IMG/VR virus record: IMGVR_UViG_3300019487_000052
Coordinates: 1 to 41,976 of that record
From: a virus
Length of the DNA: 41,976 bases
Strand: one strand, 5' to 3'
Shown: piece after piece, positions 1-41,976 of the stretch
How the letters are laid out: every line of letters starts with the position of its first letter
Position numbering within the stretch: position 1 is the stretch's first letter
Notes under the pieces: generated by a model
Seen by the model: only the letters and a program-made list of their open reading frames with translations
Told to the model about the DNA's origin: nothing
The model's database searches: none
Program-made: the position numbers and the translations under genes

Positions 1-776
1 CCGATGTGGAGATGGACGAAATTGGTACCCGCAGGAAGGACGATGGGCGTGAGATCCCCAAGGGGGGATCCAGCGAAAAGGACAGAAATGGCATCTCCCG
101 GCCTCGATCCAGGTCCGACCACCACTTCGCTCAGTAGCGCGAGTCGCTCCGAGATCCCGTCCAGTCCCCTCCCCACGACCTCTCGGAGAGCATCGACCCT
201 CAAAGAGGAAAGGGGACGAACTGGATCGGTCTCGATCATTGCTGCCGTGAAGTCCGTGTCGCCGAACGTCACCAAGATATCCGCGAGATACAGGCCCTCT
301 TCGGCCGTGATATCTGGCTTGGTCGCGGTACCGATCAGCGCTTGGGTCCCCTCGATGATGACGAACTCGTAGGACTGCGTCTGGCGGAACTGGACAGTAG
401 TGAAGACCGGCGGTACCTTCTCCACTTCGGGTTGCGAGTCCGCCTTGATGTACCGGACGACGAGGGTAAGCCACTTCTCGTTCCCAGCAGTCGGCAGTGT
501 GAACTCACCAGAGAGATCCCCGGTGTTCACTGGGTCAGTCTCGAAGAGGATGATCTGACCGAGGCTATCGTGGCCCGAGAAGGGGTCTGCTCCACCGGAT
601 GCCACGTCCAGGTCGAAGATGGTACCAGCCGTGACAGTGGGCAACCCCGTCAGATAGCCGGTGATCCCCCGCTTGGACCACCCGCCGTCGATCGACTCCT
701 CGATCGCGTCGAAGAGATCCGCCATGTCGTCAGGTAGAACGTCCTTGCCCCGGTAGTAGGTGTAGCGAGTCCTCAT
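1..776 (-). CDS. Virion structural protein, partial (continues past the left edge)
   Basis: The minus strand is open from an ATG at 776 to the window edge, about 258 codons with no stop, so the C-terminus is missing. The start lies 8 nt after the stop of the gpI-like gene, with a GATAGGA-type ribosome site before it. The protein begins MRTRYTYYRGKDVLPDDMAD and is an acidic beta-rich sequence without signal peptide or membrane segment; I do not recognise a domain. Its place after the gpI-like tail protein and the spikes suggests a tail fibre, fibre connector or other baseplate-distal part. That role is inferred from position only. Confidence 0.75.
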   Translation of the reverse strand, partial: MRTRYTYYRGKDVLPDDMADLFDAIEESIDGGWSKRGITGYLTGLPTVTAGTIFDLDVASGGADPFSGHDSLGQIILFETDPVNTGDLSGEFTLPTAGNEKWLTLVVRYIKADSQPEVEKVPPVFTTVQFRQTQSYEFVIIEGTQALIGTATKPDITAEEGLYLADILVTFGDTDFTAAMIETDPVRPLSSLRVDALREVVGRGLDGISERLALLSEVVVGPGSRPGDAISVLFAGSPLGDLTPIVLPAGTNFVHLHI

Positions 777-784
777 CGGCCGTC

Positions 785-2152
785 CTATCCGATCGTGACC
801 AAGTCTTCGCCCCGGTCTCTGGTGATCGCGTGGTGAGTGTACGACACCTTGGCCCACTTGACGATCTCGTCGATGGCCGCAACTTCCTCAGCGTTGAACA
901 AGTTGATGGCCTCGGAACCAGATGGGATCGTTGCATCAAGGGAAACTTGATCGAACGTGATAGTGAGCCCCGTCTTGGTCAGTACCTTCAGGATGATCGT
1001 TGTGATCCCATCAGTCACACGAACGCGAGAGCCGACGATTATGAAGTCGCTCTCGTCCAAGTCCAGGGAAGTGTCCCCGTCTTCCAAGTCCGTCGTCGTG
1101 GCGACCGTTCTCTGGACATCGACGTAGAAGGCCCAAGCTCCCGGGTCGTTTGCGCCAGCCGTCATGTCCACACCCATTGGATCGAAGGCCACTCGGCTAC
1201 GGAACCGATTGCAGGAGACCTGAGCCCCGATCTCGATCGTTCCCCCAAGCGTTTGGGGAGTGAAATAGATGCGGTTGGCGACGATGTCGAGGATCTCCGA
1301 GTCAGAGAAATCGACATAAGGAGCCGATGTATCAGTCACGAACAGAGTTGTTCCGATATCGAACCGTTCCGGATGATCTACGGAGACGAAATCGGAGCCA
1401 CTGACAATACTGGTGAGACTAAGGGAGAACGGCTCACCGGCTTCGAGGCGACCAAAGATGTTGGGGTCCGAAAGCAAGAGGATCTCTACGGGGATGCCCA
1501 GGAACCTTGAGAGCGCCTCGACGATCCCTGGATCAGTTCCCTTGATCCGATAGAGATCGACGAGGATGGGGAGGATCTTGCGCTTCTGGAGAGTCGAGAG
1601 ACCGATCTTCAGGTTCCATCCCAAGTGGAGGAGTAGGAGGTTCAGGAAGTCCTCTGGAGTCTCCGCTGGATCGAGAAGACAGAGGAGCGATGCCACGTCA
1701 TCAAGAAGGCCGGTCTGGTTGATCGAGCCGAACAACGCATCCTCGAAAATCCCAAGGATCCTGTGATGGTCCCCATGTGGATCCTGGTCACAGACCACCT
1801 GGGGGAACCAGTCACAGAGGTCGAAGCGCTCGGCCTTGCGGCACGTGGGAGGACCAATGGGCTGCTCGACAATGGGATCGGAAAGGAGGAGAAGCGATGT
1901 GACCGAAGGTGAATGGATGACCTGTCCGGCCCACACGTCCTCCCCCCAGCCAGCGCAGGGGTCAACAACTGCCGACTCGGGGAAAACCTCCATCTCCAGG
2001 ACAAGATCCTTCAGAACTGGGGTAGTGACTGGAGGAGGTCCCGTGACCTCCATCTCCAAGACGAGATCCTTCAAGACCGGTGAAGTAACCGGAGGAGGTC
2101 CCGTGACCTCCATTTCGAGGATCAGGTCGAAGAGAACTGGGGTAGTGGCCAT
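785..2152 (-). CDS. Baseplate/tail protein I-like (P2 gpI type)
   Basis: 455 aa. Residues around 165-220 (LLLHLGWNLKIGLS, then ILPILVDLYRIKGTDPGIVE) match the pattern of the phage tail protein I family, in which a helical region is followed by a LxELYRxKGTxxG-like motif. gpI caps the baseplate wedge and links gpJ to the fibres. The N-terminus is unusual: three copies of a 20-residue repeat (PVLxDLxLEMEVTGPPPVT) occupy residues 3-56. The C-terminal half is beta-rich and not recognised. The order spikes, then gpI, then a fibre-like gene fits the distal end of a tail operon. Start is ATG at 2152, 3 nt after the beta-helix gene stop. Confidence 0.75.
   Translation of the reverse strand: MATTPVLFDLILEMEVTGPPPVTSPVLKDLVLEMEVTGPPPVTTPVLKDLVLEMEVFPESAVVDPCAGWGEDVWAGQVIHSPSVTSLLLLSDPIVEQPIGPPTCRKAERFDLCDWFPQVVCDQDPHGDHHRILGIFEDALFGSINQTGLLDDVASLLCLLDPAETPEDFLNLLLLHLGWNLKIGLSTLQKRKILPILVDLYRIKGTDPGIVEALSRFLGIPVEILLLSDPNIFGRLEAGEPFSLSLTSIVSGSDFVSVDHPERFDIGTTLFVTDTSAPYVDFSDSEILDIVANRIYFTPQTLGGTIEIGAQVSCNRFRSRVAFDPMGVDMTAGANDPGAWAFYVDVQRTVATTTDLEDGDTSLDLDESDFIIVGSRVRVTDGITTIILKVLTKTGLTITFDQVSLDATIPSGSEAINLFNAEEVAAIDEIVKWAKVSYTHHAITRDRGEDLVTIG
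1985..2146 (-). repeat. In-frame 60-bp repeats at the start of the gpI-like gene
   Basis: About 2.7 copies of a 60-bp unit encode residues 3-56 of the gpI-like protein. Each copy gives P-V-L-x-D-L-x-L-E-M-E-V followed, except in the last copy, by T-G-P-P-P-V-T. Copies 2 and 3 are nearly identical; copy 1 has F-D and I instead of K-D and V. The hydrophobic/acidic segment plus Pro-rich linker looks like a repeated short docking peptide. Confidence 0.9.
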
Positions 2153-2155
2153 GGA

Positions 2156-3421
2156 TCAGGCGTTCGTATGCTGGTCCTGCATCTCAAAGTCCCACTGGTG
2201 GTAGTTCGCGGTGATGTCCACCAGATCCCCCTTGGCGTACTCTACCCACGAGGGGCTCAAGTCATCGGCGAGGAACGCGGAGTTGCTCGACCTGTGGCGG
2301 TAGATGTCAGCGGGGAGCGTGTCGTCAGTGTCGATCTTCCCTGTGGCATCTTGAGACGACCCATAGCTCGCTCGGATGAAGCGTGCTCCGTCCGGGAAGA
2401 AACGGACTGGAGAACGGACGCGGGCTCCAGTAGCAGTAGGGACCGTTCCGATGTCGGACTCCAGCTCGAAGTTCCCGTTCTCGATCACGTCCGTTGGGGT
2501 TCCCTCAGTGTAGTCGCCTGTCCCATTGGGCCCCTCGTTGACGAAGACATTGCCGTCGGATGGGTCCCTTGTGAAGTAGCGGGTCTGGGGATAGTAGGGG
2601 CTCCAGCGCAACCCTCCCCGGGGACGGCCGATCATCTTCCCGAAGCGTCCTGCCGTGCCGAAGACATCCCAGTCGGTCCCAGCCTCGTCCAGGTACATCC
2701 GATCGTTGCTTGGATCCTCGTGGCCGGGGCCGGGGGAAGAGACGGTGTCGATGCCGTTGGACTCCGTGTTGCCCTCGTAGGCGTTGAAGTCGTGGGTACC
2801 GGCACCAGTCTCATTCGTCATGACATTAGCGACGGCCATATTCGTGAAGTAGCAGTTGTAGAACACGAACCCTGGAGTACCGCCGCCAGGATTGTGGATC
2901 CCCAGCTCCAGATTATCGAACCCGCAGTTCTCCAGATAGAAGCCCCGGTTGTTGGTACTCGCGGCGAAGAACCATCCATAGTTGGCTGGACCCGTCACGT
3001 TGTAGAAAGCACAGTTGATGAAGCGCGGGATATCCGCCGCACTTGCGTAGGAAGACCGAAAGACAAGTCCGCCGGAAGCGGCGCCTGGGTTCTTGAACTG
3101 GATGCCGTCGAAGGTCATCCCTGTGGCCGCCCCCTCCCAGTTCCAGTGAGAGTTGTCGGCCTGAGTCCCGTCCTGACCCTGCCAGTCCACTAACACGTCA
3201 CCTGACTCGTCCTCGGCGGCCTGGAACAGGCAGCCTTGAAAGGCAGCGGACGTGAACGTGTAGTCACCCTCCAGATAGGCGCTCGCTGACTTGTGGACGA
3301 TGACCTTGTCGCCGGCCGAGAGGAGACCGAGGACATTGAGAATAGTGTCCCGAGGATCGACCTCGGTACCAGCGCCACCAGGAGTACCGATATCTCGGTT
3401 GACGTGCCAGGTATTAGCCAC
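2156..3421 (-). CDS. Right-handed beta-helix (pectin-lyase-like) tail spike
   Basis: 421 aa. The N-terminus (MANTWHVNRDIGTPGGAGTE) resembles the opening of phage pectin-lyase-fold proteins, where a 'sequence of N, G, T, x-P' leads into the helix. Coils with repeated FxNCxF / LENCGF / FYNCYF motifs lie at about residues 95-210, typical of stacked beta-helix rungs with Asn and Cys ladders. The C-terminal part is beta-rich. Such proteins are usually trimeric spikes that bind or cleave surface polysaccharide. No catalytic residues can be assigned by eye. It sits between a small gene and the gpI-like gene. Confidence 0.75.
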   Translation of the reverse strand: MANTWHVNRDIGTPGGAGTEVDPRDTILNVLGLLSAGDKVIVHKSASAYLEGDYTFTSAAFQGCLFQAAEDESGDVLVDWQGQDGTQADNSHWNWEGAATGMTFDGIQFKNPGAASGGLVFRSSYASAADIPRFINCAFYNVTGPANYGWFFAASTNNRGFYLENCGFDNLELGIHNPGGGTPGFVFYNCYFTNMAVANVMTNETGAGTHDFNAYEGNTESNGIDTVSSPGPGHEDPSNDRMYLDEAGTDWDVFGTAGRFGKMIGRPRGGLRWSPYYPQTRYFTRDPSDGNVFVNEGPNGTGDYTEGTPTDVIENGNFELESDIGTVPTATGARVRSPVRFFPDGARFIRASYGSSQDATGKIDTDDTLPADIYRHRSSNSAFLADDLSPSWVEYAKGDLVDITANYHQWDFEMQDQHTNA

Positions 3422-3430
3422 GGGCGCCTC

Positions 3431-3631
3431 CTAGATGTCCTCGACCAGGGCAGATACCATCCCACCGCCGCCACCGGGGTTCAGCGTGACCGTTACCTGC
3501 TTACCGGCAATGGCACTCCTCCAGACTTGCTGGATGATCTGATTGCTCGCGTTCTTCACCGGCGGGTCGTAGACGATGTCCCCGGCAGCATCCATCTCTG
3601 CTGACACTTCGGCTGGAACCATCAGGGCCAT
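3431..3631 (-). CDS. Small hypothetical protein between the two spikes
   Basis: 66 aa (MALMVPAEVSAEMDAAGDIV...), start ATG at 3631 preceded by GGGGA at a normal distance. It fills exactly the gap between the two spike genes (10 nt on either side). The sequence VTLNPGGGGGMVSALVEDI is glycine-rich near its C-terminus. I do not recognise a family. It may be a spike chaperone or a small virion protein, but only position suggests this. Confidence 0.65.
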   Translation of the reverse strand: MALMVPAEVSAEMDAAGDIVYDPPVKNASNQIIQQVWRSAIAGKQVTVTLNPGGGGGMVSALVEDI

Positions 3632-3640
3632 GGTCTTCCC

Positions 3641-5917
3641 CTATGCCGTGGGTAGGTTCACCCGGTTACGTAGCGTAACCCGAGTCTGGACCCACAGGGT
3701 CAACTTGTCGTTCTCCGTACCGTCGGTTAGGACACCCACGATGCGGGAGATGGGGGTCCAGTCTCTCTGGACGATGCTCTGGAGCGCCCCCTGAGTCGAG
3801 AACTTCATCTCGCTGTACCTGATCTCGAAGGTACGAGTAGGGAGCGTCTGTTGGACCCCACTTGCGTTCACGACCGCTCCCTCGGAGTCATTCTCGATTG
3901 CTGAAAGTGCTGCGAGAAAGAACCGGCCCACGTCGTCGATCTTGAAAGGATCAGAAATCCCCCTGACGACTGATGCTTCGGGTACCAAGAGGTCAATGAG
4001 GAGAGCCCCGTCAGACCCGAACGCACATGGTCCAGTCGAGCCAAGGCCCTCGATTGCGACGAACCCGATATGGTCAGTAGCCATACCCAAGAGAGAGACG
4101 TTGGGATTCACGTTCAGCCGAAGCGTGACGGATAGGATGTCCGTTGGATCGAAACTTCCGCTCATCGCGTCAGGGGAAGCATAGAGAACCTGGACGAAAT
4201 TGTAACCGGTTACAAAATCGGCGACCGGAACCCTCCCCGTGATCGAGCCACTGGTCGAAACGACGACGATTTCAAGTCCCGGAGCGATGACATCGGGGAG
4301 AACTGCTGAAGGGATCAGGAACTCCCCGAAGACCCCGATTGGAGTAACGCCCGTACCCTGGTCATCGGTCCCATCGACCGGACTGGAGAAAGTGGAGATC
4401 GTCCCCACTAGGGTCCCCGGAGCATTGTCCTTGTCGAAGGTGTAGGCCGTCTGGTCATCCACGTCGCGGACTAGACCGAGTGCGTCCGTAGCCGTGAGAT
4501 TGATGGTCTCCACATCGTAGGGGCTCACGGGAACCCCTGTCTCATCGAGTGGGAGACGCAATCCCTCGCCATCGGGACCTGGGAGACCCGTGGAGCTGTC
4601 GTAGAAACTCTCGTCGTTGTGCCACTGGGGAAGGACACGGTGGCCATTGAACCGCAGATGACCAGGATCCTCCTGAGTGTAGATGTGACCACCCTGCCAG
4701 GCAGCACCAATGAGAAAACCGTAGAGGCCGGCTGTCATGTAGGTCTCGAAGTTGGCGATCGACTTCTCGTACCTGTAATCCTGGCGACCGGGGTTCAAGA
4801 ACGGTGGTGGGATAGCCACTGGGTCAATGGATCCAGAGTCTCGGAAGTGCTCCATCGGGTCAGTCCCCGCGTAGGTCAGTACCGCATTGCTCAAACAGCA
4901 GACCGCTCCGAAGCCTTCCAGATGATCCACGTTGAAGCTCACGGCCCCACCGTCGGCTACATCAAGTGCCAGGTCGATCTGTCGGACATCGGAAAAGTCC
5001 ACAGTGCCCGAAGACAGCGTGGGGAGAGCCAGTGCGATATTGAGAGACGTGAACCCCACATCCAAGTCTGCCGCCGTGATCCGGTAAGATGCCGAACCAC
5101 CGGGTGAAGAGAGAGTCACAAGGAGTGGATCCAGACCCACCAGTCCACTTGGATCAACCATGTTGAGAACCAAGATGGCCCTGGTGGCTGCTCCGAAATC
5201 TATGGCATTGGCTGCCGATGTCGATCTCCGGAAGTTGGCGGTCTGAGTAAACCCACTCGCGTTTGAGGCCATCAAATGAGGCGATCTCGTGCCTTGGAAC
5301 ACGCGATCAAGCGCGAAGTCAGTCGTGATGGCGTGGGACACTGATGGGTTGGTTTGGATCCACTCCCCTTCAGTGTCGAATCCTTGAAGGAACTGGCCAG
5401 AGAACCCCATTGATCCAGTCATCAGGCAGTTCGTTACCCGACCTCCTGTGACGATCGATAGCCCCCGGCGAGCCCGGAGAGATGTGAGGTTAGAGAGCGT
5501 CACGGCCTCAGTGGCGCCCATCACGTTGAAAGCAACCTCATCCTCCTGGTCGAATGTGAATCCCTCCTGATAGTCAAAGCAGTTCTTCACCAGGACTGTG
5601 GAACGTCCGTCCACGCGCACGCATGACCGGCAGTTCTTGAACCGGATCCCAGTGATCGTCTGGTTGTCCCCCATGTCGAAGGCCAGAGGGAGCGTTCCCT
5701 GTCCATCCCACAGGACGAACCCAGAGCCGTAGATGCAGATCCCAGAGAAGCCGGTAAGGTCCACTAGTCCATCGGGGATGTAAGTCCCAGCCCCCAGGAT
5801 CCATGTCATGTCATCTTGGAGTAGCTCGATGGCCCTAGTGATACTAACGGCCGAGCGCGAGGAGCCCCCGACCCCATCGGATCGACCATCAGGTGCCAGG
5901 AAGACTCTGGTACCCAT
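3641..5917 (-). CDS. Large beta-helix tail spike or adhesin
   Basis: 758 aa from the ATG at 5917. That start overlaps the gpJ stop as TGATG, so I prefer it to the upstream in-frame ATG at 5974. The first ~200 residues look like a pectin-lyase-type beta-helix (GTRVFLAPDGRSDGVGG start, then GIRFKNCRSCVRVDG and LVKNCF rungs). Two similar beta-sandwich segments follow, each with an S/T-rich strand and a 'DVGFTSLNIALALP / VTGYNFVQVLYASP' motif (about 250-330 and 480-600), possibly carbohydrate-binding. It lacks membrane or signal segments. One of the palindromic dyads (4202-4213) lies inside this gene, encoding Val-Thr-Gly-Tyr. The function in host recognition is inferred. Confidence 0.75.
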   Translation of the reverse strand: MGTRVFLAPDGRSDGVGGSSRSAVSITRAIELLQDDMTWILGAGTYIPDGLVDLTGFSGICIYGSGFVLWDGQGTLPLAFDMGDNQTITGIRFKNCRSCVRVDGRSTVLVKNCFDYQEGFTFDQEDEVAFNVMGATEAVTLSNLTSLRARRGLSIVTGGRVTNCLMTGSMGFSGQFLQGFDTEGEWIQTNPSVSHAITTDFALDRVFQGTRSPHLMASNASGFTQTANFRRSTSAANAIDFGAATRAILVLNMVDPSGLVGLDPLLVTLSSPGGSASYRITAADLDVGFTSLNIALALPTLSSGTVDFSDVRQIDLALDVADGGAVSFNVDHLEGFGAVCCLSNAVLTYAGTDPMEHFRDSGSIDPVAIPPPFLNPGRQDYRYEKSIANFETYMTAGLYGFLIGAAWQGGHIYTQEDPGHLRFNGHRVLPQWHNDESFYDSSTGLPGPDGEGLRLPLDETGVPVSPYDVETINLTATDALGLVRDVDDQTAYTFDKDNAPGTLVGTISTFSSPVDGTDDQGTGVTPIGVFGEFLIPSAVLPDVIAPGLEIVVVSTSGSITGRVPVADFVTGYNFVQVLYASPDAMSGSFDPTDILSVTLRLNVNPNVSLLGMATDHIGFVAIEGLGSTGPCAFGSDGALLIDLLVPEASVVRGISDPFKIDDVGRFFLAALSAIENDSEGAVVNASGVQQTLPTRTFEIRYSEMKFSTQGALQSIVQRDWTPISRIVGVLTDGTENDKLTLWVQTRVTLRNRVNLPTA
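4200..4215. promoter_or_regulatory. Dyad site 1 (core GTAACCGGTTAC), inside the spike gene
   Basis: A perfect 16-bp palindrome TTGTAACCGGTTACAA. The 12-bp core is identical to six other sites in the window. Unlike most copies it is well inside a coding region. Confidence 0.85.
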
Positions 5918-7821
5918 CAGACCACTGTGCTCGTCGCCACGTCGATCACTCGAATCCCCCCAAGAACTGGCCAAGTCCGGGCCGCCACGGGTACGTCATC
6001 GGCCGGGATGAAGGCGTCCTCGTTGATGCTTTCGATCCCATCGACTCCGTGGATCCCCGATGCGGCGACGAGTAGATCGCTCACTCGAACAGTGGTAGCG
6101 AACTCGATCTCGTCGTTTCTTGTCCCCTCGGCCTTGCCCGCTAGATCCCCGGTGTTGATCGGGGAGAAGAACGCTTGGAGGCGGGTGCGGATACCATTGC
6201 GGACCGCCTGCTTGAGGAGTGTCGTGGTCGCTTCGCTACTGAAACGCACTGGAACATGGACATTTACGATCTCGACCAGTGGACCGAAGAGGGCAATCTG
6301 ATGGCCGTTTGGAACTGGCTTGGTGACTGTCAGAAGAGTAGTGATCGCCGCGAAAGTCCCAGCTGCGGGATCAGCACCGAGGACAACTGCCGACTGCTGG
6401 GCCGTGTCGATCTTCAAGACGACCGAGGCATCGGGGGATCCCGCTCCGATCACGATCCGGGCCGACAAGCTGGCTTGACCGGTCGTGAGTAGGTAGCGGA
6501 CATTTGCGGGGTCGAACTCGCAAGTGAAGTTAGAGTATGCCTCGTCGTTGTCCAGAGGGTACTCGGGGACCATCGCACGAACCCGCGCCTGGATCTCTGC
6601 TGCGATGTCCTCGCCGGAAGACCGGTTCCCAAGATCGACCGTCTGGGGGGTCTCCCCGTTGATGGAGATAGTGAACTCGTCGTCCACTGCATCCGTCGTC
6701 AACGTGGCCGCCGCGTTGCCACCAGTGATCTGAGCATTCGTTGGACTGTCGGAGATGACGACGATCTCACTCGTGTTCTCATCCACGGACGGATCTTCGT
6801 TGGACGTGAGGACCAAGGCCCTATCCACGCCGGGGACGCTTTCTACATTGGTCACGAAGTCCGAATGGGAAACTGTCCGACGTGCCACTTGGAGACTCTG
6901 GGGAGCCTGGACCTTGATCTCTTCGATGGAGAGTTCATCAGCCCCGCCCGAGGAGAGGACTGAGTTGGCGTAGGCGACGGAGACGGCATCGTTGTTCGTA
7001 TTGCGGAGAGCCGGACCCCTAGTAACGGTCTTCTCATTGCCTCGGGCACCACCGCCGCGACGGCCAGTGACCGTGATCTGCCCCAAAGGAGCGATCCCCT
7101 GGGTGCCGTTTCCAAACCGTAGGATGAGGCGGCCCAAGTTGTTCAGGGAGATCCGGACGTGGGCTGAGGTCGGCTCACTGTCCAAGAAGTTCTCGACGAC
7201 TGTGAAAGGCGTGGCCTCGACCTCGATGAAGAGAACCTGGACGGAGTCTCCACTTCCGTCCACACCCGAGAGCAAGATGTCAGTCGTGGCCGTCGTGAAC
7301 TCCTGGTAGATGCTCCCATCCCCCACGAACGTCTCGGAGAAGTTGACGGAGTTCTCCACGACGAAGGATACGGATGTACCCGCTATGCCGGCTGGGATCG
7401 TTGCATCGTCCAAGGACTGAAACGTCGCGGCTGATGTTCCATCGCCACTTGGGAAAGATGATCCAGCGGGGATCGGGGTTGGGAAGCTCGATGCGAGAGT
7501 GAGCGTTGCGGTCAGCGTGGTAGTCGCTGCGACCTTTCCAGGGGGCTCGTAGCCGATCAGCTTGGTATGCTGGAGAGCCATCTCCCTCTGAGTGACCGTG
7601 GGGAAGACCAGTTCCCGAACATTGGCGTGGAGGTAGAAGGAGATGAAGTCAATGAGGATGGCTACCCAGTTGATGATGAGAGTGATGTAGCTCGGTTGTG
7701 AGAAGTCCGTGTTGACAGTCGGGAACCGATTCTGGGCATCAGCGATCAAGGCTGGCCGAGCAGTGGCGTAGTCCTTGTCCGTGTACCGGAAGTTGGGGGC
7801 ACTGATGATCGACTCGGGCAC
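5917..7821 (-). CDS. Baseplate J-like protein (Mu gp47 / P2 gpJ family)
   Basis: 634 aa, GTG start at 7821 with AGAGGG five bases upstream. The N-terminus is typical of the Baseplate_J family: residues 40-95 carry a helical 'ILIDFISFYLHANVRELVFP' segment and a LIGYEPP motif, and a central region has RFGNGTQG and RRGGGARGN (about 233-262). SHSDFVTNVESVPGVDRALV (318-337) is the J-family domain linking to the C-terminal wedge. Residues 380-482 appear to be an inserted beta-rich module also seen in the tail sheath and in the 22546-23892 protein. The protein forms the baseplate wedge together with gp25 next door. Confidence 0.9.
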   Translation of the reverse strand: MPESIISAPNFRYTDKDYATARPALIADAQNRFPTVNTDFSQPSYITLIINWVAILIDFISFYLHANVRELVFPTVTQREMALQHTKLIGYEPPGKVAATTTLTATLTLASSFPTPIPAGSSFPSGDGTSAATFQSLDDATIPAGIAGTSVSFVVENSVNFSETFVGDGSIYQEFTTATTDILLSGVDGSGDSVQVLFIEVEATPFTVVENFLDSEPTSAHVRISLNNLGRLILRFGNGTQGIAPLGQITVTGRRGGGARGNEKTVTRGPALRNTNNDAVSVAYANSVLSSGGADELSIEEIKVQAPQSLQVARRTVSHSDFVTNVESVPGVDRALVLTSNEDPSVDENTSEIVVISDSPTNAQITGGNAAATLTTDAVDDEFTISINGETPQTVDLGNRSSGEDIAAEIQARVRAMVPEYPLDNDEAYSNFTCEFDPANVRYLLTTGQASLSARIVIGAGSPDASVVLKIDTAQQSAVVLGADPAAGTFAAITTLLTVTKPVPNGHQIALFGPLVEIVNVHVPVRFSSEATTTLLKQAVRNGIRTRLQAFFSPINTGDLAGKAEGTRNDEIEFATTVRVSDLLVAASGIHGVDGIESINEDAFIPADDVPVAARTWPVLGGIRVIDVATSTVV

Positions 7822-7823
7822 GG

Positions 7824-8258
7824 CTACCCTCTCGTCCGTATCAGGGCCTCAGTAGGAGGCGGTACCTCATAGGCGTAGTTGTCTCGGAAGTCCTCGGGGA
7901 AGATGTCGTAGAAGATCACCAAGCGCAGAGCACCTTCCAGAGGCCGGTCGGCGCTGACACCGGCCAGCCGCACGAGCTTCTCACGCTCGAAGAACTGGAA
8001 AACCCCTACGATCTCGGCTCGGGAGACTGGAACGAAGACGCTTGGATCGAAGCGACTCAGGAGTGCCCCCGGGAAGAGGGTGCCGATGTCTGGCTCGAAC
8101 GGTCTTTCCCCAGAGGTATCCTTGTTCACGAAGCGGCGGGTCTGGATCGTGAGCTTCAAGTCCGACCGTATGGTCTCTCGACGCGTGCCCGTGACGAGGT
8201 TGCCGTCAGACTGCATCCTGATCGGCCAGAGCACGCCCTTGTAGTTCTCGTCGGCCAT
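7824..8258 (-). CDS. Baseplate wedge protein, gp25/gpW family
   Basis: 144 aa. The pattern 'PIRMQSDGNLVTGTRRETIRSDLKLTIQTRRF...RPFEPDIGTLFPGALL' follows the GPW/gp25 fold: G...I..DL..LL.T..GER.F.P.FG..L. It initiates sheath assembly and contacts gpJ. Start ATG at 8258 has no Shine-Dalgarno: the leader just upstream is occupied by a palindromic dyad (8263-8274), 4 nt from the ATG. The stop is 2 nt before the gpJ start. Confidence 0.85.
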   Translation of the reverse strand: MADENYKGVLWPIRMQSDGNLVTGTRRETIRSDLKLTIQTRRFVNKDTSGERPFEPDIGTLFPGALLSRFDPSVFVPVSRAEIVGVFQFFEREKLVRLAGVSADRPLEGALRLVIFYDIFPEDFRDNYAYEVPPPTEALIRTRG

Positions 8259-8262
8259 CTTT

Positions 8263-8274
8263 GTAACCGGTTAC
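8263..8274. promoter_or_regulatory. Dyad site 2, at a gene junction in the baseplate cluster
   Basis: Core GTAACCGGTTAC. On the minus strand it supplies the TAA stop of the upstream gene (8271-8273) and ends 4 nt before the gp25 ATG, where a ribosome site would normally be. Confidence 0.88.
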
Positions 8275-8948
8275 GAGGTTGGGAACCCGATGTCCTTGAA
8301 CACCTGGTTTCGAGCCACTACCATGTCACGGATCGACTGGTCTCGGGCAGCGGCCACGCTCTGTTGAGTAGATAGTATATACGATCCCCGGTAAACATTC
8401 AGCCGAGCCTCTTGCTGGTCAGCAAACTCTACTACCAGTGGGCTGTAGGTAGGACCGAGTTCCCCGACTGTTGGTTGGATCGGGTCGATCTCTTCCATCG
8501 TGGTAGATGGATTGATGTGGAAGATCTGCCAGCCCCCGGCGTAGGTTGCGACATCCCCATTGGATACCGAGGCTCCGATGAACGGTACGTTGTAGGGCAA
8601 GAGCACGGGGAGGCCGCCGGAGACCGTCATGTCGGCCGTCAAGACCGGCCACGACGACCCCCCTAGTCCTGGAGGAGGGTTGGAAAACTTGATCGTATGG
8701 GGGGCCTCGCTTGGCTCTGCCGTGTCCCGATCCGTGATGATCTGAAGAAGGATGGCCAGGATGTCCCCCATCACGGAGTCCTGGACCCTCTGGTTCGCAT
8801 TGTCCAAGAGATCGTAGATAGCCGCCGCGGCCGTGGCCCTTGCGATCCCAGCATCCTGTTGAGCGAGGTCGGCCGTCTCTTGAGCGAGCCGAGCATTGAT
8901 GGCGTCCCGTTCGGAGGCCGTGAAGTCATCTGGGTCGAGGCTGCTCAA
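8271..8948 (-). CDS. Baseplate-cluster protein of unknown family
   Basis: 225 aa, TTG start at 8948 overlapping the previous stop (TTGA), with GAGG eight bases upstream. An N-terminal helical, Ala/Gln-rich stretch (about 10-75) is followed by a Pro/Gly/Ser beta-rich centre and another helical region with Gln and Arg at the C-terminus. No motif is recognised. Its position between the OB-fold spike base and gp25 suggests a baseplate component. The TAA stop is embedded in a palindromic dyad. Confidence 0.75.
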   Translation of the reverse strand: MSSLDPDDFTASERDAINARLAQETADLAQQDAGIARATAAAAIYDLLDNANQRVQDSVMGDILAILLQIITDRDTAEPSEAPHTIKFSNPPPGLGGSSWPVLTADMTVSGGLPVLLPYNVPFIGASVSNGDVATYAGGWQIFHINPSTTMEEIDPIQPTVGELGPTYSPLVVEFADQQEARLNVYRGSYILSTQQSVAAARDQSIRDMVVARNQVFKDIGFPTS

Positions 8949-9529
8949 AACACGAACCTCGATTGCACGGGGACAGAGCCGGAGACGATCTGACCGACGC
9001 CGGAGTTGATATCCACGATGACGGTGTCTCCAACCATCGCCAACCGATCACCCTCGGCGTTGATGAAAGCATCGGTTGCTCCAGTGAAGATTTGGAGCTG
9101 GGGAAGATTGGCGTCGAAGGTAATCCGAGCCGGATCGTCCGGTGGTCGGGTGGAGATGAAGAGCTGCTGGCCAGAGAAGTCCGCGATCAACTCCGCGAAT
9201 CCGAAGTCCATGATCTTCTGCTTGGGCAGCTCGGAGACAGAGTACTCGTCGGCCCTTGGTGTGGTCGATGCGCCTCCAGGCGCGGCGTCGATTGGCCCGA
9301 GCCAGAAGAGAGTGTGCCGTGGCTTCGAGTAGACGGACAAGACTAGGACGTTCATCCCAGGACTGGGACCAAAGTAGACCCCCGGGAGCTGGAGCCTCCA
9401 GGCCCAATCAGTGAGCTTGGAGGCTCCGAAGGCCGGAACGATCAGACGAGCCCGACCCAGCTTGAGAGGATCGCGGATGGCGCTGTTGTCATCCTCGGTA
9501 TCAGGGCCGATCTGACCAAGGTAGATCAA
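8945..9529 (-). CDS. Baseplate spike base, gp5/gpV-type OB-fold protein
   Basis: 194 aa from a TTG at 9529 that overlaps the hub gene stop (TTGA) and has GGGAG upstream; the longer open frame to 9748 lies in the hub gene and is rejected. DPLKLGRARLIVPAFGASKLTDWAWRL (split here as DPLKLGRARLIVPAFG and TDWAWRL) followed by GMNVLVLSVYSKPRHTLFWL resembles the OB domain of gpV/gp5: DPxxLGRVRVRVPG...WALPC...GxGVxVxFExGDPxxPvWLG. It would join the hub to the central spike. No PAAR or needle repeat is visible, so the tip must be elsewhere or reduced. Confidence 0.7.
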   Translation of the reverse strand: MIYLGQIGPDTEDDNSAIRDPLKLGRARLIVPAFGASKLTDWAWRLQLPGVYFGPSPGMNVLVLSVYSKPRHTLFWLGPIDAAPGGASTTPRADEYSVSELPKQKIMDFGFAELIADFSGQQLFISTRPPDDPARITFDANLPQLQIFTGATDAFINAEGDRLAMVGDTVIVDINSGVGQIVSGSVPVQSRFVF

Positions 9530-10938
9530 GGCTCTCCCTCGGATACGACCGAGAACTGCTTCTGGTTCTCCCGGTCCACCACGTTGAGGGATACGCTCTC
9601 TCTGTTCCTCGCTCGACCCGTATCCTTCGTTGCGGTCGTGTTCACGCCCTCGGAGCTGAGTCCGATGGTTGTCGTGTACCCCTGCGAGAAGTCCGTGGTG
9701 ACTTCCCTGACGAAGTAATCGCCGTCGTACTTCCCGAACCCGAAGCACTTCCAGATGCGCCCCACCTGGATGAGCGGAGTTCCTACCAGAGTGATCCGGC
9801 CCTTGGTAATCGTCGCTTGGACATTCTCCAGAGCGGCCTTCGCTGTGTTCCTCGCCTCATCCTCTGGCTGTGACCCAGCGTTGACATGAGCATCGACCGC
9901 GATCATGAAGAGTTCGAGATCCGAGGGGTTCTGGATCACCGAGAGGCTTTCCGCCACTCTCTCTCGTACTGCCCTATCTCTCGCCGAGAGAGTCTTCTCA
10001 GAGAGACTCAGGGTATCGACATCGGACTGCTTTACGGTCGTATCAATCAGGTTCCCACTCACGAGGTCAATTCCCACGGCAGTCGCGCTGGATGCGGAAC
10101 CCGTGGGGTCGTGCTCGAACTCCCAGTCCTTCACATCCGATAGGATTGGGAACGGAGACTTGGGCTGGAAGTGACGGTGAGGATCCTCGATTCGGAACAC
10201 GATGACGCCGTCGGCAGGGATGATGTTCCCATTCCTGGGTTCTCCGTACTTGGCACCTGGGTTCGTCTCCCCGATCTCCACATCTGGGCCTTTGGGGATC
10301 TCCGCACCTGGCTTGTGGAAGTGGAAGATCGGTTTTCCATCGCGATGAGGAGACTGGTAGAAGACATACCCGATGTCCATCGCCAACCTTGCGATGAACG
10401 ATTGCGCCGTCTGTCCCGGTTCTTGCCGGATGCCGGAAACAGGGTTGATCGTGTCTTGGATGGCCCTGTGTTCGGCATCGACGCCCCGTAGCTCGAACAT
10501 CGTGCGAACGATCTGGCTGATTGGAGCCGCATCGAAGACCTTCGGCTTCATGTCAGCGCCAAAGAGCTGGGACATCTCGGGGATCGCCTCGATGATGTAG
10601 TGCCGCGGCGTGGCACGCGTCTTGGCGATCGTGAAAGCCATTGGATTGGAAACGAGCTGAAGGCCGTTGCTCTGGGTGAGGAAGTACCCATGGCGGAGGA
10701 CGAGTCTCACGCCCTCTTCCAGGAAGGTGTCTCCGGAAACCCTCGGATCAATGAGGATCTGATCTTGGTTCTGAAGCGTGAGGGTAAGCGAGGGCGCCCT
10801 TTCCGTGGACTCGGTCAAATGCATCGAGAGGAACCGATCGCGAATAAGTCCCCGGGCTGCCCGGTTGATCGGATGGTCTGAGTCCTCGTTAGGGTGAAGG
10901 ACGTTGATGTCGTAGTTGGGCTCCCGGTAATCGCTCAT
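9526..10938 (-). CDS. Baseplate hub, gpD-like (late control D family)
   Basis: 470 aa. Features fit the P2 gpD / T4 gp27 hub family: an N-terminal domain beginning 'INVLHPNEDSDHPINRAARG', the segment ISQIVRTMFELRGVDAEHR (a 'ii..i....gl' helix), the segment GQTAQSFIARLAMDIGYVFY matching the family motif 'qS..eFl.rLA.e.G...y', and a C-terminal 'RITLVGTPLIQVGRIWKCFG' plus 'YDGDYFVREVTTDFSQGYTT' ending. gpD forms the trimeric ring between tube and spike. The end overlaps the OB protein, and the start overlaps the LysM gene by 4 nt. Confidence 0.82.
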   Translation of the reverse strand: MSDYREPNYDINVLHPNEDSDHPINRAARGLIRDRFLSMHLTESTERAPSLTLTLQNQDQILIDPRVSGDTFLEEGVRLVLRHGYFLTQSNGLQLVSNPMAFTIAKTRATPRHYIIEAIPEMSQLFGADMKPKVFDAAPISQIVRTMFELRGVDAEHRAIQDTINPVSGIRQEPGQTAQSFIARLAMDIGYVFYQSPHRDGKPIFHFHKPGAEIPKGPDVEIGETNPGAKYGEPRNGNIIPADGVIVFRIEDPHRHFQPKSPFPILSDVKDWEFEHDPTGSASSATAVGIDLVSGNLIDTTVKQSDVDTLSLSEKTLSARDRAVRERVAESLSVIQNPSDLELFMIAVDAHVNAGSQPEDEARNTAKAALENVQATITKGRITLVGTPLIQVGRIWKCFGFGKYDGDYFVREVTTDFSQGYTTTIGLSSEGVNTTATKDTGRARNRESVSLNVVDRENQKQFSVVSEGEP

Positions 10939-11258
10939 CGGAGGATCTCCCTGTAGAGGAAGTCCACAGACGGGCCGACGATCTCACGACCGATCTCCAG
11001 GTTAGCCAGTGGGTTGAGGATGGGAACCGGCTGGAAGTCTGCCAGAACCCACCAGAGGGCAGGATCAGCATAGAAGGTCTGGGCGATGTGCGTGATCTTG
11101 TCCCCACGCCGGACGATGTAGACCCGGTTGTCGATCCGTTCCACGAAGCGAAACGGAACGTAGTCTCCGAGAAAGGAGATAGTCCTGTTTCGCAGGAGTA
11201 GGCCATCATCGACGAGGATCGGGGCCTTCCTATGGCGTGATGTCTGGGGTAGCGGCAT
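10935..11258 (-). CDS. LysM baseplate wedge protein (gp53-like)
   Basis: 107 aa. VYIVRRGDKITHIAQTFYAD (about 47-66) is a LysM motif, followed by PALWWVLADFQPVPILNPLA, which is the 'LWWVIAeaN.I.np' continuation seen in gp53-like baseplate proteins and in injection systems. It stabilises the wedge or hub periphery. The short length is normal for the family. It is coupled to the hub gene by an ATGA-type overlap. Confidence 0.85.
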   Translation of the reverse strand: MPLPQTSRHRKAPILVDDGLLLRNRTISFLGDYVPFRFVERIDNRVYIVRRGDKITHIAQTFYADPALWWVLADFQPVPILNPLANLEIGREIVGPSVDFLYREILR

Positions 11259-11259
11259 G

Positions 11260-11880
11260 TCAAATCGTCGGCGAGAGATCGCCGGTCTTCATTCTGTCCT
11301 CGAAGCTGATGTGACGGCCAGAGTTCTCCGAGAAAGTGCAGCGTACCTCGGTTCTCATGGGGTTGAGGTTCGCATCGAACTGAGTCGCCTCGACTGACAC
11401 TTGGCGCATGATGCAGCGAACTGAGAAGAAGTCCCCCCACACGAAGAGGAAGGCCGGTGGACCGGCTTGGGGGCCTCCGGCGAACTGTTGGGACCGGATG
11501 AACTCCCTCGGGAAAGTGAGAGCATGGAGGAAGTTGACGCAATCACGAACCTTCTTGACGCCAGGGACGCCTAGGAAATCAGCGCGTGGGATCTCCCGAG
11601 TCGGTGGAACATTGGGGCCCTTCAGACCCACATGCCCAAGGAGGATGGCACCGGTAAGGGACTCGATGGGGAACGTGATATTGAACGTCCTGACCCCGCT
11701 GCTGCGATACTGCTGGACGTTGTCTGAACGTCCCCAGATGTCGTGGTCCTCGTAGTTAGCCGCCTTCGCGGACTCGATCTTGGTGGGGTTCAGGGGGAAG
11801 ATGAACTGGATCCCGAAAAGATCGCCATCCATGATGACGAAAGAACCCCGTCGTACTTGGTTAGTTGGGATCCCAAGCAT
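11260..11880 (-). CDS. Tube initiator / CIS tube protein-like (gp54 role)
   Basis: 206 aa. The N-terminal part 'IQFIFPLNPTKIESAKAANY' and 'FNITFPIESL' resembles the contractile injection system tube N-domain, in which 'F.fNPeel....ga.w.....' precedes a beta-barrel; the family caps the baseplate and starts the tube. The C-terminus has FLFVWGDFFSVRCIMRQVSV, the 'f.WG.....gvi..l...y..F...G.P.ra....' strand. Start ATG at 11880 overlaps the tape measure stop (TGATG). It lies directly before the LysM gene, the usual order. Confidence 0.75.
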   Translation of the reverse strand: MLGIPTNQVRRGSFVIMDGDLFGIQFIFPLNPTKIESAKAANYEDHDIWGRSDNVQQYRSSGVRTFNITFPIESLTGAILLGHVGLKGPNVPPTREIPRADFLGVPGVKKVRDCVNFLHALTFPREFIRSQQFAGGPQAGPPAFLFVWGDFFSVRCIMRQVSVEATQFDANLNPMRTEVRCTFSENSGRHISFEDRMKTGDLSPTI

Positions 11881-14090
11881 CAGTTGAACTCGATCCCAAG
11901 ACTAGGGAACGCGAAAGCATTGGCGATCTTCTTGAGGACGCCCCTTGATTTCTCTGCTTTGTGACGCTCTCGCCAGACCGCTTGGGTGACAGTTTCATCC
12001 CCCAGCTTCAGGGAGACGTGGTTCTCCACATCGACGTACCCAACGGTCCCTCCAGCAGGGACCTCGGCTCCCTGAGCCATAAGGCGTTTCGCTGCCGTGG
12101 CCACGGCACTCACTTGTTCGCCCAATCGCTTGGGGGCAGCAGCGCTTTGCAAGGGCAGCGGTGTGGGACCCGTCGGTGCGATGGGAAGGACAGATGTGCC
12201 TCCCATGAAGGTCGCAAGCATACGAAGTAACTCGGCCGCTGCCTCGATCAGTCCCGTGAAGAATCGGATGGGTAAGACAATGAAGACTTGCGTGATGAGC
12301 TTGAGGAATTCCGCAGCCAATCGCACCAAAAGTCCAAAAACGACTCCGAGAGCCTTCGCGCCCTCCAGATTGGATCCCATGCTCATGTCGATCAACCCGA
12401 GAGCGTCCAGGAGACCGAAGATGGCCTCCACCATCACTCCCAAGCTGTCATCGAGGAACGTAAAACCCGTGAAGGCTTCCTTGACCCCAGCCGCGAACTC
12501 CTTGATGTGCCGAATGAGCTTGACGATGCTCAGGGTGATATTGAGGAGGCCCTTCTGTTCAAGATCCTCCCAGAGCTTCAGGCTGATCTTCCCAGAGTCC
12601 AGAAATCCCCTCACTCCTGAATGAATGAGGCCGATGAAGTGGGCTGCCTTCTCCACACCCTTGGCGAAGAAGTTGTCCCAGATCGCTGAGAGGAGCTTGG
12701 CTCCTAAAATGAGGAGCGCTACGTCTGCGACTAACGCAGTGAACCCACCTATCCCTGCTATGGCGGCAGAGATGGCCGTGATAACCGTCAGCACTGGACC
12801 CCAAGTAGCGACTGCCCCGATGATCGCTACCATTCCCGTGAGGGCAGCCATCGCCGAGAGAACCCCGGTCACTTGGATGATGAATTGCCCGATCGGGGTA
12901 CTCATCAAGACGACAAGCGCCGTTCCGATCGCGTTGAGGATCTTGAGTACGAACGTCGCCGGTGCGAGGAAGGGCCAGCCGAGCATGATGGACGCGTTAT
13001 GTACGACCGTCTTGAACCTCTCCCATTGAGAGAGTGCTGTATTCATCGCCTGGTCGAAGTCCGTGTCGAGGGTAGAGCTGAAACCAAGCAGATCCATCTC
13101 CGCGATGCGCACGAGTTTGGTAAGCAGCTCGATCTTTCCAGAAGCACCGGCCAATAGAAAGTTGAGCCTTTGGGCATCGAACCCCATGCCCTGGAGAGCC
13201 TCGTTCATCTTGACGATGTCGCCGTGCTTCGCCTTGATATGAGTCAGGAACTTCAAGAAGAAGCCGAAGGCATCCGCACTCATCATCGCCTTGATCGTCT
13301 CGGGAGAGAGCTTCATCTCCCTGGCAACTTTGGTGACGTTCTGGAACACCTCGGCGTAGAACTTTGGAAGATTGGTACGGAGAAGTTCCTGGGAGATATT
13401 GGCGAAGCTCTTGGTGGCTCCTGCGATCCCCAGGACTTGTGCCCTGGTCAGACCGGCTTGATCTGCGAGCGGTGCTAGTGCCTGGGCATAGCGGACAACC
13501 TCGGCCGTTCCAGCCACAGCCGCTTTACCAACCGCGTGTGCAGCCGACGCGAACCGTTCTAGCTCGTCAATGGACCGCATCCCAAACTGGCGGTAGCTGA
13601 GAGCTAGGACATTTCCGGCCTGTTCTGGAGTGATCCCCCTGGCTACCTTGGAAAGGCGAGTAGCCACTTCGACGAACCGGAGCATTCCTTTCGCTCCCAG
13701 GTCTCCGGCCAGACCAGCGGTACCAGCACCCTCGGCCAAATTCGCAAGATCCTGAGCCGCTTTGCCCGTGGCGTTGGACATCGCGATGATCGACTTACCT
13801 AGGAGTAAGTTGCTTGAGAACGATTCCTCCGTCACTATCCTCACGCGTTGGAGTTGGTTCTCAAGCTCCATGGCATTGGCGATCCCCCTGGCGTAGGCCG
13901 CCGAAGCAAAGATCCCAGCAACCCCAAGCGTCATGGCTGCAACACTACGTTGGGCCGCTTGGAGAGAGGCCGCTGTGGTCCCTCCCTGCTTGGAGAGTTG
14001 CTCCAAGAGTGCGATCTCGCCCTTGATGACCCGCCCCATCGTAGATGTGGCATGGAAGAAGATGCCGAAGTTGATGATCCGTCGAAACAT
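11880..14090 (-). CDS. Tape measure protein (TP901 family-like)
   Basis: 736 aa, ATG at 14090 with GAAGGAGG upstream. The N-terminal third carries the tape-measure motif set: a long helical start, AMELENQLQRVRIVTEES (residues ~70-87), TGKAAQDLANLAEGAGTAGLAG and 'AGLTRAQVLGIAGATKSFAN'. A cluster of hydrophobic segments around 370-465 (GTALVVLMS..., GMVAIIGAVATWGPVL, ADVALLILGAKLL) is the membrane-interacting part. The protein sets tail length and is packed in the tube; 736 aa implies a tail of modest length. It follows the tail assembly chaperone and its likely frameshift product. Confidence 0.9.
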   Translation of the reverse strand: MFRRIINFGIFFHATSTMGRVIKGEIALLEQLSKQGGTTAASLQAAQRSVAAMTLGVAGIFASAAYARGIANAMELENQLQRVRIVTEESFSSNLLLGKSIIAMSNATGKAAQDLANLAEGAGTAGLAGDLGAKGMLRFVEVATRLSKVARGITPEQAGNVLALSYRQFGMRSIDELERFASAAHAVGKAAVAGTAEVVRYAQALAPLADQAGLTRAQVLGIAGATKSFANISQELLRTNLPKFYAEVFQNVTKVAREMKLSPETIKAMMSADAFGFFLKFLTHIKAKHGDIVKMNEALQGMGFDAQRLNFLLAGASGKIELLTKLVRIAEMDLLGFSSTLDTDFDQAMNTALSQWERFKTVVHNASIMLGWPFLAPATFVLKILNAIGTALVVLMSTPIGQFIIQVTGVLSAMAALTGMVAIIGAVATWGPVLTVITAISAAIAGIGGFTALVADVALLILGAKLLSAIWDNFFAKGVEKAAHFIGLIHSGVRGFLDSGKISLKLWEDLEQKGLLNITLSIVKLIRHIKEFAAGVKEAFTGFTFLDDSLGVMVEAIFGLLDALGLIDMSMGSNLEGAKALGVVFGLLVRLAAEFLKLITQVFIVLPIRFFTGLIEAAAELLRMLATFMGGTSVLPIAPTGPTPLPLQSAAAPKRLGEQVSAVATAAKRLMAQGAEVPAGGTVGYVDVENHVSLKLGDETVTQAVWRERHKAEKSRGVLKKIANAFAFPSLGIEFN

Positions 14091-14107
14091 CTACTCGGTC
14101 CTCCTTC

Positions 14108-14368
14108 CTACTCTCGGGGAATACCCTGGCCCTTCGGCTTCATCGCATCTGCGAACTTCTCCCGTAGCTCGCTGTGCTCCTCGTAGAGCTTGAGTAGATC
14201 GCCCCAGTCCATTTCCAGCAGCTCGCTCTTGGTCAGACGGACGCTCGGGAGATTGGGGATGTCAGTGAGGAGGTATCGTAGGATCTGATCGACTGGTCCC
14301 GGTTCTTCTCCCGCTCCAGGCGAGCCTTCTTCAGACCCTCCCGTTCGCGTGAGAAGAAACTCTGGAGT
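14108..14368 (-). CDS. -1 frame extension of the tail assembly chaperone (frameshift product segment)
   Basis: Just before the tape measure, the -1 frame relative to the chaperone gene is open from 14377 to a TAG at 14108-14110. Read from the slip site it gives 86 codons beginning TPEFLLTRTGG and passing through DQILRYLLTDIPNLP, LTKSELLEMDWGDLLKLYEE and EKFADAMKPKGQGIPRE. This helical, charged sequence is more protein-like than the in-frame tail. It contains an ATG at 14212 that could alone start a 34-aa peptide, with only a weak ribosome site. The arrangement mirrors lambda G-GT and P2 E-E' upstream of the tape measure. Expression by slippage is inferred. Confidence 0.6.
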   Translation of the reverse strand, partial: TPEFLLTRTGGSEEGSPGAGEEPGPVDQILRYLLTDIPNLPSVRLTKSELLEMDWGDLLKLYEEHSELREKFADAMKPKGQGIPRE

Positions 14369-15108
14369 AAAGGGAGGTCAGCCTCGAACTCCTTCCCGCA
14401 TGCCTGGCACCGGTGCTTCACGGTCCCCACGTGGCCGAAGCTCTCGGCGTTGTATCTCTCCTGGAAGACGTTCAAGAAATCGGCCGGGACGTGGAAGAGG
14501 TGTTCCAGGATGGCCTGGCTCTTGGTCGGCCCCTCCAGAACATCGGTGAGTCCCTTGATCTCGCTGATGGTGATCTTGATGGACAAGATCATGTCGAAGT
14601 CCACGGACGGATGCTGCTCCTTGAGCTTGTGGGCCTCCTCCGTGCTCTTGATCTGATCCTCGACCGTGGGGATGTGGAAGACGTAGGTGAGGGCCTTGCC
14701 CCGGTACTCGTAGGTGAAGCAATGCCCCGACGTGGGCGCATCCTTCACCAGACACCGCAGGGCCATCTTGGAGAGATCGACGCAGTAGGCTTCCTTGCTG
14801 TCGCACTCGGGACATGGGAGCTTGTAATCAAGCTCGTCCCCGTAGGTGGCCCGCACCAGGGCCACCATCACGGCCTCTCCATCGGGGATCAGCAGGGTCT
14901 TGTACTCGTCGGGCTGGAGCTGCGTGCACTGAGGGACGATGTGCTTCGACAGCAGCTCGATGGAGCGTGGACCCCTGTTCTTTCGGCTCGTGAGCTGGCC
15001 CAACTGCCCCGCCGTGAGGGGGGAGGCCGTGAGTTCTCGTCCGTTGCTCGGGAGAATGAAGTGAACATTCTGGGCCATGTTCGGTGGCTCTGTTTTCGGT
15101 TGGACCAT
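14233..15108 (-). CDS. Tail assembly chaperone / T4-type baseplate hub assembly protein
   Basis: 291 aa from ATG 15108, or 281 aa from ATG 15078 (MAQNVHFILP), which I find more natural because the first ATG sits inside a dyad. The segment VMVALVRATYGDELDYKLPC then PECDSKEAYCVDL resembles the T4 baseplate chaperone family ('l.lRi.tyG.e..v...CP.C......v.v.L'). Two CxxC pairs (C99/C102 and C234/C237) suggest a zinc site. It lies between tail tube and tape measure, the position of G/GT or E/E' chaperones. After Pro246-Leu247 a slippery heptamer allows a -1 shift. The in-frame tail after it (QSFFSREREG...) is Arg/Ser-rich and looks less natural. Confidence 0.75.
   Translation of the reverse strand: MVQPKTEPPNMAQNVHFILPSNGRELTASPLTAGQLGQLTSRKNRGPRSIELLSKHIVPQCTQLQPDEYKTLLIPDGEAVMVALVRATYGDELDYKLPCPECDSKEAYCVDLSKMALRCLVKDAPTSGHCFTYEYRGKALTYVFHIPTVEDQIKSTEEAHKLKEQHPSVDFDMILSIKITISEIKGLTDVLEGPTKSQAILEHLFHVPADFLNVFQERYNAESFGHVGTVKHRCQACGKEFEADLPLLQSFFSREREGLKKARLEREKNRDQSIRSYDTSSLTSPISRASV
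14368..14374 (-). promoter_or_regulatory. Slippery heptamer C CCT TTA for -1 frameshifting
   Basis: On the minus strand the heptamer is C_CCT_TTA, matching X_XXY_YYZ in the chaperone's own reading frame (codons CCT TTA, Pro246-Leu247). The -1 frame has a TGA at 14378-14380, 4 nt before the heptamer, and then stays open for 86 codons. I did not identify a clear downstream pseudoknot by eye. Confidence 0.6.
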
Positions 15109-15133
15109 CCTCGTAACCGGTTACGAGGATGGT
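15104..15133. promoter_or_regulatory. Dyad site 3, extended to a perfect 30-bp palindrome
   Basis: Core GTAACCGGTTAC at 15113-15124 flanked by ACCATCCTC on the left and GAGGATGGT on the right, giving uninterrupted 30-bp symmetry. It lies between the tail tube stop (15142) and the tail assembly chaperone; the left arm covers its first ATG. There is no T-run, so an intrinsic terminator is unlikely. Confidence 0.9.
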
Positions 15134-15141
15134 GGTGAGTG

Positions 15142-15783
15142 TCAGCCGCTCAAGTTGAAAGCGGGGATGGTCGTGCCGGGGATGTTGAGACCGGAGAAAT
15201 CCCGACCGAACTGCGCTGAGGCGATCCCCGGCAACCCGACTTGGAGGTTCAGCTTGACCCCGCTGATGCTGGTCCTCTCGTAGGAGCTGTAGGCCAGGGT
15301 GATCGACTCGATGGCCCGTTCGTTGGCCGTGTTGTCGAAACCCTCGACTGACCGAACGACGATGGGGAACGAGTCGTAGAGCGTCCAGACGGTCTGGCTG
15401 TTCTTGGCCCGGTCGAGAGAGACGATCCGCGTGGGCACCTTGTAGCCCAGAGGATCGGCGAACCCAGCACCAAGACCTCCACCGTTGGAGAGAGGGGCCC
15501 GGACGTTCCCGTTGAGGACCCTCTCGAACCACGCCTCCAGCTCCACGATGTTGCGCGTGGCCCCGCGCCGTAGAGTGATGGTGGTGAACTTGCCGAGACC
15601 GGGGCCCAGATCGGGGACGAGTGCCCCTCCCTGGTAGTGCTCGACGAGCTGCACGTCGCACCCCAGCTCGCCCATGTCCCGGAAACCCGTGTCCTTGAGG
15701 AACACGTTCTCCACCTTGAACAGGAACTTGTCGAGCAGTTGGCGTGGGGTGGCGATGAGAGCTTGGACGGGATTGGATGCCAT
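15142..15783 (-). CDS. Tail tube protein (gp19-like)
   Basis: 213 aa, ATG with GGAGG eight bases upstream, one of the strongest ribosome sites in the window. The pattern KFLFKVENVFLKDTGFRDMG and LGPGLGKFTTITLRRGATRN follows the T4 gp19 / injection-system tube family (FrVei.G...gFsevsGl ... p.....kytnitLkRG.t....l..W). Later, GYKVPTRIVSLDRAKNSQTVWT replaces the usual 'i.l.d..g..v..w.l..a.P'. It stacks as hexamers inside the sheath. Its place directly after the sheath gene supports the call. Confidence 0.9.
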   Translation of the reverse strand: MASNPVQALIATPRQLLDKFLFKVENVFLKDTGFRDMGELGCDVQLVEHYQGGALVPDLGPGLGKFTTITLRRGATRNIVELEAWFERVLNGNVRAPLSNGGGLGAGFADPLGYKVPTRIVSLDRAKNSQTVWTLYDSFPIVVRSVEGFDNTANERAIESITLAYSSYERTSISGVKLNLQVGLPGIASAQFGRDFSGLNIPGTTIPAFNLSG

Positions 15784-15800
15784 CTTGCCGACCTCCTAGG

Positions 15801-17954
15801 TCACTCGGTCAGATCGCCGGTAACCGGCGGTCGCATCTCGAAGAGATCGAAGGTGATGAACTCCAGGGCCTTGTTGAGGGCCAGACCGACACGGCCAGCG
15901 AGGATGCCCCGCTCGAAATCCGGGACGAACTTGACGTAGAACGCCTCCTCGTCCGTCGCTCCGGTGAGGCCCCCTCGGGCTCGCAGGTTCCGCAGGTAGG
16001 CCGTGCAGGATGCCGTCATCTCCCGGACCAGCTCCAGGTTCAGCACGCTGCTGATGAGCTTGGACCGGCAGAATCCGGTGAAGTCCCGCCGCACCTTGAG
16101 GAACGTGGCCCGCTTCTGGATCTCTCCGGTGCCCACGGTCGTCCCGCTGACCACTCCGGGGCGGGAGAGGGTCTGGACTCCGAAGGTGAAGATCCCAGTA
16201 CCGTTGCGGAAGGAGGTCTCGGGGTTGATCCGCTTCTCGTAGAGGCGGTCGCGGTTGGTTTCGATGAGGGTGGCCTCGTCCTCCAGCCCCACGATGCCCT
16301 TGTAGGGCCTCTGGGGACCTCCGGGAGGCAGCCAGACGCCTTCGTTGGTCGTACCTGCCATCCGGGCCCTCAGTCCCAGGTTGGAGGCCGAGCGGGAGAC
16401 CACACGAGTCAGGGCCCGGTTGCGTGGGTCCTTCATCTTGTGGTTCGGCCATCCGATGTCTCCGTAGTCCGAGGAGGAGCGTAGGGTGTCCGTGACGTAG
16501 TCGATCACCCCATCCACGTCCAGACCCACGGGCGGATCGAGGCAGACCTGGAACCTCTGGATTTCCTCGGCCAGGAAGAGCACGGCCTGCTGCACATCAG
16601 CGTCCCGCCCCAGGGTCTCGGGAAGAGCGAACGAGTTGATCGTCTCCACATCCCGGAACGCCTGCATGCCGGTCCTGGCAGTGGCATCGCCGATCAGGTC
16701 GTTCTCGTCGAGCCCAGTGAGCCCGTCGTCACCACCGGTGAGGGCCTGATCCGTCACGTCCGCCGGGGCGTTGAGGGGGACGGGGCTCACGCTGGAGAGA
16801 TCGGTCACGCGGATGTACACGCTACCGGAGAACTCGTCGTTCACGATCGTCTCGACGTACTGGCTCGTGTTGCGCGTGTTCATCGAGAGCCCGGCGTGGC
16901 GTTCCAGCTCCACCCCACCGGATCGGACCGTGAGGATGAACTCGATGGAGCGGACGGTTGCCCCTGCCTGGACGGTCTCCGTGAGGACGACGGCCTCGGT
17001 CAAGATGACCAGACCGTTCTCGATGCGCTCGACCTCGACGTAGAAGGGGTTCGGATCCGTGAGCGGCGCCGTGATGTCCGTGATCTCCAGGATCGACCCG
17101 GGAACCACGCCACCGATGCTCTCCAAGTCCAGGCTCGTGTCTCCGTTGGTCAGGAGAGCGGCCGTGACGGTGTTGACGAGGTTCTGGGCCAGGATCGAGG
17201 TTGCCAGCTCGTTGCCGTGGACACCCTCGGAGAGGGCTTCGACCAGGAGCGTGGAGACGAAGGGCCCGGCCTCGGTACCACCGTTGGCCACACCCAGATC
17301 CAAGCTCGCAGCCACGTCATCAACCAGTCCGTTGGTGACTACCACGGTCTTTCCAGCCGCGATCGTCCCATTGCGGAGAAGGAGCCGACCGTCGCTGGTG
17401 ACGACACAGGTGAAATTGTCGAAGTCCGGCTGGTTGGCCGGGGTGACGGCGATGAGTGCACGCACCTCGCTCTGGATGTCCGCTGCGATCGCTGCCAGGC
17501 CAGCCAGAGGGGCGTTGAGAGCAATGGCCTGGACACCATCCCCCGAGAGGTTGATGCGGAAGTTGACGGCCGGTGCCGTCACGGTCGTCGCTGGAGTAGT
17601 GCCAGAGAGGGAGTAGCCAGGTCCACCATCCAGGAGCGTGGTGGATGCCTTGATGGCCGTGAGCGTGGAAGGGTCGGACGGATCGGTGTAGTGACCGAGC
17701 CTCTGGACCCACACCTCACCGGAACCTTCCGCGTTGGTCCAGTACACGTCCATCCAGAACGCGGCCTCGGCAGCGTCCAAGAAGCTCCCGAAGATACGGT
17801 TGAACTCCTCGGGGCTCCGGCATGGGGTGGGGACGAACGGGCCCTTCTCGGTGATCGCGAGGAGAGCCGTGGACGCCTCGTTGTCGGAGTCCGGGGCCAC
17901 CGGCCGGTTGGGGGACTCGCTGAAGGAAAGAGCTGGAGATCGGAAAGCGGTCAT
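15801..17954 (-). CDS. Contractile tail sheath protein
   Basis: 717 aa, ATG with GAGAGGT upstream. The N-terminus 'STALLAITEKGPFVPTPCRSPEEFNRIFG' matches the sheath pattern 'v.gfvG.t.rGP.n.P..i.s..eF...fG'. The C-terminal third (VNTLRSSSDYGDIGWPNHK is absent, but YVTDTLRSSSDYGDIGWPNH, DYVTDT, FTGFCRSKLIS and the final VKFVPDFERGILAGRVGLAL) corresponds to the conserved sheath core, whose 'R....I...l......fE.N...lw..v...v..fL..l...GaL' segment ends the protein. Residues about 130-228 are a beta-rich insertion shared with gpJ and the 22546-23892 protein. Contraction drives tube penetration. Confidence 0.9.
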   Translation of the reverse strand: MTAFRSPALSFSESPNRPVAPDSDNEASTALLAITEKGPFVPTPCRSPEEFNRIFGSFLDAAEAAFWMDVYWTNAEGSGEVWVQRLGHYTDPSDPSTLTAIKASTTLLDGGPGYSLSGTTPATTVTAPAVNFRINLSGDGVQAIALNAPLAGLAAIAADIQSEVRALIAVTPANQPDFDNFTCVVTSDGRLLLRNGTIAAGKTVVVTNGLVDDVAASLDLGVANGGTEAGPFVSTLLVEALSEGVHGNELATSILAQNLVNTVTAALLTNGDTSLDLESIGGVVPGSILEITDITAPLTDPNPFYVEVERIENGLVILTEAVVLTETVQAGATVRSIEFILTVRSGGVELERHAGLSMNTRNTSQYVETIVNDEFSGSVYIRVTDLSSVSPVPLNAPADVTDQALTGGDDGLTGLDENDLIGDATARTGMQAFRDVETINSFALPETLGRDADVQQAVLFLAEEIQRFQVCLDPPVGLDVDGVIDYVTDTLRSSSDYGDIGWPNHKMKDPRNRALTRVVSRSASNLGLRARMAGTTNEGVWLPPGGPQRPYKGIVGLEDEATLIETNRDRLYEKRINPETSFRNGTGIFTFGVQTLSRPGVVSGTTVGTGEIQKRATFLKVRRDFTGFCRSKLISSVLNLELVREMTASCTAYLRNLRARGGLTGATDEEAFYVKFVPDFERGILAGRVGLALNKALEFITFDLFEMRPPVTGDLTE

Positions 17955-17966
17955 CGGTCAGACCTC

Positions 17967-18419
17967 TCAGTCGGCCACCGAAGACTCGGGAGCCGGAACG
18001 GTGGATACCTCGGATCTGTCGGAATGCCTCTTCCGGGACCTCGGCTTGAGGTTCTTGGGAGGGATGAGGGGCACGGATTCGATCTCCTGGGCCTGGATGA
18101 GTCGCTCGGCCGGAGGAGGCTCGGAGGAGAGGCCGCTGTTGCCTCTCCTGGCCTTCTGGGGATCCTTGCGGGTGCGCTCCAGGATCTTGGCCGCCTTCTC
18201 CTCGGGGACCATCTCCTCACCCACGACCTTGAGGTACTGGACCTTACCTCTGACGGAAGCCGTGAGGGAAGCGAAGTGCGAACCGTTGGCGTGATCCGGT
18301 CCGACGAGGAAGTTGTTCGCCATGGGAGGGACGTAGAGCGACTTGATGTAGCGACGCGATCCCAAGATGGGGACCATCTGGTTGTGCGGATTGCGGACTC
18401 GGACGAACCGGACACTCAT
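17967..18419 (-). CDS. Hypothetical protein upstream of the sheath gene
   Basis: 150 aa, ATG with AAGGA eight bases upstream. The first ~70 residues look folded and beta-rich (MSVRFVRVRNPHNQMVPILG...), the rest is Lys/Arg/Glu/Pro-rich and probably disordered (RTRKDPQKARRGNSGLSSEP). I do not recognise a family. It sits between tail completion genes and the sheath; it could be a small neck or decoration protein, which is inference. Confidence 0.7.
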   Translation of the reverse strand: MSVRFVRVRNPHNQMVPILGSRRYIKSLYVPPMANNFLVGPDHANGSHFASLTASVRGKVQYLKVVGEEMVPEEKAAKILERTRKDPQKARRGNSGLSSEPPPAERLIQAQEIESVPLIPPKNLKPRSRKRHSDRSEVSTVPAPESSVAD

Positions 18420-18441
18420 GGGCGAGATCCTTCCCCAGAAC

Positions 18442-19230
18442 TCATTCGTCTTCCTCGACTACAACTTCTGAGCGAGGCACTTGGACCGGATCATCGTTGC
18501 TGAAGAGAGTGAGATCCACCCTCTGAAGTGACCGATGGTGATCGCAGACCTCGTCGTCGGGAAGCTGTACGTTCTGTAGGACGACCTCGCTGGTCGCCAC
18601 TAACAGATTATCACTGTTCGACCCTGTAGTGGAAGCGATAGCTGGTCGGTCGATCGGGATGTGCTGCTCGACGATGTATCCATCCCGGATGGAATCGGTC
18701 GGGCCGTTGGTGAAGTAATCGTCGATGAACTTAGCGCGATCCGGGATCGTGAGAGCGTCCACGTCCTCGCGGTCAATGGGGATCACGAGGTAGGGGTTAC
18801 GGATGAAGTATTGCCGAAACCGTTCGGAGAGAACGTGGAGGAGCCTCTGACGGTTGTGGAAAAGCTGGATGTCGAAGCTCACGTCCACGATCTGAGGGGG
18901 GCGGCGACGCTCAAAGCCATCCTGCCGCAGTCCATCGGGATCGACAAAGCGCGTTGGCTTGTAGACTTCCGTGGCGTTGTAGTCCGTCTGGTTGGGCGTG
19001 ACCTGGGGACCGATCAGTCCGATGGCCGGGACAAGGGCCTTGGCGGTCTTCGGATCGGTCGGAGGCTCTGGTTCAAGGGTCGCGAGATCATCTTCGTCCT
19101 GGAGGACATAGCGGGTCGAGGTAGTCCACCCGACCGGAACTCCAACGAACTTGCGGAGATCCCGAATGAACCGCCGGATGACGAAGAGGAGGGCAACTGG
19201 TTCCAGGATGGGGAGTGGTTCGGATATCAC
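18442..19230 (-). CDS. Tail completion / terminator-region protein, unknown family
   Basis: 262 aa from a GTG at 19230 overlapping the upstream stop as GTGA, with GAGG eight bases upstream; the longer frame to 19308 would overlap that gene by 82 bp and is not preferred. The N-terminal helix LEPVALLFVIRRFIRDLRKF is hydrophobic and amphipathic; later a beta-rich part contains PPQIVDVSFDIQLFHNRQRL and DRPAIASTTGSNSDN. In contractile phages this spot usually encodes the tail terminator (sheath-neck junction), and that is my best guess from context. Confidence 0.65.
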   Translation of the reverse strand: MISEPLPILEPVALLFVIRRFIRDLRKFVGVPVGWTTSTRYVLQDEDDLATLEPEPPTDPKTAKALVPAIGLIGPQVTPNQTDYNATEVYKPTRFVDPDGLRQDGFERRRPPQIVDVSFDIQLFHNRQRLLHVLSERFRQYFIRNPYLVIPIDREDVDALTIPDRAKFIDDYFTNGPTDSIRDGYIVEQHIPIDRPAIASTTGSNSDNLLVATSEVVLQNVQLPDDEVCDHHRSLQRVDLTLFSNDDPVQVPRSEVVVEEDE

Positions 19231-19976
19231 CGGAACATCCTCATGGCTGGATGGCGCAGGACCATGCGGTTGAAAACATTCCTGACAGACAACTCGAAGC
19301 GCTCCCACCGCCCGAAACCACCACGGTTGTCGAGCGCTTGGATGACCGGTTCCCGGAACGAACGTGGAGGGATGCGGATCACGGTTCCCTGACGGAAACG
19401 AGGAACGATCCCACCGGACATCTTGTGCAAGAGCTTGAAGAACCGGACGATCGGGGGAGCCGTGGACACTGAGCCAGGGGTATGGGCGGACCGTGCGCCC
19501 ACATGGATAGTTGCGCCGTTCTCGTGCAGCTCCGCTAGGGCTGCTAGTTCCACGGGTTGAGCCCGACGACCGGCATAAGACACTTTGGACTTCTTGTGTC
19601 CCCAGATCCCGACGAAGAAATGTCCGCGTTGAAGCATCCGAGTGTGGATGTTGCCGTGGATCTCCCGGTTCCGGTACAGGGGGTGCAATGGGAGAAGGCC
19701 GCGGTAGCCATGCTTCCCCCCGATCCTCTGGCGGGCCAGAAGGATGGCGATGGTCAAGTGGCTTACTTGCTTGGGCCCCGTCATCTTTCCTTGGGAGATG
19801 ACCTCTTTCATCATTACCTCAGCGGTCACAGCCATTGCCCTGACCGCCTCGATCGCTGCCCTGTCGAAGTCACGGTGAATGAACGGAGCGTTCTGGAGGA
19901 AAACGCGATAGTCCTCGGAGAGGACAGCCCGGACGTTGTATGGGTCTCCGGGGGTATGGATACCGAGGATGGTCAC
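19227..19976 (-). CDS. Virion morphogenesis / tail completion protein (gpS- or gp10-like)
   Basis: 249 aa. The sequence has 'ALAELHENGATIHV' followed later by 'IPPRSFREPVI'. This pair, an HExG-like strand then I-P-x-R-x-F/P-F, is the signature of phage virion morphogenesis proteins such as Mu gpG and P2 gpS, and of HK97 gp10-type tail completion proteins. The N-terminal half is helical. It would join the head-tail connector or neck. The gene is linked to both neighbours by 4-nt overlaps. Confidence 0.6.
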   Translation of the reverse strand: MTILGIHTPGDPYNVRAVLSEDYRVFLQNAPFIHRDFDRAAIEAVRAMAVTAEVMMKEVISQGKMTGPKQVSHLTIAILLARQRIGGKHGYRGLLPLHPLYRNREIHGNIHTRMLQRGHFFVGIWGHKKSKVSYAGRRAQPVELAALAELHENGATIHVGARSAHTPGSVSTAPPIVRFFKLLHKMSGGIVPRFRQGTVIRIPPRSFREPVIQALDNRGGFGRWERFELSVRNVFNRMVLRHPAMRMFR

Positions 19977-20386
19977 GCTGCCATCACGCTCTCGAAGAAG
20001 AGGAGATAGAGTCCGAAAACGTCCTTCTGAGCTGAAGGACGGACTTCGAGGATCTTGTAGTCCACTGGGACCCGGGTGTTCTGTCGGTCAATGATCTCGA
20101 CGATCCGCCAGTGGGGCTTGATCTGGTACTTGTTCTGCGTCTTGGCCTCGATGACAGCTCGCGAGCGGGTGTCCTCGTTGTCTCCAGTGTGACGCATGTT
20201 GGCCGCCCCGAAAACCGCGTGGCGGATCTGAGCCTTCACGGTGAATCTCCTGCCGTGGGCGACCTGACGTAGTTCGTCTTCGTTCTGGATGGGTTCCCGA
20301 AGATCGTCGTCCAGTTCCAGGAGATCGGATGGGATAGGCTCGATGGTGATCCTGATGGGCCAGATGAGACGAGGTGCGATCGGCAT
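19973..20386 (-). CDS. Head-tail connector-region protein, unknown family
   Basis: 137 aa, ATG overlapping the previous stop (TGATG). It is beta-rich (RLIWPIRITIEPI, FTVKAQIRHAVFGA, KYQIKPHWRIVEI, VDYKILEVRPS), consistent with a small barrel such as a head-tail stopper, but no motif is decisive. Context is between the gp6-like adaptor and the gpS-like gene, where stoppers are normally encoded. Confidence 0.65.
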   Translation of the reverse strand: MPIAPRLIWPIRITIEPIPSDLLELDDDLREPIQNEDELRQVAHGRRFTVKAQIRHAVFGAANMRHTGDNEDTRSRAVIEAKTQNKYQIKPHWRIVEIIDRQNTRVPVDYKILEVRPSAQKDVFGLYLLFFESVMAA

Positions 20387-21540
20387 CAGACCACCCCGCC
20401 TTGACCCTGACGCCTGTAGGCGATGAGGAGCTGGTCGATCTCTGGATCCCCCGTGAATGGACCCGCGAGGCGGTTCTTGGCCTCTCCCATCCAGAGATGG
20501 GTGTCAGTCTTCTCCATGATGGTCAGATGCCTCATCCGCTCCCGATCGGCGATGTCCTTCGATCCCCACCGGAGAATGGTCTGACGTTCAGCCAGAAGAT
20601 CCCCGAGACGGAAGATGTCGGATGGTGTCGAGAGGTCTGGGGCCGTATACCCGAACCAGCCTCGGACCAGGATGTTCTGGTTGCCAACATGGAAGCCCGT
20701 GTCTCGGATGCCAATCGAACCTGGACCCTGAAAACGCGTGTAGGGGGAGAGCTGCGAGCGGACTGATGGCACCCCCAAGTGAACGCGGTTGGGAGACCGA
20801 AACCTGATCTGGGGAGCTTCCCTGTCATCTGGGTTCGTGAGCCCACCGGAGCCATCGCCCGGGGCATCGAGAAAGCCGTCTGGGCGGGTAGGGACAATGG
20901 GATCGAACCGCTTACGACCCTGAACGTGGCGGTTGAAGACAACGTAGCTGCTAGGGGCGATCAGGGAGTCCCGGCCAGCACGGTTCGTGTCCTCCCGGAC
21001 GTGGAGTTCGCTCACGGAGACGATGGGGTGCTCCAGGACCAAGTCGTAGAGCCCCTCCCCATTGACCTTCAGCTCGATCCACTTAGGGTAGAAGAAGCGT
21101 TCGGTGATCCGCTCGATATAGTCCGCCGCAGCCCGTGCCTCGCTCAAGAGATTGGCAATCGTGATCCCACTGATGCACTCGTCATCGAGCATCTTCCGAG
21201 CCAAGAGGAGTGGGTTGGTGTAGACGAACTGGAGACCCGTAAGAGAGCTAGTCTCTGGTACCTCCTGGGCGTTCAGGTAGGCCAGCGCGAATGTCCCTGG
21301 GGTATCGGAGGTGAACTCCAGTTCGATGAGGCGAGTGATCTCTGGATCCTGATGTGCGATCGGTAGATCAACGTGAGGCGTGAAGGTAGCCCCCACGTGC
21401 GTTGCCCGATAGATCCTGACTGTCACTGGACGGTTCTTGTCCGAGCTAGTGTACGGACCGTAGGGGTTCTCCAGATAAGCTCGATAGGAGGGCCCCGCCT
21501 CGATCGTCAGTACACCACGCGGAGCCGCTGGGGTGGTCAT
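20386..21540 (-). CDS. Head-tail adaptor, gp6/gp15-like
   Basis: 384 aa. ISGITIANLLSEARAAADYI followed by ERITERFFYPKWIELKVNG resembles connector proteins of the gp6/gp15 type: a helix that ends in 'A..yiE..Tg..f' and then a beta region 'i..l.l..yPi.svs.v.v..' (here LVLEHPIVSVSELHV). Such adaptors dock on the portal. It is longer than minimal adaptors, with an added N-terminal ~110-residue beta domain and a Pro/Gly-rich C-terminal extension. The ATG at 21540 has no good Shine-Dalgarno; a strong hairpin (21544-21590) ends just before it. Confidence 0.65.
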   Translation of the reverse strand: MTTPAAPRGVLTIEAGPSYRAYLENPYGPYTSSDKNRPVTVRIYRATHVGATFTPHVDLPIAHQDPEITRLIELEFTSDTPGTFALAYLNAQEVPETSSLTGLQFVYTNPLLLARKMLDDECISGITIANLLSEARAAADYIERITERFFYPKWIELKVNGEGLYDLVLEHPIVSVSELHVREDTNRAGRDSLIAPSSYVVFNRHVQGRKRFDPIVPTRPDGFLDAPGDGSGGLTNPDDREAPQIRFRSPNRVHLGVPSVRSQLSPYTRFQGPGSIGIRDTGFHVGNQNILVRGWFGYTAPDLSTPSDIFRLGDLLAERQTILRWGSKDIADRERMRHLTIMEKTDTHLWMGEAKNRLAGPFTGDPEIDQLLIAYRRQGQGGVV

Positions 21541-21543
21541 GAC

Positions 21544-21590
21544 GTGAGGCCGGCGGAGAGAGAATGCGTCTCGATCACCGCCGGCCTCAC
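21544..21590. other. Strong hairpin just upstream of the adaptor start
   Basis: A perfect 13-bp inverted repeat, GTGAGGCCGGCGG (21544-21556) and CCGCCGGCCTCAC (21578-21590), with a 21-nt loop. On the minus strand the 3' arm ends 3 nt before the ATG and no T-run follows. It may hide the start codon region, stabilise mRNA or attenuate transcription. Confidence 0.75.
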
Positions 21591-21599
21591 CTTCCCTTC

Positions 21600-21615
21600 T
21601 CGTAACCGGTTACGA
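21600..21615. promoter_or_regulatory. Dyad site 4, at the 3' end of the small DUF gene
   Basis: Core GTAACCGGTTAC at 21602-21613, perfect symmetry over 16 bp (TC...GA). On the minus strand it holds the TAA stop of the 99-aa gene and lies between this gene and the adaptor hairpin. Confidence 0.88.
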
Positions 21616-21909
21616 ACGTCCTCGATCCTTGCGTCCGTGGATCTTCCGTAGGTACCTGGATCTCCTCAGTGACACCCGGATGTATTCGCTGTTCAAGAAC
21701 TGCTGGAAGAGATCCGTGTCGCAGAGATCGGCCGGGTCATCGAAGGCCCACTCAATCACCGATGCGCTCTCTGAGACTCTCCTCGGGTACCCTTCGATGA
21801 GGACCATCGGGGTCATCTCGATCAGGTAGCAAGCGAAGTCGATGCTCTTGGTGAAGTAGACCTCACCTTCTCGCCGGGACTTTGACGAGATTCGATGGTG
21901 TCGTGTCAT
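21610..21909 (-). CDS. Small DUF5659-like protein
   Basis: 99 aa. The layout 'YFTKSIDFACYLIEMTPMVL' ... 'VIEWAFDD...DLFQQFLNSEYIRVSLRRSRYLRKIHGRK' resembles the small DUF5659 proteins of phages and bacteria, which have a 'frt.dl.lAayL...g..l' start, an 'F.f' strand, and a C-terminal 'fy.....V.a..l..a.r.LK..iy' helix. Biochemical role unknown. Stop lies in dyad site 4. Confidence 0.65.
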   Translation of the reverse strand: MTRHHRISSKSRREGEVYFTKSIDFACYLIEMTPMVLIEGYPRRVSESASVIEWAFDDPADLCDTDLFQQFLNSEYIRVSLRRSRYLRKIHGRKDRGRS

Positions 21910-21912
21910 CCA

Positions 21913-22515
21913 TCACTCGCCGGCCTTCTTCGTGCTCCGAAACCCACCCCGACCGGACTTCTTGGGTGGAGGAGGCGGCTCGGGAACCAGATCCTCGTCG
22001 TCGATGAGCGGGATGTCTTCGTCAGCGTCGCGGGCCACCTTGGAAGCCTCGTCGTCTGCTTCCTTCTTGGCCTTCAGCTCGGCTTCGACCTTGGCGCGGG
22101 CCTCGGCTTCGATACGGAACTTCCGCTCGGCCTCCGCCCGGTCCTTGGCATCCTGTCGAGCCTTCCCCTCGGCCTGCACCTTCTCCTTGCGCTCACTGGC
22201 CCTCCGATAGCGTTCCGCCACCTCCTGGACCGAGATCGCGTCGGGGTCCTTGGCGGTGTGATAGAGGGGGCGACCGTCCCTGGTCTTCTTCCGCATGTAG
22301 TGGGCCCATCGGCCCTTTGCGATCCTGGCCCGACGCTTACCATCCTTGCTGGCCACGATCGTCGGAGACGTGCGGAACCCACGCACGATGGGCCCCCCGG
22401 CCTTCCCGGGGGTCGGGAGCCAGAGGAGGAACGTCGCATCGTCCCCATAGGGGTACGGGGGGATGGTTCCTCCTCTGGTCAAGTCTGCGATCGGAACGGG
22501 CGCCTCGGGGGTCAT
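21913..22515 (-). CDS. Charged coiled-coil hypothetical protein
   Basis: 200 aa, ATG with GGAG seven bases upstream. The N-terminal ~95 residues look globular (YPYGDDATFLLWLPTPGKAG, then a basic ASKDGKRRARIAKGRWAHYM stretch). Residues about 98-155 are a Lys/Glu/Ala heptad-rich coiled coil (AEGKARQDAKDRAEAERKF, EAEARAKVEAELKAKKEADD). The C-terminus is acidic then Pro/Gly/Lys-rich. No family recognised; position among head-completion genes suggests a virion or assembly protein. Confidence 0.7.
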   Translation of the reverse strand: MTPEAPVPIADLTRGGTIPPYPYGDDATFLLWLPTPGKAGGPIVRGFRTSPTIVASKDGKRRARIAKGRWAHYMRKKTRDGRPLYHTAKDPDAISVQEVAERYRRASERKEKVQAEGKARQDAKDRAEAERKFRIEAEARAKVEAELKAKKEADDEASKVARDADEDIPLIDDEDLVPEPPPPPKKSGRGGFRSTKKAGE

Positions 22516-22537
22516 CTGTCAGCTCCGTTTCTGTGGG

Positions 22538-22558
22538 GTCCGAGATCAGACCTCGGAC
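22538..22558. other. Short hairpin at the stop of the 448-aa virion protein
   Basis: Seven-bp perfect stem GTCCGAG / CTCGGAC with a 7-nt loop. It overlaps the TGA stop of the 22546-23892 gene and has no clear T-run. Confidence 0.45.
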
Positions 22559-23892
22559 AGGGTTCCGCTCAGGCGGAAGTAGACGAGCCAGCGGTTCGCG
22601 CCGGCGTTGGAGAAGTCGGTCACGGAGGACCGGTTCACCAGGTGATCGCGCCGGACCCGCACGAAGGAGAGCGGGTCCACGATCAAGTCCAGAAGGGCTC
22701 CGGTGGACTCGACGTAGGGCTGGATGGCGACGATCTCCGGGGTATCGACATTGAGGGCCACCTCGGTCTCGGTACCGACCGCCTCGGTCGCGGGGAAGTT
22801 CAGGAGGCTCGCAGCGGCCGCATCTCCGAAGACGAGGACCTTGGCGTCGATCCCCAGACGATCGGTGGTAATGCGGACCGCTCCGCCGTTCACTGACGCC
22901 ACCGCCGCGGTGAGCGTGCGGTTGATGACCACCACGACCTCGGCGGCGGTCGCCAGAGCCGGGTCCACGAAGTCCGCGGCCTCGAAGGAGATGGTCTGGG
23001 GGCCGACGTTGTCCGTCCCCGAAGAGCTGACGATGCCGTCGGCGGCCCTCAGCTTCAGGTTGTCGGCAGCGCTGTTGGCCGCCCCGTCGGTGTAGACCAG
23101 GCTCATGTCCGCACCGCGCTTGCCGGTCTTCGATTCGTAGTAGTCGTCGGCCGTCTGCACGGTGGTACCCGCGGAGATGAGCGCCCCCGGGGTGAACTTC
23201 TGGGTACGGATCTTCTTGACGCGGCCCCCTCCGAAGATTTCGATGATCCGCACCTCGATCACGGTGGCCGCCATGATCCGCAGCGAACTGCCTCTCCGGA
23301 GACCCTGGACCGTGTCCACTTCGATCTCGTTGACCTCGACACCGCTGGCGAGCGCCTTGGTGAGGGTGGTCGAGAACGAGGGGGGCGAGTAGGTCATCGT
23401 GAAGAGGCTGTAGGCCCTCTGATTCCTCGCCGATGCCGCGGTCAGGGCCCTGACCGCTGCCTGGAAAGCTGCGGCCACGTTGGCCCCACCGGTGACGGTA
23501 CCCAGGTCGATCTCCTGGGTCGCTTCACCAGCGATGCTCACCTTGATGGTGTCGGATGCCGCGTTGACGGTCGCCAGAGCCGGGAAGAGGCCGGAGCGAT
23601 GTGTGGCGACCGAGCCTGGGGCATTGTTCCTGTGGGGGTAGTCGTTCAGCAGGATCTTGAGGTCGGGGAACTCCGCCGCGTCGAAGTCGTAGGTCCCGAC
23701 TGCGGAAGTGCGAACTGCCGCAGCCGAGACATCGGGGGCCGGGACATCGACCGGAGCACCCAGGACTCGAAGAGCCTCGGGCAGCCGCGACCGCAGGAGG
23801 TTGAACCGAGAGGAGAGATCGTTCGGGAGCGGACCGGGCGGCAGCTCGCTCGAATCGAGCTGCGGCTCGGCGACCGGGAAGGAGCGGGTCAT
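22546..23892 (-). CDS. Virion protein encoded after the capsid gene (decoration or head fibre candidate)
   Basis: 448 aa, ATG with GGAG five bases upstream. Residues 113-175 (DTIKVSIAGEATQEIDLG ... AAFQAAVRALTAAS ... YSLFTMTY) resemble the insertion modules of the tail sheath and gpJ. A second region at about 295-370 (ATAAEVVVVINRTLTAAVAS ... VRITTDRLGIDAKVLVFG ... LLNFP) has the layout of the flagellin hook IN motif. The C-terminal segment VRVRRDHLVNRSSVTDF is unfamiliar. Position directly after the capsid gene and a probable attenuating hairpin suggests a decoration, head fibre or other abundant virion protein. No function is proven. Confidence 0.7.
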   Translation of the reverse strand: MTRSFPVAEPQLDSSELPPGPLPNDLSSRFNLLRSRLPEALRVLGAPVDVPAPDVSAAAVRTSAVGTYDFDAAEFPDLKILLNDYPHRNNAPGSVATHRSGLFPALATVNAASDTIKVSIAGEATQEIDLGTVTGGANVAAAFQAAVRALTAASARNQRAYSLFTMTYSPPSFSTTLTKALASGVEVNEIEVDTVQGLRRGSSLRIMAATVIEVRIIEIFGGGRVKKIRTQKFTPGALISAGTTVQTADDYYESKTGKRGADMSLVYTDGAANSAADNLKLRAADGIVSSSGTDNVGPQTISFEAADFVDPALATAAEVVVVINRTLTAAVASVNGGAVRITTDRLGIDAKVLVFGDAAAASLLNFPATEAVGTETEVALNVDTPEIVAIQPYVESTGALLDLIVDPLSFVRVRRDHLVNRSSVTDFSNAGANRWLVYFRLSGTLSEV

Positions 23893-23911
23893 GGCTGCTC
23901 CAGTTCGTCGG

Positions 23912-23941
23912 GGCCCCTGGGGACCGTAATCCCCAGGGGCC
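23912..23941. other. Twelve-bp hairpin between capsid gene and the next virion gene
   Basis: Perfect arms GGCCCCTGGGGA (23912-23923) and TCCCCAGGGGCC (23930-23941) with a 6-nt loop. Transcription is on the minus strand; what follows is GACGAAC, with no T-run. It may act as a partial terminator or a 3' stabiliser for the capsid message. Confidence 0.8.
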
Positions 23942-23966
23942 GATCAGTGGTTCGAGGTGGTCAGGA

Positions 23967-25100
23967 TCAGGGAGCGGTGAAGAAGACGTTGGCCTGGACG
24001 CCCAGCTCGGTGTCGGTCAGAGGCTCGTAGCCGGAGACCCCGTCGTCCGCACCCAGCGAGGTGTCCACGATCTCGAAGCCCAGCTCCGAGTTGGGGGTCG
24101 GGTCGTCGGCCACGAGCTGCGCGGTGGACGATCCGCCGACCCGGAGCGAGGTGGCGCCGGCCAGGATGTTGGACATCCTGACGAAGGCGGTCTTCTCGAT
24201 CAGCTTCCAGTCCATGCGGAACCGCAGCACCAGGATGTAGACCCCGGCCCGCACGTCCACGTCGTGCATCAGCTCGATACCGGCGTGGAGACCGACTGCG
24301 ATGTTCTGCGGGTGGGTCAGGAATCCCTGGCTGTAGTTCGACACCGACTGGTAGGCCAGGTTGTCGGGGAGGTTGACGGTCGGGACGAGGCGCACTCCGA
24401 AGGGCCGGAGGGGACCTCCTCCGGAGAGAGCCGCGTCGCCCATCGGACCGATGCGGCCCGCCACGTTGGCCCGCCAGTCGTGCTGGACGTTCCACGACAT
24501 GTAGAATCCCATGTTGGGCAAGCCCCGCTGGAACTCCGGGGGCATCAGCTTGAGGGTCCTGTGCCAGAGGTCCTGGGTCGGAGCATCGCCCTCGTGGTCG
24601 TACTCGATGGCGTCACCCTGGACGACGATGCCGTCCATCTGGGCGGTGAAGGGATCGACCGTGTTGCCGGTATCGCCGAGCAGGCCGACCTCTTCGGAGT
24701 CGAGACCGACCCTGGGGGCGAGAGCCCGGAGGATCGAAGCGATGAGGCCCATCTTCTCGATGTTGTCCTCCAGAACCTCGATCGGAACATCGACCTCGGC
24801 CTTGAAGGTGTGGGCGGAAAGCTCCTGCATGGAGAAGCGAGGAGCCGCCCGCTCGACATCGGTGAGGGCGGTGTTCTCGGAGCCGGCCCGAAGGACCCGG
24901 CTGTCGAAGCGGAACTTCTCGATGCGGCGCCGGGGGCGCTCCATCGGGATGATCTGGGCCTCGTTGAACACCGAGGTCTCTGGAAGGGCCAGCTCGATGA
25001 ACTCCCGAGCCTGCTCCGGGAGGAGGAGGCCGGCTTCATCGGAAATCTGGCGAACGCTCAGGTCAGCCTTCGCCATGAGGACTTCGCGGCTGTGAGACAC
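23967..25100 (-). CDS. Major capsid protein (HK97 fold inferred)
   Basis: 377 aa, GTG start at 25100 with AAAGGAAG seven bases upstream. Residues 1-120 hold an N-arm and the E-loop-like region (VLRAGSENTALTDVERAA). The central part has a helix and 'LPNMGFYMSWNVQHDWR' and 'GGPLRPFGVRLVPTVNLPDN' (the typical 'l.G.pv...p..p' strand). The C-terminus (NIAVGLHAGIELMHDVDVRAGVYILVLRFR split as NIAVGLHAGIEL and VYILVLRFRMDW) is the 'li.g....i.i....d...g.....a..R.d..v....A.v.l' ending. Context after the protease/scaffold gene strongly supports the call. Confidence 0.88.
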   Translation of the reverse strand: MSHSREVLMAKADLSVRQISDEAGLLLPEQAREFIELALPETSVFNEAQIIPMERPRRRIEKFRFDSRVLRAGSENTALTDVERAAPRFSMQELSAHTFKAEVDVPIEVLEDNIEKMGLIASILRALAPRVGLDSEEVGLLGDTGNTVDPFTAQMDGIVVQGDAIEYDHEGDAPTQDLWHRTLKLMPPEFQRGLPNMGFYMSWNVQHDWRANVAGRIGPMGDAALSGGGPLRPFGVRLVPTVNLPDNLAYQSVSNYSQGFLTHPQNIAVGLHAGIELMHDVDVRAGVYILVLRFRMDWKLIEKTAFVRMSNILAGATSLRVGGSSTAQLVADDPTPNSELGFEIVDTSLGADDGVSGYEPLTDTELGVQANVFFTAP

Positions 25101-25141
25101 GATTGATACTTCCTTTCAGAGGAAGAGGTGAGGTGGAGTGG

Positions 25142-27019
25142 TCAGTTCTTCCGGGGGGTACGGACGAAGGCGAAGCTGTCCTGACGCTCAGCACCGCCGT
25201 AGAAGGACACTCCCTTGGTCGTGTCCTTCCCCTTGGTGAAGTTGGGGTCGGAAGCGGCACCGGGAGGAGGCGGAGACGGGGGGATGGGCTTGGTCGCCAT
25301 CGCCATAGTGTCCACCTGGGCCTTGAGACCCGTGAGGGACTTCTGGAGATCGGCCAGGGCGGTCTTGATCTCGGGATCGGCCTTGGAAGAGGCTTCGATC
25401 TGCGCCAGCTTCGCCTTGAGGCCGTCCACTTCCTTCTGGATGTCTTCGGCCTTCATCATCACGCCTCCGGCCGACGGGGAGCCGGCGGTGATGCCACCGG
25501 GATTGGCGCCCTGGGACTGGAGGACCGAGAAGTCCACGGTCCCGAGTCGAGCCCCGAAGAAGTTGACCGGTACGGGGAGCTTCACGACGTTCGAGGATGG
25601 CGCCATCAGGAAGGCTACGCCCATGGCCTTCTGAACGACGGCCTTGATGTCCTCGGCGTTGAAGTTGGAGAGCATCGCCTTGAGCACTGGGTCGTTCTCG
25701 ACGGCCCTGGTCATCTCGGGGCTCTTGGCGATGAGCCCGAGCACGCACGCCTCGAAGGCGGCCGTGCGCTCCAGAGCAGCCTTGGTGATCTCGGCCAGGG
25801 CCTCGAAGCTGAGGTTGGCCTTCTGTTCCTGTCCCGGCATGGGCTGTTCCTTTCGCTCGGGGGGAGTCGGAGGAACGAGCCTCCCGGGATGGGAGCCGTC
25901 CCCGAAGAAGAAGTTGCGAAGAGTCTTGAGGATGATGTCCGTGATGCGGGACTCGTTGGCCCCGATCTCTTTGTCCGCGAGTCGTTGCTCGAAGGACTTG
26001 TAGATTGGGACGTAATCGGCGATCGAGTCGGCCTTGAGGATCTTCCAGTCCCGACGGTTCGCGCCCTTCTTGGTCACAGTGATGAAACGGATCCCCATGT
26101 CCGTGAGGCGGGTCGGCTTGGTCTTCTCGGTCTTCTCGGTGGTCGCGTCCTGGTTCTTGTAGATGAGTGGGTACTGCTTGTCCTCGTCGTAGACACGCTT
26201 GCCCCGCCCAGCCATCGAGTAACCGTTGAGGTCGCCCTTCTTGATCTTCTGCCAGACCGTATCGTTGAGGATCTTGGTCCCAACGACCCAAGAACCGGGA
26301 GTAAAGAGTGGATCTCCAGCCTTGGCCACCCAGCTCTCGACGACCCGGCATCCGTTGGGTACGAAGTCATGCTCGGTGTCGATGTTCCCAAGGAGTCCCA
26401 TGATCATGAAGTCGTGGGCAGCCTTCTCGATGTCCTCGGGGAGGGCGAAATCACCCTGGGTGTCCACGAGATAGGGGACGTAGACTTCTCCGTAGACGAT
26501 CCGCTTCTCCTCGTCCACCTTGGCGAAGGGAATGAAGGCGTCCAGCTCTTCCGCATCCTCCTCCACGAAGAGGGCCGTGATCCCCGGAGCGATGGGGATC
26601 GGCTGGGGAACCTTCTCGGAGTCCTTCTGGAAGAGGGTGATCGACTGGGCGGTCTCGATGGGCCGTGCCAGAGAAAGGAGGTTGCGCCGGGCCCACTCTT
26701 CGACCGTCGGACGGGAGAAGGAGCCCTTGTCGAAGACGACGGCGGAAAGCACTCGGGTCTGGTCGGACTTCTTGAGGCCCACGGACCGGAGCACGTCTTC
26801 GCTCACCTCGATGTTGGGGAACTTGCGTCTGATCTTGGAAACCAGTGTCCTCTTCTCCTCGGGAGTGAGGTCCGATTGGTTCATCCGAGCAAGCGCATTG
26901 CGACCGTGCGCCTCGTCGGGGATGGGGAACTTGCGCACCTTGTCCTCACCGGATCCCCGCACGACACCGTAATCGGCATCTGAGAGATCCGTGCGGGCCT
27001 CGGCATCAAGTTCGGCCAC
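25142..27019 (-). CDS. XkdF-type prohead protease fused to a scaffold domain
   Basis: 625 aa, GTG start at 27019 with AAGGAG seven bases upstream. Three parts are visible. Residues ~8-70 (DYGVVRGSGEDKVRKFPIPD, EAHGRNALARMNQ) resemble a DUF6582-like N-terminal domain. Residues ~165-280 resemble the XkdF phage serine protease: VYGEVYVPYLVDTQGDFAL, GNIDTEHDF with His217, and NGYSMAGRG with Ser268, a plausible His/Ser catalytic pair. The C-terminal part after ~395 (MPGQEQKANLSFEALAEI onward) is helical with a coiled coil at ~521-575, typical of scaffolding. Start lies downstream of dyad site 5 and an intrinsic terminator-like hairpin. Confidence 0.82.
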   Translation of the reverse strand: MAELDAEARTDLSDADYGVVRGSGEDKVRKFPIPDEAHGRNALARMNQSDLTPEEKRTLVSKIRRKFPNIEVSEDVLRSVGLKKSDQTRVLSAVVFDKGSFSRPTVEEWARRNLLSLARPIETAQSITLFQKDSEKVPQPIPIAPGITALFVEEDAEELDAFIPFAKVDEEKRIVYGEVYVPYLVDTQGDFALPEDIEKAAHDFMIMGLLGNIDTEHDFVPNGCRVVESWVAKAGDPLFTPGSWVVGTKILNDTVWQKIKKGDLNGYSMAGRGKRVYDEDKQYPLIYKNQDATTEKTEKTKPTRLTDMGIRFITVTKKGANRRDWKILKADSIADYVPIYKSFEQRLADKEIGANESRITDIILKTLRNFFFGDGSHPGRLVPPTPPERKEQPMPGQEQKANLSFEALAEITKAALERTAAFEACVLGLIAKSPEMTRAVENDPVLKAMLSNFNAEDIKAVVQKAMGVAFLMAPSSNVVKLPVPVNFFGARLGTVDFSVLQSQGANPGGITAGSPSAGGVMMKAEDIQKEVDGLKAKLAQIEASSKADPEIKTALADLQKSLTGLKAQVDTMAMATKPIPPSPPPPGAASDPNFTKGKDTTKGVSFYGGAERQDSFAFVRTPRKN

Positions 27020-27039
27020 TGAATGGCTCCTTAGACGCG

Positions 27040-27067
27040 AAAACCCGCGGGAACCAGTCCCGCGGGT
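27040..27067 (-). terminator. Intrinsic terminator-like hairpin upstream of the protease gene
   Basis: Perfect 10-bp inverted repeat ACCCGCGGGA / TCCCGCGGGT with a 5-nt loop (27043-27067), followed on the minus strand by TTTT. It lies between dyad site 5 and the protease start, so transcription crossing it toward the capsid genes would be reduced. Confidence 0.7.
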
Positions 27068-27088
27068 CCGTGCTCCGGCTACCCGAAT

Positions 27089-27114
27089 AGTTCTCGTAAC
27101 CGGTTACGAGAACT
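27089..27114. promoter_or_regulatory. Dyad site 5, extended to a perfect 26-bp palindrome
   Basis: Core GTAACCGGTTAC at 27096-27107 flanked by AGTTCTC and GAGAACT, symmetric over 26 bp. It is in the 147-bp gap between the protease gene and the small gene at 27167, just upstream of a candidate hairpin and downstream of a poor promoter-like sequence (TTGCAT, 17 nt, TATCTT on the minus strand). Confidence 0.9.
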
Positions 27115-27135
27115 TCGCCTAACTAAGATAGAACA

Positions 27136-27160
27136 TAGCCGCTGAGGATGCAAGCGGCTA
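27136..27160 (-). terminator. Hairpin after the 87-aa gene (weak terminator)
   Basis: 8-bp perfect stem TAGCCGCT / AGCGGCTA with a 9-nt loop, 6 nt past the 87-aa gene stop. On the minus strand it is followed by ATGTTCTATCTTAG, which is T-rich but not a clean U-tract. Confidence 0.5.
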
Positions 27161-27166
27161 GATCAT

Positions 27167-27430
27167 CTAGTCCTTCCAGCGGAGAAAGAGGGCCTGGATG
27201 GCGCTCTGGATCTCTTCATCTGAGGAATCTTCGTGGGAGACCGTCGCCTCGATCCTGTGTTCCATGTCTGGCCCCGCGGTCGCATTGACCTTCTGTTGGG
27301 CCGCCAGGCGCCCGTCCCGGAACCTCAGAGTGAGATCGGCGTGCATCCCAGAGACAGATAGCTGCTCGATGATCTGAAGCGCGATCCGTAGGTTCTGACG
27401 GGCAGTACGCCTGTTGTGCGAGTTGTTCAT
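27167..27430 (-). CDS. Small hypothetical protein near the protease gene
   Basis: 87 aa from ATG at 27430, overlapping the upstream stop as ATGA; a longer open frame to 27631 lies across the neighbouring gene and is rejected. The sequence begins MNNSHNRRTARQNLRIALQI, a helix, then LRFRDGRLAAQQKVNATAGP and an acidic C-terminus ending SAIQALFLRWKD. I do not recognise a family. It closes the portal-distal gene group, followed by a hairpin and a 147-bp control-like region. Confidence 0.7.
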   Translation of the reverse strand: MNNSHNRRTARQNLRIALQIIEQLSVSGMHADLTLRFRDGRLAAQQKVNATAGPDMEHRIEATVSHEDSSDEEIQSAIQALFLRWKD

Positions 27431-27744
27431 CCGCGATCGACCGACGGTGCGGGTTCGACGAGGATCTGTAGCTTCTCCTGGTCTTGTTGCTTCTCGATGA
27501 TCTTCTGCTGGATGGGCTCCACCGTTCCCAGGTGAGGACACTCGATTTTCAGACCCAAGACCGCTACGCATCGGCGCTCGCCCTCCATCTGTCTCTGGAA
27601 CCGACAGGCTTCTCCATGTGGAAGGTGACAAGTCGGGAGTTTGGCGAACCTCTCCTGATTGTCTTTCTGAGAAGGCTTGTCCTGGAGTTTCGATGCGATC
27701 CGGGCCCTAGACCCGAAGCCCATCGGCCCTGTCCCTAGGAACAT
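27427..27744 (-). CDS. Cys-rich small hypothetical protein
   Basis: 105 aa from the ATG at 27744, which has TAGGAGG eight bases upstream; the ATG two codons before would have that site too close. It contains Cys/His-rich CHLPHGEACRF and later ECPHLGTVEP, so it may bind a metal. Its C-terminal part (QQKIIEKQQDQEKLQILVEP) is helical. It overlaps the 136-aa Cys-rich gene by 38 bp at the 5' end and the 87-aa gene by 4 nt at the 3' end. Confidence 0.7.
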   Translation of the reverse strand: MFLGTGPMGFGSRARIASKLQDKPSQKDNQERFAKLPTCHLPHGEACRFQRQMEGERRCVAVLGLKIECPHLGTVEPIQQKIIEKQQDQEKLQILVEPAPSVDRG

Positions 27745-28117
27745 GGCCATTCCCTCCTACGCATTCGTGGCCCCCGACACAGGCCCCATTACTCCCCGTC
27801 TCGTCCAACTCGTAGAAGCGGCAGGAAACACAGGCTTCGACTTTCTCATGAAAGTCGGGGCAGAAGTTCACCTTCTCGCTGAAACGGTTACAGGGATTGG
27901 CACACCGGTAGCACATCGGGACCGACTTGGTTCCAAGATCCAGAAGTTGTGGCTTGGAACTGACTTTCTCGAAGGCCATGGCTATCTTCTGAGTCGAACG
28001 TGCAATCCCCTGGAGGATCTTGTCCAAGCGCTCCAAGTCATCGAGAAAGGGCCCCCGTTCATGAGGTGGGAGACCCGCGATGAGGATGATGAGCTTCTCG
28101 GAGAGTTCCTCGAACAT
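27707..28117 (-). CDS. Cys-rich protein following the portal gene
   Basis: 136 aa, ATG overlapping the portal stop (TGATG). The N-terminal ~70 residues are helical (MFEELSEKLIILIAGLPPHE). The C-terminal part holds CYRCANPCNRF, NFCPDFHEKVEACVSCRFYE and GACVGGHECVGG, about nine cysteines, typical of a zinc-binding knuckle cluster. No family recognised. It and the next Cys-rich gene form a pair between portal and protease. Confidence 0.75.
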   Translation of the reverse strand: MFEELSEKLIILIAGLPPHERGPFLDDLERLDKILQGIARSTQKIAMAFEKVSSKPQLLDLGTKSVPMCYRCANPCNRFSEKVNFCPDFHEKVEACVSCRFYELDETGSNGACVGGHECVGGNGHVPRDRADGLRV

Positions 28118-30654
28118 CAGGACTTCGCTGCCTCCCTAAGGGCTCCGAGTGCCACCTTCTCTGGATCGGCCACGCAGTAGATGTAGTCGTCCTCCAGACC
28201 CACCGCGACGACGTTGTCCTCGCCCCCAGCCAGGATCTTCTCCACGAGGTCGAGCGCTCCCTCGAAGTCCTTGGCGACGTAGACCTCCCGCATCTCACGG
28301 TCGAAGTCCTCTTGGATGGCTTTCCAGAGAGGATCAGCGCTCTTGACGACTGTGGACTCGAAGAGAAGGCCCTGCTTCTCTGGACGCACGCCGAAGAACT
28401 TGTCCTCTGGATTCTCAGCCGAGGTATCCGAGCGGAGCCGTGGACCTTTCTTCCCATCTGAGGGTTGACCCGTTGGGGGACCCTTCTGGGCCATCTGCTG
28501 TTGGACCGCGTTGAGCTTCGCCTCGATGAGCACCAGAGGAAGGGGCTTTGTATTGATGTCCTCTGACCTCTTCTTGAGCTGCCGGCCGAGGATAGCCTCG
28601 ACCTCCGGTTGGAGTTCTCCAACCGGGCTCAGTCCGACCTTGGCGAGGTTCACAAGGATCTCCGCCATCTCCTTGTTGTCGGGCGGTGCCGGGGTCTTGG
28701 TGCGGAAGCGCCAGAAGTTGACCCGGAGGGCCGGCATGAGGGTCTTGTCCACCATCTTGTCGAAGTCGTCCCGCTCGGGACGAAAGACGAAGACCTCAGA
28801 GAGGATGATGGCCGCCGCGCCGGTATTGCGGTTGAGGTTCGGCTCTTGGCCCATGATGGCCTTGGCGAACCGCCAGATGGCTCTGAACTTCTCCTGACCG
28901 CTCTTGTCGTACTTGTCGTGCGTGGCGTCGGTCTGACGATCAGCCTGCATGCTCTTGATGTCAATGGTGGGCGTACCCGTGGCACCGAACATCCTCTGGC
29001 GAGCCTGGTTCTCGGCCTCCAGGATGATGACTCCAAAGAACTTCTCTCTACCCCGCTTCTTCTCAAGGGTGTTCTCGATCATCTGCTTCGACTGCTGGCC
29101 CAGCTTCCCACCAGAAACGAGGATGAAGTAGGGGGGGACCATGTTGTTGTCGAAGAGAGAGGCGTTCACGGTCTCCATCGCGATCATCCCCTGGATGCCA
29201 TCGCGGTAGCCGAACCACCGAGGATAGGGGTAGGTCGCTCCATTGCCCGAGTACATCGCATCCCAGAGGATCTCGTTGCCTTCCTTGAAGTCTGGATGCT
29301 GCGCTAGGTACCGCTCTTCGGAAAGAGTCGGTCGAACCTCGTCATCGTAGAAGACTCGGTCGTATTCGTCAGTCTGGCGGTTCCATCGGTACTCCCCGAC
29401 AAACTTCCCGGTCATCGAGTCGAGAATGCGCGGGTCGCCAAACTCCTTGAACCAGATGAACGTCATCCCGCTACTCGTGAACTGAGCGAACCGCCGGAAC
29501 CGCATTGGCCTATCGGTCTCCACGATCTCGATGGCGTTGATCCGCAGGGGCATCCTCGCTCGGATAGCGTCCCCACGAAGCGTCATGCGGAGAGACGCAG
29601 CGACCACGTGCTCGATCTGGATGGGCATCCGGCTACGAGGATCGCGGATGATCTCGAAGGCGCCGGCCCCGATCTTTTCTCGGTCAATGCGGAACCTCTT
29701 GCGGAGGACCGTGAAGTCGTATAGGGGATGGGCGTTGTCGAAGAAGCTCTTGAGCATCTTCAGCTCATCGGACTGCTCCCGCTCCATCCGCCGGATGGCC
29801 GCCGCCGTCTCCCGGGTACGGATCTTAGTGAACCATCTAGCCTCCGACTCGACGAAGGCCCGCAATCCATGCCGACTCTTCCAGAGACGGACCGATGGCC
29901 AGAGTTCGGCCTCCGATAGGGGCTTCGGGTCGTGCTGGCTCTTGAGGATGGGCAGGGAATCGACTGCCACTTCCAAGAAGCGTTGGTAGTCACTACCGGT
30001 CGGATGGACGAAGTCCCGGAAGTGCGTGGGGGAGGAACGGTCGGCTTCCACCTCGTAAGACTTCAAGAGAAGTTCACGCTGCTTGGGGTCGCCGTCGAAC
30101 ATCTTGAAGAGGCGAGCGATACCATCAGTTTCGAGCCTCTGGAGGAGATCCCCCTCCAGATGCTCTTGGATCATCTTGCGATCCTCCGGGTTCTTGAAGT
30201 CCACGGTCTTGTAGAACATCCAGCCGGGACCATCGACGTTGTTGGCCATGGCTTCGATGATCGGACTGAAGAGGCCGTAGTCGTTGGTGATGCGGACCAA
30301 GGCCATTGGTTCGACGTGAGGGATCTGAAGCTGGTGATCCGCGAAGAGTCCATCGAAGGAGTCCGCGTAGGCCACCTCGATGGTTCGAGACTGAGGGACT
30401 TGATGGATGGATGGATCTGGAGGAGGGGAAGCAGGCGGAGGGGCCTGAAGCTGGAGAGCCCCCATCGGTACCTTGGCGAACTCCCCATAGGCCGTCTTCT
30501 GGAGGTAAGTCCTCGCGGATCGTTCTCCGTCCACCTTCTCGGAAGAGACAGGGATCTTCCTGTACCGATAGAGCCCCGAGGTGGGGTCAAGCTCCTCGGT
30601 GTAGGTGTATACGGTCTGTGGAGGAGAGGTTCTCTGGGGTGTCTTCTGGGCCAC
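28117..30654 (-). CDS. Portal protein (PBSX/P2 gpQ-like)
   Basis: 845 aa, GTG start at 30654 with GGAGG seven bases upstream and overlapping the terminase end region. Features of long phage portals are visible: an N-terminal wing, the region 'IRRMEREQSDELKMLKSFFD' for clip/stem, 'YPYPRWFGYRDGIQGMIAME', 'TVNASLFDNNMVPPYFILVS' and 'RDGIQGMIAMET'. The core helix region 'RAIWRFAKAIMGQEPNLNRN' and the C-terminal Gln-rich segment complete the protein. Positional context between terminase and protease/capsid supports portal strongly. A C-terminal ~90-residue part (KSADPLWKAIQEDFDREM...) may be an added domain. Confidence 0.85.
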   Translation of the reverse strand: MAQKTPQRTSPPQTVYTYTEELDPTSGLYRYRKIPVSSEKVDGERSARTYLQKTAYGEFAKVPMGALQLQAPPPASPPPDPSIHQVPQSRTIEVAYADSFDGLFADHQLQIPHVEPMALVRITNDYGLFSPIIEAMANNVDGPGWMFYKTVDFKNPEDRKMIQEHLEGDLLQRLETDGIARLFKMFDGDPKQRELLLKSYEVEADRSSPTHFRDFVHPTGSDYQRFLEVAVDSLPILKSQHDPKPLSEAELWPSVRLWKSRHGLRAFVESEARWFTKIRTRETAAAIRRMEREQSDELKMLKSFFDNAHPLYDFTVLRKRFRIDREKIGAGAFEIIRDPRSRMPIQIEHVVAASLRMTLRGDAIRARMPLRINAIEIVETDRPMRFRRFAQFTSSGMTFIWFKEFGDPRILDSMTGKFVGEYRWNRQTDEYDRVFYDDEVRPTLSEERYLAQHPDFKEGNEILWDAMYSGNGATYPYPRWFGYRDGIQGMIAMETVNASLFDNNMVPPYFILVSGGKLGQQSKQMIENTLEKKRGREKFFGVIILEAENQARQRMFGATGTPTIDIKSMQADRQTDATHDKYDKSGQEKFRAIWRFAKAIMGQEPNLNRNTGAAAIILSEVFVFRPERDDFDKMVDKTLMPALRVNFWRFRTKTPAPPDNKEMAEILVNLAKVGLSPVGELQPEVEAILGRQLKKRSEDINTKPLPLVLIEAKLNAVQQQMAQKGPPTGQPSDGKKGPRLRSDTSAENPEDKFFGVRPEKQGLLFESTVVKSADPLWKAIQEDFDREMREVYVAKDFEGALDLVEKILAGGEDNVVAVGLEDDYIYCVADPEKVALGALREAAKS

Positions 30655-30657
30655 TTC

Positions 30658-32505
30658 TCATCCTCCGTAGGCTTCGACAGAGAGCGTGATGTCCTCTTCG
30701 ATCATCATATCTGGGAAGTCTAACAGACGATGGGCGATCGCCGCCGTGATGATCGTGTCGTCGTGGAACCCCGGTGGATGCTCGGGACGACCCTGATCGT
30801 CAAGACGGAAGACCTCCATCTCAGTCTGCCGTGGAGCGAATGCAAGCTCTATCGAGTTCTCAGCGCAAGCCTGGCGCAGGCCATGAAGCATCTGGGGACG
30901 GGTCCGGCGGTTGGTCTGCCATCCTAGCTGCCCCATACCTTCCGCTGCCCTGGGGTTGTACTCATTGGGATGGAAGAAGAGGTTGGGGTAGAAAAGCTGA
31001 GACCAGAGGATGTGAAGGACCACGAACCCCGAGTTGTTGGCCTCCGGGCCCAAGAGAGCGTAGTTGTACTTGCGGGCCAACCAATTGAGGGCAAGCGCGA
31101 AATCCTCGGGCTTCATCCGGGAGTAGAGTGTTGCCACTTCCCGGCGACGCTTGCGGCTCATGACGCTCCCACAGTTCCAGTCTCCATCCTCCTTACCCTG
31201 AGAGGTGTCTGCCCCCAAGACATAGCGCTCTCCCGGCTCTGGCTCCTCGTAGATGTACGCCCAGCGAGGATAGGAGTTGCCTTTGGGGTCCTGCTCCTGG
31301 CGAACGCGCTTGGGAGACCTTGGAGTGCAGTGGTTTTTCTCGAAGAAGCAGCGCTGCGATTGCTCGAAGGAGCAGCAATACTCTTGGTACCAAGCGCGCT
31401 TGCCCTCGTCTGACTTCTCAAAGTTCATCTCAGACTTCTTGAAGGCTACCCACGCATCGTCGTACTCGGGGTTCAAGTAGTAGGGCAACTCGAAGAACTT
31501 GTACTGACTCTCCCCCCCTTCCAGACGAGCCTCGGAACAAGCCCGATGGAAGTAATTACCGACACCCCGGGGAGTGGACTCCATCGTGACTGAGCCAGAG
31601 TGCTGGGGAACCGAGTTGAGAAGACCCTGGAGAGCTTCCTCGTCGATCTTCCAAGACGATACCTCCGTGCAGAAGAGGTTGTTGCATGTGTAAGAACGGC
31701 CAGAAGCGTCGTCCACGATCACTACTTGGATCGAGGAGCCAATGGCATCGAAAACCATCATGCCGATCTTGTCTCGGCGTAGGCGGGGACGGAGTGCTTT
31801 GGGGAAGCACTCATACATCATCCTCATTGTCTGAAGACATTCCTCTCCAGCCTGCTTCTCATGTGCGATGACGAACGTGGTCGTGGCCGGCGTGGTCATC
31901 GTGTCCCAGAGATAGTACGCCAAGAGAAACGTAGTGAATCCATGCTGGCGAGCCTTCAAGAGGATGTCTCGGCCCCAGCGATGGAGGAGGAAATATATCT
32001 GAGCGATGTTCAGCTTGAAGGGCTCGATCGCCCGGCCCTTCGTCCTGATCCAGATGAAGGACTCACACGCATAGCGGAAGTCTGTCAAGAACAGCTCGGC
32101 ATCGACCTTGTCCAGGATCTTGGGATCGTCCTTGTCGAGCGTTGGCCACGGGATCATATCCCGATGAGTCAGGCCCATCGAGGCGAGGATCAAGCTCCAG
32201 CGTGCTTCCCCAGTCGTACCCCGGATCGCTTCCTCCACCGCACGGCCATCTGAGAGAACTGGTACTTTTGGTAACCGGTTACGTTTCTCTTTGGGGAAGG
32301 ATGAAACTAGGGTCGGTTGAAACCCCTCTGGAGGGGTGATCTTCGCGAAGGGGTTTTCGGGGTTCTCGAACCGAACGCTACTCGTCGTCGATGATGAAGT
32401 CGGCGTCCACAATCGAGGAGTCTCCAGTGGAGACTGTGGCTGGGGCCTCGGAGCCGGCCGATCGAGGAGGATCCCCTGCCCCCTGAGACTCGATCCTCGG
32501 AACAT
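30658..32505 (-). CDS. terL: Terminase large subunit
   Basis: 615 aa, ATPase-nuclease motor for DNA packaging. KARQHGFTT (184-192) is the deviant Walker A motif ('.aRQ.G.ST' type); LFCTEVSSW (277-285) is the Walker B/catalytic Glu region. The nuclease part has LGADTSQGKEDGD (430-442, acidic cluster beginning at Asp433), LGPEANNSG (~485-493), and FHDDTIITAAIAH (~587-599). Start ATG at 32505 has AAGGAG seven bases before it, but overlaps the upstream gene by 128 bp. Residues 44-110 look like real protein, and dyad site 6 lies at codons 75-79. An alternative ATG is at 32184. Confidence 0.9.
   Translation of the reverse strand: MFRGSSLRGQGILLDRPAPRPQPQSPLETPRLWTPTSSSTTSSVRFENPENPFAKITPPEGFQPTLVSSFPKEKRNRLPKVPVLSDGRAVEEAIRGTTGEARWSLILASMGLTHRDMIPWPTLDKDDPKILDKVDAELFLTDFRYACESFIWIRTKGRAIEPFKLNIAQIYFLLHRWGRDILLKARQHGFTTFLLAYYLWDTMTTPATTTFVIAHEKQAGEECLQTMRMMYECFPKALRPRLRRDKIGMMVFDAIGSSIQVVIVDDASGRSYTCNNLFCTEVSSWKIDEEALQGLLNSVPQHSGSVTMESTPRGVGNYFHRACSEARLEGGESQYKFFELPYYLNPEYDDAWVAFKKSEMNFEKSDEGKRAWYQEYCCSFEQSQRCFFEKNHCTPRSPKRVRQEQDPKGNSYPRWAYIYEEPEPGERYVLGADTSQGKEDGDWNCGSVMSRKRRREVATLYSRMKPEDFALALNWLARKYNYALLGPEANNSGFVVLHILWSQLFYPNLFFHPNEYNPRAAEGMGQLGWQTNRRTRPQMLHGLRQACAENSIELAFAPRQTEMEVFRLDDQGRPEHPPGFHDDTIITAAIAHRLLDFPDMMIEEDITLSVEAYGG
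32271..32282. promoter_or_regulatory. Dyad site 6, near the 5' end of the terminase gene
   Basis: Core GTAACCGGTTAC with no further symmetry. In the terminase frame it encodes Arg-Asn-Arg-Leu (codons ~75-79). If the terminase starts at 32184 instead, this site would be upstream of it. Confidence 0.85.
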
Positions 32506-33034
32506 TGGGCTCTCCTTCTACCTCGAACTCGATCTGGCGCTCCATTGCACGAATGGTCCCTCCGCTCTTCATCTTGAGGATAAGTCGAGCGAAAGCATCG
32601 TTGTCGGGAGTGTCCTTGGGTTCGTTGTTCGTTCGGAGCACTCCCTTGGCCTGCATGATAAGCCGACCCGCCTGGACCGTATGCTGGTGAGTCGGGTTCG
32701 TAGCAATGTTGAGCATGTTCTTCATTACCGCAAGCAGTCCAAGTTCCGAAGTGAAGTCCATGACCATGCGCTTGGCCCGTTCGATGAAACTGGGGGTCCG
32801 CATGATACGGCTAACATCCCGAGTCTCGACTGTCTTGTATCCAAGACGCCGTAGTTCATCCGCAAAGTCCCTTGGATCATACTTGCAGAACCCCCGACAG
32901 GTCACGAGACCGAGAAGAAGGACTTCGAGATATCCAACCCCTTCTTCCCGCAGATCGCAGATGAAGTCCTTCAGTCTCTTCTCGTCCTCGACGAGTTCCG
33001 CGACTGGATCCGCGATGAGGGCGTCCTCAGCCAC
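32378..33034 (-). CDS. Helical protein next to TerL (small terminase candidate)
   Basis: 218 aa, GTG start at 33034, stop within the TerL gene. It is predominantly helical, with EDEKRLKDFICDLREEGVGY, FADELRRLGYKTVETRDVSR and a hydrophobic region VMDFTSELGLLAVMKNMLNI. The C-terminus is low-complexity and acidic. No clear HTH is visible. Genes directly before TerL often encode TerS, so this or the next gene is the candidate, by position alone. Confidence 0.6.
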   Translation of the reverse strand: MAEDALIADPVAELVEDEKRLKDFICDLREEGVGYLEVLLLGLVTCRGFCKYDPRDFADELRRLGYKTVETRDVSRIMRTPSFIERAKRMVMDFTSELGLLAVMKNMLNIATNPTHQHTVQAGRLIMQAKGVLRTNNEPKDTPDNDAFARLILKMKSGGTIRAMERQIEFEVEGEPNVPRIESQGAGDPPRSAGSEAPATVSTGDSSIVDADFIIDDE

Positions 33035-33611
33035 GGTAGAAAGTGCCTCCGACCTCTTCCCTGGCCTCTTCTTCTAGGTTCTCATCCTGATCCAACATCC
33101 GGCGCCCAGCAACCCGCATCTCGTCCTCGAAGCCGCTCTCATGCATCCAGGAGCGGAAGCGCTTCTCGGCCTTCGTGTATATCTCCCGCACGGCAGAGAC
33201 CGAGGTACGGATCCTGCGAGCGATCTCCGGGAACTCGATCCGGTCCCTGTATAGCCAGAGCATGATGACCCGGTAGACGCGCTCCTCGCGTCTTGGAAAG
33301 ACGATCCTGAGAATGGCATCGAAGCGTTCGTCAGAACGTGGGACCACGATGATCTTCCACCTCTGTTGATACAGTTCCACCTGCTGTAGGGCTGGGATCT
33401 TCTCTTCGTCTGCCCATCCCTTACGCCAGCGATTCTCCGTCACCCAATCCGGTCGCCGGAGGAGATGGACGTTCTTGGTCCTGGCATTGTAGATGCCGAT
33501 CCGCTCGATCATCTCCTCGTAGGTAGGAGTCTTCGGCTTCACCCGACGCCAGATTTCTGACTTGATTGTCCTAGTCCTGGGGTTCTTGACGAAGGGGGTC
33601 GTGGAGGGCAC
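33027..33611 (-). CDS. HTH-domain protein, candidate small terminase
   Basis: 194 aa, GTG at 33611. Residues ~130-163 (RIEFPEIARRIRTSVSAVRE then IYTKAEKRF) form a helix-turn-helix resembling sigma-70 region 4 / terminase small subunit DNA-binding folds. The N-terminal ~45 residues are basic and helical (KSEIWRRVKPKTPTYEEMIE). Overlaps the next gene by 8 nt. Position two genes before TerL fits TerS, but a transcription-related role is possible. Confidence 0.62.
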   Translation of the reverse strand: MPSTTPFVKNPRTRTIKSEIWRRVKPKTPTYEEMIERIGIYNARTKNVHLLRRPDWVTENRWRKGWADEEKIPALQQVELYQQRWKIIVVPRSDERFDAILRIVFPRREERVYRVIMLWLYRDRIEFPEIARRIRTSVSAVREIYTKAEKRFRSWMHESGFEDEMRVAGRRMLDQDENLEEEAREEVGGTFYRG

Positions 33612-33612
33612 G

Positions 33613-34320
33613 TCAGTCCCGCTCGAAGATCATGATGTGCTCGTGCTCGAACAGCGTGAAATTGTTCACGATGGCGCGGTACCGCCAGAGGCCCTTGTGG
33701 GCTCCAAAGCCCTTTCCCTTGGTCGTCCCGATGTTCTTCACGATGTCACTCTTTAGCCGGTAGCCGATCGCTCGGATCCTCCGAGCACATTCGGATGGAA
33801 GAAGAACCAGCTCCCCAGAAGTATAGATGTCTGAGATGACGAGTGCCAAGAAGCGGCCGCTTGGAAGAAACCGAGAGAGATTGCGGACCACGTCGGCAAA
33901 CAAGTCGAGGAAGTCATCCACCTTGTACCGCGATAGATCCCCTGGCTCATGGCTGTAAGAGACGATATTCGCGTAGGGTGGGTGCAGGATGATGAGATCG
34001 ACTGTCCCATCAAGAGAGAGGGTCCTCGCGTCGGCTCGGACGATCTTGGATCGAACTGGTCGGATGTCCGAGGCAAGGATCGTCCGCCCTAAAGTGGCGC
34101 CCACGTCGATCGTCGTCCCACTCCCAGCAAAAGGATCCAGTACCACGTCTCCAGGACGCGTGTACCTGCGCATCAACTGGTAGGGGATCTCGGGGATGAA
34201 GTTCCCGTGGTAGGACGCTAAGCCAGCTCCCTTGGATCTTGTCTGGTCGATCCAGAGAGAGCCGAAGCGGATATCATCGGGAGGAGTCTTGGGGTCGAAG
34301 TCCCCTAGAAAGCTGGGCAC
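33613..34320 (-). CDS. DNA methyltransferase (N4/N6 type)
   Basis: 235 aa. Motif I is VLDPFAGSGTT (60-70), preceded by the motif-X-like HGNFIPEIPYQLMRRYTRPG. Motif IV reads LHPPY (112-116), a variant of the usual DPPY/SPPY tetrapeptide. The downstream part (NLSRFLPSGRFLALVISDIY) fits motif V-VI. No separate target domain is visible, so the specificity cannot be given. The GTG start at 34320 has a weak ribosome site. Embedded in the late operon, so it may modify virion DNA; the HPPY variant may still be active (seen in some families). Confidence 0.8.
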   Translation of the reverse strand: MPSFLGDFDPKTPPDDIRFGSLWIDQTRSKGAGLASYHGNFIPEIPYQLMRRYTRPGDVVLDPFAGSGTTIDVGATLGRTILASDIRPVRSKIVRADARTLSLDGTVDLIILHPPYANIVSYSHEPGDLSRYKVDDFLDLFADVVRNLSRFLPSGRFLALVISDIYTSGELVLLPSECARRIRAIGYRLKSDIVKNIGTTKGKGFGAHKGLWRYRAIVNNFTLFEHEHIMIFERD

Positions 34321-34326
34321 GACTAA

Positions 34327-34968
34327 CTACTTCTTGAGACCCCAGACCTTCTTGAGTTTCCGCTTTCGGAAGCCTTGATTCAAGTGCGAGATCGTATCAT
34401 CGTCCTTCTCGATGATGGTCCTCATCTTGATTGCCCGATGGTGAGAGGTCTCGGGGAGCAGTTCGGTCATCTTGCCTCGGGCCCTGGCCTTCTGGTGGAC
34501 CAACCAGATGGCTTGCCGTTCCAAGAACTTCGCCATCGCCTCCCGGCAGTGGGTCTCGTAGGAGGGAGAAGCGGCGATCTGCTCCTGGATCTCCCGAACC
34601 GGGTAAGTGTTCGTCCCATAGATCCGCACTGAGTCTCGCAGCGTGATGACCCGTTGACGGCACTTGGTGCAGACCAAGTGGAATGCCTTGCCCTCTTTCA
34701 GGGAGACAAAGCGGGCCACTCGATAGAGGGTTGAACACCGGGACCAAGGACAACGGATCTGGACGGCCAGAGCATAGGGTTGCTCCGTGAAAAGAGCGAC
34801 CGTTCCCCCGACCTTGGCGAAGGCCATGTGGCTTGCAATGAAACTGATGTAGGAATCGGAGTTCTTCCGCTCTTCTCGGTTGATGACTTTGGCCGCCCGC
34901 TCATCCCGGATGTCTTGGATGACCTTGGCTCTCAGGTCCCGTATGTCGAAGCAAGGCTTTCTTGGCAC
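34327..34968 (-). CDS. Zinc-ribbon-like hypothetical protein
   Basis: 213 aa. RCPWSRCSTLYRVARFV plus LVCTKCRQRVITL provide a CxxxxC...CxxC zinc-ribbon pattern at about residues 73-105. The N- and C-terminal parts are basic and helical, ending FRKRKLKKVWGLKK. It may bind nucleic acid. The 5' end overlaps the preceding gene by 68 bp. Not recognised as a family. Confidence 0.68.
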   Translation of the reverse strand: MPRKPCFDIRDLRAKVIQDIRDERAAKVINREERKNSDSYISFIASHMAFAKVGGTVALFTEQPYALAVQIRCPWSRCSTLYRVARFVSLKEGKAFHLVCTKCRQRVITLRDSVRIYGTNTYPVREIQEQIAASPSYETHCREAMAKFLERQAIWLVHQKARARGKMTELLPETSHHRAIKMRTIIEKDDDTISHLNQGFRKRKLKKVWGLKK

Positions 34969-35350
34969 GGGCGGCCTCCATTTGTAGTCGAGCGAAGTGC
35001 TCGCGGACCAGACGATCGGAACGGCGCTGGTTCTTCTCTCCTGGCTCCAGGGAAAGATAGTACCACTGGCGCGGATAGACAGTGACGATGCGTTCGTGTG
35101 GTTCGGGATGACGTAATCCGACCCACCAGATGAGACACCCTCTCTTCCATCTCCATCGACTGGAGCGATACTCGAACCGCTCGGTCACTTCCAAGACTGT
35201 TGCCGCGTAGACAACCTCTTCTCCCAAGATGAAGTAGATGGGATCAGCCGGCCGGACGTGGGATGGGGGAGCATTCAGGGTCACGCTCCCGAGGCCATCG
35301 AGCTGCATTTCCCGAAGCGCGAGGGAAGCCTCCTCGTCGGCCAGCCGCAC
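34901..35350 (-). CDS. Hypothetical protein, possible upstream extension
   Basis: 149 aa from the GTG at 35350, which has no good ribosome site. The core is beta-rich (DPIYFILGEEVVYAATVLEV, CLIWWVGLRHPEPHER), followed by a basic helical C-terminus. The same frame remains open upstream to about 35480 and reads like protein (SPIVVVPPRFPRVSFQAAYR...), but has no ATG/GTG/TTG there, so the true start is uncertain. Function unknown. Confidence 0.6.
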   Translation of the reverse strand: MRLADEEASLALREMQLDGLGSVTLNAPPSHVRPADPIYFILGEEVVYAATVLEVTERFEYRSSRWRWKRGCLIWWVGLRHPEPHERIVTVYPRQWYYLSLEPGEKNQRRSDRLVREHFARLQMEAARAKKALLRHTGPESQGHPRHPG

Positions 35351-35439
35351 TGCAATGGGTACGCCACGCCTGGGGGTCTTGGGGTCCTGGGGACGATACG
35401 CGGCCTGAAATGATACCCGGGGGAACCGGGGAGGGACGA

Positions 35440-36276
35440 CTACGATTGGGGAGGGTCCTCCGCTGCCTTGATCTTCGCGATGTTCTGTTCCCAGTAGTCG
35501 AGCGCACTTACAGTCGAGCCAGTACCCTTGGAGATGGGCTTGGGTACTCGGCCCTTCCCACCTTCCAAGGCCGCAAGGATCTTGGGCACGAGTGATGCCA
35601 TCAGGTCGTGGACATCGAACACGGATAGATGGCGGTCGATGATGGTCTGACCGTGGGTAGCAAGATGATTCTGGCGCAGAGTGGGCCCAGTGATTGACTT
35701 CTCGAACTCCGTGAGATCGAAGGGTCCGAAGGCGGCACGGTCAGACTTCTGGACGATGGTGTACCCGGTTGGGTTCCTTGGATCGGGCAACCATCGGATC
35801 TCATGGGATTCCGGGGACGGGAGTGGGGGGAAGAGTATGACCGTTCCGCCCATGCCCTCGATCTGCCGCTTCTCCATGTCAGTCACTTGGGTATCCACAT
35901 GGATGATCTTGAGGCCCTTCCTCGCCAGGCGGGAGTAGCCAGTCGCCTTGTCCACTCGAAGATCCGTACCAGTGATGGCCCGAACCACTCCGAACCCCGA
36001 GGCGAATTTGGTCTTGCGGAATGTCTCGTTGATCTCGTCCTGCTGCCCACTCCACCTCTCCCAGGGCCCCGCATACCCCATCTCCTTGGTGAAGTTCTGG
36101 ACAGAGAGGAGCATCTCGGGAGAACTGGTGGTCTCGGGCATGTCTGTGTGCAAGTAGAGCTGCCCATACCTGGAGCACCAGTCCAGGAAGAAGGCTGAGT
36201 ACTTGCGAAACACATGGCCCTTGGGGTCCGACGAGGAGATCAACAACCTTTCAGGCTTGACCAAGAACGCATACAT
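35440..36276 (-). CDS. Hypothetical protein at the head of the late operon
   Basis: 278 aa from the ATG at 36276, with GGAGG seven bases upstream. A longer open frame to 36663 would cross the divergent glycosylase gene and is rejected. The sequence contains SRYGQLYLHTDMPE, TGTDLRVDKATGYSRLARKG and KGLKIIHVDTQVTDMEKRQI, mixed alpha/beta, with no motif I recognise. Being first in the minus-strand block after a 63-bp divergent gap, it is probably an early-read gene of the operon. Confidence 0.75.
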   Translation of the reverse strand: MYAFLVKPERLLISSSDPKGHVFRKYSAFFLDWCSRYGQLYLHTDMPETTSSPEMLLSVQNFTKEMGYAGPWERWSGQQDEINETFRKTKFASGFGVVRAITGTDLRVDKATGYSRLARKGLKIIHVDTQVTDMEKRQIEGMGGTVILFPPLPSPESHEIRWLPDPRNPTGYTIVQKSDRAAFGPFDLTEFEKSITGPTLRQNHLATHGQTIIDRHLSVFDVHDLMASLVPKILAALEGGKGRVPKPISKGTGSTVSALDYWEQNIAKIKAAEDPPQS

Positions 36277-36339
36277 CTGGGCTCCTCCGGTAGGGAGTCT
36301 ACAGTAGAGCCTGTGTAGAAAGTAAGAAAGAGGTGGCCC
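36277..36339. promoter_or_regulatory. Divergent gap between the late operon and the glycosylase gene
   Basis: A 63-bp gap between starts at 36276 (minus) and 36340 (plus). It holds the ribosome sites GGAGGAG (minus) and AGAGG (plus) and a small dyad TCTAC-A-GTAGA at 36298-36308. Promoters for both directions are likely to sit here or in the neighbouring coding ends, but I see no consensus -10/-35 pair. Confidence 0.45.
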
Positions 36340-36993
36340 TTGCAGTTCGCTGAGATCCGAGAAGCATACCGTGAATGTCGAATGTGCCAACTGCATGTTC
36401 GCAGGAGCCGGATCGTCTGGGCCGAGGGTGGGGTTGCGCCCATCATGTTCATCGGGGAAGCCCCCGGAGTAGAGGAAGATGGGTGTGGGAGGCCGTTCGT
36501 TGGAACCTCCGGCAAACTCCTCAGAAGGCAGCTTCGGGATCTCGATTTCAAGGCGGGGGACTTCTCCATCTCGAATGTCGTCCGATGCAGACCCCCGAAC
36601 AACCGCACGCCCAAGCCCGAGGAGGCTGCTTCCTGCCGGCCTATCCTGGATGCGGAGATCCACGCGGGAGGAGCTGTCCTGCTGGTCTCTTTAGGCAACA
36701 CGGCCTTGCGTTCACTTTTGGGCCCCGAGGTCCCGGGCGTGAGCCTACTGCGTGGGGAGACATACCGCTTGGGCCGCCAAGTGCTGTTCCCGACGTTCCA
36801 CCCTTCGGCCTGCTTGCGACGACGAGAGACGCTTGAGCTGTGGCGCGATGACTTGGCTGAAGTGAAGCGGCGCCTGGGCCACTGGCGTAGCGGACAGATG
36901 GAACTGGCCCTGGAAGTGACCAATGACCTCTACGGACTGGAGACGTGCGCAGATCCCCTGTCCCTTGGATCAGGGGTCGGCTCCGAAGAGTGA
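36340..36993 (+). CDS. Family 4 uracil-DNA glycosylase
   Basis: 217 aa, TTG start with AGAGG seven bases upstream. The hallmark motifs are present: FIGEAPGVEEDGCGRPFVG (37-56; motif A GEAPG), NVVRCRPPNNRTP (79-91), and FHPSA (about 148-152, motif B). Cysteines 13, 16, 83 and 99 make the CX2C...CX15C set for the 4Fe-4S cluster of family 4 enzymes. It removes uracil from DNA. The 3' end overlaps the convergent minus-strand winged-helix gene by 64 bp. It is the only plus-strand gene between minus-strand blocks. Confidence 0.9.
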   Translation: MQFAEIREAYRECRMCQLHVRRSRIVWAEGGVAPIMFIGEAPGVEEDGCGRPFVGTSGKLLRRQLRDLDFKAGDFSISNVVRCRPPNNRTPKPEEAASCRPILDAEIHAGGAVLLVSLGNTALRSLLGPEVPGVSLLRGETYRLGRQVLFPTFHPSACLRRRETLELWRDDLAEVKRRLGHWRSGQMELALEVTNDLYGLETCADPLSLGSGVGSEE

Positions 36994-37157
36994 CTCTTGG
37001 TGAGCCACTTGTAGAGGGCCTCGCCTTGGGGCGTCAAGTGGTAGACCCTGCGCCCGTCCCTGCGCTCCTCGATCTGGACTTGACCGGCCCGGACAAGGAT
37101 CTGGGCCTCAGTATCGTCCAAGAGTCCTTCCTTCACGGACCAAAGAAGCTCTAGCAC
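36930..37157 (-). CDS. Small winged-helix protein
   Basis: 75 aa, GTG start at 37157 with a perfect AGGAGGT six bases upstream, overlapping the methyltransferase stop by 7 nt. QIEERRDGRRVYHLTPQGEA then LYKWL resembles the wing and terminal helix of small MarR/PadR-type winged helices ('...RRyYrLT..G...l...l'). The C-terminus is Ser/Pro-rich. Likely DNA-binding; target unknown. Convergent with the glycosylase gene. Confidence 0.72.
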   Translation of the reverse strand: MLELLWSVKEGLLDDTEAQILVRAGQVQIEERRDGRRVYHLTPQGEALYKWLTKSHSSEPTPDPRDRGSAHVSSP

Positions 37158-37819
37158 GGCTCACCTCCTGCCTTCACCGGCTTTTGTAACCGGTTACAGA
37201 TTCCCCTAGCTACATTGTAGCGGGCAGCCCACATTTTGCCAATCTCATGGCGAGGTGGGATGAGGCGAACGCGCATCCTTTCTTCCGGTGGGATGTCCTT
37301 CCTCCAGATGAACCAGGCAAAGCAGATGGTCGATGCCCCAATCTGGTTGACCTCTGGGGTGCCTTCGGGTACTAGCTTGACCCTTGAGGAGAAGACGTAA
37401 ATGTCCACGGGATGGCGCTGAAAGAAGAAGTACCTCTCGACGGACTCAATGAATTGAAGCCGAAGAAAGAGAGCGACCGAACACTTAGCCGTGGCCAGGG
37501 CCACCTCGGCGAACTCAAGAGCAATCGAGAACGGTGGGTTAGTGACAATGTGGTCAGGAGTCGTCCACGGATGGGCAGTCTGATCCAAGAAATCCACTTG
37601 GGGGTAAGTGTGGTGGGGGAAGGGCCGGATGTCCGAAGTGACAATCGAGATCCCCGGATATGAACGCAAGACCCCGGCGATAGCCCCGAGGCCGGCTGCG
37701 GGTTCCAGGACTGTGCCCGAGAAGGGCGATGCAGTTAGGAGGAGAGCCCTGGTAGCCCAAGCAGGTGTCTCGTAGTTGTCCGTCTGGGAGAAGCGCCTGC
37801 CAAGACGAGGGGGTTCCAC
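37151..37819 (-). CDS. DNA adenine methyltransferase (NPPF type)
   Basis: 222 aa. VLEPAAGLGAI (38-48) is motif I and TNPPF (93-97) motif IV, followed by SIALEFAEVALATA, the usual pattern for N6-adenine methyltransferases of phages ('DxVLTNPPFS.a..f...a'). The C-terminus holds dyad site 7 (codons CysAsnArgLeuGln). The start at 37819 is a GTG without a good ribosome site, so the true start may differ. Coupled to the winged-helix gene. Confidence 0.82.
   Translation of the reverse strand: MEPPRLGRRFSQTDNYETPAWATRALLLTASPFSGTVLEPAAGLGAIAGVLRSYPGISIVTSDIRPFPHHTYPQVDFLDQTAHPWTTPDHIVTNPPFSIALEFAEVALATAKCSVALFLRLQFIESVERYFFFQRHPVDIYVFSSRVKLVPEGTPEVNQIGASTICFAWFIWRKDIPPEERMRVRLIPPRHEIGKMWAARYNVARGICNRLQKPVKAGGEPC
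37185..37198. promoter_or_regulatory. Dyad site 7, in the 3' end of the methyltransferase gene
   Basis: Perfect 14-bp palindrome TGTAACCGGTTACA; core at 37186-37197, 28 nt before the start of the winged-helix gene. Confidence 0.85.
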
Positions 37820-37839
37820 TGTCAGCTACATCGACGCCA

Positions 37840-37880
37840 GAAAAGCAGAAACCCCCGGCAGCTTTGGGGCCACTGGGGGT
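37840..37880 (-). terminator. Intrinsic terminator on the minus strand
   Basis: Arms ACCCCC / GGGGGT (37851-37880) with an inner 5-bp GUGGC/GCUGC helix and one mismatch, followed on the minus strand by TTCTGCTTTTC. It ends transcription coming from the gene at 38187 before the methyltransferase gene. Confidence 0.65.
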
Positions 37881-38186
37881 CTGCGGGTACCGCCGATGAT
37901 CGAGACGATCCGGTCCGTGGCTTTCGCCCGTCTCCTTCTCGGCTCGATCTAGCGCACCCTCTCGTCTCCTCCCGGGCTCTCGCCTAGGTCGTTCCGAGGA
38001 ACCCGGTCATCGCCGCCTGCGACTTCGTCCGTGGTTCCTTGGCTCTGTGGTATCCGCTGGGGGGACGGATCTCAGGCTTCGGTTCCACGCCTTCGAGGGG
38101 GATCGCCCTCGACCGATGGGAGAAGGATGGCCCCAAAGGGGCCTCGCCGTCAACAACTTTCGTTCTCTCCCGCTCTGGGAAAGAAA
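37881..38186. other. Gap with no convincing gene
   Basis: About 300 bp between the terminator and the winged-helix gene. It holds a perfect GGCCCC-AAA-GGGGCC hairpin at 38129-38143 without a T-run, and a 90-codon minus-strand open frame (37984-38256) that overlaps the neighbour and has no ribosome site. I see no RNA gene. Confidence 0.6.
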
Positions 38187-38687
38187 CTACAGCTCGTTGG
38201 GTGCGTTCTCCGTCAGGCGAAAGCACGCTTCCTCCCCCTCCGGGGTGGGTGTCCATCTGTCCCCCTCATGGATGAGGAAACCGAGCTTGACGAGCTTCTC
38301 CAATCTCTTGAGAAGGGAAGCATGCTTCCCCTTCCTCCCCCCTGGACCATAGAGAGCACAGGCCAGCTCCCCGAAGGAAGTGGCCGACCGACTGGGGAAG
38401 TCTGCCCTGGCGATGACGAGGCTCAAGAGTATGTGAATGGCCGTGCCCCCGAGAAGATCACGCTGGGACCTCGGTGGCTGTTGTAGGAGATCCTCTGGGA
38501 GCAGATAGCGTGTGTTCATGGCCCAGCCGACCCGAACGATCCGACCATCCGCGAGAAGGCGGTTCATGTAGAAGCGAACGGTCTCCGGTGATTGCGGAAG
38601 AGCCTCCGCGAGGGCTCTGAACCGCACACCTCGGGGATTGTCTTTCAAGAAGGCGAGGATGAACAGCTCGATGTCGTGATCTGCCAT
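38187..38687 (-). CDS. Winged-helix DNA-binding protein
   Basis: 166 aa from ATG at 38687 with GGAG seven bases upstream; a GTG at 38705 is also in frame. Residues ~7-60 (IELFILAFLKDNPRGVRFRA, LAEALPQSPETVRFYMNRLL, ADGRIVRVG) form a classical winged helix like that of phage regulators. A second similar helical segment at ~95-145 ends with LEKLVKLGFLIHEGDRWTPT. It faces the gene at 38735 across a 47-bp divergent gap, so it may regulate both. Possible binder of the dyads, not proven. Confidence 0.75.
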   Translation of the reverse strand: MADHDIELFILAFLKDNPRGVRFRALAEALPQSPETVRFYMNRLLADGRIVRVGWAMNTRYLLPEDLLQQPPRSQRDLLGGTAIHILLSLVIARADFPSRSATSFGELACALYGPGGRKGKHASLLKRLEKLVKLGFLIHEGDRWTPTPEGEEACFRLTENAPNEL

Positions 38688-38734
38688 CGTCAGCTCCATC
38701 GTCACTGCGTCGATGATAGATCAGGAGGTTCCTT
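38688..38734. promoter_or_regulatory. Divergent 47-bp gap
   Basis: Between the winged-helix gene and the plus-strand gene at 38735. It holds AGGAGG (38723-38728) at the right distance from GTG 38735 and the ribosome site of the other gene. No clear promoter consensus. Confidence 0.4.
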
Positions 38735-39190
38735 GTGGGTGGGAGGGTCATGGCTATCTGGCGCCGGGGCAAGCTGGAGATACCAGTTCCCCCGGACTTC
38801 CCCAGTGAGATCCCCAAGGTGTTCGTTGCCTGGTGGAGTGCCTCTCACGAGAAAGTCCTAGTGAGGACTCTGATCCGGATTGCCGCCCCCGGAGGATGTG
38901 TAGTGGCCATGGACGCACAGACCCTCAAGGATAGGCCGTACATCTACCTGGGGTGGGGGCTCTCGGGGGACGAGCACTTGTTGCTCTACCACATGGTAGG
39001 TCGTCCCATCGAGGATGGAGAGCGTATCTTAGTCCATGTGGAAACCCTCCCCTTCGAGAAACTGTCAGACCTCTGCTTGAGGATCTACGAGTTGTACCAG
39101 AAAGAGAAGATCGAGCGGACATACCTGGAGCTTCGATCCTGGAGCCCCCAGGAGATCCGCCTTCTACTCAGCAGATTGGGGCTCCCATGA
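38735..39190 (+). CDS. Hypothetical protein, plus-strand accessory pair 1
   Basis: 151 aa, GTG start with AGGAGG six bases upstream. It is a compact alpha/beta sequence: VFVAWWSASHEKVLVRTLIR, GGCVVAMDAQTLKDRPYIYL and KLSDLCLRIYELYQKEKIER. I do not recognise a family. It is coupled to the following gene by ATGA. The divergent partner is a winged-helix gene. Confidence 0.75.
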   Translation: MGGRVMAIWRRGKLEIPVPPDFPSEIPKVFVAWWSASHEKVLVRTLIRIAAPGGCVVAMDAQTLKDRPYIYLGWGLSGDEHLLLYHMVGRPIEDGERILVHVETLPFEKLSDLCLRIYELYQKEKIERTYLELRSWSPQEIRLLLSRLGLP

Positions 39191-39813
39191 GCGGACTAGA
39201 ACTACGCCGAGCCGTGCTACGCCTCCGGTGCGCTGAGCGAGAGTGCCTGGACGCAAAGAAGGAAGTGGAGAAGCTACTCGAACGGATGCAAGTAACTGAC
39301 TTAGATCCCACGCGAGAGTACCTCCAAGCCCTGGGCTTCTCTCTGGGGCAACGTGATGAGATGGAAGGTATTCGAAACGTCATCACCCCCGAGGGCATGG
39401 TCATCCGAGTGAGCGAGTCGTGGTTCTACCGCCTACGCGGCCAACAAGATATCTGCGACATCTTCTGGAACAGGCCCCCCACATGGGAAGACCCCAAGCT
39501 GGAGCAAGCTCTACTCGACACCCTTAGTGCCGCCCTCTCAGGCTTCCACCTCCCCAAGGCCGTGGGGTGGGAAGACATCACACGTCACGACTGGGAGCTA
39601 CGCCACACTCGGGCCCTCCGCCAAAGGCCCGATATCGGAAGTCTCCTCACCCCCGAGGAGATTGCCTGTCTCGACTTCGTCCTGGAGCACGATGGCACCC
39701 CCTCGTGGGACGAAGCGCTATGGCTAGCCCTGAAAGCCCAAGCCGGGATGGATGACTCGAAGCTCATCCCATGGATGCGCTATATCCCGAAGTACCCTCG
39801 CCACAGCCTCTAG
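39187..39813 (+). CDS. Hypothetical protein, plus-strand accessory pair 2
   Basis: 208 aa from ATG at 39187 overlapping the previous stop (ATGA); a longer frame to 38953 is antisense-like and rejected. The N-terminal third is helical (AVLRLRCAERECLDAKKEVE), followed by VIRVSESWFYRLRGQQDICD and EDPKLEQALLDTLSAALSGF. It ends with SLLTPEEIACLDFVLEHDGT. No family recognised. Its stop overlaps by 4 nt the convergent stop of the minus-strand gene at 39810. Confidence 0.72.
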   Translation: MSGLELRRAVLRLRCAERECLDAKKEVEKLLERMQVTDLDPTREYLQALGFSLGQRDEMEGIRNVITPEGMVIRVSESWFYRLRGQQDICDIFWNRPPTWEDPKLEQALLDTLSAALSGFHLPKAVGWEDITRHDWELRHTRALRQRPDIGSLLTPEEIACLDFVLEHDGTPSWDEALWLALKAQAGMDDSKLIPWMRYIPKYPRHSL

Positions 39814-40103
39814 CCCCTCCAGATGACGACTCCGGAGCGGATCCATCCGTAGAAAGTGCAGCGAAAGCGCATCCGCCGGCAATCTATGGCTGGACGTACC
39901 GTGATGGTTGCAAAGTCCTGAGAAGTTATCGTCCACTGGCGCCTCGACCTCGTGGGAGGGACAGGTAGCCAGATCCAATGGACTACCACTTGGGGATCCT
40001 GCTTACATGCCGGGCAGTGGAAGAGCAGCTCCCGCCCATCGGGGCCATCCGAGAAGTGGGGGTTCAAGCTGAGAAGACTGACGGGGACGGGCTGGCTCTT
40101 CAT
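39810..40103 (-). CDS. Small zinc-knuckle protein, DUF6527-like
   Basis: 97 aa from ATG 40103 with GAGG upstream. ELLFHCPACKQDPQVVVHWI then WTITSQDFATITVRPAI and RCTFYGWIRSGVVIW match the pattern of small phage DUF6527-type proteins (HFxCPxCxxxH...W.f..d...PT..Psi...RC..fv.dG.i.y). It lies antisense between two plus-strand genes, overlapping the stop of one (4 nt) and the possible 5' region of the other. Function unknown. Confidence 0.58.
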   Translation of the reverse strand: MKSQPVPVSLLSLNPHFSDGPDGRELLFHCPACKQDPQVVVHWIWLPVPPTRSRRQWTITSQDFATITVRPAIDCRRMRFRCTFYGWIRSGVVIWRG

Positions 40104-40149
40104 GGGGGAGACCTCATGCTCTTTCATCGACTGTGCCGATGTAGGGACA
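40104..40149. promoter_or_regulatory. Divergent gap before the two-HTH gene
   Basis: 46-bp gap if the HTH gene starts at GTG 40150. It has AGGG before the GTG and GAGG on the other strand. An alternative ATG (40102) of the HTH gene would leave no gap. Confidence 0.35.
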
Positions 40150-40731
40150 GTGGGTAAACTCACACATCAGGTCCCTGAGATCATCCGCAAGTATCGGGAC
40201 GAGGGGGTCTCCATCGTGGCCCTAGGACGGGCCTATGGGGTGAGCCATGCCGCGATCTACTACCACTTGATCCATGCTGGGGTCGTAAGGACGCAAAAGC
40301 ACGGCCCCAAGACCCGGTCGATGGCTATATCAATGAAGCGATCGGGGGCCCGGGAGGAGGACATCTGCCGGCAACTTAGGATCGGGCGGAGCACTCTCCA
40401 CGCGTGGCTCAAGGCATTGGGCCGTCCCCGTAAGACCCTGGCCGGGTACACTGGGCCCTGCACGCGAGGGACGGGTCGAACCTGTGAGCTGGCAACCCCC
40501 AGGCCCAGGATGGTAGATGACTGGTGCCGTCCCTGCTGGCTGCGGCGTGCTCGTGGCAAGGAACGGGCCCCCGTGGAGCTTGCTGATCTTCTCTTGGCCA
40601 CGGCCCAGAAGATACAGGCCCAAGAGATGGCCCTCGTGTGGACGGCCGCAGTGATCGTGAGCATGGGGCACTCACAGCGAAAGAAGAAAGTAACGGGTTA
40701 CTTTCTTCTTCGAGAGGAAACTGAGCAATGA
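40150..40731 (+). CDS. Two-HTH DNA-binding protein
   Basis: 193 aa from GTG 40150 (or ATG 40102; the far upstream ATG at 39952 is rejected because it is antisense). Residues ~22-45 (IVALGRAYGVSHAAIYYHLI) and ~70-92 (REEDICRQLRIGRSTLHAWL) are two helix-turn-helix segments of the transposase/resolvase type. A Cys-rich stretch (GPCTRGTGRTC, WCRPCW) may bind zinc. A candidate regulator or recombination-type protein, and a possible binder of the dyads. The 3' end contains a 30-nt inverted repeat with a dyad-like centre (GTAACGGGTTAC). Confidence 0.75.
   Translation: MGKLTHQVPEIIRKYRDEGVSIVALGRAYGVSHAAIYYHLIHAGVVRTQKHGPKTRSMAISMKRSGAREEDICRQLRIGRSTLHAWLKALGRPRKTLAGYTGPCTRGTGRTCELATPRPRMVDDWCRPCWLRRARGKERAPVELADLLLATAQKIQAQEMALVWTAAVIVSMGHSQRKKKVTGYFLLREETEQ
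40681..40710. repeat. Inverted repeat with dyad-like centre in the two-HTH gene
   Basis: Fourteen-bp perfect arms (AAGAAGAAAGTAAC and GTTACTTTCTTCTT) around GG; centre GTAACGGGTTAC differs from the consensus dyad by one base. Confidence 0.8.
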
Positions 40732-41413
40732 TCGCTGTCCTCTACGCCGATCCCCGTGGCATCTACGCCGGCCTGCCCGACGTGGACCTCTGGGACGAGA
40801 CCAGGGACGCCAGGCGCTACCCCGGCCCGCATCCGGTCGTGGCGCATCCACCCTGCGCCCGGTGGTGCCGCCTGGCCGGGCTGGTGGAGGCTAGGTGGGG
40901 ACACCGCAGGGGCGAGGACGGCGGGACCTTCGCAGCGGGGCTCGCTGCGGTCCGGAGATGGGGGGGTACTGGAGCACCCCGCTTACTCCGATGCGTGGCC
41001 CGCCCACGGCCTCGTCCGCCCGCCCTACGGAGGCGGGTGGGTGCGGTCGCTCTACGATCCGGGCTGGTGCTGCGAGGTCGAGCAGGGCGAGTACGGGCAC
41101 GCGGCCCGGAAGCTCACGTGGCTCTACGCGGTGGACCGCACGGCCGGACTCCGTGCCGGGGACGACGGCCTGGAGGGATTCGGCGAAGCGCCGGGCCCTG
41201 GTCTCCTGGTGCGCCAACCACACGGCGGCCGGCGACACGCGACCTCGGCTCAGCAAGCGTGCGGCCTCGGCCACCCCTATCGAGTTCCGGGACTTGCTCT
41301 TGGCGATGGCCGGGAGTGTAACCGAGGCCCCTCGTTCCCATGTGCTGTCTCGGGGATCCCTCATGCGTGTGCCCTCTTGGAAAAAGCAACGGGTTACGAT
41401 TCATGAGGTATGA
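40728..41413 (+). pseudogene. Conserved phage protein split by two +1 frameshifts
   Basis: The start (ATG 40728, ATGA overlap with the HTH stop) reads MIAVLYADPRGIYAGLPDVD ... VVAHPPCARWCRLAGL ... EDGGTFAAGLAAVRRWG. I recall a conserved phage protein of this type that continues VLEHPAYSDAW. Here that continuation is in the +1 frame from a run of seven Gs (40960-40966): VLEHPAYSDAWPAHGLVRPP ... YGHAARKLTWLYA. Then a second +1 shift, between about 41140 and 41185, leads to KRRALVSWCANH ... RPRLSKRAASATPIEFRDLL to TGA 41411-41413. Either a pseudogene, base-calling errors, or shifted decoding. Function of the family unknown to me. Confidence 0.75.
41386..41397. promoter_or_regulatory. Degenerate dyad-like site before the Dam gene
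   Basis: GCAACGGGTTAC, two changes from GTAACCGGTTAC, 18 nt before the Dam-type gene start. It may be a decayed or weak copy. Confidence 0.35.
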
Positions 41414-41415
41414 GC

Positions 41416-41976
41416 ATGGCTGTCTACAATAAGAAGCTCCCCAGTCCATTCCCCTACTTTGGGGGTAAGAGCCGTGTAGCCGATCTCATCTGGAGCCGGT
41501 TCGGGACCGTGAAGAACTACGTCGAGCCCTTCTTCGGGTCCGGGGCCGTCCTCCTCGCTCGACCCGGTGAGATAACCGGGACGGAGACCGTGAATGATGC
41601 CGACGGGATGGTCGCGAACTTCTGGCGGGCGCTCAAGACGTGCCCCGAGCTAGTGGCCGAGCACGCTGACCACCCAGTAAATGAGAATGACTTACATGCC
41701 CGCCACGCCTGGCTGGTGCGCACCCAACTGGGGACGCTCGCGGCCAAGTTGGAAGGTGACCCCGAGTGGTGCGACCCCAAGGTAGCCGGCTGGTGGGTCT
41801 GGGGCATGGCCTGCTGGATCGGCAGTGGCTTCTGCTCGGGGAAGGGACCGTGGGCGGTAGATGTCGATGGCAGCCGTCAGCTCGTGCGGACGAAGGCCGC
41901 GGGCCAAGGCGTCAACCGTAAGCGCGTCCACCTCGGTAACGCGGGCCAAGGCGTCAACCGTAAGCGCGTCCACCTC
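41416..41976 (+). CDS. DNA adenine methylase (Dam/D12 class), partial at the right edge
   Basis: 187 codons without stop. ATG at 41416 has GAGG seven bases before it; an ATG at 41410 overlaps the previous stop but is too close. PYFGGK (13-18) and YVEPFFGSGAV (35-45) are the D12-class motifs binding SAM, with VNDAD (59-63). WWVWGMACWIGSGFCSG and the repeat GQGVNRKRVHLGNA follow. The catalytic DPPY must lie beyond the window. The repeat of 14 residues (two copies, second incomplete) is in the region that in this class precedes the DPPY part and may be a target-recognition insertion. Confidence 0.85.
   Translation, partial: MAVYNKKLPSPFPYFGGKSRVADLIWSRFGTVKNYVEPFFGSGAVLLARPGEITGTETVNDADGMVANFWRALKTCPELVAEHADHPVNENDLHARHAWLVRTQLGTLAAKLEGDPEWCDPKVAGWWVWGMACWIGSGFCSGKGPWAVDVDGSRQLVRTKAAGQGVNRKRVHLGNAGQGVNRKRVHL
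41899..41976 (+). repeat. 42-bp tandem repeat in the Dam gene
   Basis: First copy 41899-41940, second 41941-41976 (36 of 42 bases, cut by the window). All shared bases are identical. Each encodes 14 residues, A-G-Q-G-V-N-R-K-R-V-H-L-G-N. Confidence 0.92.

Follow-up and report, generated by a model that had tools for sequence, protein, structure and literature searches.

A predicted −1 programmed ribosomal frameshift in a T4-family tail assembly chaperone gene of a contractile-tailed phage

The slippery heptamer of phage lambda G/GT is G_GGA_AAG, and the two overlapping frames lie right upstream of the tape measure gene, the second of them at −1. The short lambda chaperone binds the tape measure protein, and the extra domain of the −1 frameshifted form recruits the tail tube protein (PMC5009743). 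In T4, the two forms come from two separate genes on opposite strands. Their products, gp26 and gp51, are the proposed tail assembly chaperones (TACs) of T4-like phages; gp26 stops where the PF12322 domain closes with FF, and gp51 has a C-terminal extension. Going by the title of a 2022 paper, a mechanism other than frameshifting has reportedly been proposed for T4-like phages. In the contractile-tailed phages of the Vandenendeviridae/Andersonviridae, such as phage Adele, TAC-N is followed by a downstream −1 ORF, once annotated as a hypothetical gene, and the frameshift motif is an invariant GTTTTT (PMC12846349).

Here we describe a related arrangement in a 41,976-nt stretch of viral DNA (IMG/VR record IMGVR_UViG_3300019487_000052), hereafter called the window. 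The minus strand of the window carries its structural genes (terminase, portal, protease, capsid, sheath, tube, chaperone, tape measure, and baseplate), and the chaperone gene has the PF06841 tail tube gene on one side and the PF10145 tape measure gene on the other. In a profile search, the chaperone matched PF12322 over residues 14-252 with an E-value of 2.3e-12 and a score of 47.5 bits, the curated cut-off being 24.5; it also matched the baseplate hub family phrog_150 (9e-11). We checked that T4 gp26 and gp51 match the same PF12322 profile. By these profile matches, the window chaperone is a member of the T4 gp26/gp51 family and not of the lambda G or P2 E family. Thus, the likeness to lambda G/GT and P2 E/E' drawn in a preliminary description of this DNA holds for mechanism and position but not for the chaperone family. 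Other differences from lambda are the heptamer and the contractile tail of the window phage, and the long form of the window, with its ratio to the short form, is a prediction. The arrangement also departs from that of T4, because the window has one gene and an overlapping −1 frame: a protein search found a single PF12322 copy in the record, which may be a fragment, and no pair of full-length separate PF12322 genes in the T4 style. We consider it probable, at roughly 0.83, that this one gene gives rise to two tail assembly chaperones by −1 programmed frameshifting, as predicted from the features collected in Table 1.

Table 1. Positions of the predicted recoding elements and neighboring tail genes in the window
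Feature	Position	Strand	Remarks
Contractile tail sheath protein	15801..17954	-	phrog_23 tail sheath, 6.2e-23; 44-46% identity to relative G001
Tail tube protein, T4 gp19 type	15142..15783	-	PF06841, 3.7e-17
Tail assembly chaperone, short form (TAC-N), 291 aa from first ATG	14233..15108	-	PF12322
Shine-Dalgarno-like AAGGAG, 14 nt upstream of heptamer	14389..14394	-	possible stimulator; function inferred
−1 frame ORF, 89 codons and TAG; the 86 codons after the heptamer are the predicted extension of the long form (TAC-NC)	14108..14377	-	
Slippery heptamer C_CCT_TTA	14374-14368	-	frame 0 CCT TTA to frame −1 CCC TTT
Predicted mRNA hairpin, starting 9 nt after heptamer	14303..14358	-	possible stimulator
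Tail tape measure protein, 736 aa	11880..14090	-	PF10145, 4.5e-12; phrog_28, 8e-19

The heptamer spans Leu245 (CTC), Pro246 (CCT), and Leu247 (TTA) of the 291-aa ORF, with X at codon position 3, and no other in-frame X_XXY_YYZ occurs in the chaperone gene. After a TGA at 14380-14378, the −1 frame is open from 14377 to 14111 and is closed by a TAG at 14110-14108, which leaves 17 nt before the tape measure ATG (14090). The predicted fusion is 333 aa long (247 + 86). The preliminary description had placed the heptamer correctly, at these three codons of the chaperone frame, and its 86 open codons, its 17-nt gap, and its product of ~333 aa were all recovered; it had also seen the TGA that closes the −1 frame upstream, although the distance to the heptamer is 3 nt and not 4.

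A heptamer with an open −1 frame is in itself weak evidence, because the chance of a heptamer within the ~46-codon overlap is about 10% (27 in-frame heptamers occur per 11,784 minus-strand gene codons, or ~1/436) and because long −1 frames are common here, with 18 of the 31 window genes followed by a −1 frame that extends at least 41 codons past the stop, often since the next gene uses that frame. In E. coli, frameshifting at C_CC.U_UU.A and at U_UU.U_UU.C exceeded 0.10% even with no stimulator present (PMC4066793); the window phage may have another host. Elsewhere in the window, the gene at 33613-34320 has an in-frame G_GGA_AAG (33718-33712), 106 nt ahead of its stop and followed by 59 open −1 codons; this heptamer is probably a chance occurrence. 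At the chaperone gene, what carries the case beyond chance is the switch of the codon signal between frames, the absence of a −1 start before 14212, and the relative described below.

We followed the codon signal with a model for which 20 other window genes served as the training set. Frame 0 had a posterior of ~1 as far as about 14300, and so did frame −1 between about 14270 and the −1 stop; over the stretch bounded by the two stops, −1 was ahead of frame 0 by 57.8 log units. For ~75 nt directly after the heptamer, frame 0 scored above −1, and this stretch is dual-coding. The −1 ORF contains no ATG, GTG, or TTG before the ATG at 14212; initiation at that ATG, which lacks a good ribosome-binding site, would leave only 34 residues.

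Profile searches with capsid, sheath, and portal identified a single relative, IMGVR_UViG_3300037264_002561 (G001; L010/L092), whose tail module is syntenic with that of the window and whose capsid and chaperone are 46% and 27% identical, respectively, to those of the window. No other close relative was found with chaperone, sheath, capsid, and portal queries among viral and genome contigs, and the chaperone query alone had no match in the phage collection. A PF12322 search of the records of 20 capsid relatives was likewise without a match but is uninformative, as the control was silent too and the real copy in G001 was missed. The chaperone gene of G001 (L092:4172-5077) has a lone in-frame heptamer, T_TTT_TTC, at L092:4972. 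Its −1 ORF runs to 5328, the stop ending 3 nt before the tape measure GTG, and has no start before its last third, the first TTG being residue 93 of 130. With a model trained on three genes, the codon statistics of G001 passed from frame 0 to frame −1 directly after the heptamer, and the third frame was favored near 5283-5313.

The −1 tails of the two phages gave a 60-residue alignment with a score of 53, which was equaled by 2 and 3 per 5000 shuffles and by none of the 599 chunks taken from the six frames of the window. In contrast, the 0-frame tails had no similarity to each other (1264 of 2000 shuffles were as good). At the domain end, ADLPLLQSFF of the window aligns with AVLPIEEGFF of G001, so that the heptamer of G001 falls at FF and that of the window five codons upstream; the FF codons of the window, TTC TTC, are not canonically slippery, and G001 has the longer linker. 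Taken from the two sequences, what is conserved is the architecture, namely the order of the tail module, the PF12322 chaperone, the −1 overlap, and the similar −1 tails, and not the sequence or the codon of the heptamer. The preliminary description had called for a comparison of chaperones from relatives and had held that an extension encoded in one frame without a slippery site, or a heptamer that is not conserved, would speak for a sequencing or assembly error or a mutated gene. In this one distant relative, both frames are retained with similar −1 products, and a canonical heptamer of its own stands at the domain end. The exact motif and its codon are not kept, whereas the presence of a canonical heptamer in the overlap is, as judged from G001 only. 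Together with the codon frame switch and the downstream hairpin described below, the similar −1 tails with their own heptamer in G001 support the earlier suggestion of a programmed −1 frameshift.

Three other explanations of the overlap have to be weighed. The extension might be a small gene in its own right, initiated independently or by coupling. The downstream ORF of KVP40 and Bellamy is recorded in this way, under the name 'baseplate hub assembly catalyst', and T4 does have two full genes, 26 and 51. However, the −1 ORF has no start before 14212, and independent initiation therefore cannot explain all of the relative-like stretch: PGPVDQILRYLLTDIPNLPSVRLTKSEL would stay untranslated, as would the corresponding part of G001, where the first TTG comes so late. 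Furthermore, KVP40 and Bellamy themselves have an in-frame T_TTT_TTC at the overlap, and we regard a separate gene as very unlikely. One continuous gene could also have been split, whether by an error in sequencing or assembly or by a true inactivating indel. As expected of a continuous gene, the −1 reading after the heptamer, LPL-TPEFLL, does resemble the usual domain end (for example, GPEFF in GXN1). Against this stand the same −1 overlap in G001, an independent contig with a chaperone that is 27% identical, the frame 0 sequence, which remains coding-like past the heptamer and still reads through the FF domain end (the PF12322 match reaching residue 252), and the position of a heptamer near the break, which is the expectation for a programmed site. 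Because two independent contigs share the design, an error is unlikely, and we hold a broken gene of either origin to be the most improbable of the explanations considered here.

The remaining alternative keeps a real programmed −1 shift but moves it elsewhere within the overlap, such as to the vicinity of TTC TTC. Because frame 0 scores better for ~75 nt after C_CCT_TTA, a slip site further downstream would also fit; the codon statistics of the window change only after ~14300, and G001, KVP40, Bellamy, and the uncultured phage L102 all have their heptamer at the FF codons. On the other hand, the codons at this point in the window, AGT TTC TTC, forbid two-tRNA −1 re-pairing, the gene has no canonical heptamer besides C_CCT_TTA, and the codon signal is blurred by dual coding. 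We consider another slip site unlikely, if less far-fetched than a separate or a broken gene, and retain C_CCT_TTA as the predicted site.

With slippage at C_CCT_TTA, most ribosomes would stay in frame 0 and produce the short form TAC-N of 291 aa (281 aa if translation starts at Met11), and a minority would slip back by one base into the −1 frame and produce the long form TAC-NC of ~333 aa. If the two forms work like lambda G and GT, the N-terminal domain common to both would coat the tape measure protein, the extension would recruit the tail tube subunit, and the ratio of short to long form set by slippage would control tail assembly. The gene anatomy, the synteny, the switch of the codon signal, and the similar overlap with its own heptamer in G001 are seen in the sequences, and from them we infer the slippage of ribosomes; its frequency and the binding partners of both products are likewise inferred.

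Slippage would probably be aided by the hairpin downstream of the heptamer and perhaps by the upstream AAGGAG. The hairpin was predicted at −30.3 kcal/mol over 60 nt. Stretches of equal stability made up 0.7% of those in the genome, and 2 of 200 shuffles were as stable (z −2.73). In G001, the structure downstream of the heptamer was no better than shuffles (z −0.63), and AAGGAG was not conserved at the corresponding spacing.

An AlphaFold model of the window chaperone had a mean pLDDT of 62, and its best fold matches in the PDB were YqbN (3klu, Z 6.2) and the HK97 chaperone (2ob9, Z 5.6); with these modest Z-scores and a low-confidence model, the matches agree weakly with a chaperone role like that of the lambda protein. 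A sequence search of the PDB gave no significant match. The 0-frame tail was predicted with a pLDDT below 50 at residues 252-264 and 270-291. The preliminary description had taken this tail as not folded, which is broadly borne out by the low pLDDT and the lack of tail similarity, except that its first ~75 nt still look like coding sequence in frame 0. Modeled alone, the −1 extension formed four short helices with low confidence (pLDDT 63). A match of the −1 ORF to MLLE (E 0.0016) was set aside, as its 18.8 bits were below the 27-bit cut-off.

Other phages with a PF12322 chaperone offer a wider comparison. In KVP40, Bellamy, and L102, T_TTT_TTC stands at the FF end of the domain and is followed by a −1 extension. 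In the KVP40 and Bellamy records (L104:3277-3486 and L105:3163-3366), the end of gp26 carries the heptamer, and the gp51-like small gene at −1 is annotated separately. By contrast, the extension is at +1 in Streptomyces BRock-like phages, SP-15, and GXN1, where TTT followed by C stands at the FF end, and in LIS04, which has TTT TTT A. These +1 phages resemble the window in that the order sheath, tube, PF12322 chaperone, extension ORF, and tape measure is found in most of them, the tape measure of GXN1 being unannotated; they differ in the direction of the extension and in the TTT_C or similar sequence at the FF end.

In five phages of the BRock group (L002:10626; L008, L095, and L096:10623; L097:2326), the chaperone ends in CTG TTT C.. 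and a conserved +1 extension precedes the tape measure gene. In the records of this group, the extension is either missing from the annotation or entered as a small gene of its own, whose start varies inconsistently. Encoded +1 residues are shared upstream of the annotated starts in the Streptomyces group, and between pSt2308 and GiJojo the +1 frame has 4, 1, and 18 changes at codon positions 1, 2, and 3, respectively. Judged from these sequences, the BRock group looks like a case of +1 frameshifting at TTT_C. A +1 extension at the FF end was also seen in the Streptococcus phage vB_SagM-GXN1 (TTC TTT CGT; L098:3959-4973), in SP-15 (TTT TTT CAC; L100:1501-2437), and in LIS04 (TTT TTT AGT; L101:1501-2443). 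Several of the other family extensions share, by eye, a pattern S-L-x-x-(I/L)-x-x-(M/L), which we do not claim for the window. The window extension had no significant match in six frames to a profile of 11 family extensions of the T4 gp51 type (hhalign E 0.3) and no direct sequence match to the extension of the Streptomyces phage pSt2308.

These comparisons suggest that both shift directions occur at one place in one family. We tentatively propose, at slightly short of even odds, that the short-form end of PF12322 chaperones is a recurrent recoding site whose direction changed in evolution, with −1 in the window, G001, KVP40, Bellamy, and L102, +1 at TTT_C in BRock-like phages, Thornevirus, and GXN1, and two genes in T4. 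If so, the two-gene layout of T4 would be a derived escape from frameshifting, and frameshifting would also account for several of the 'separate small genes' annotated in T4-like records. For the window itself, the frameshift introduces no new principle. The prediction is well supported and concerns recoding of a known kind, here in a T4-family chaperone of an unusual lineage. A divergent lineage of contractile-tailed phages, for which one relative was found, would join those that use −1 frameshifting to set the stoichiometry of their tail chaperones, and it would do so with a chaperone from the family of T4, which is the classic exception. In the gene model, the predicted long form would be entered as a joined CDS, replacing a 142-nt 'intergenic' gap.

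The start of the chaperone gene is possibly Met11 (15078), 10 codons after the first ATG (15108), which would give a short form of 281 aa. The chaperone of the relative aligns from Met11, and neither of the two starts has a clear ribosome-binding site. The first ATG falls within a perfect 15-bp palindrome in the gap between tube and chaperone genes (15104-15133; z −4.72). At the equivalent spot (L092:4106-4138), G001 has a 14-bp hairpin (z −4.78), and SP-15 has an annotated terminator. The palindrome possibly lowers expression of the chaperone relative to the tube.

A repeated domain seems to be common to the sheath (15801-17954), a 448-aa protein encoded after the capsid gene (22546-23892), and a baseplate protein (5917-7821). 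The 448-aa protein and the baseplate protein each match two places in G001, one of them within the sheath gene, and phrog_15814 matches both the sheath and the 448-aa protein of the window. The sheath of G001 apparently holds an extra copy of this domain.
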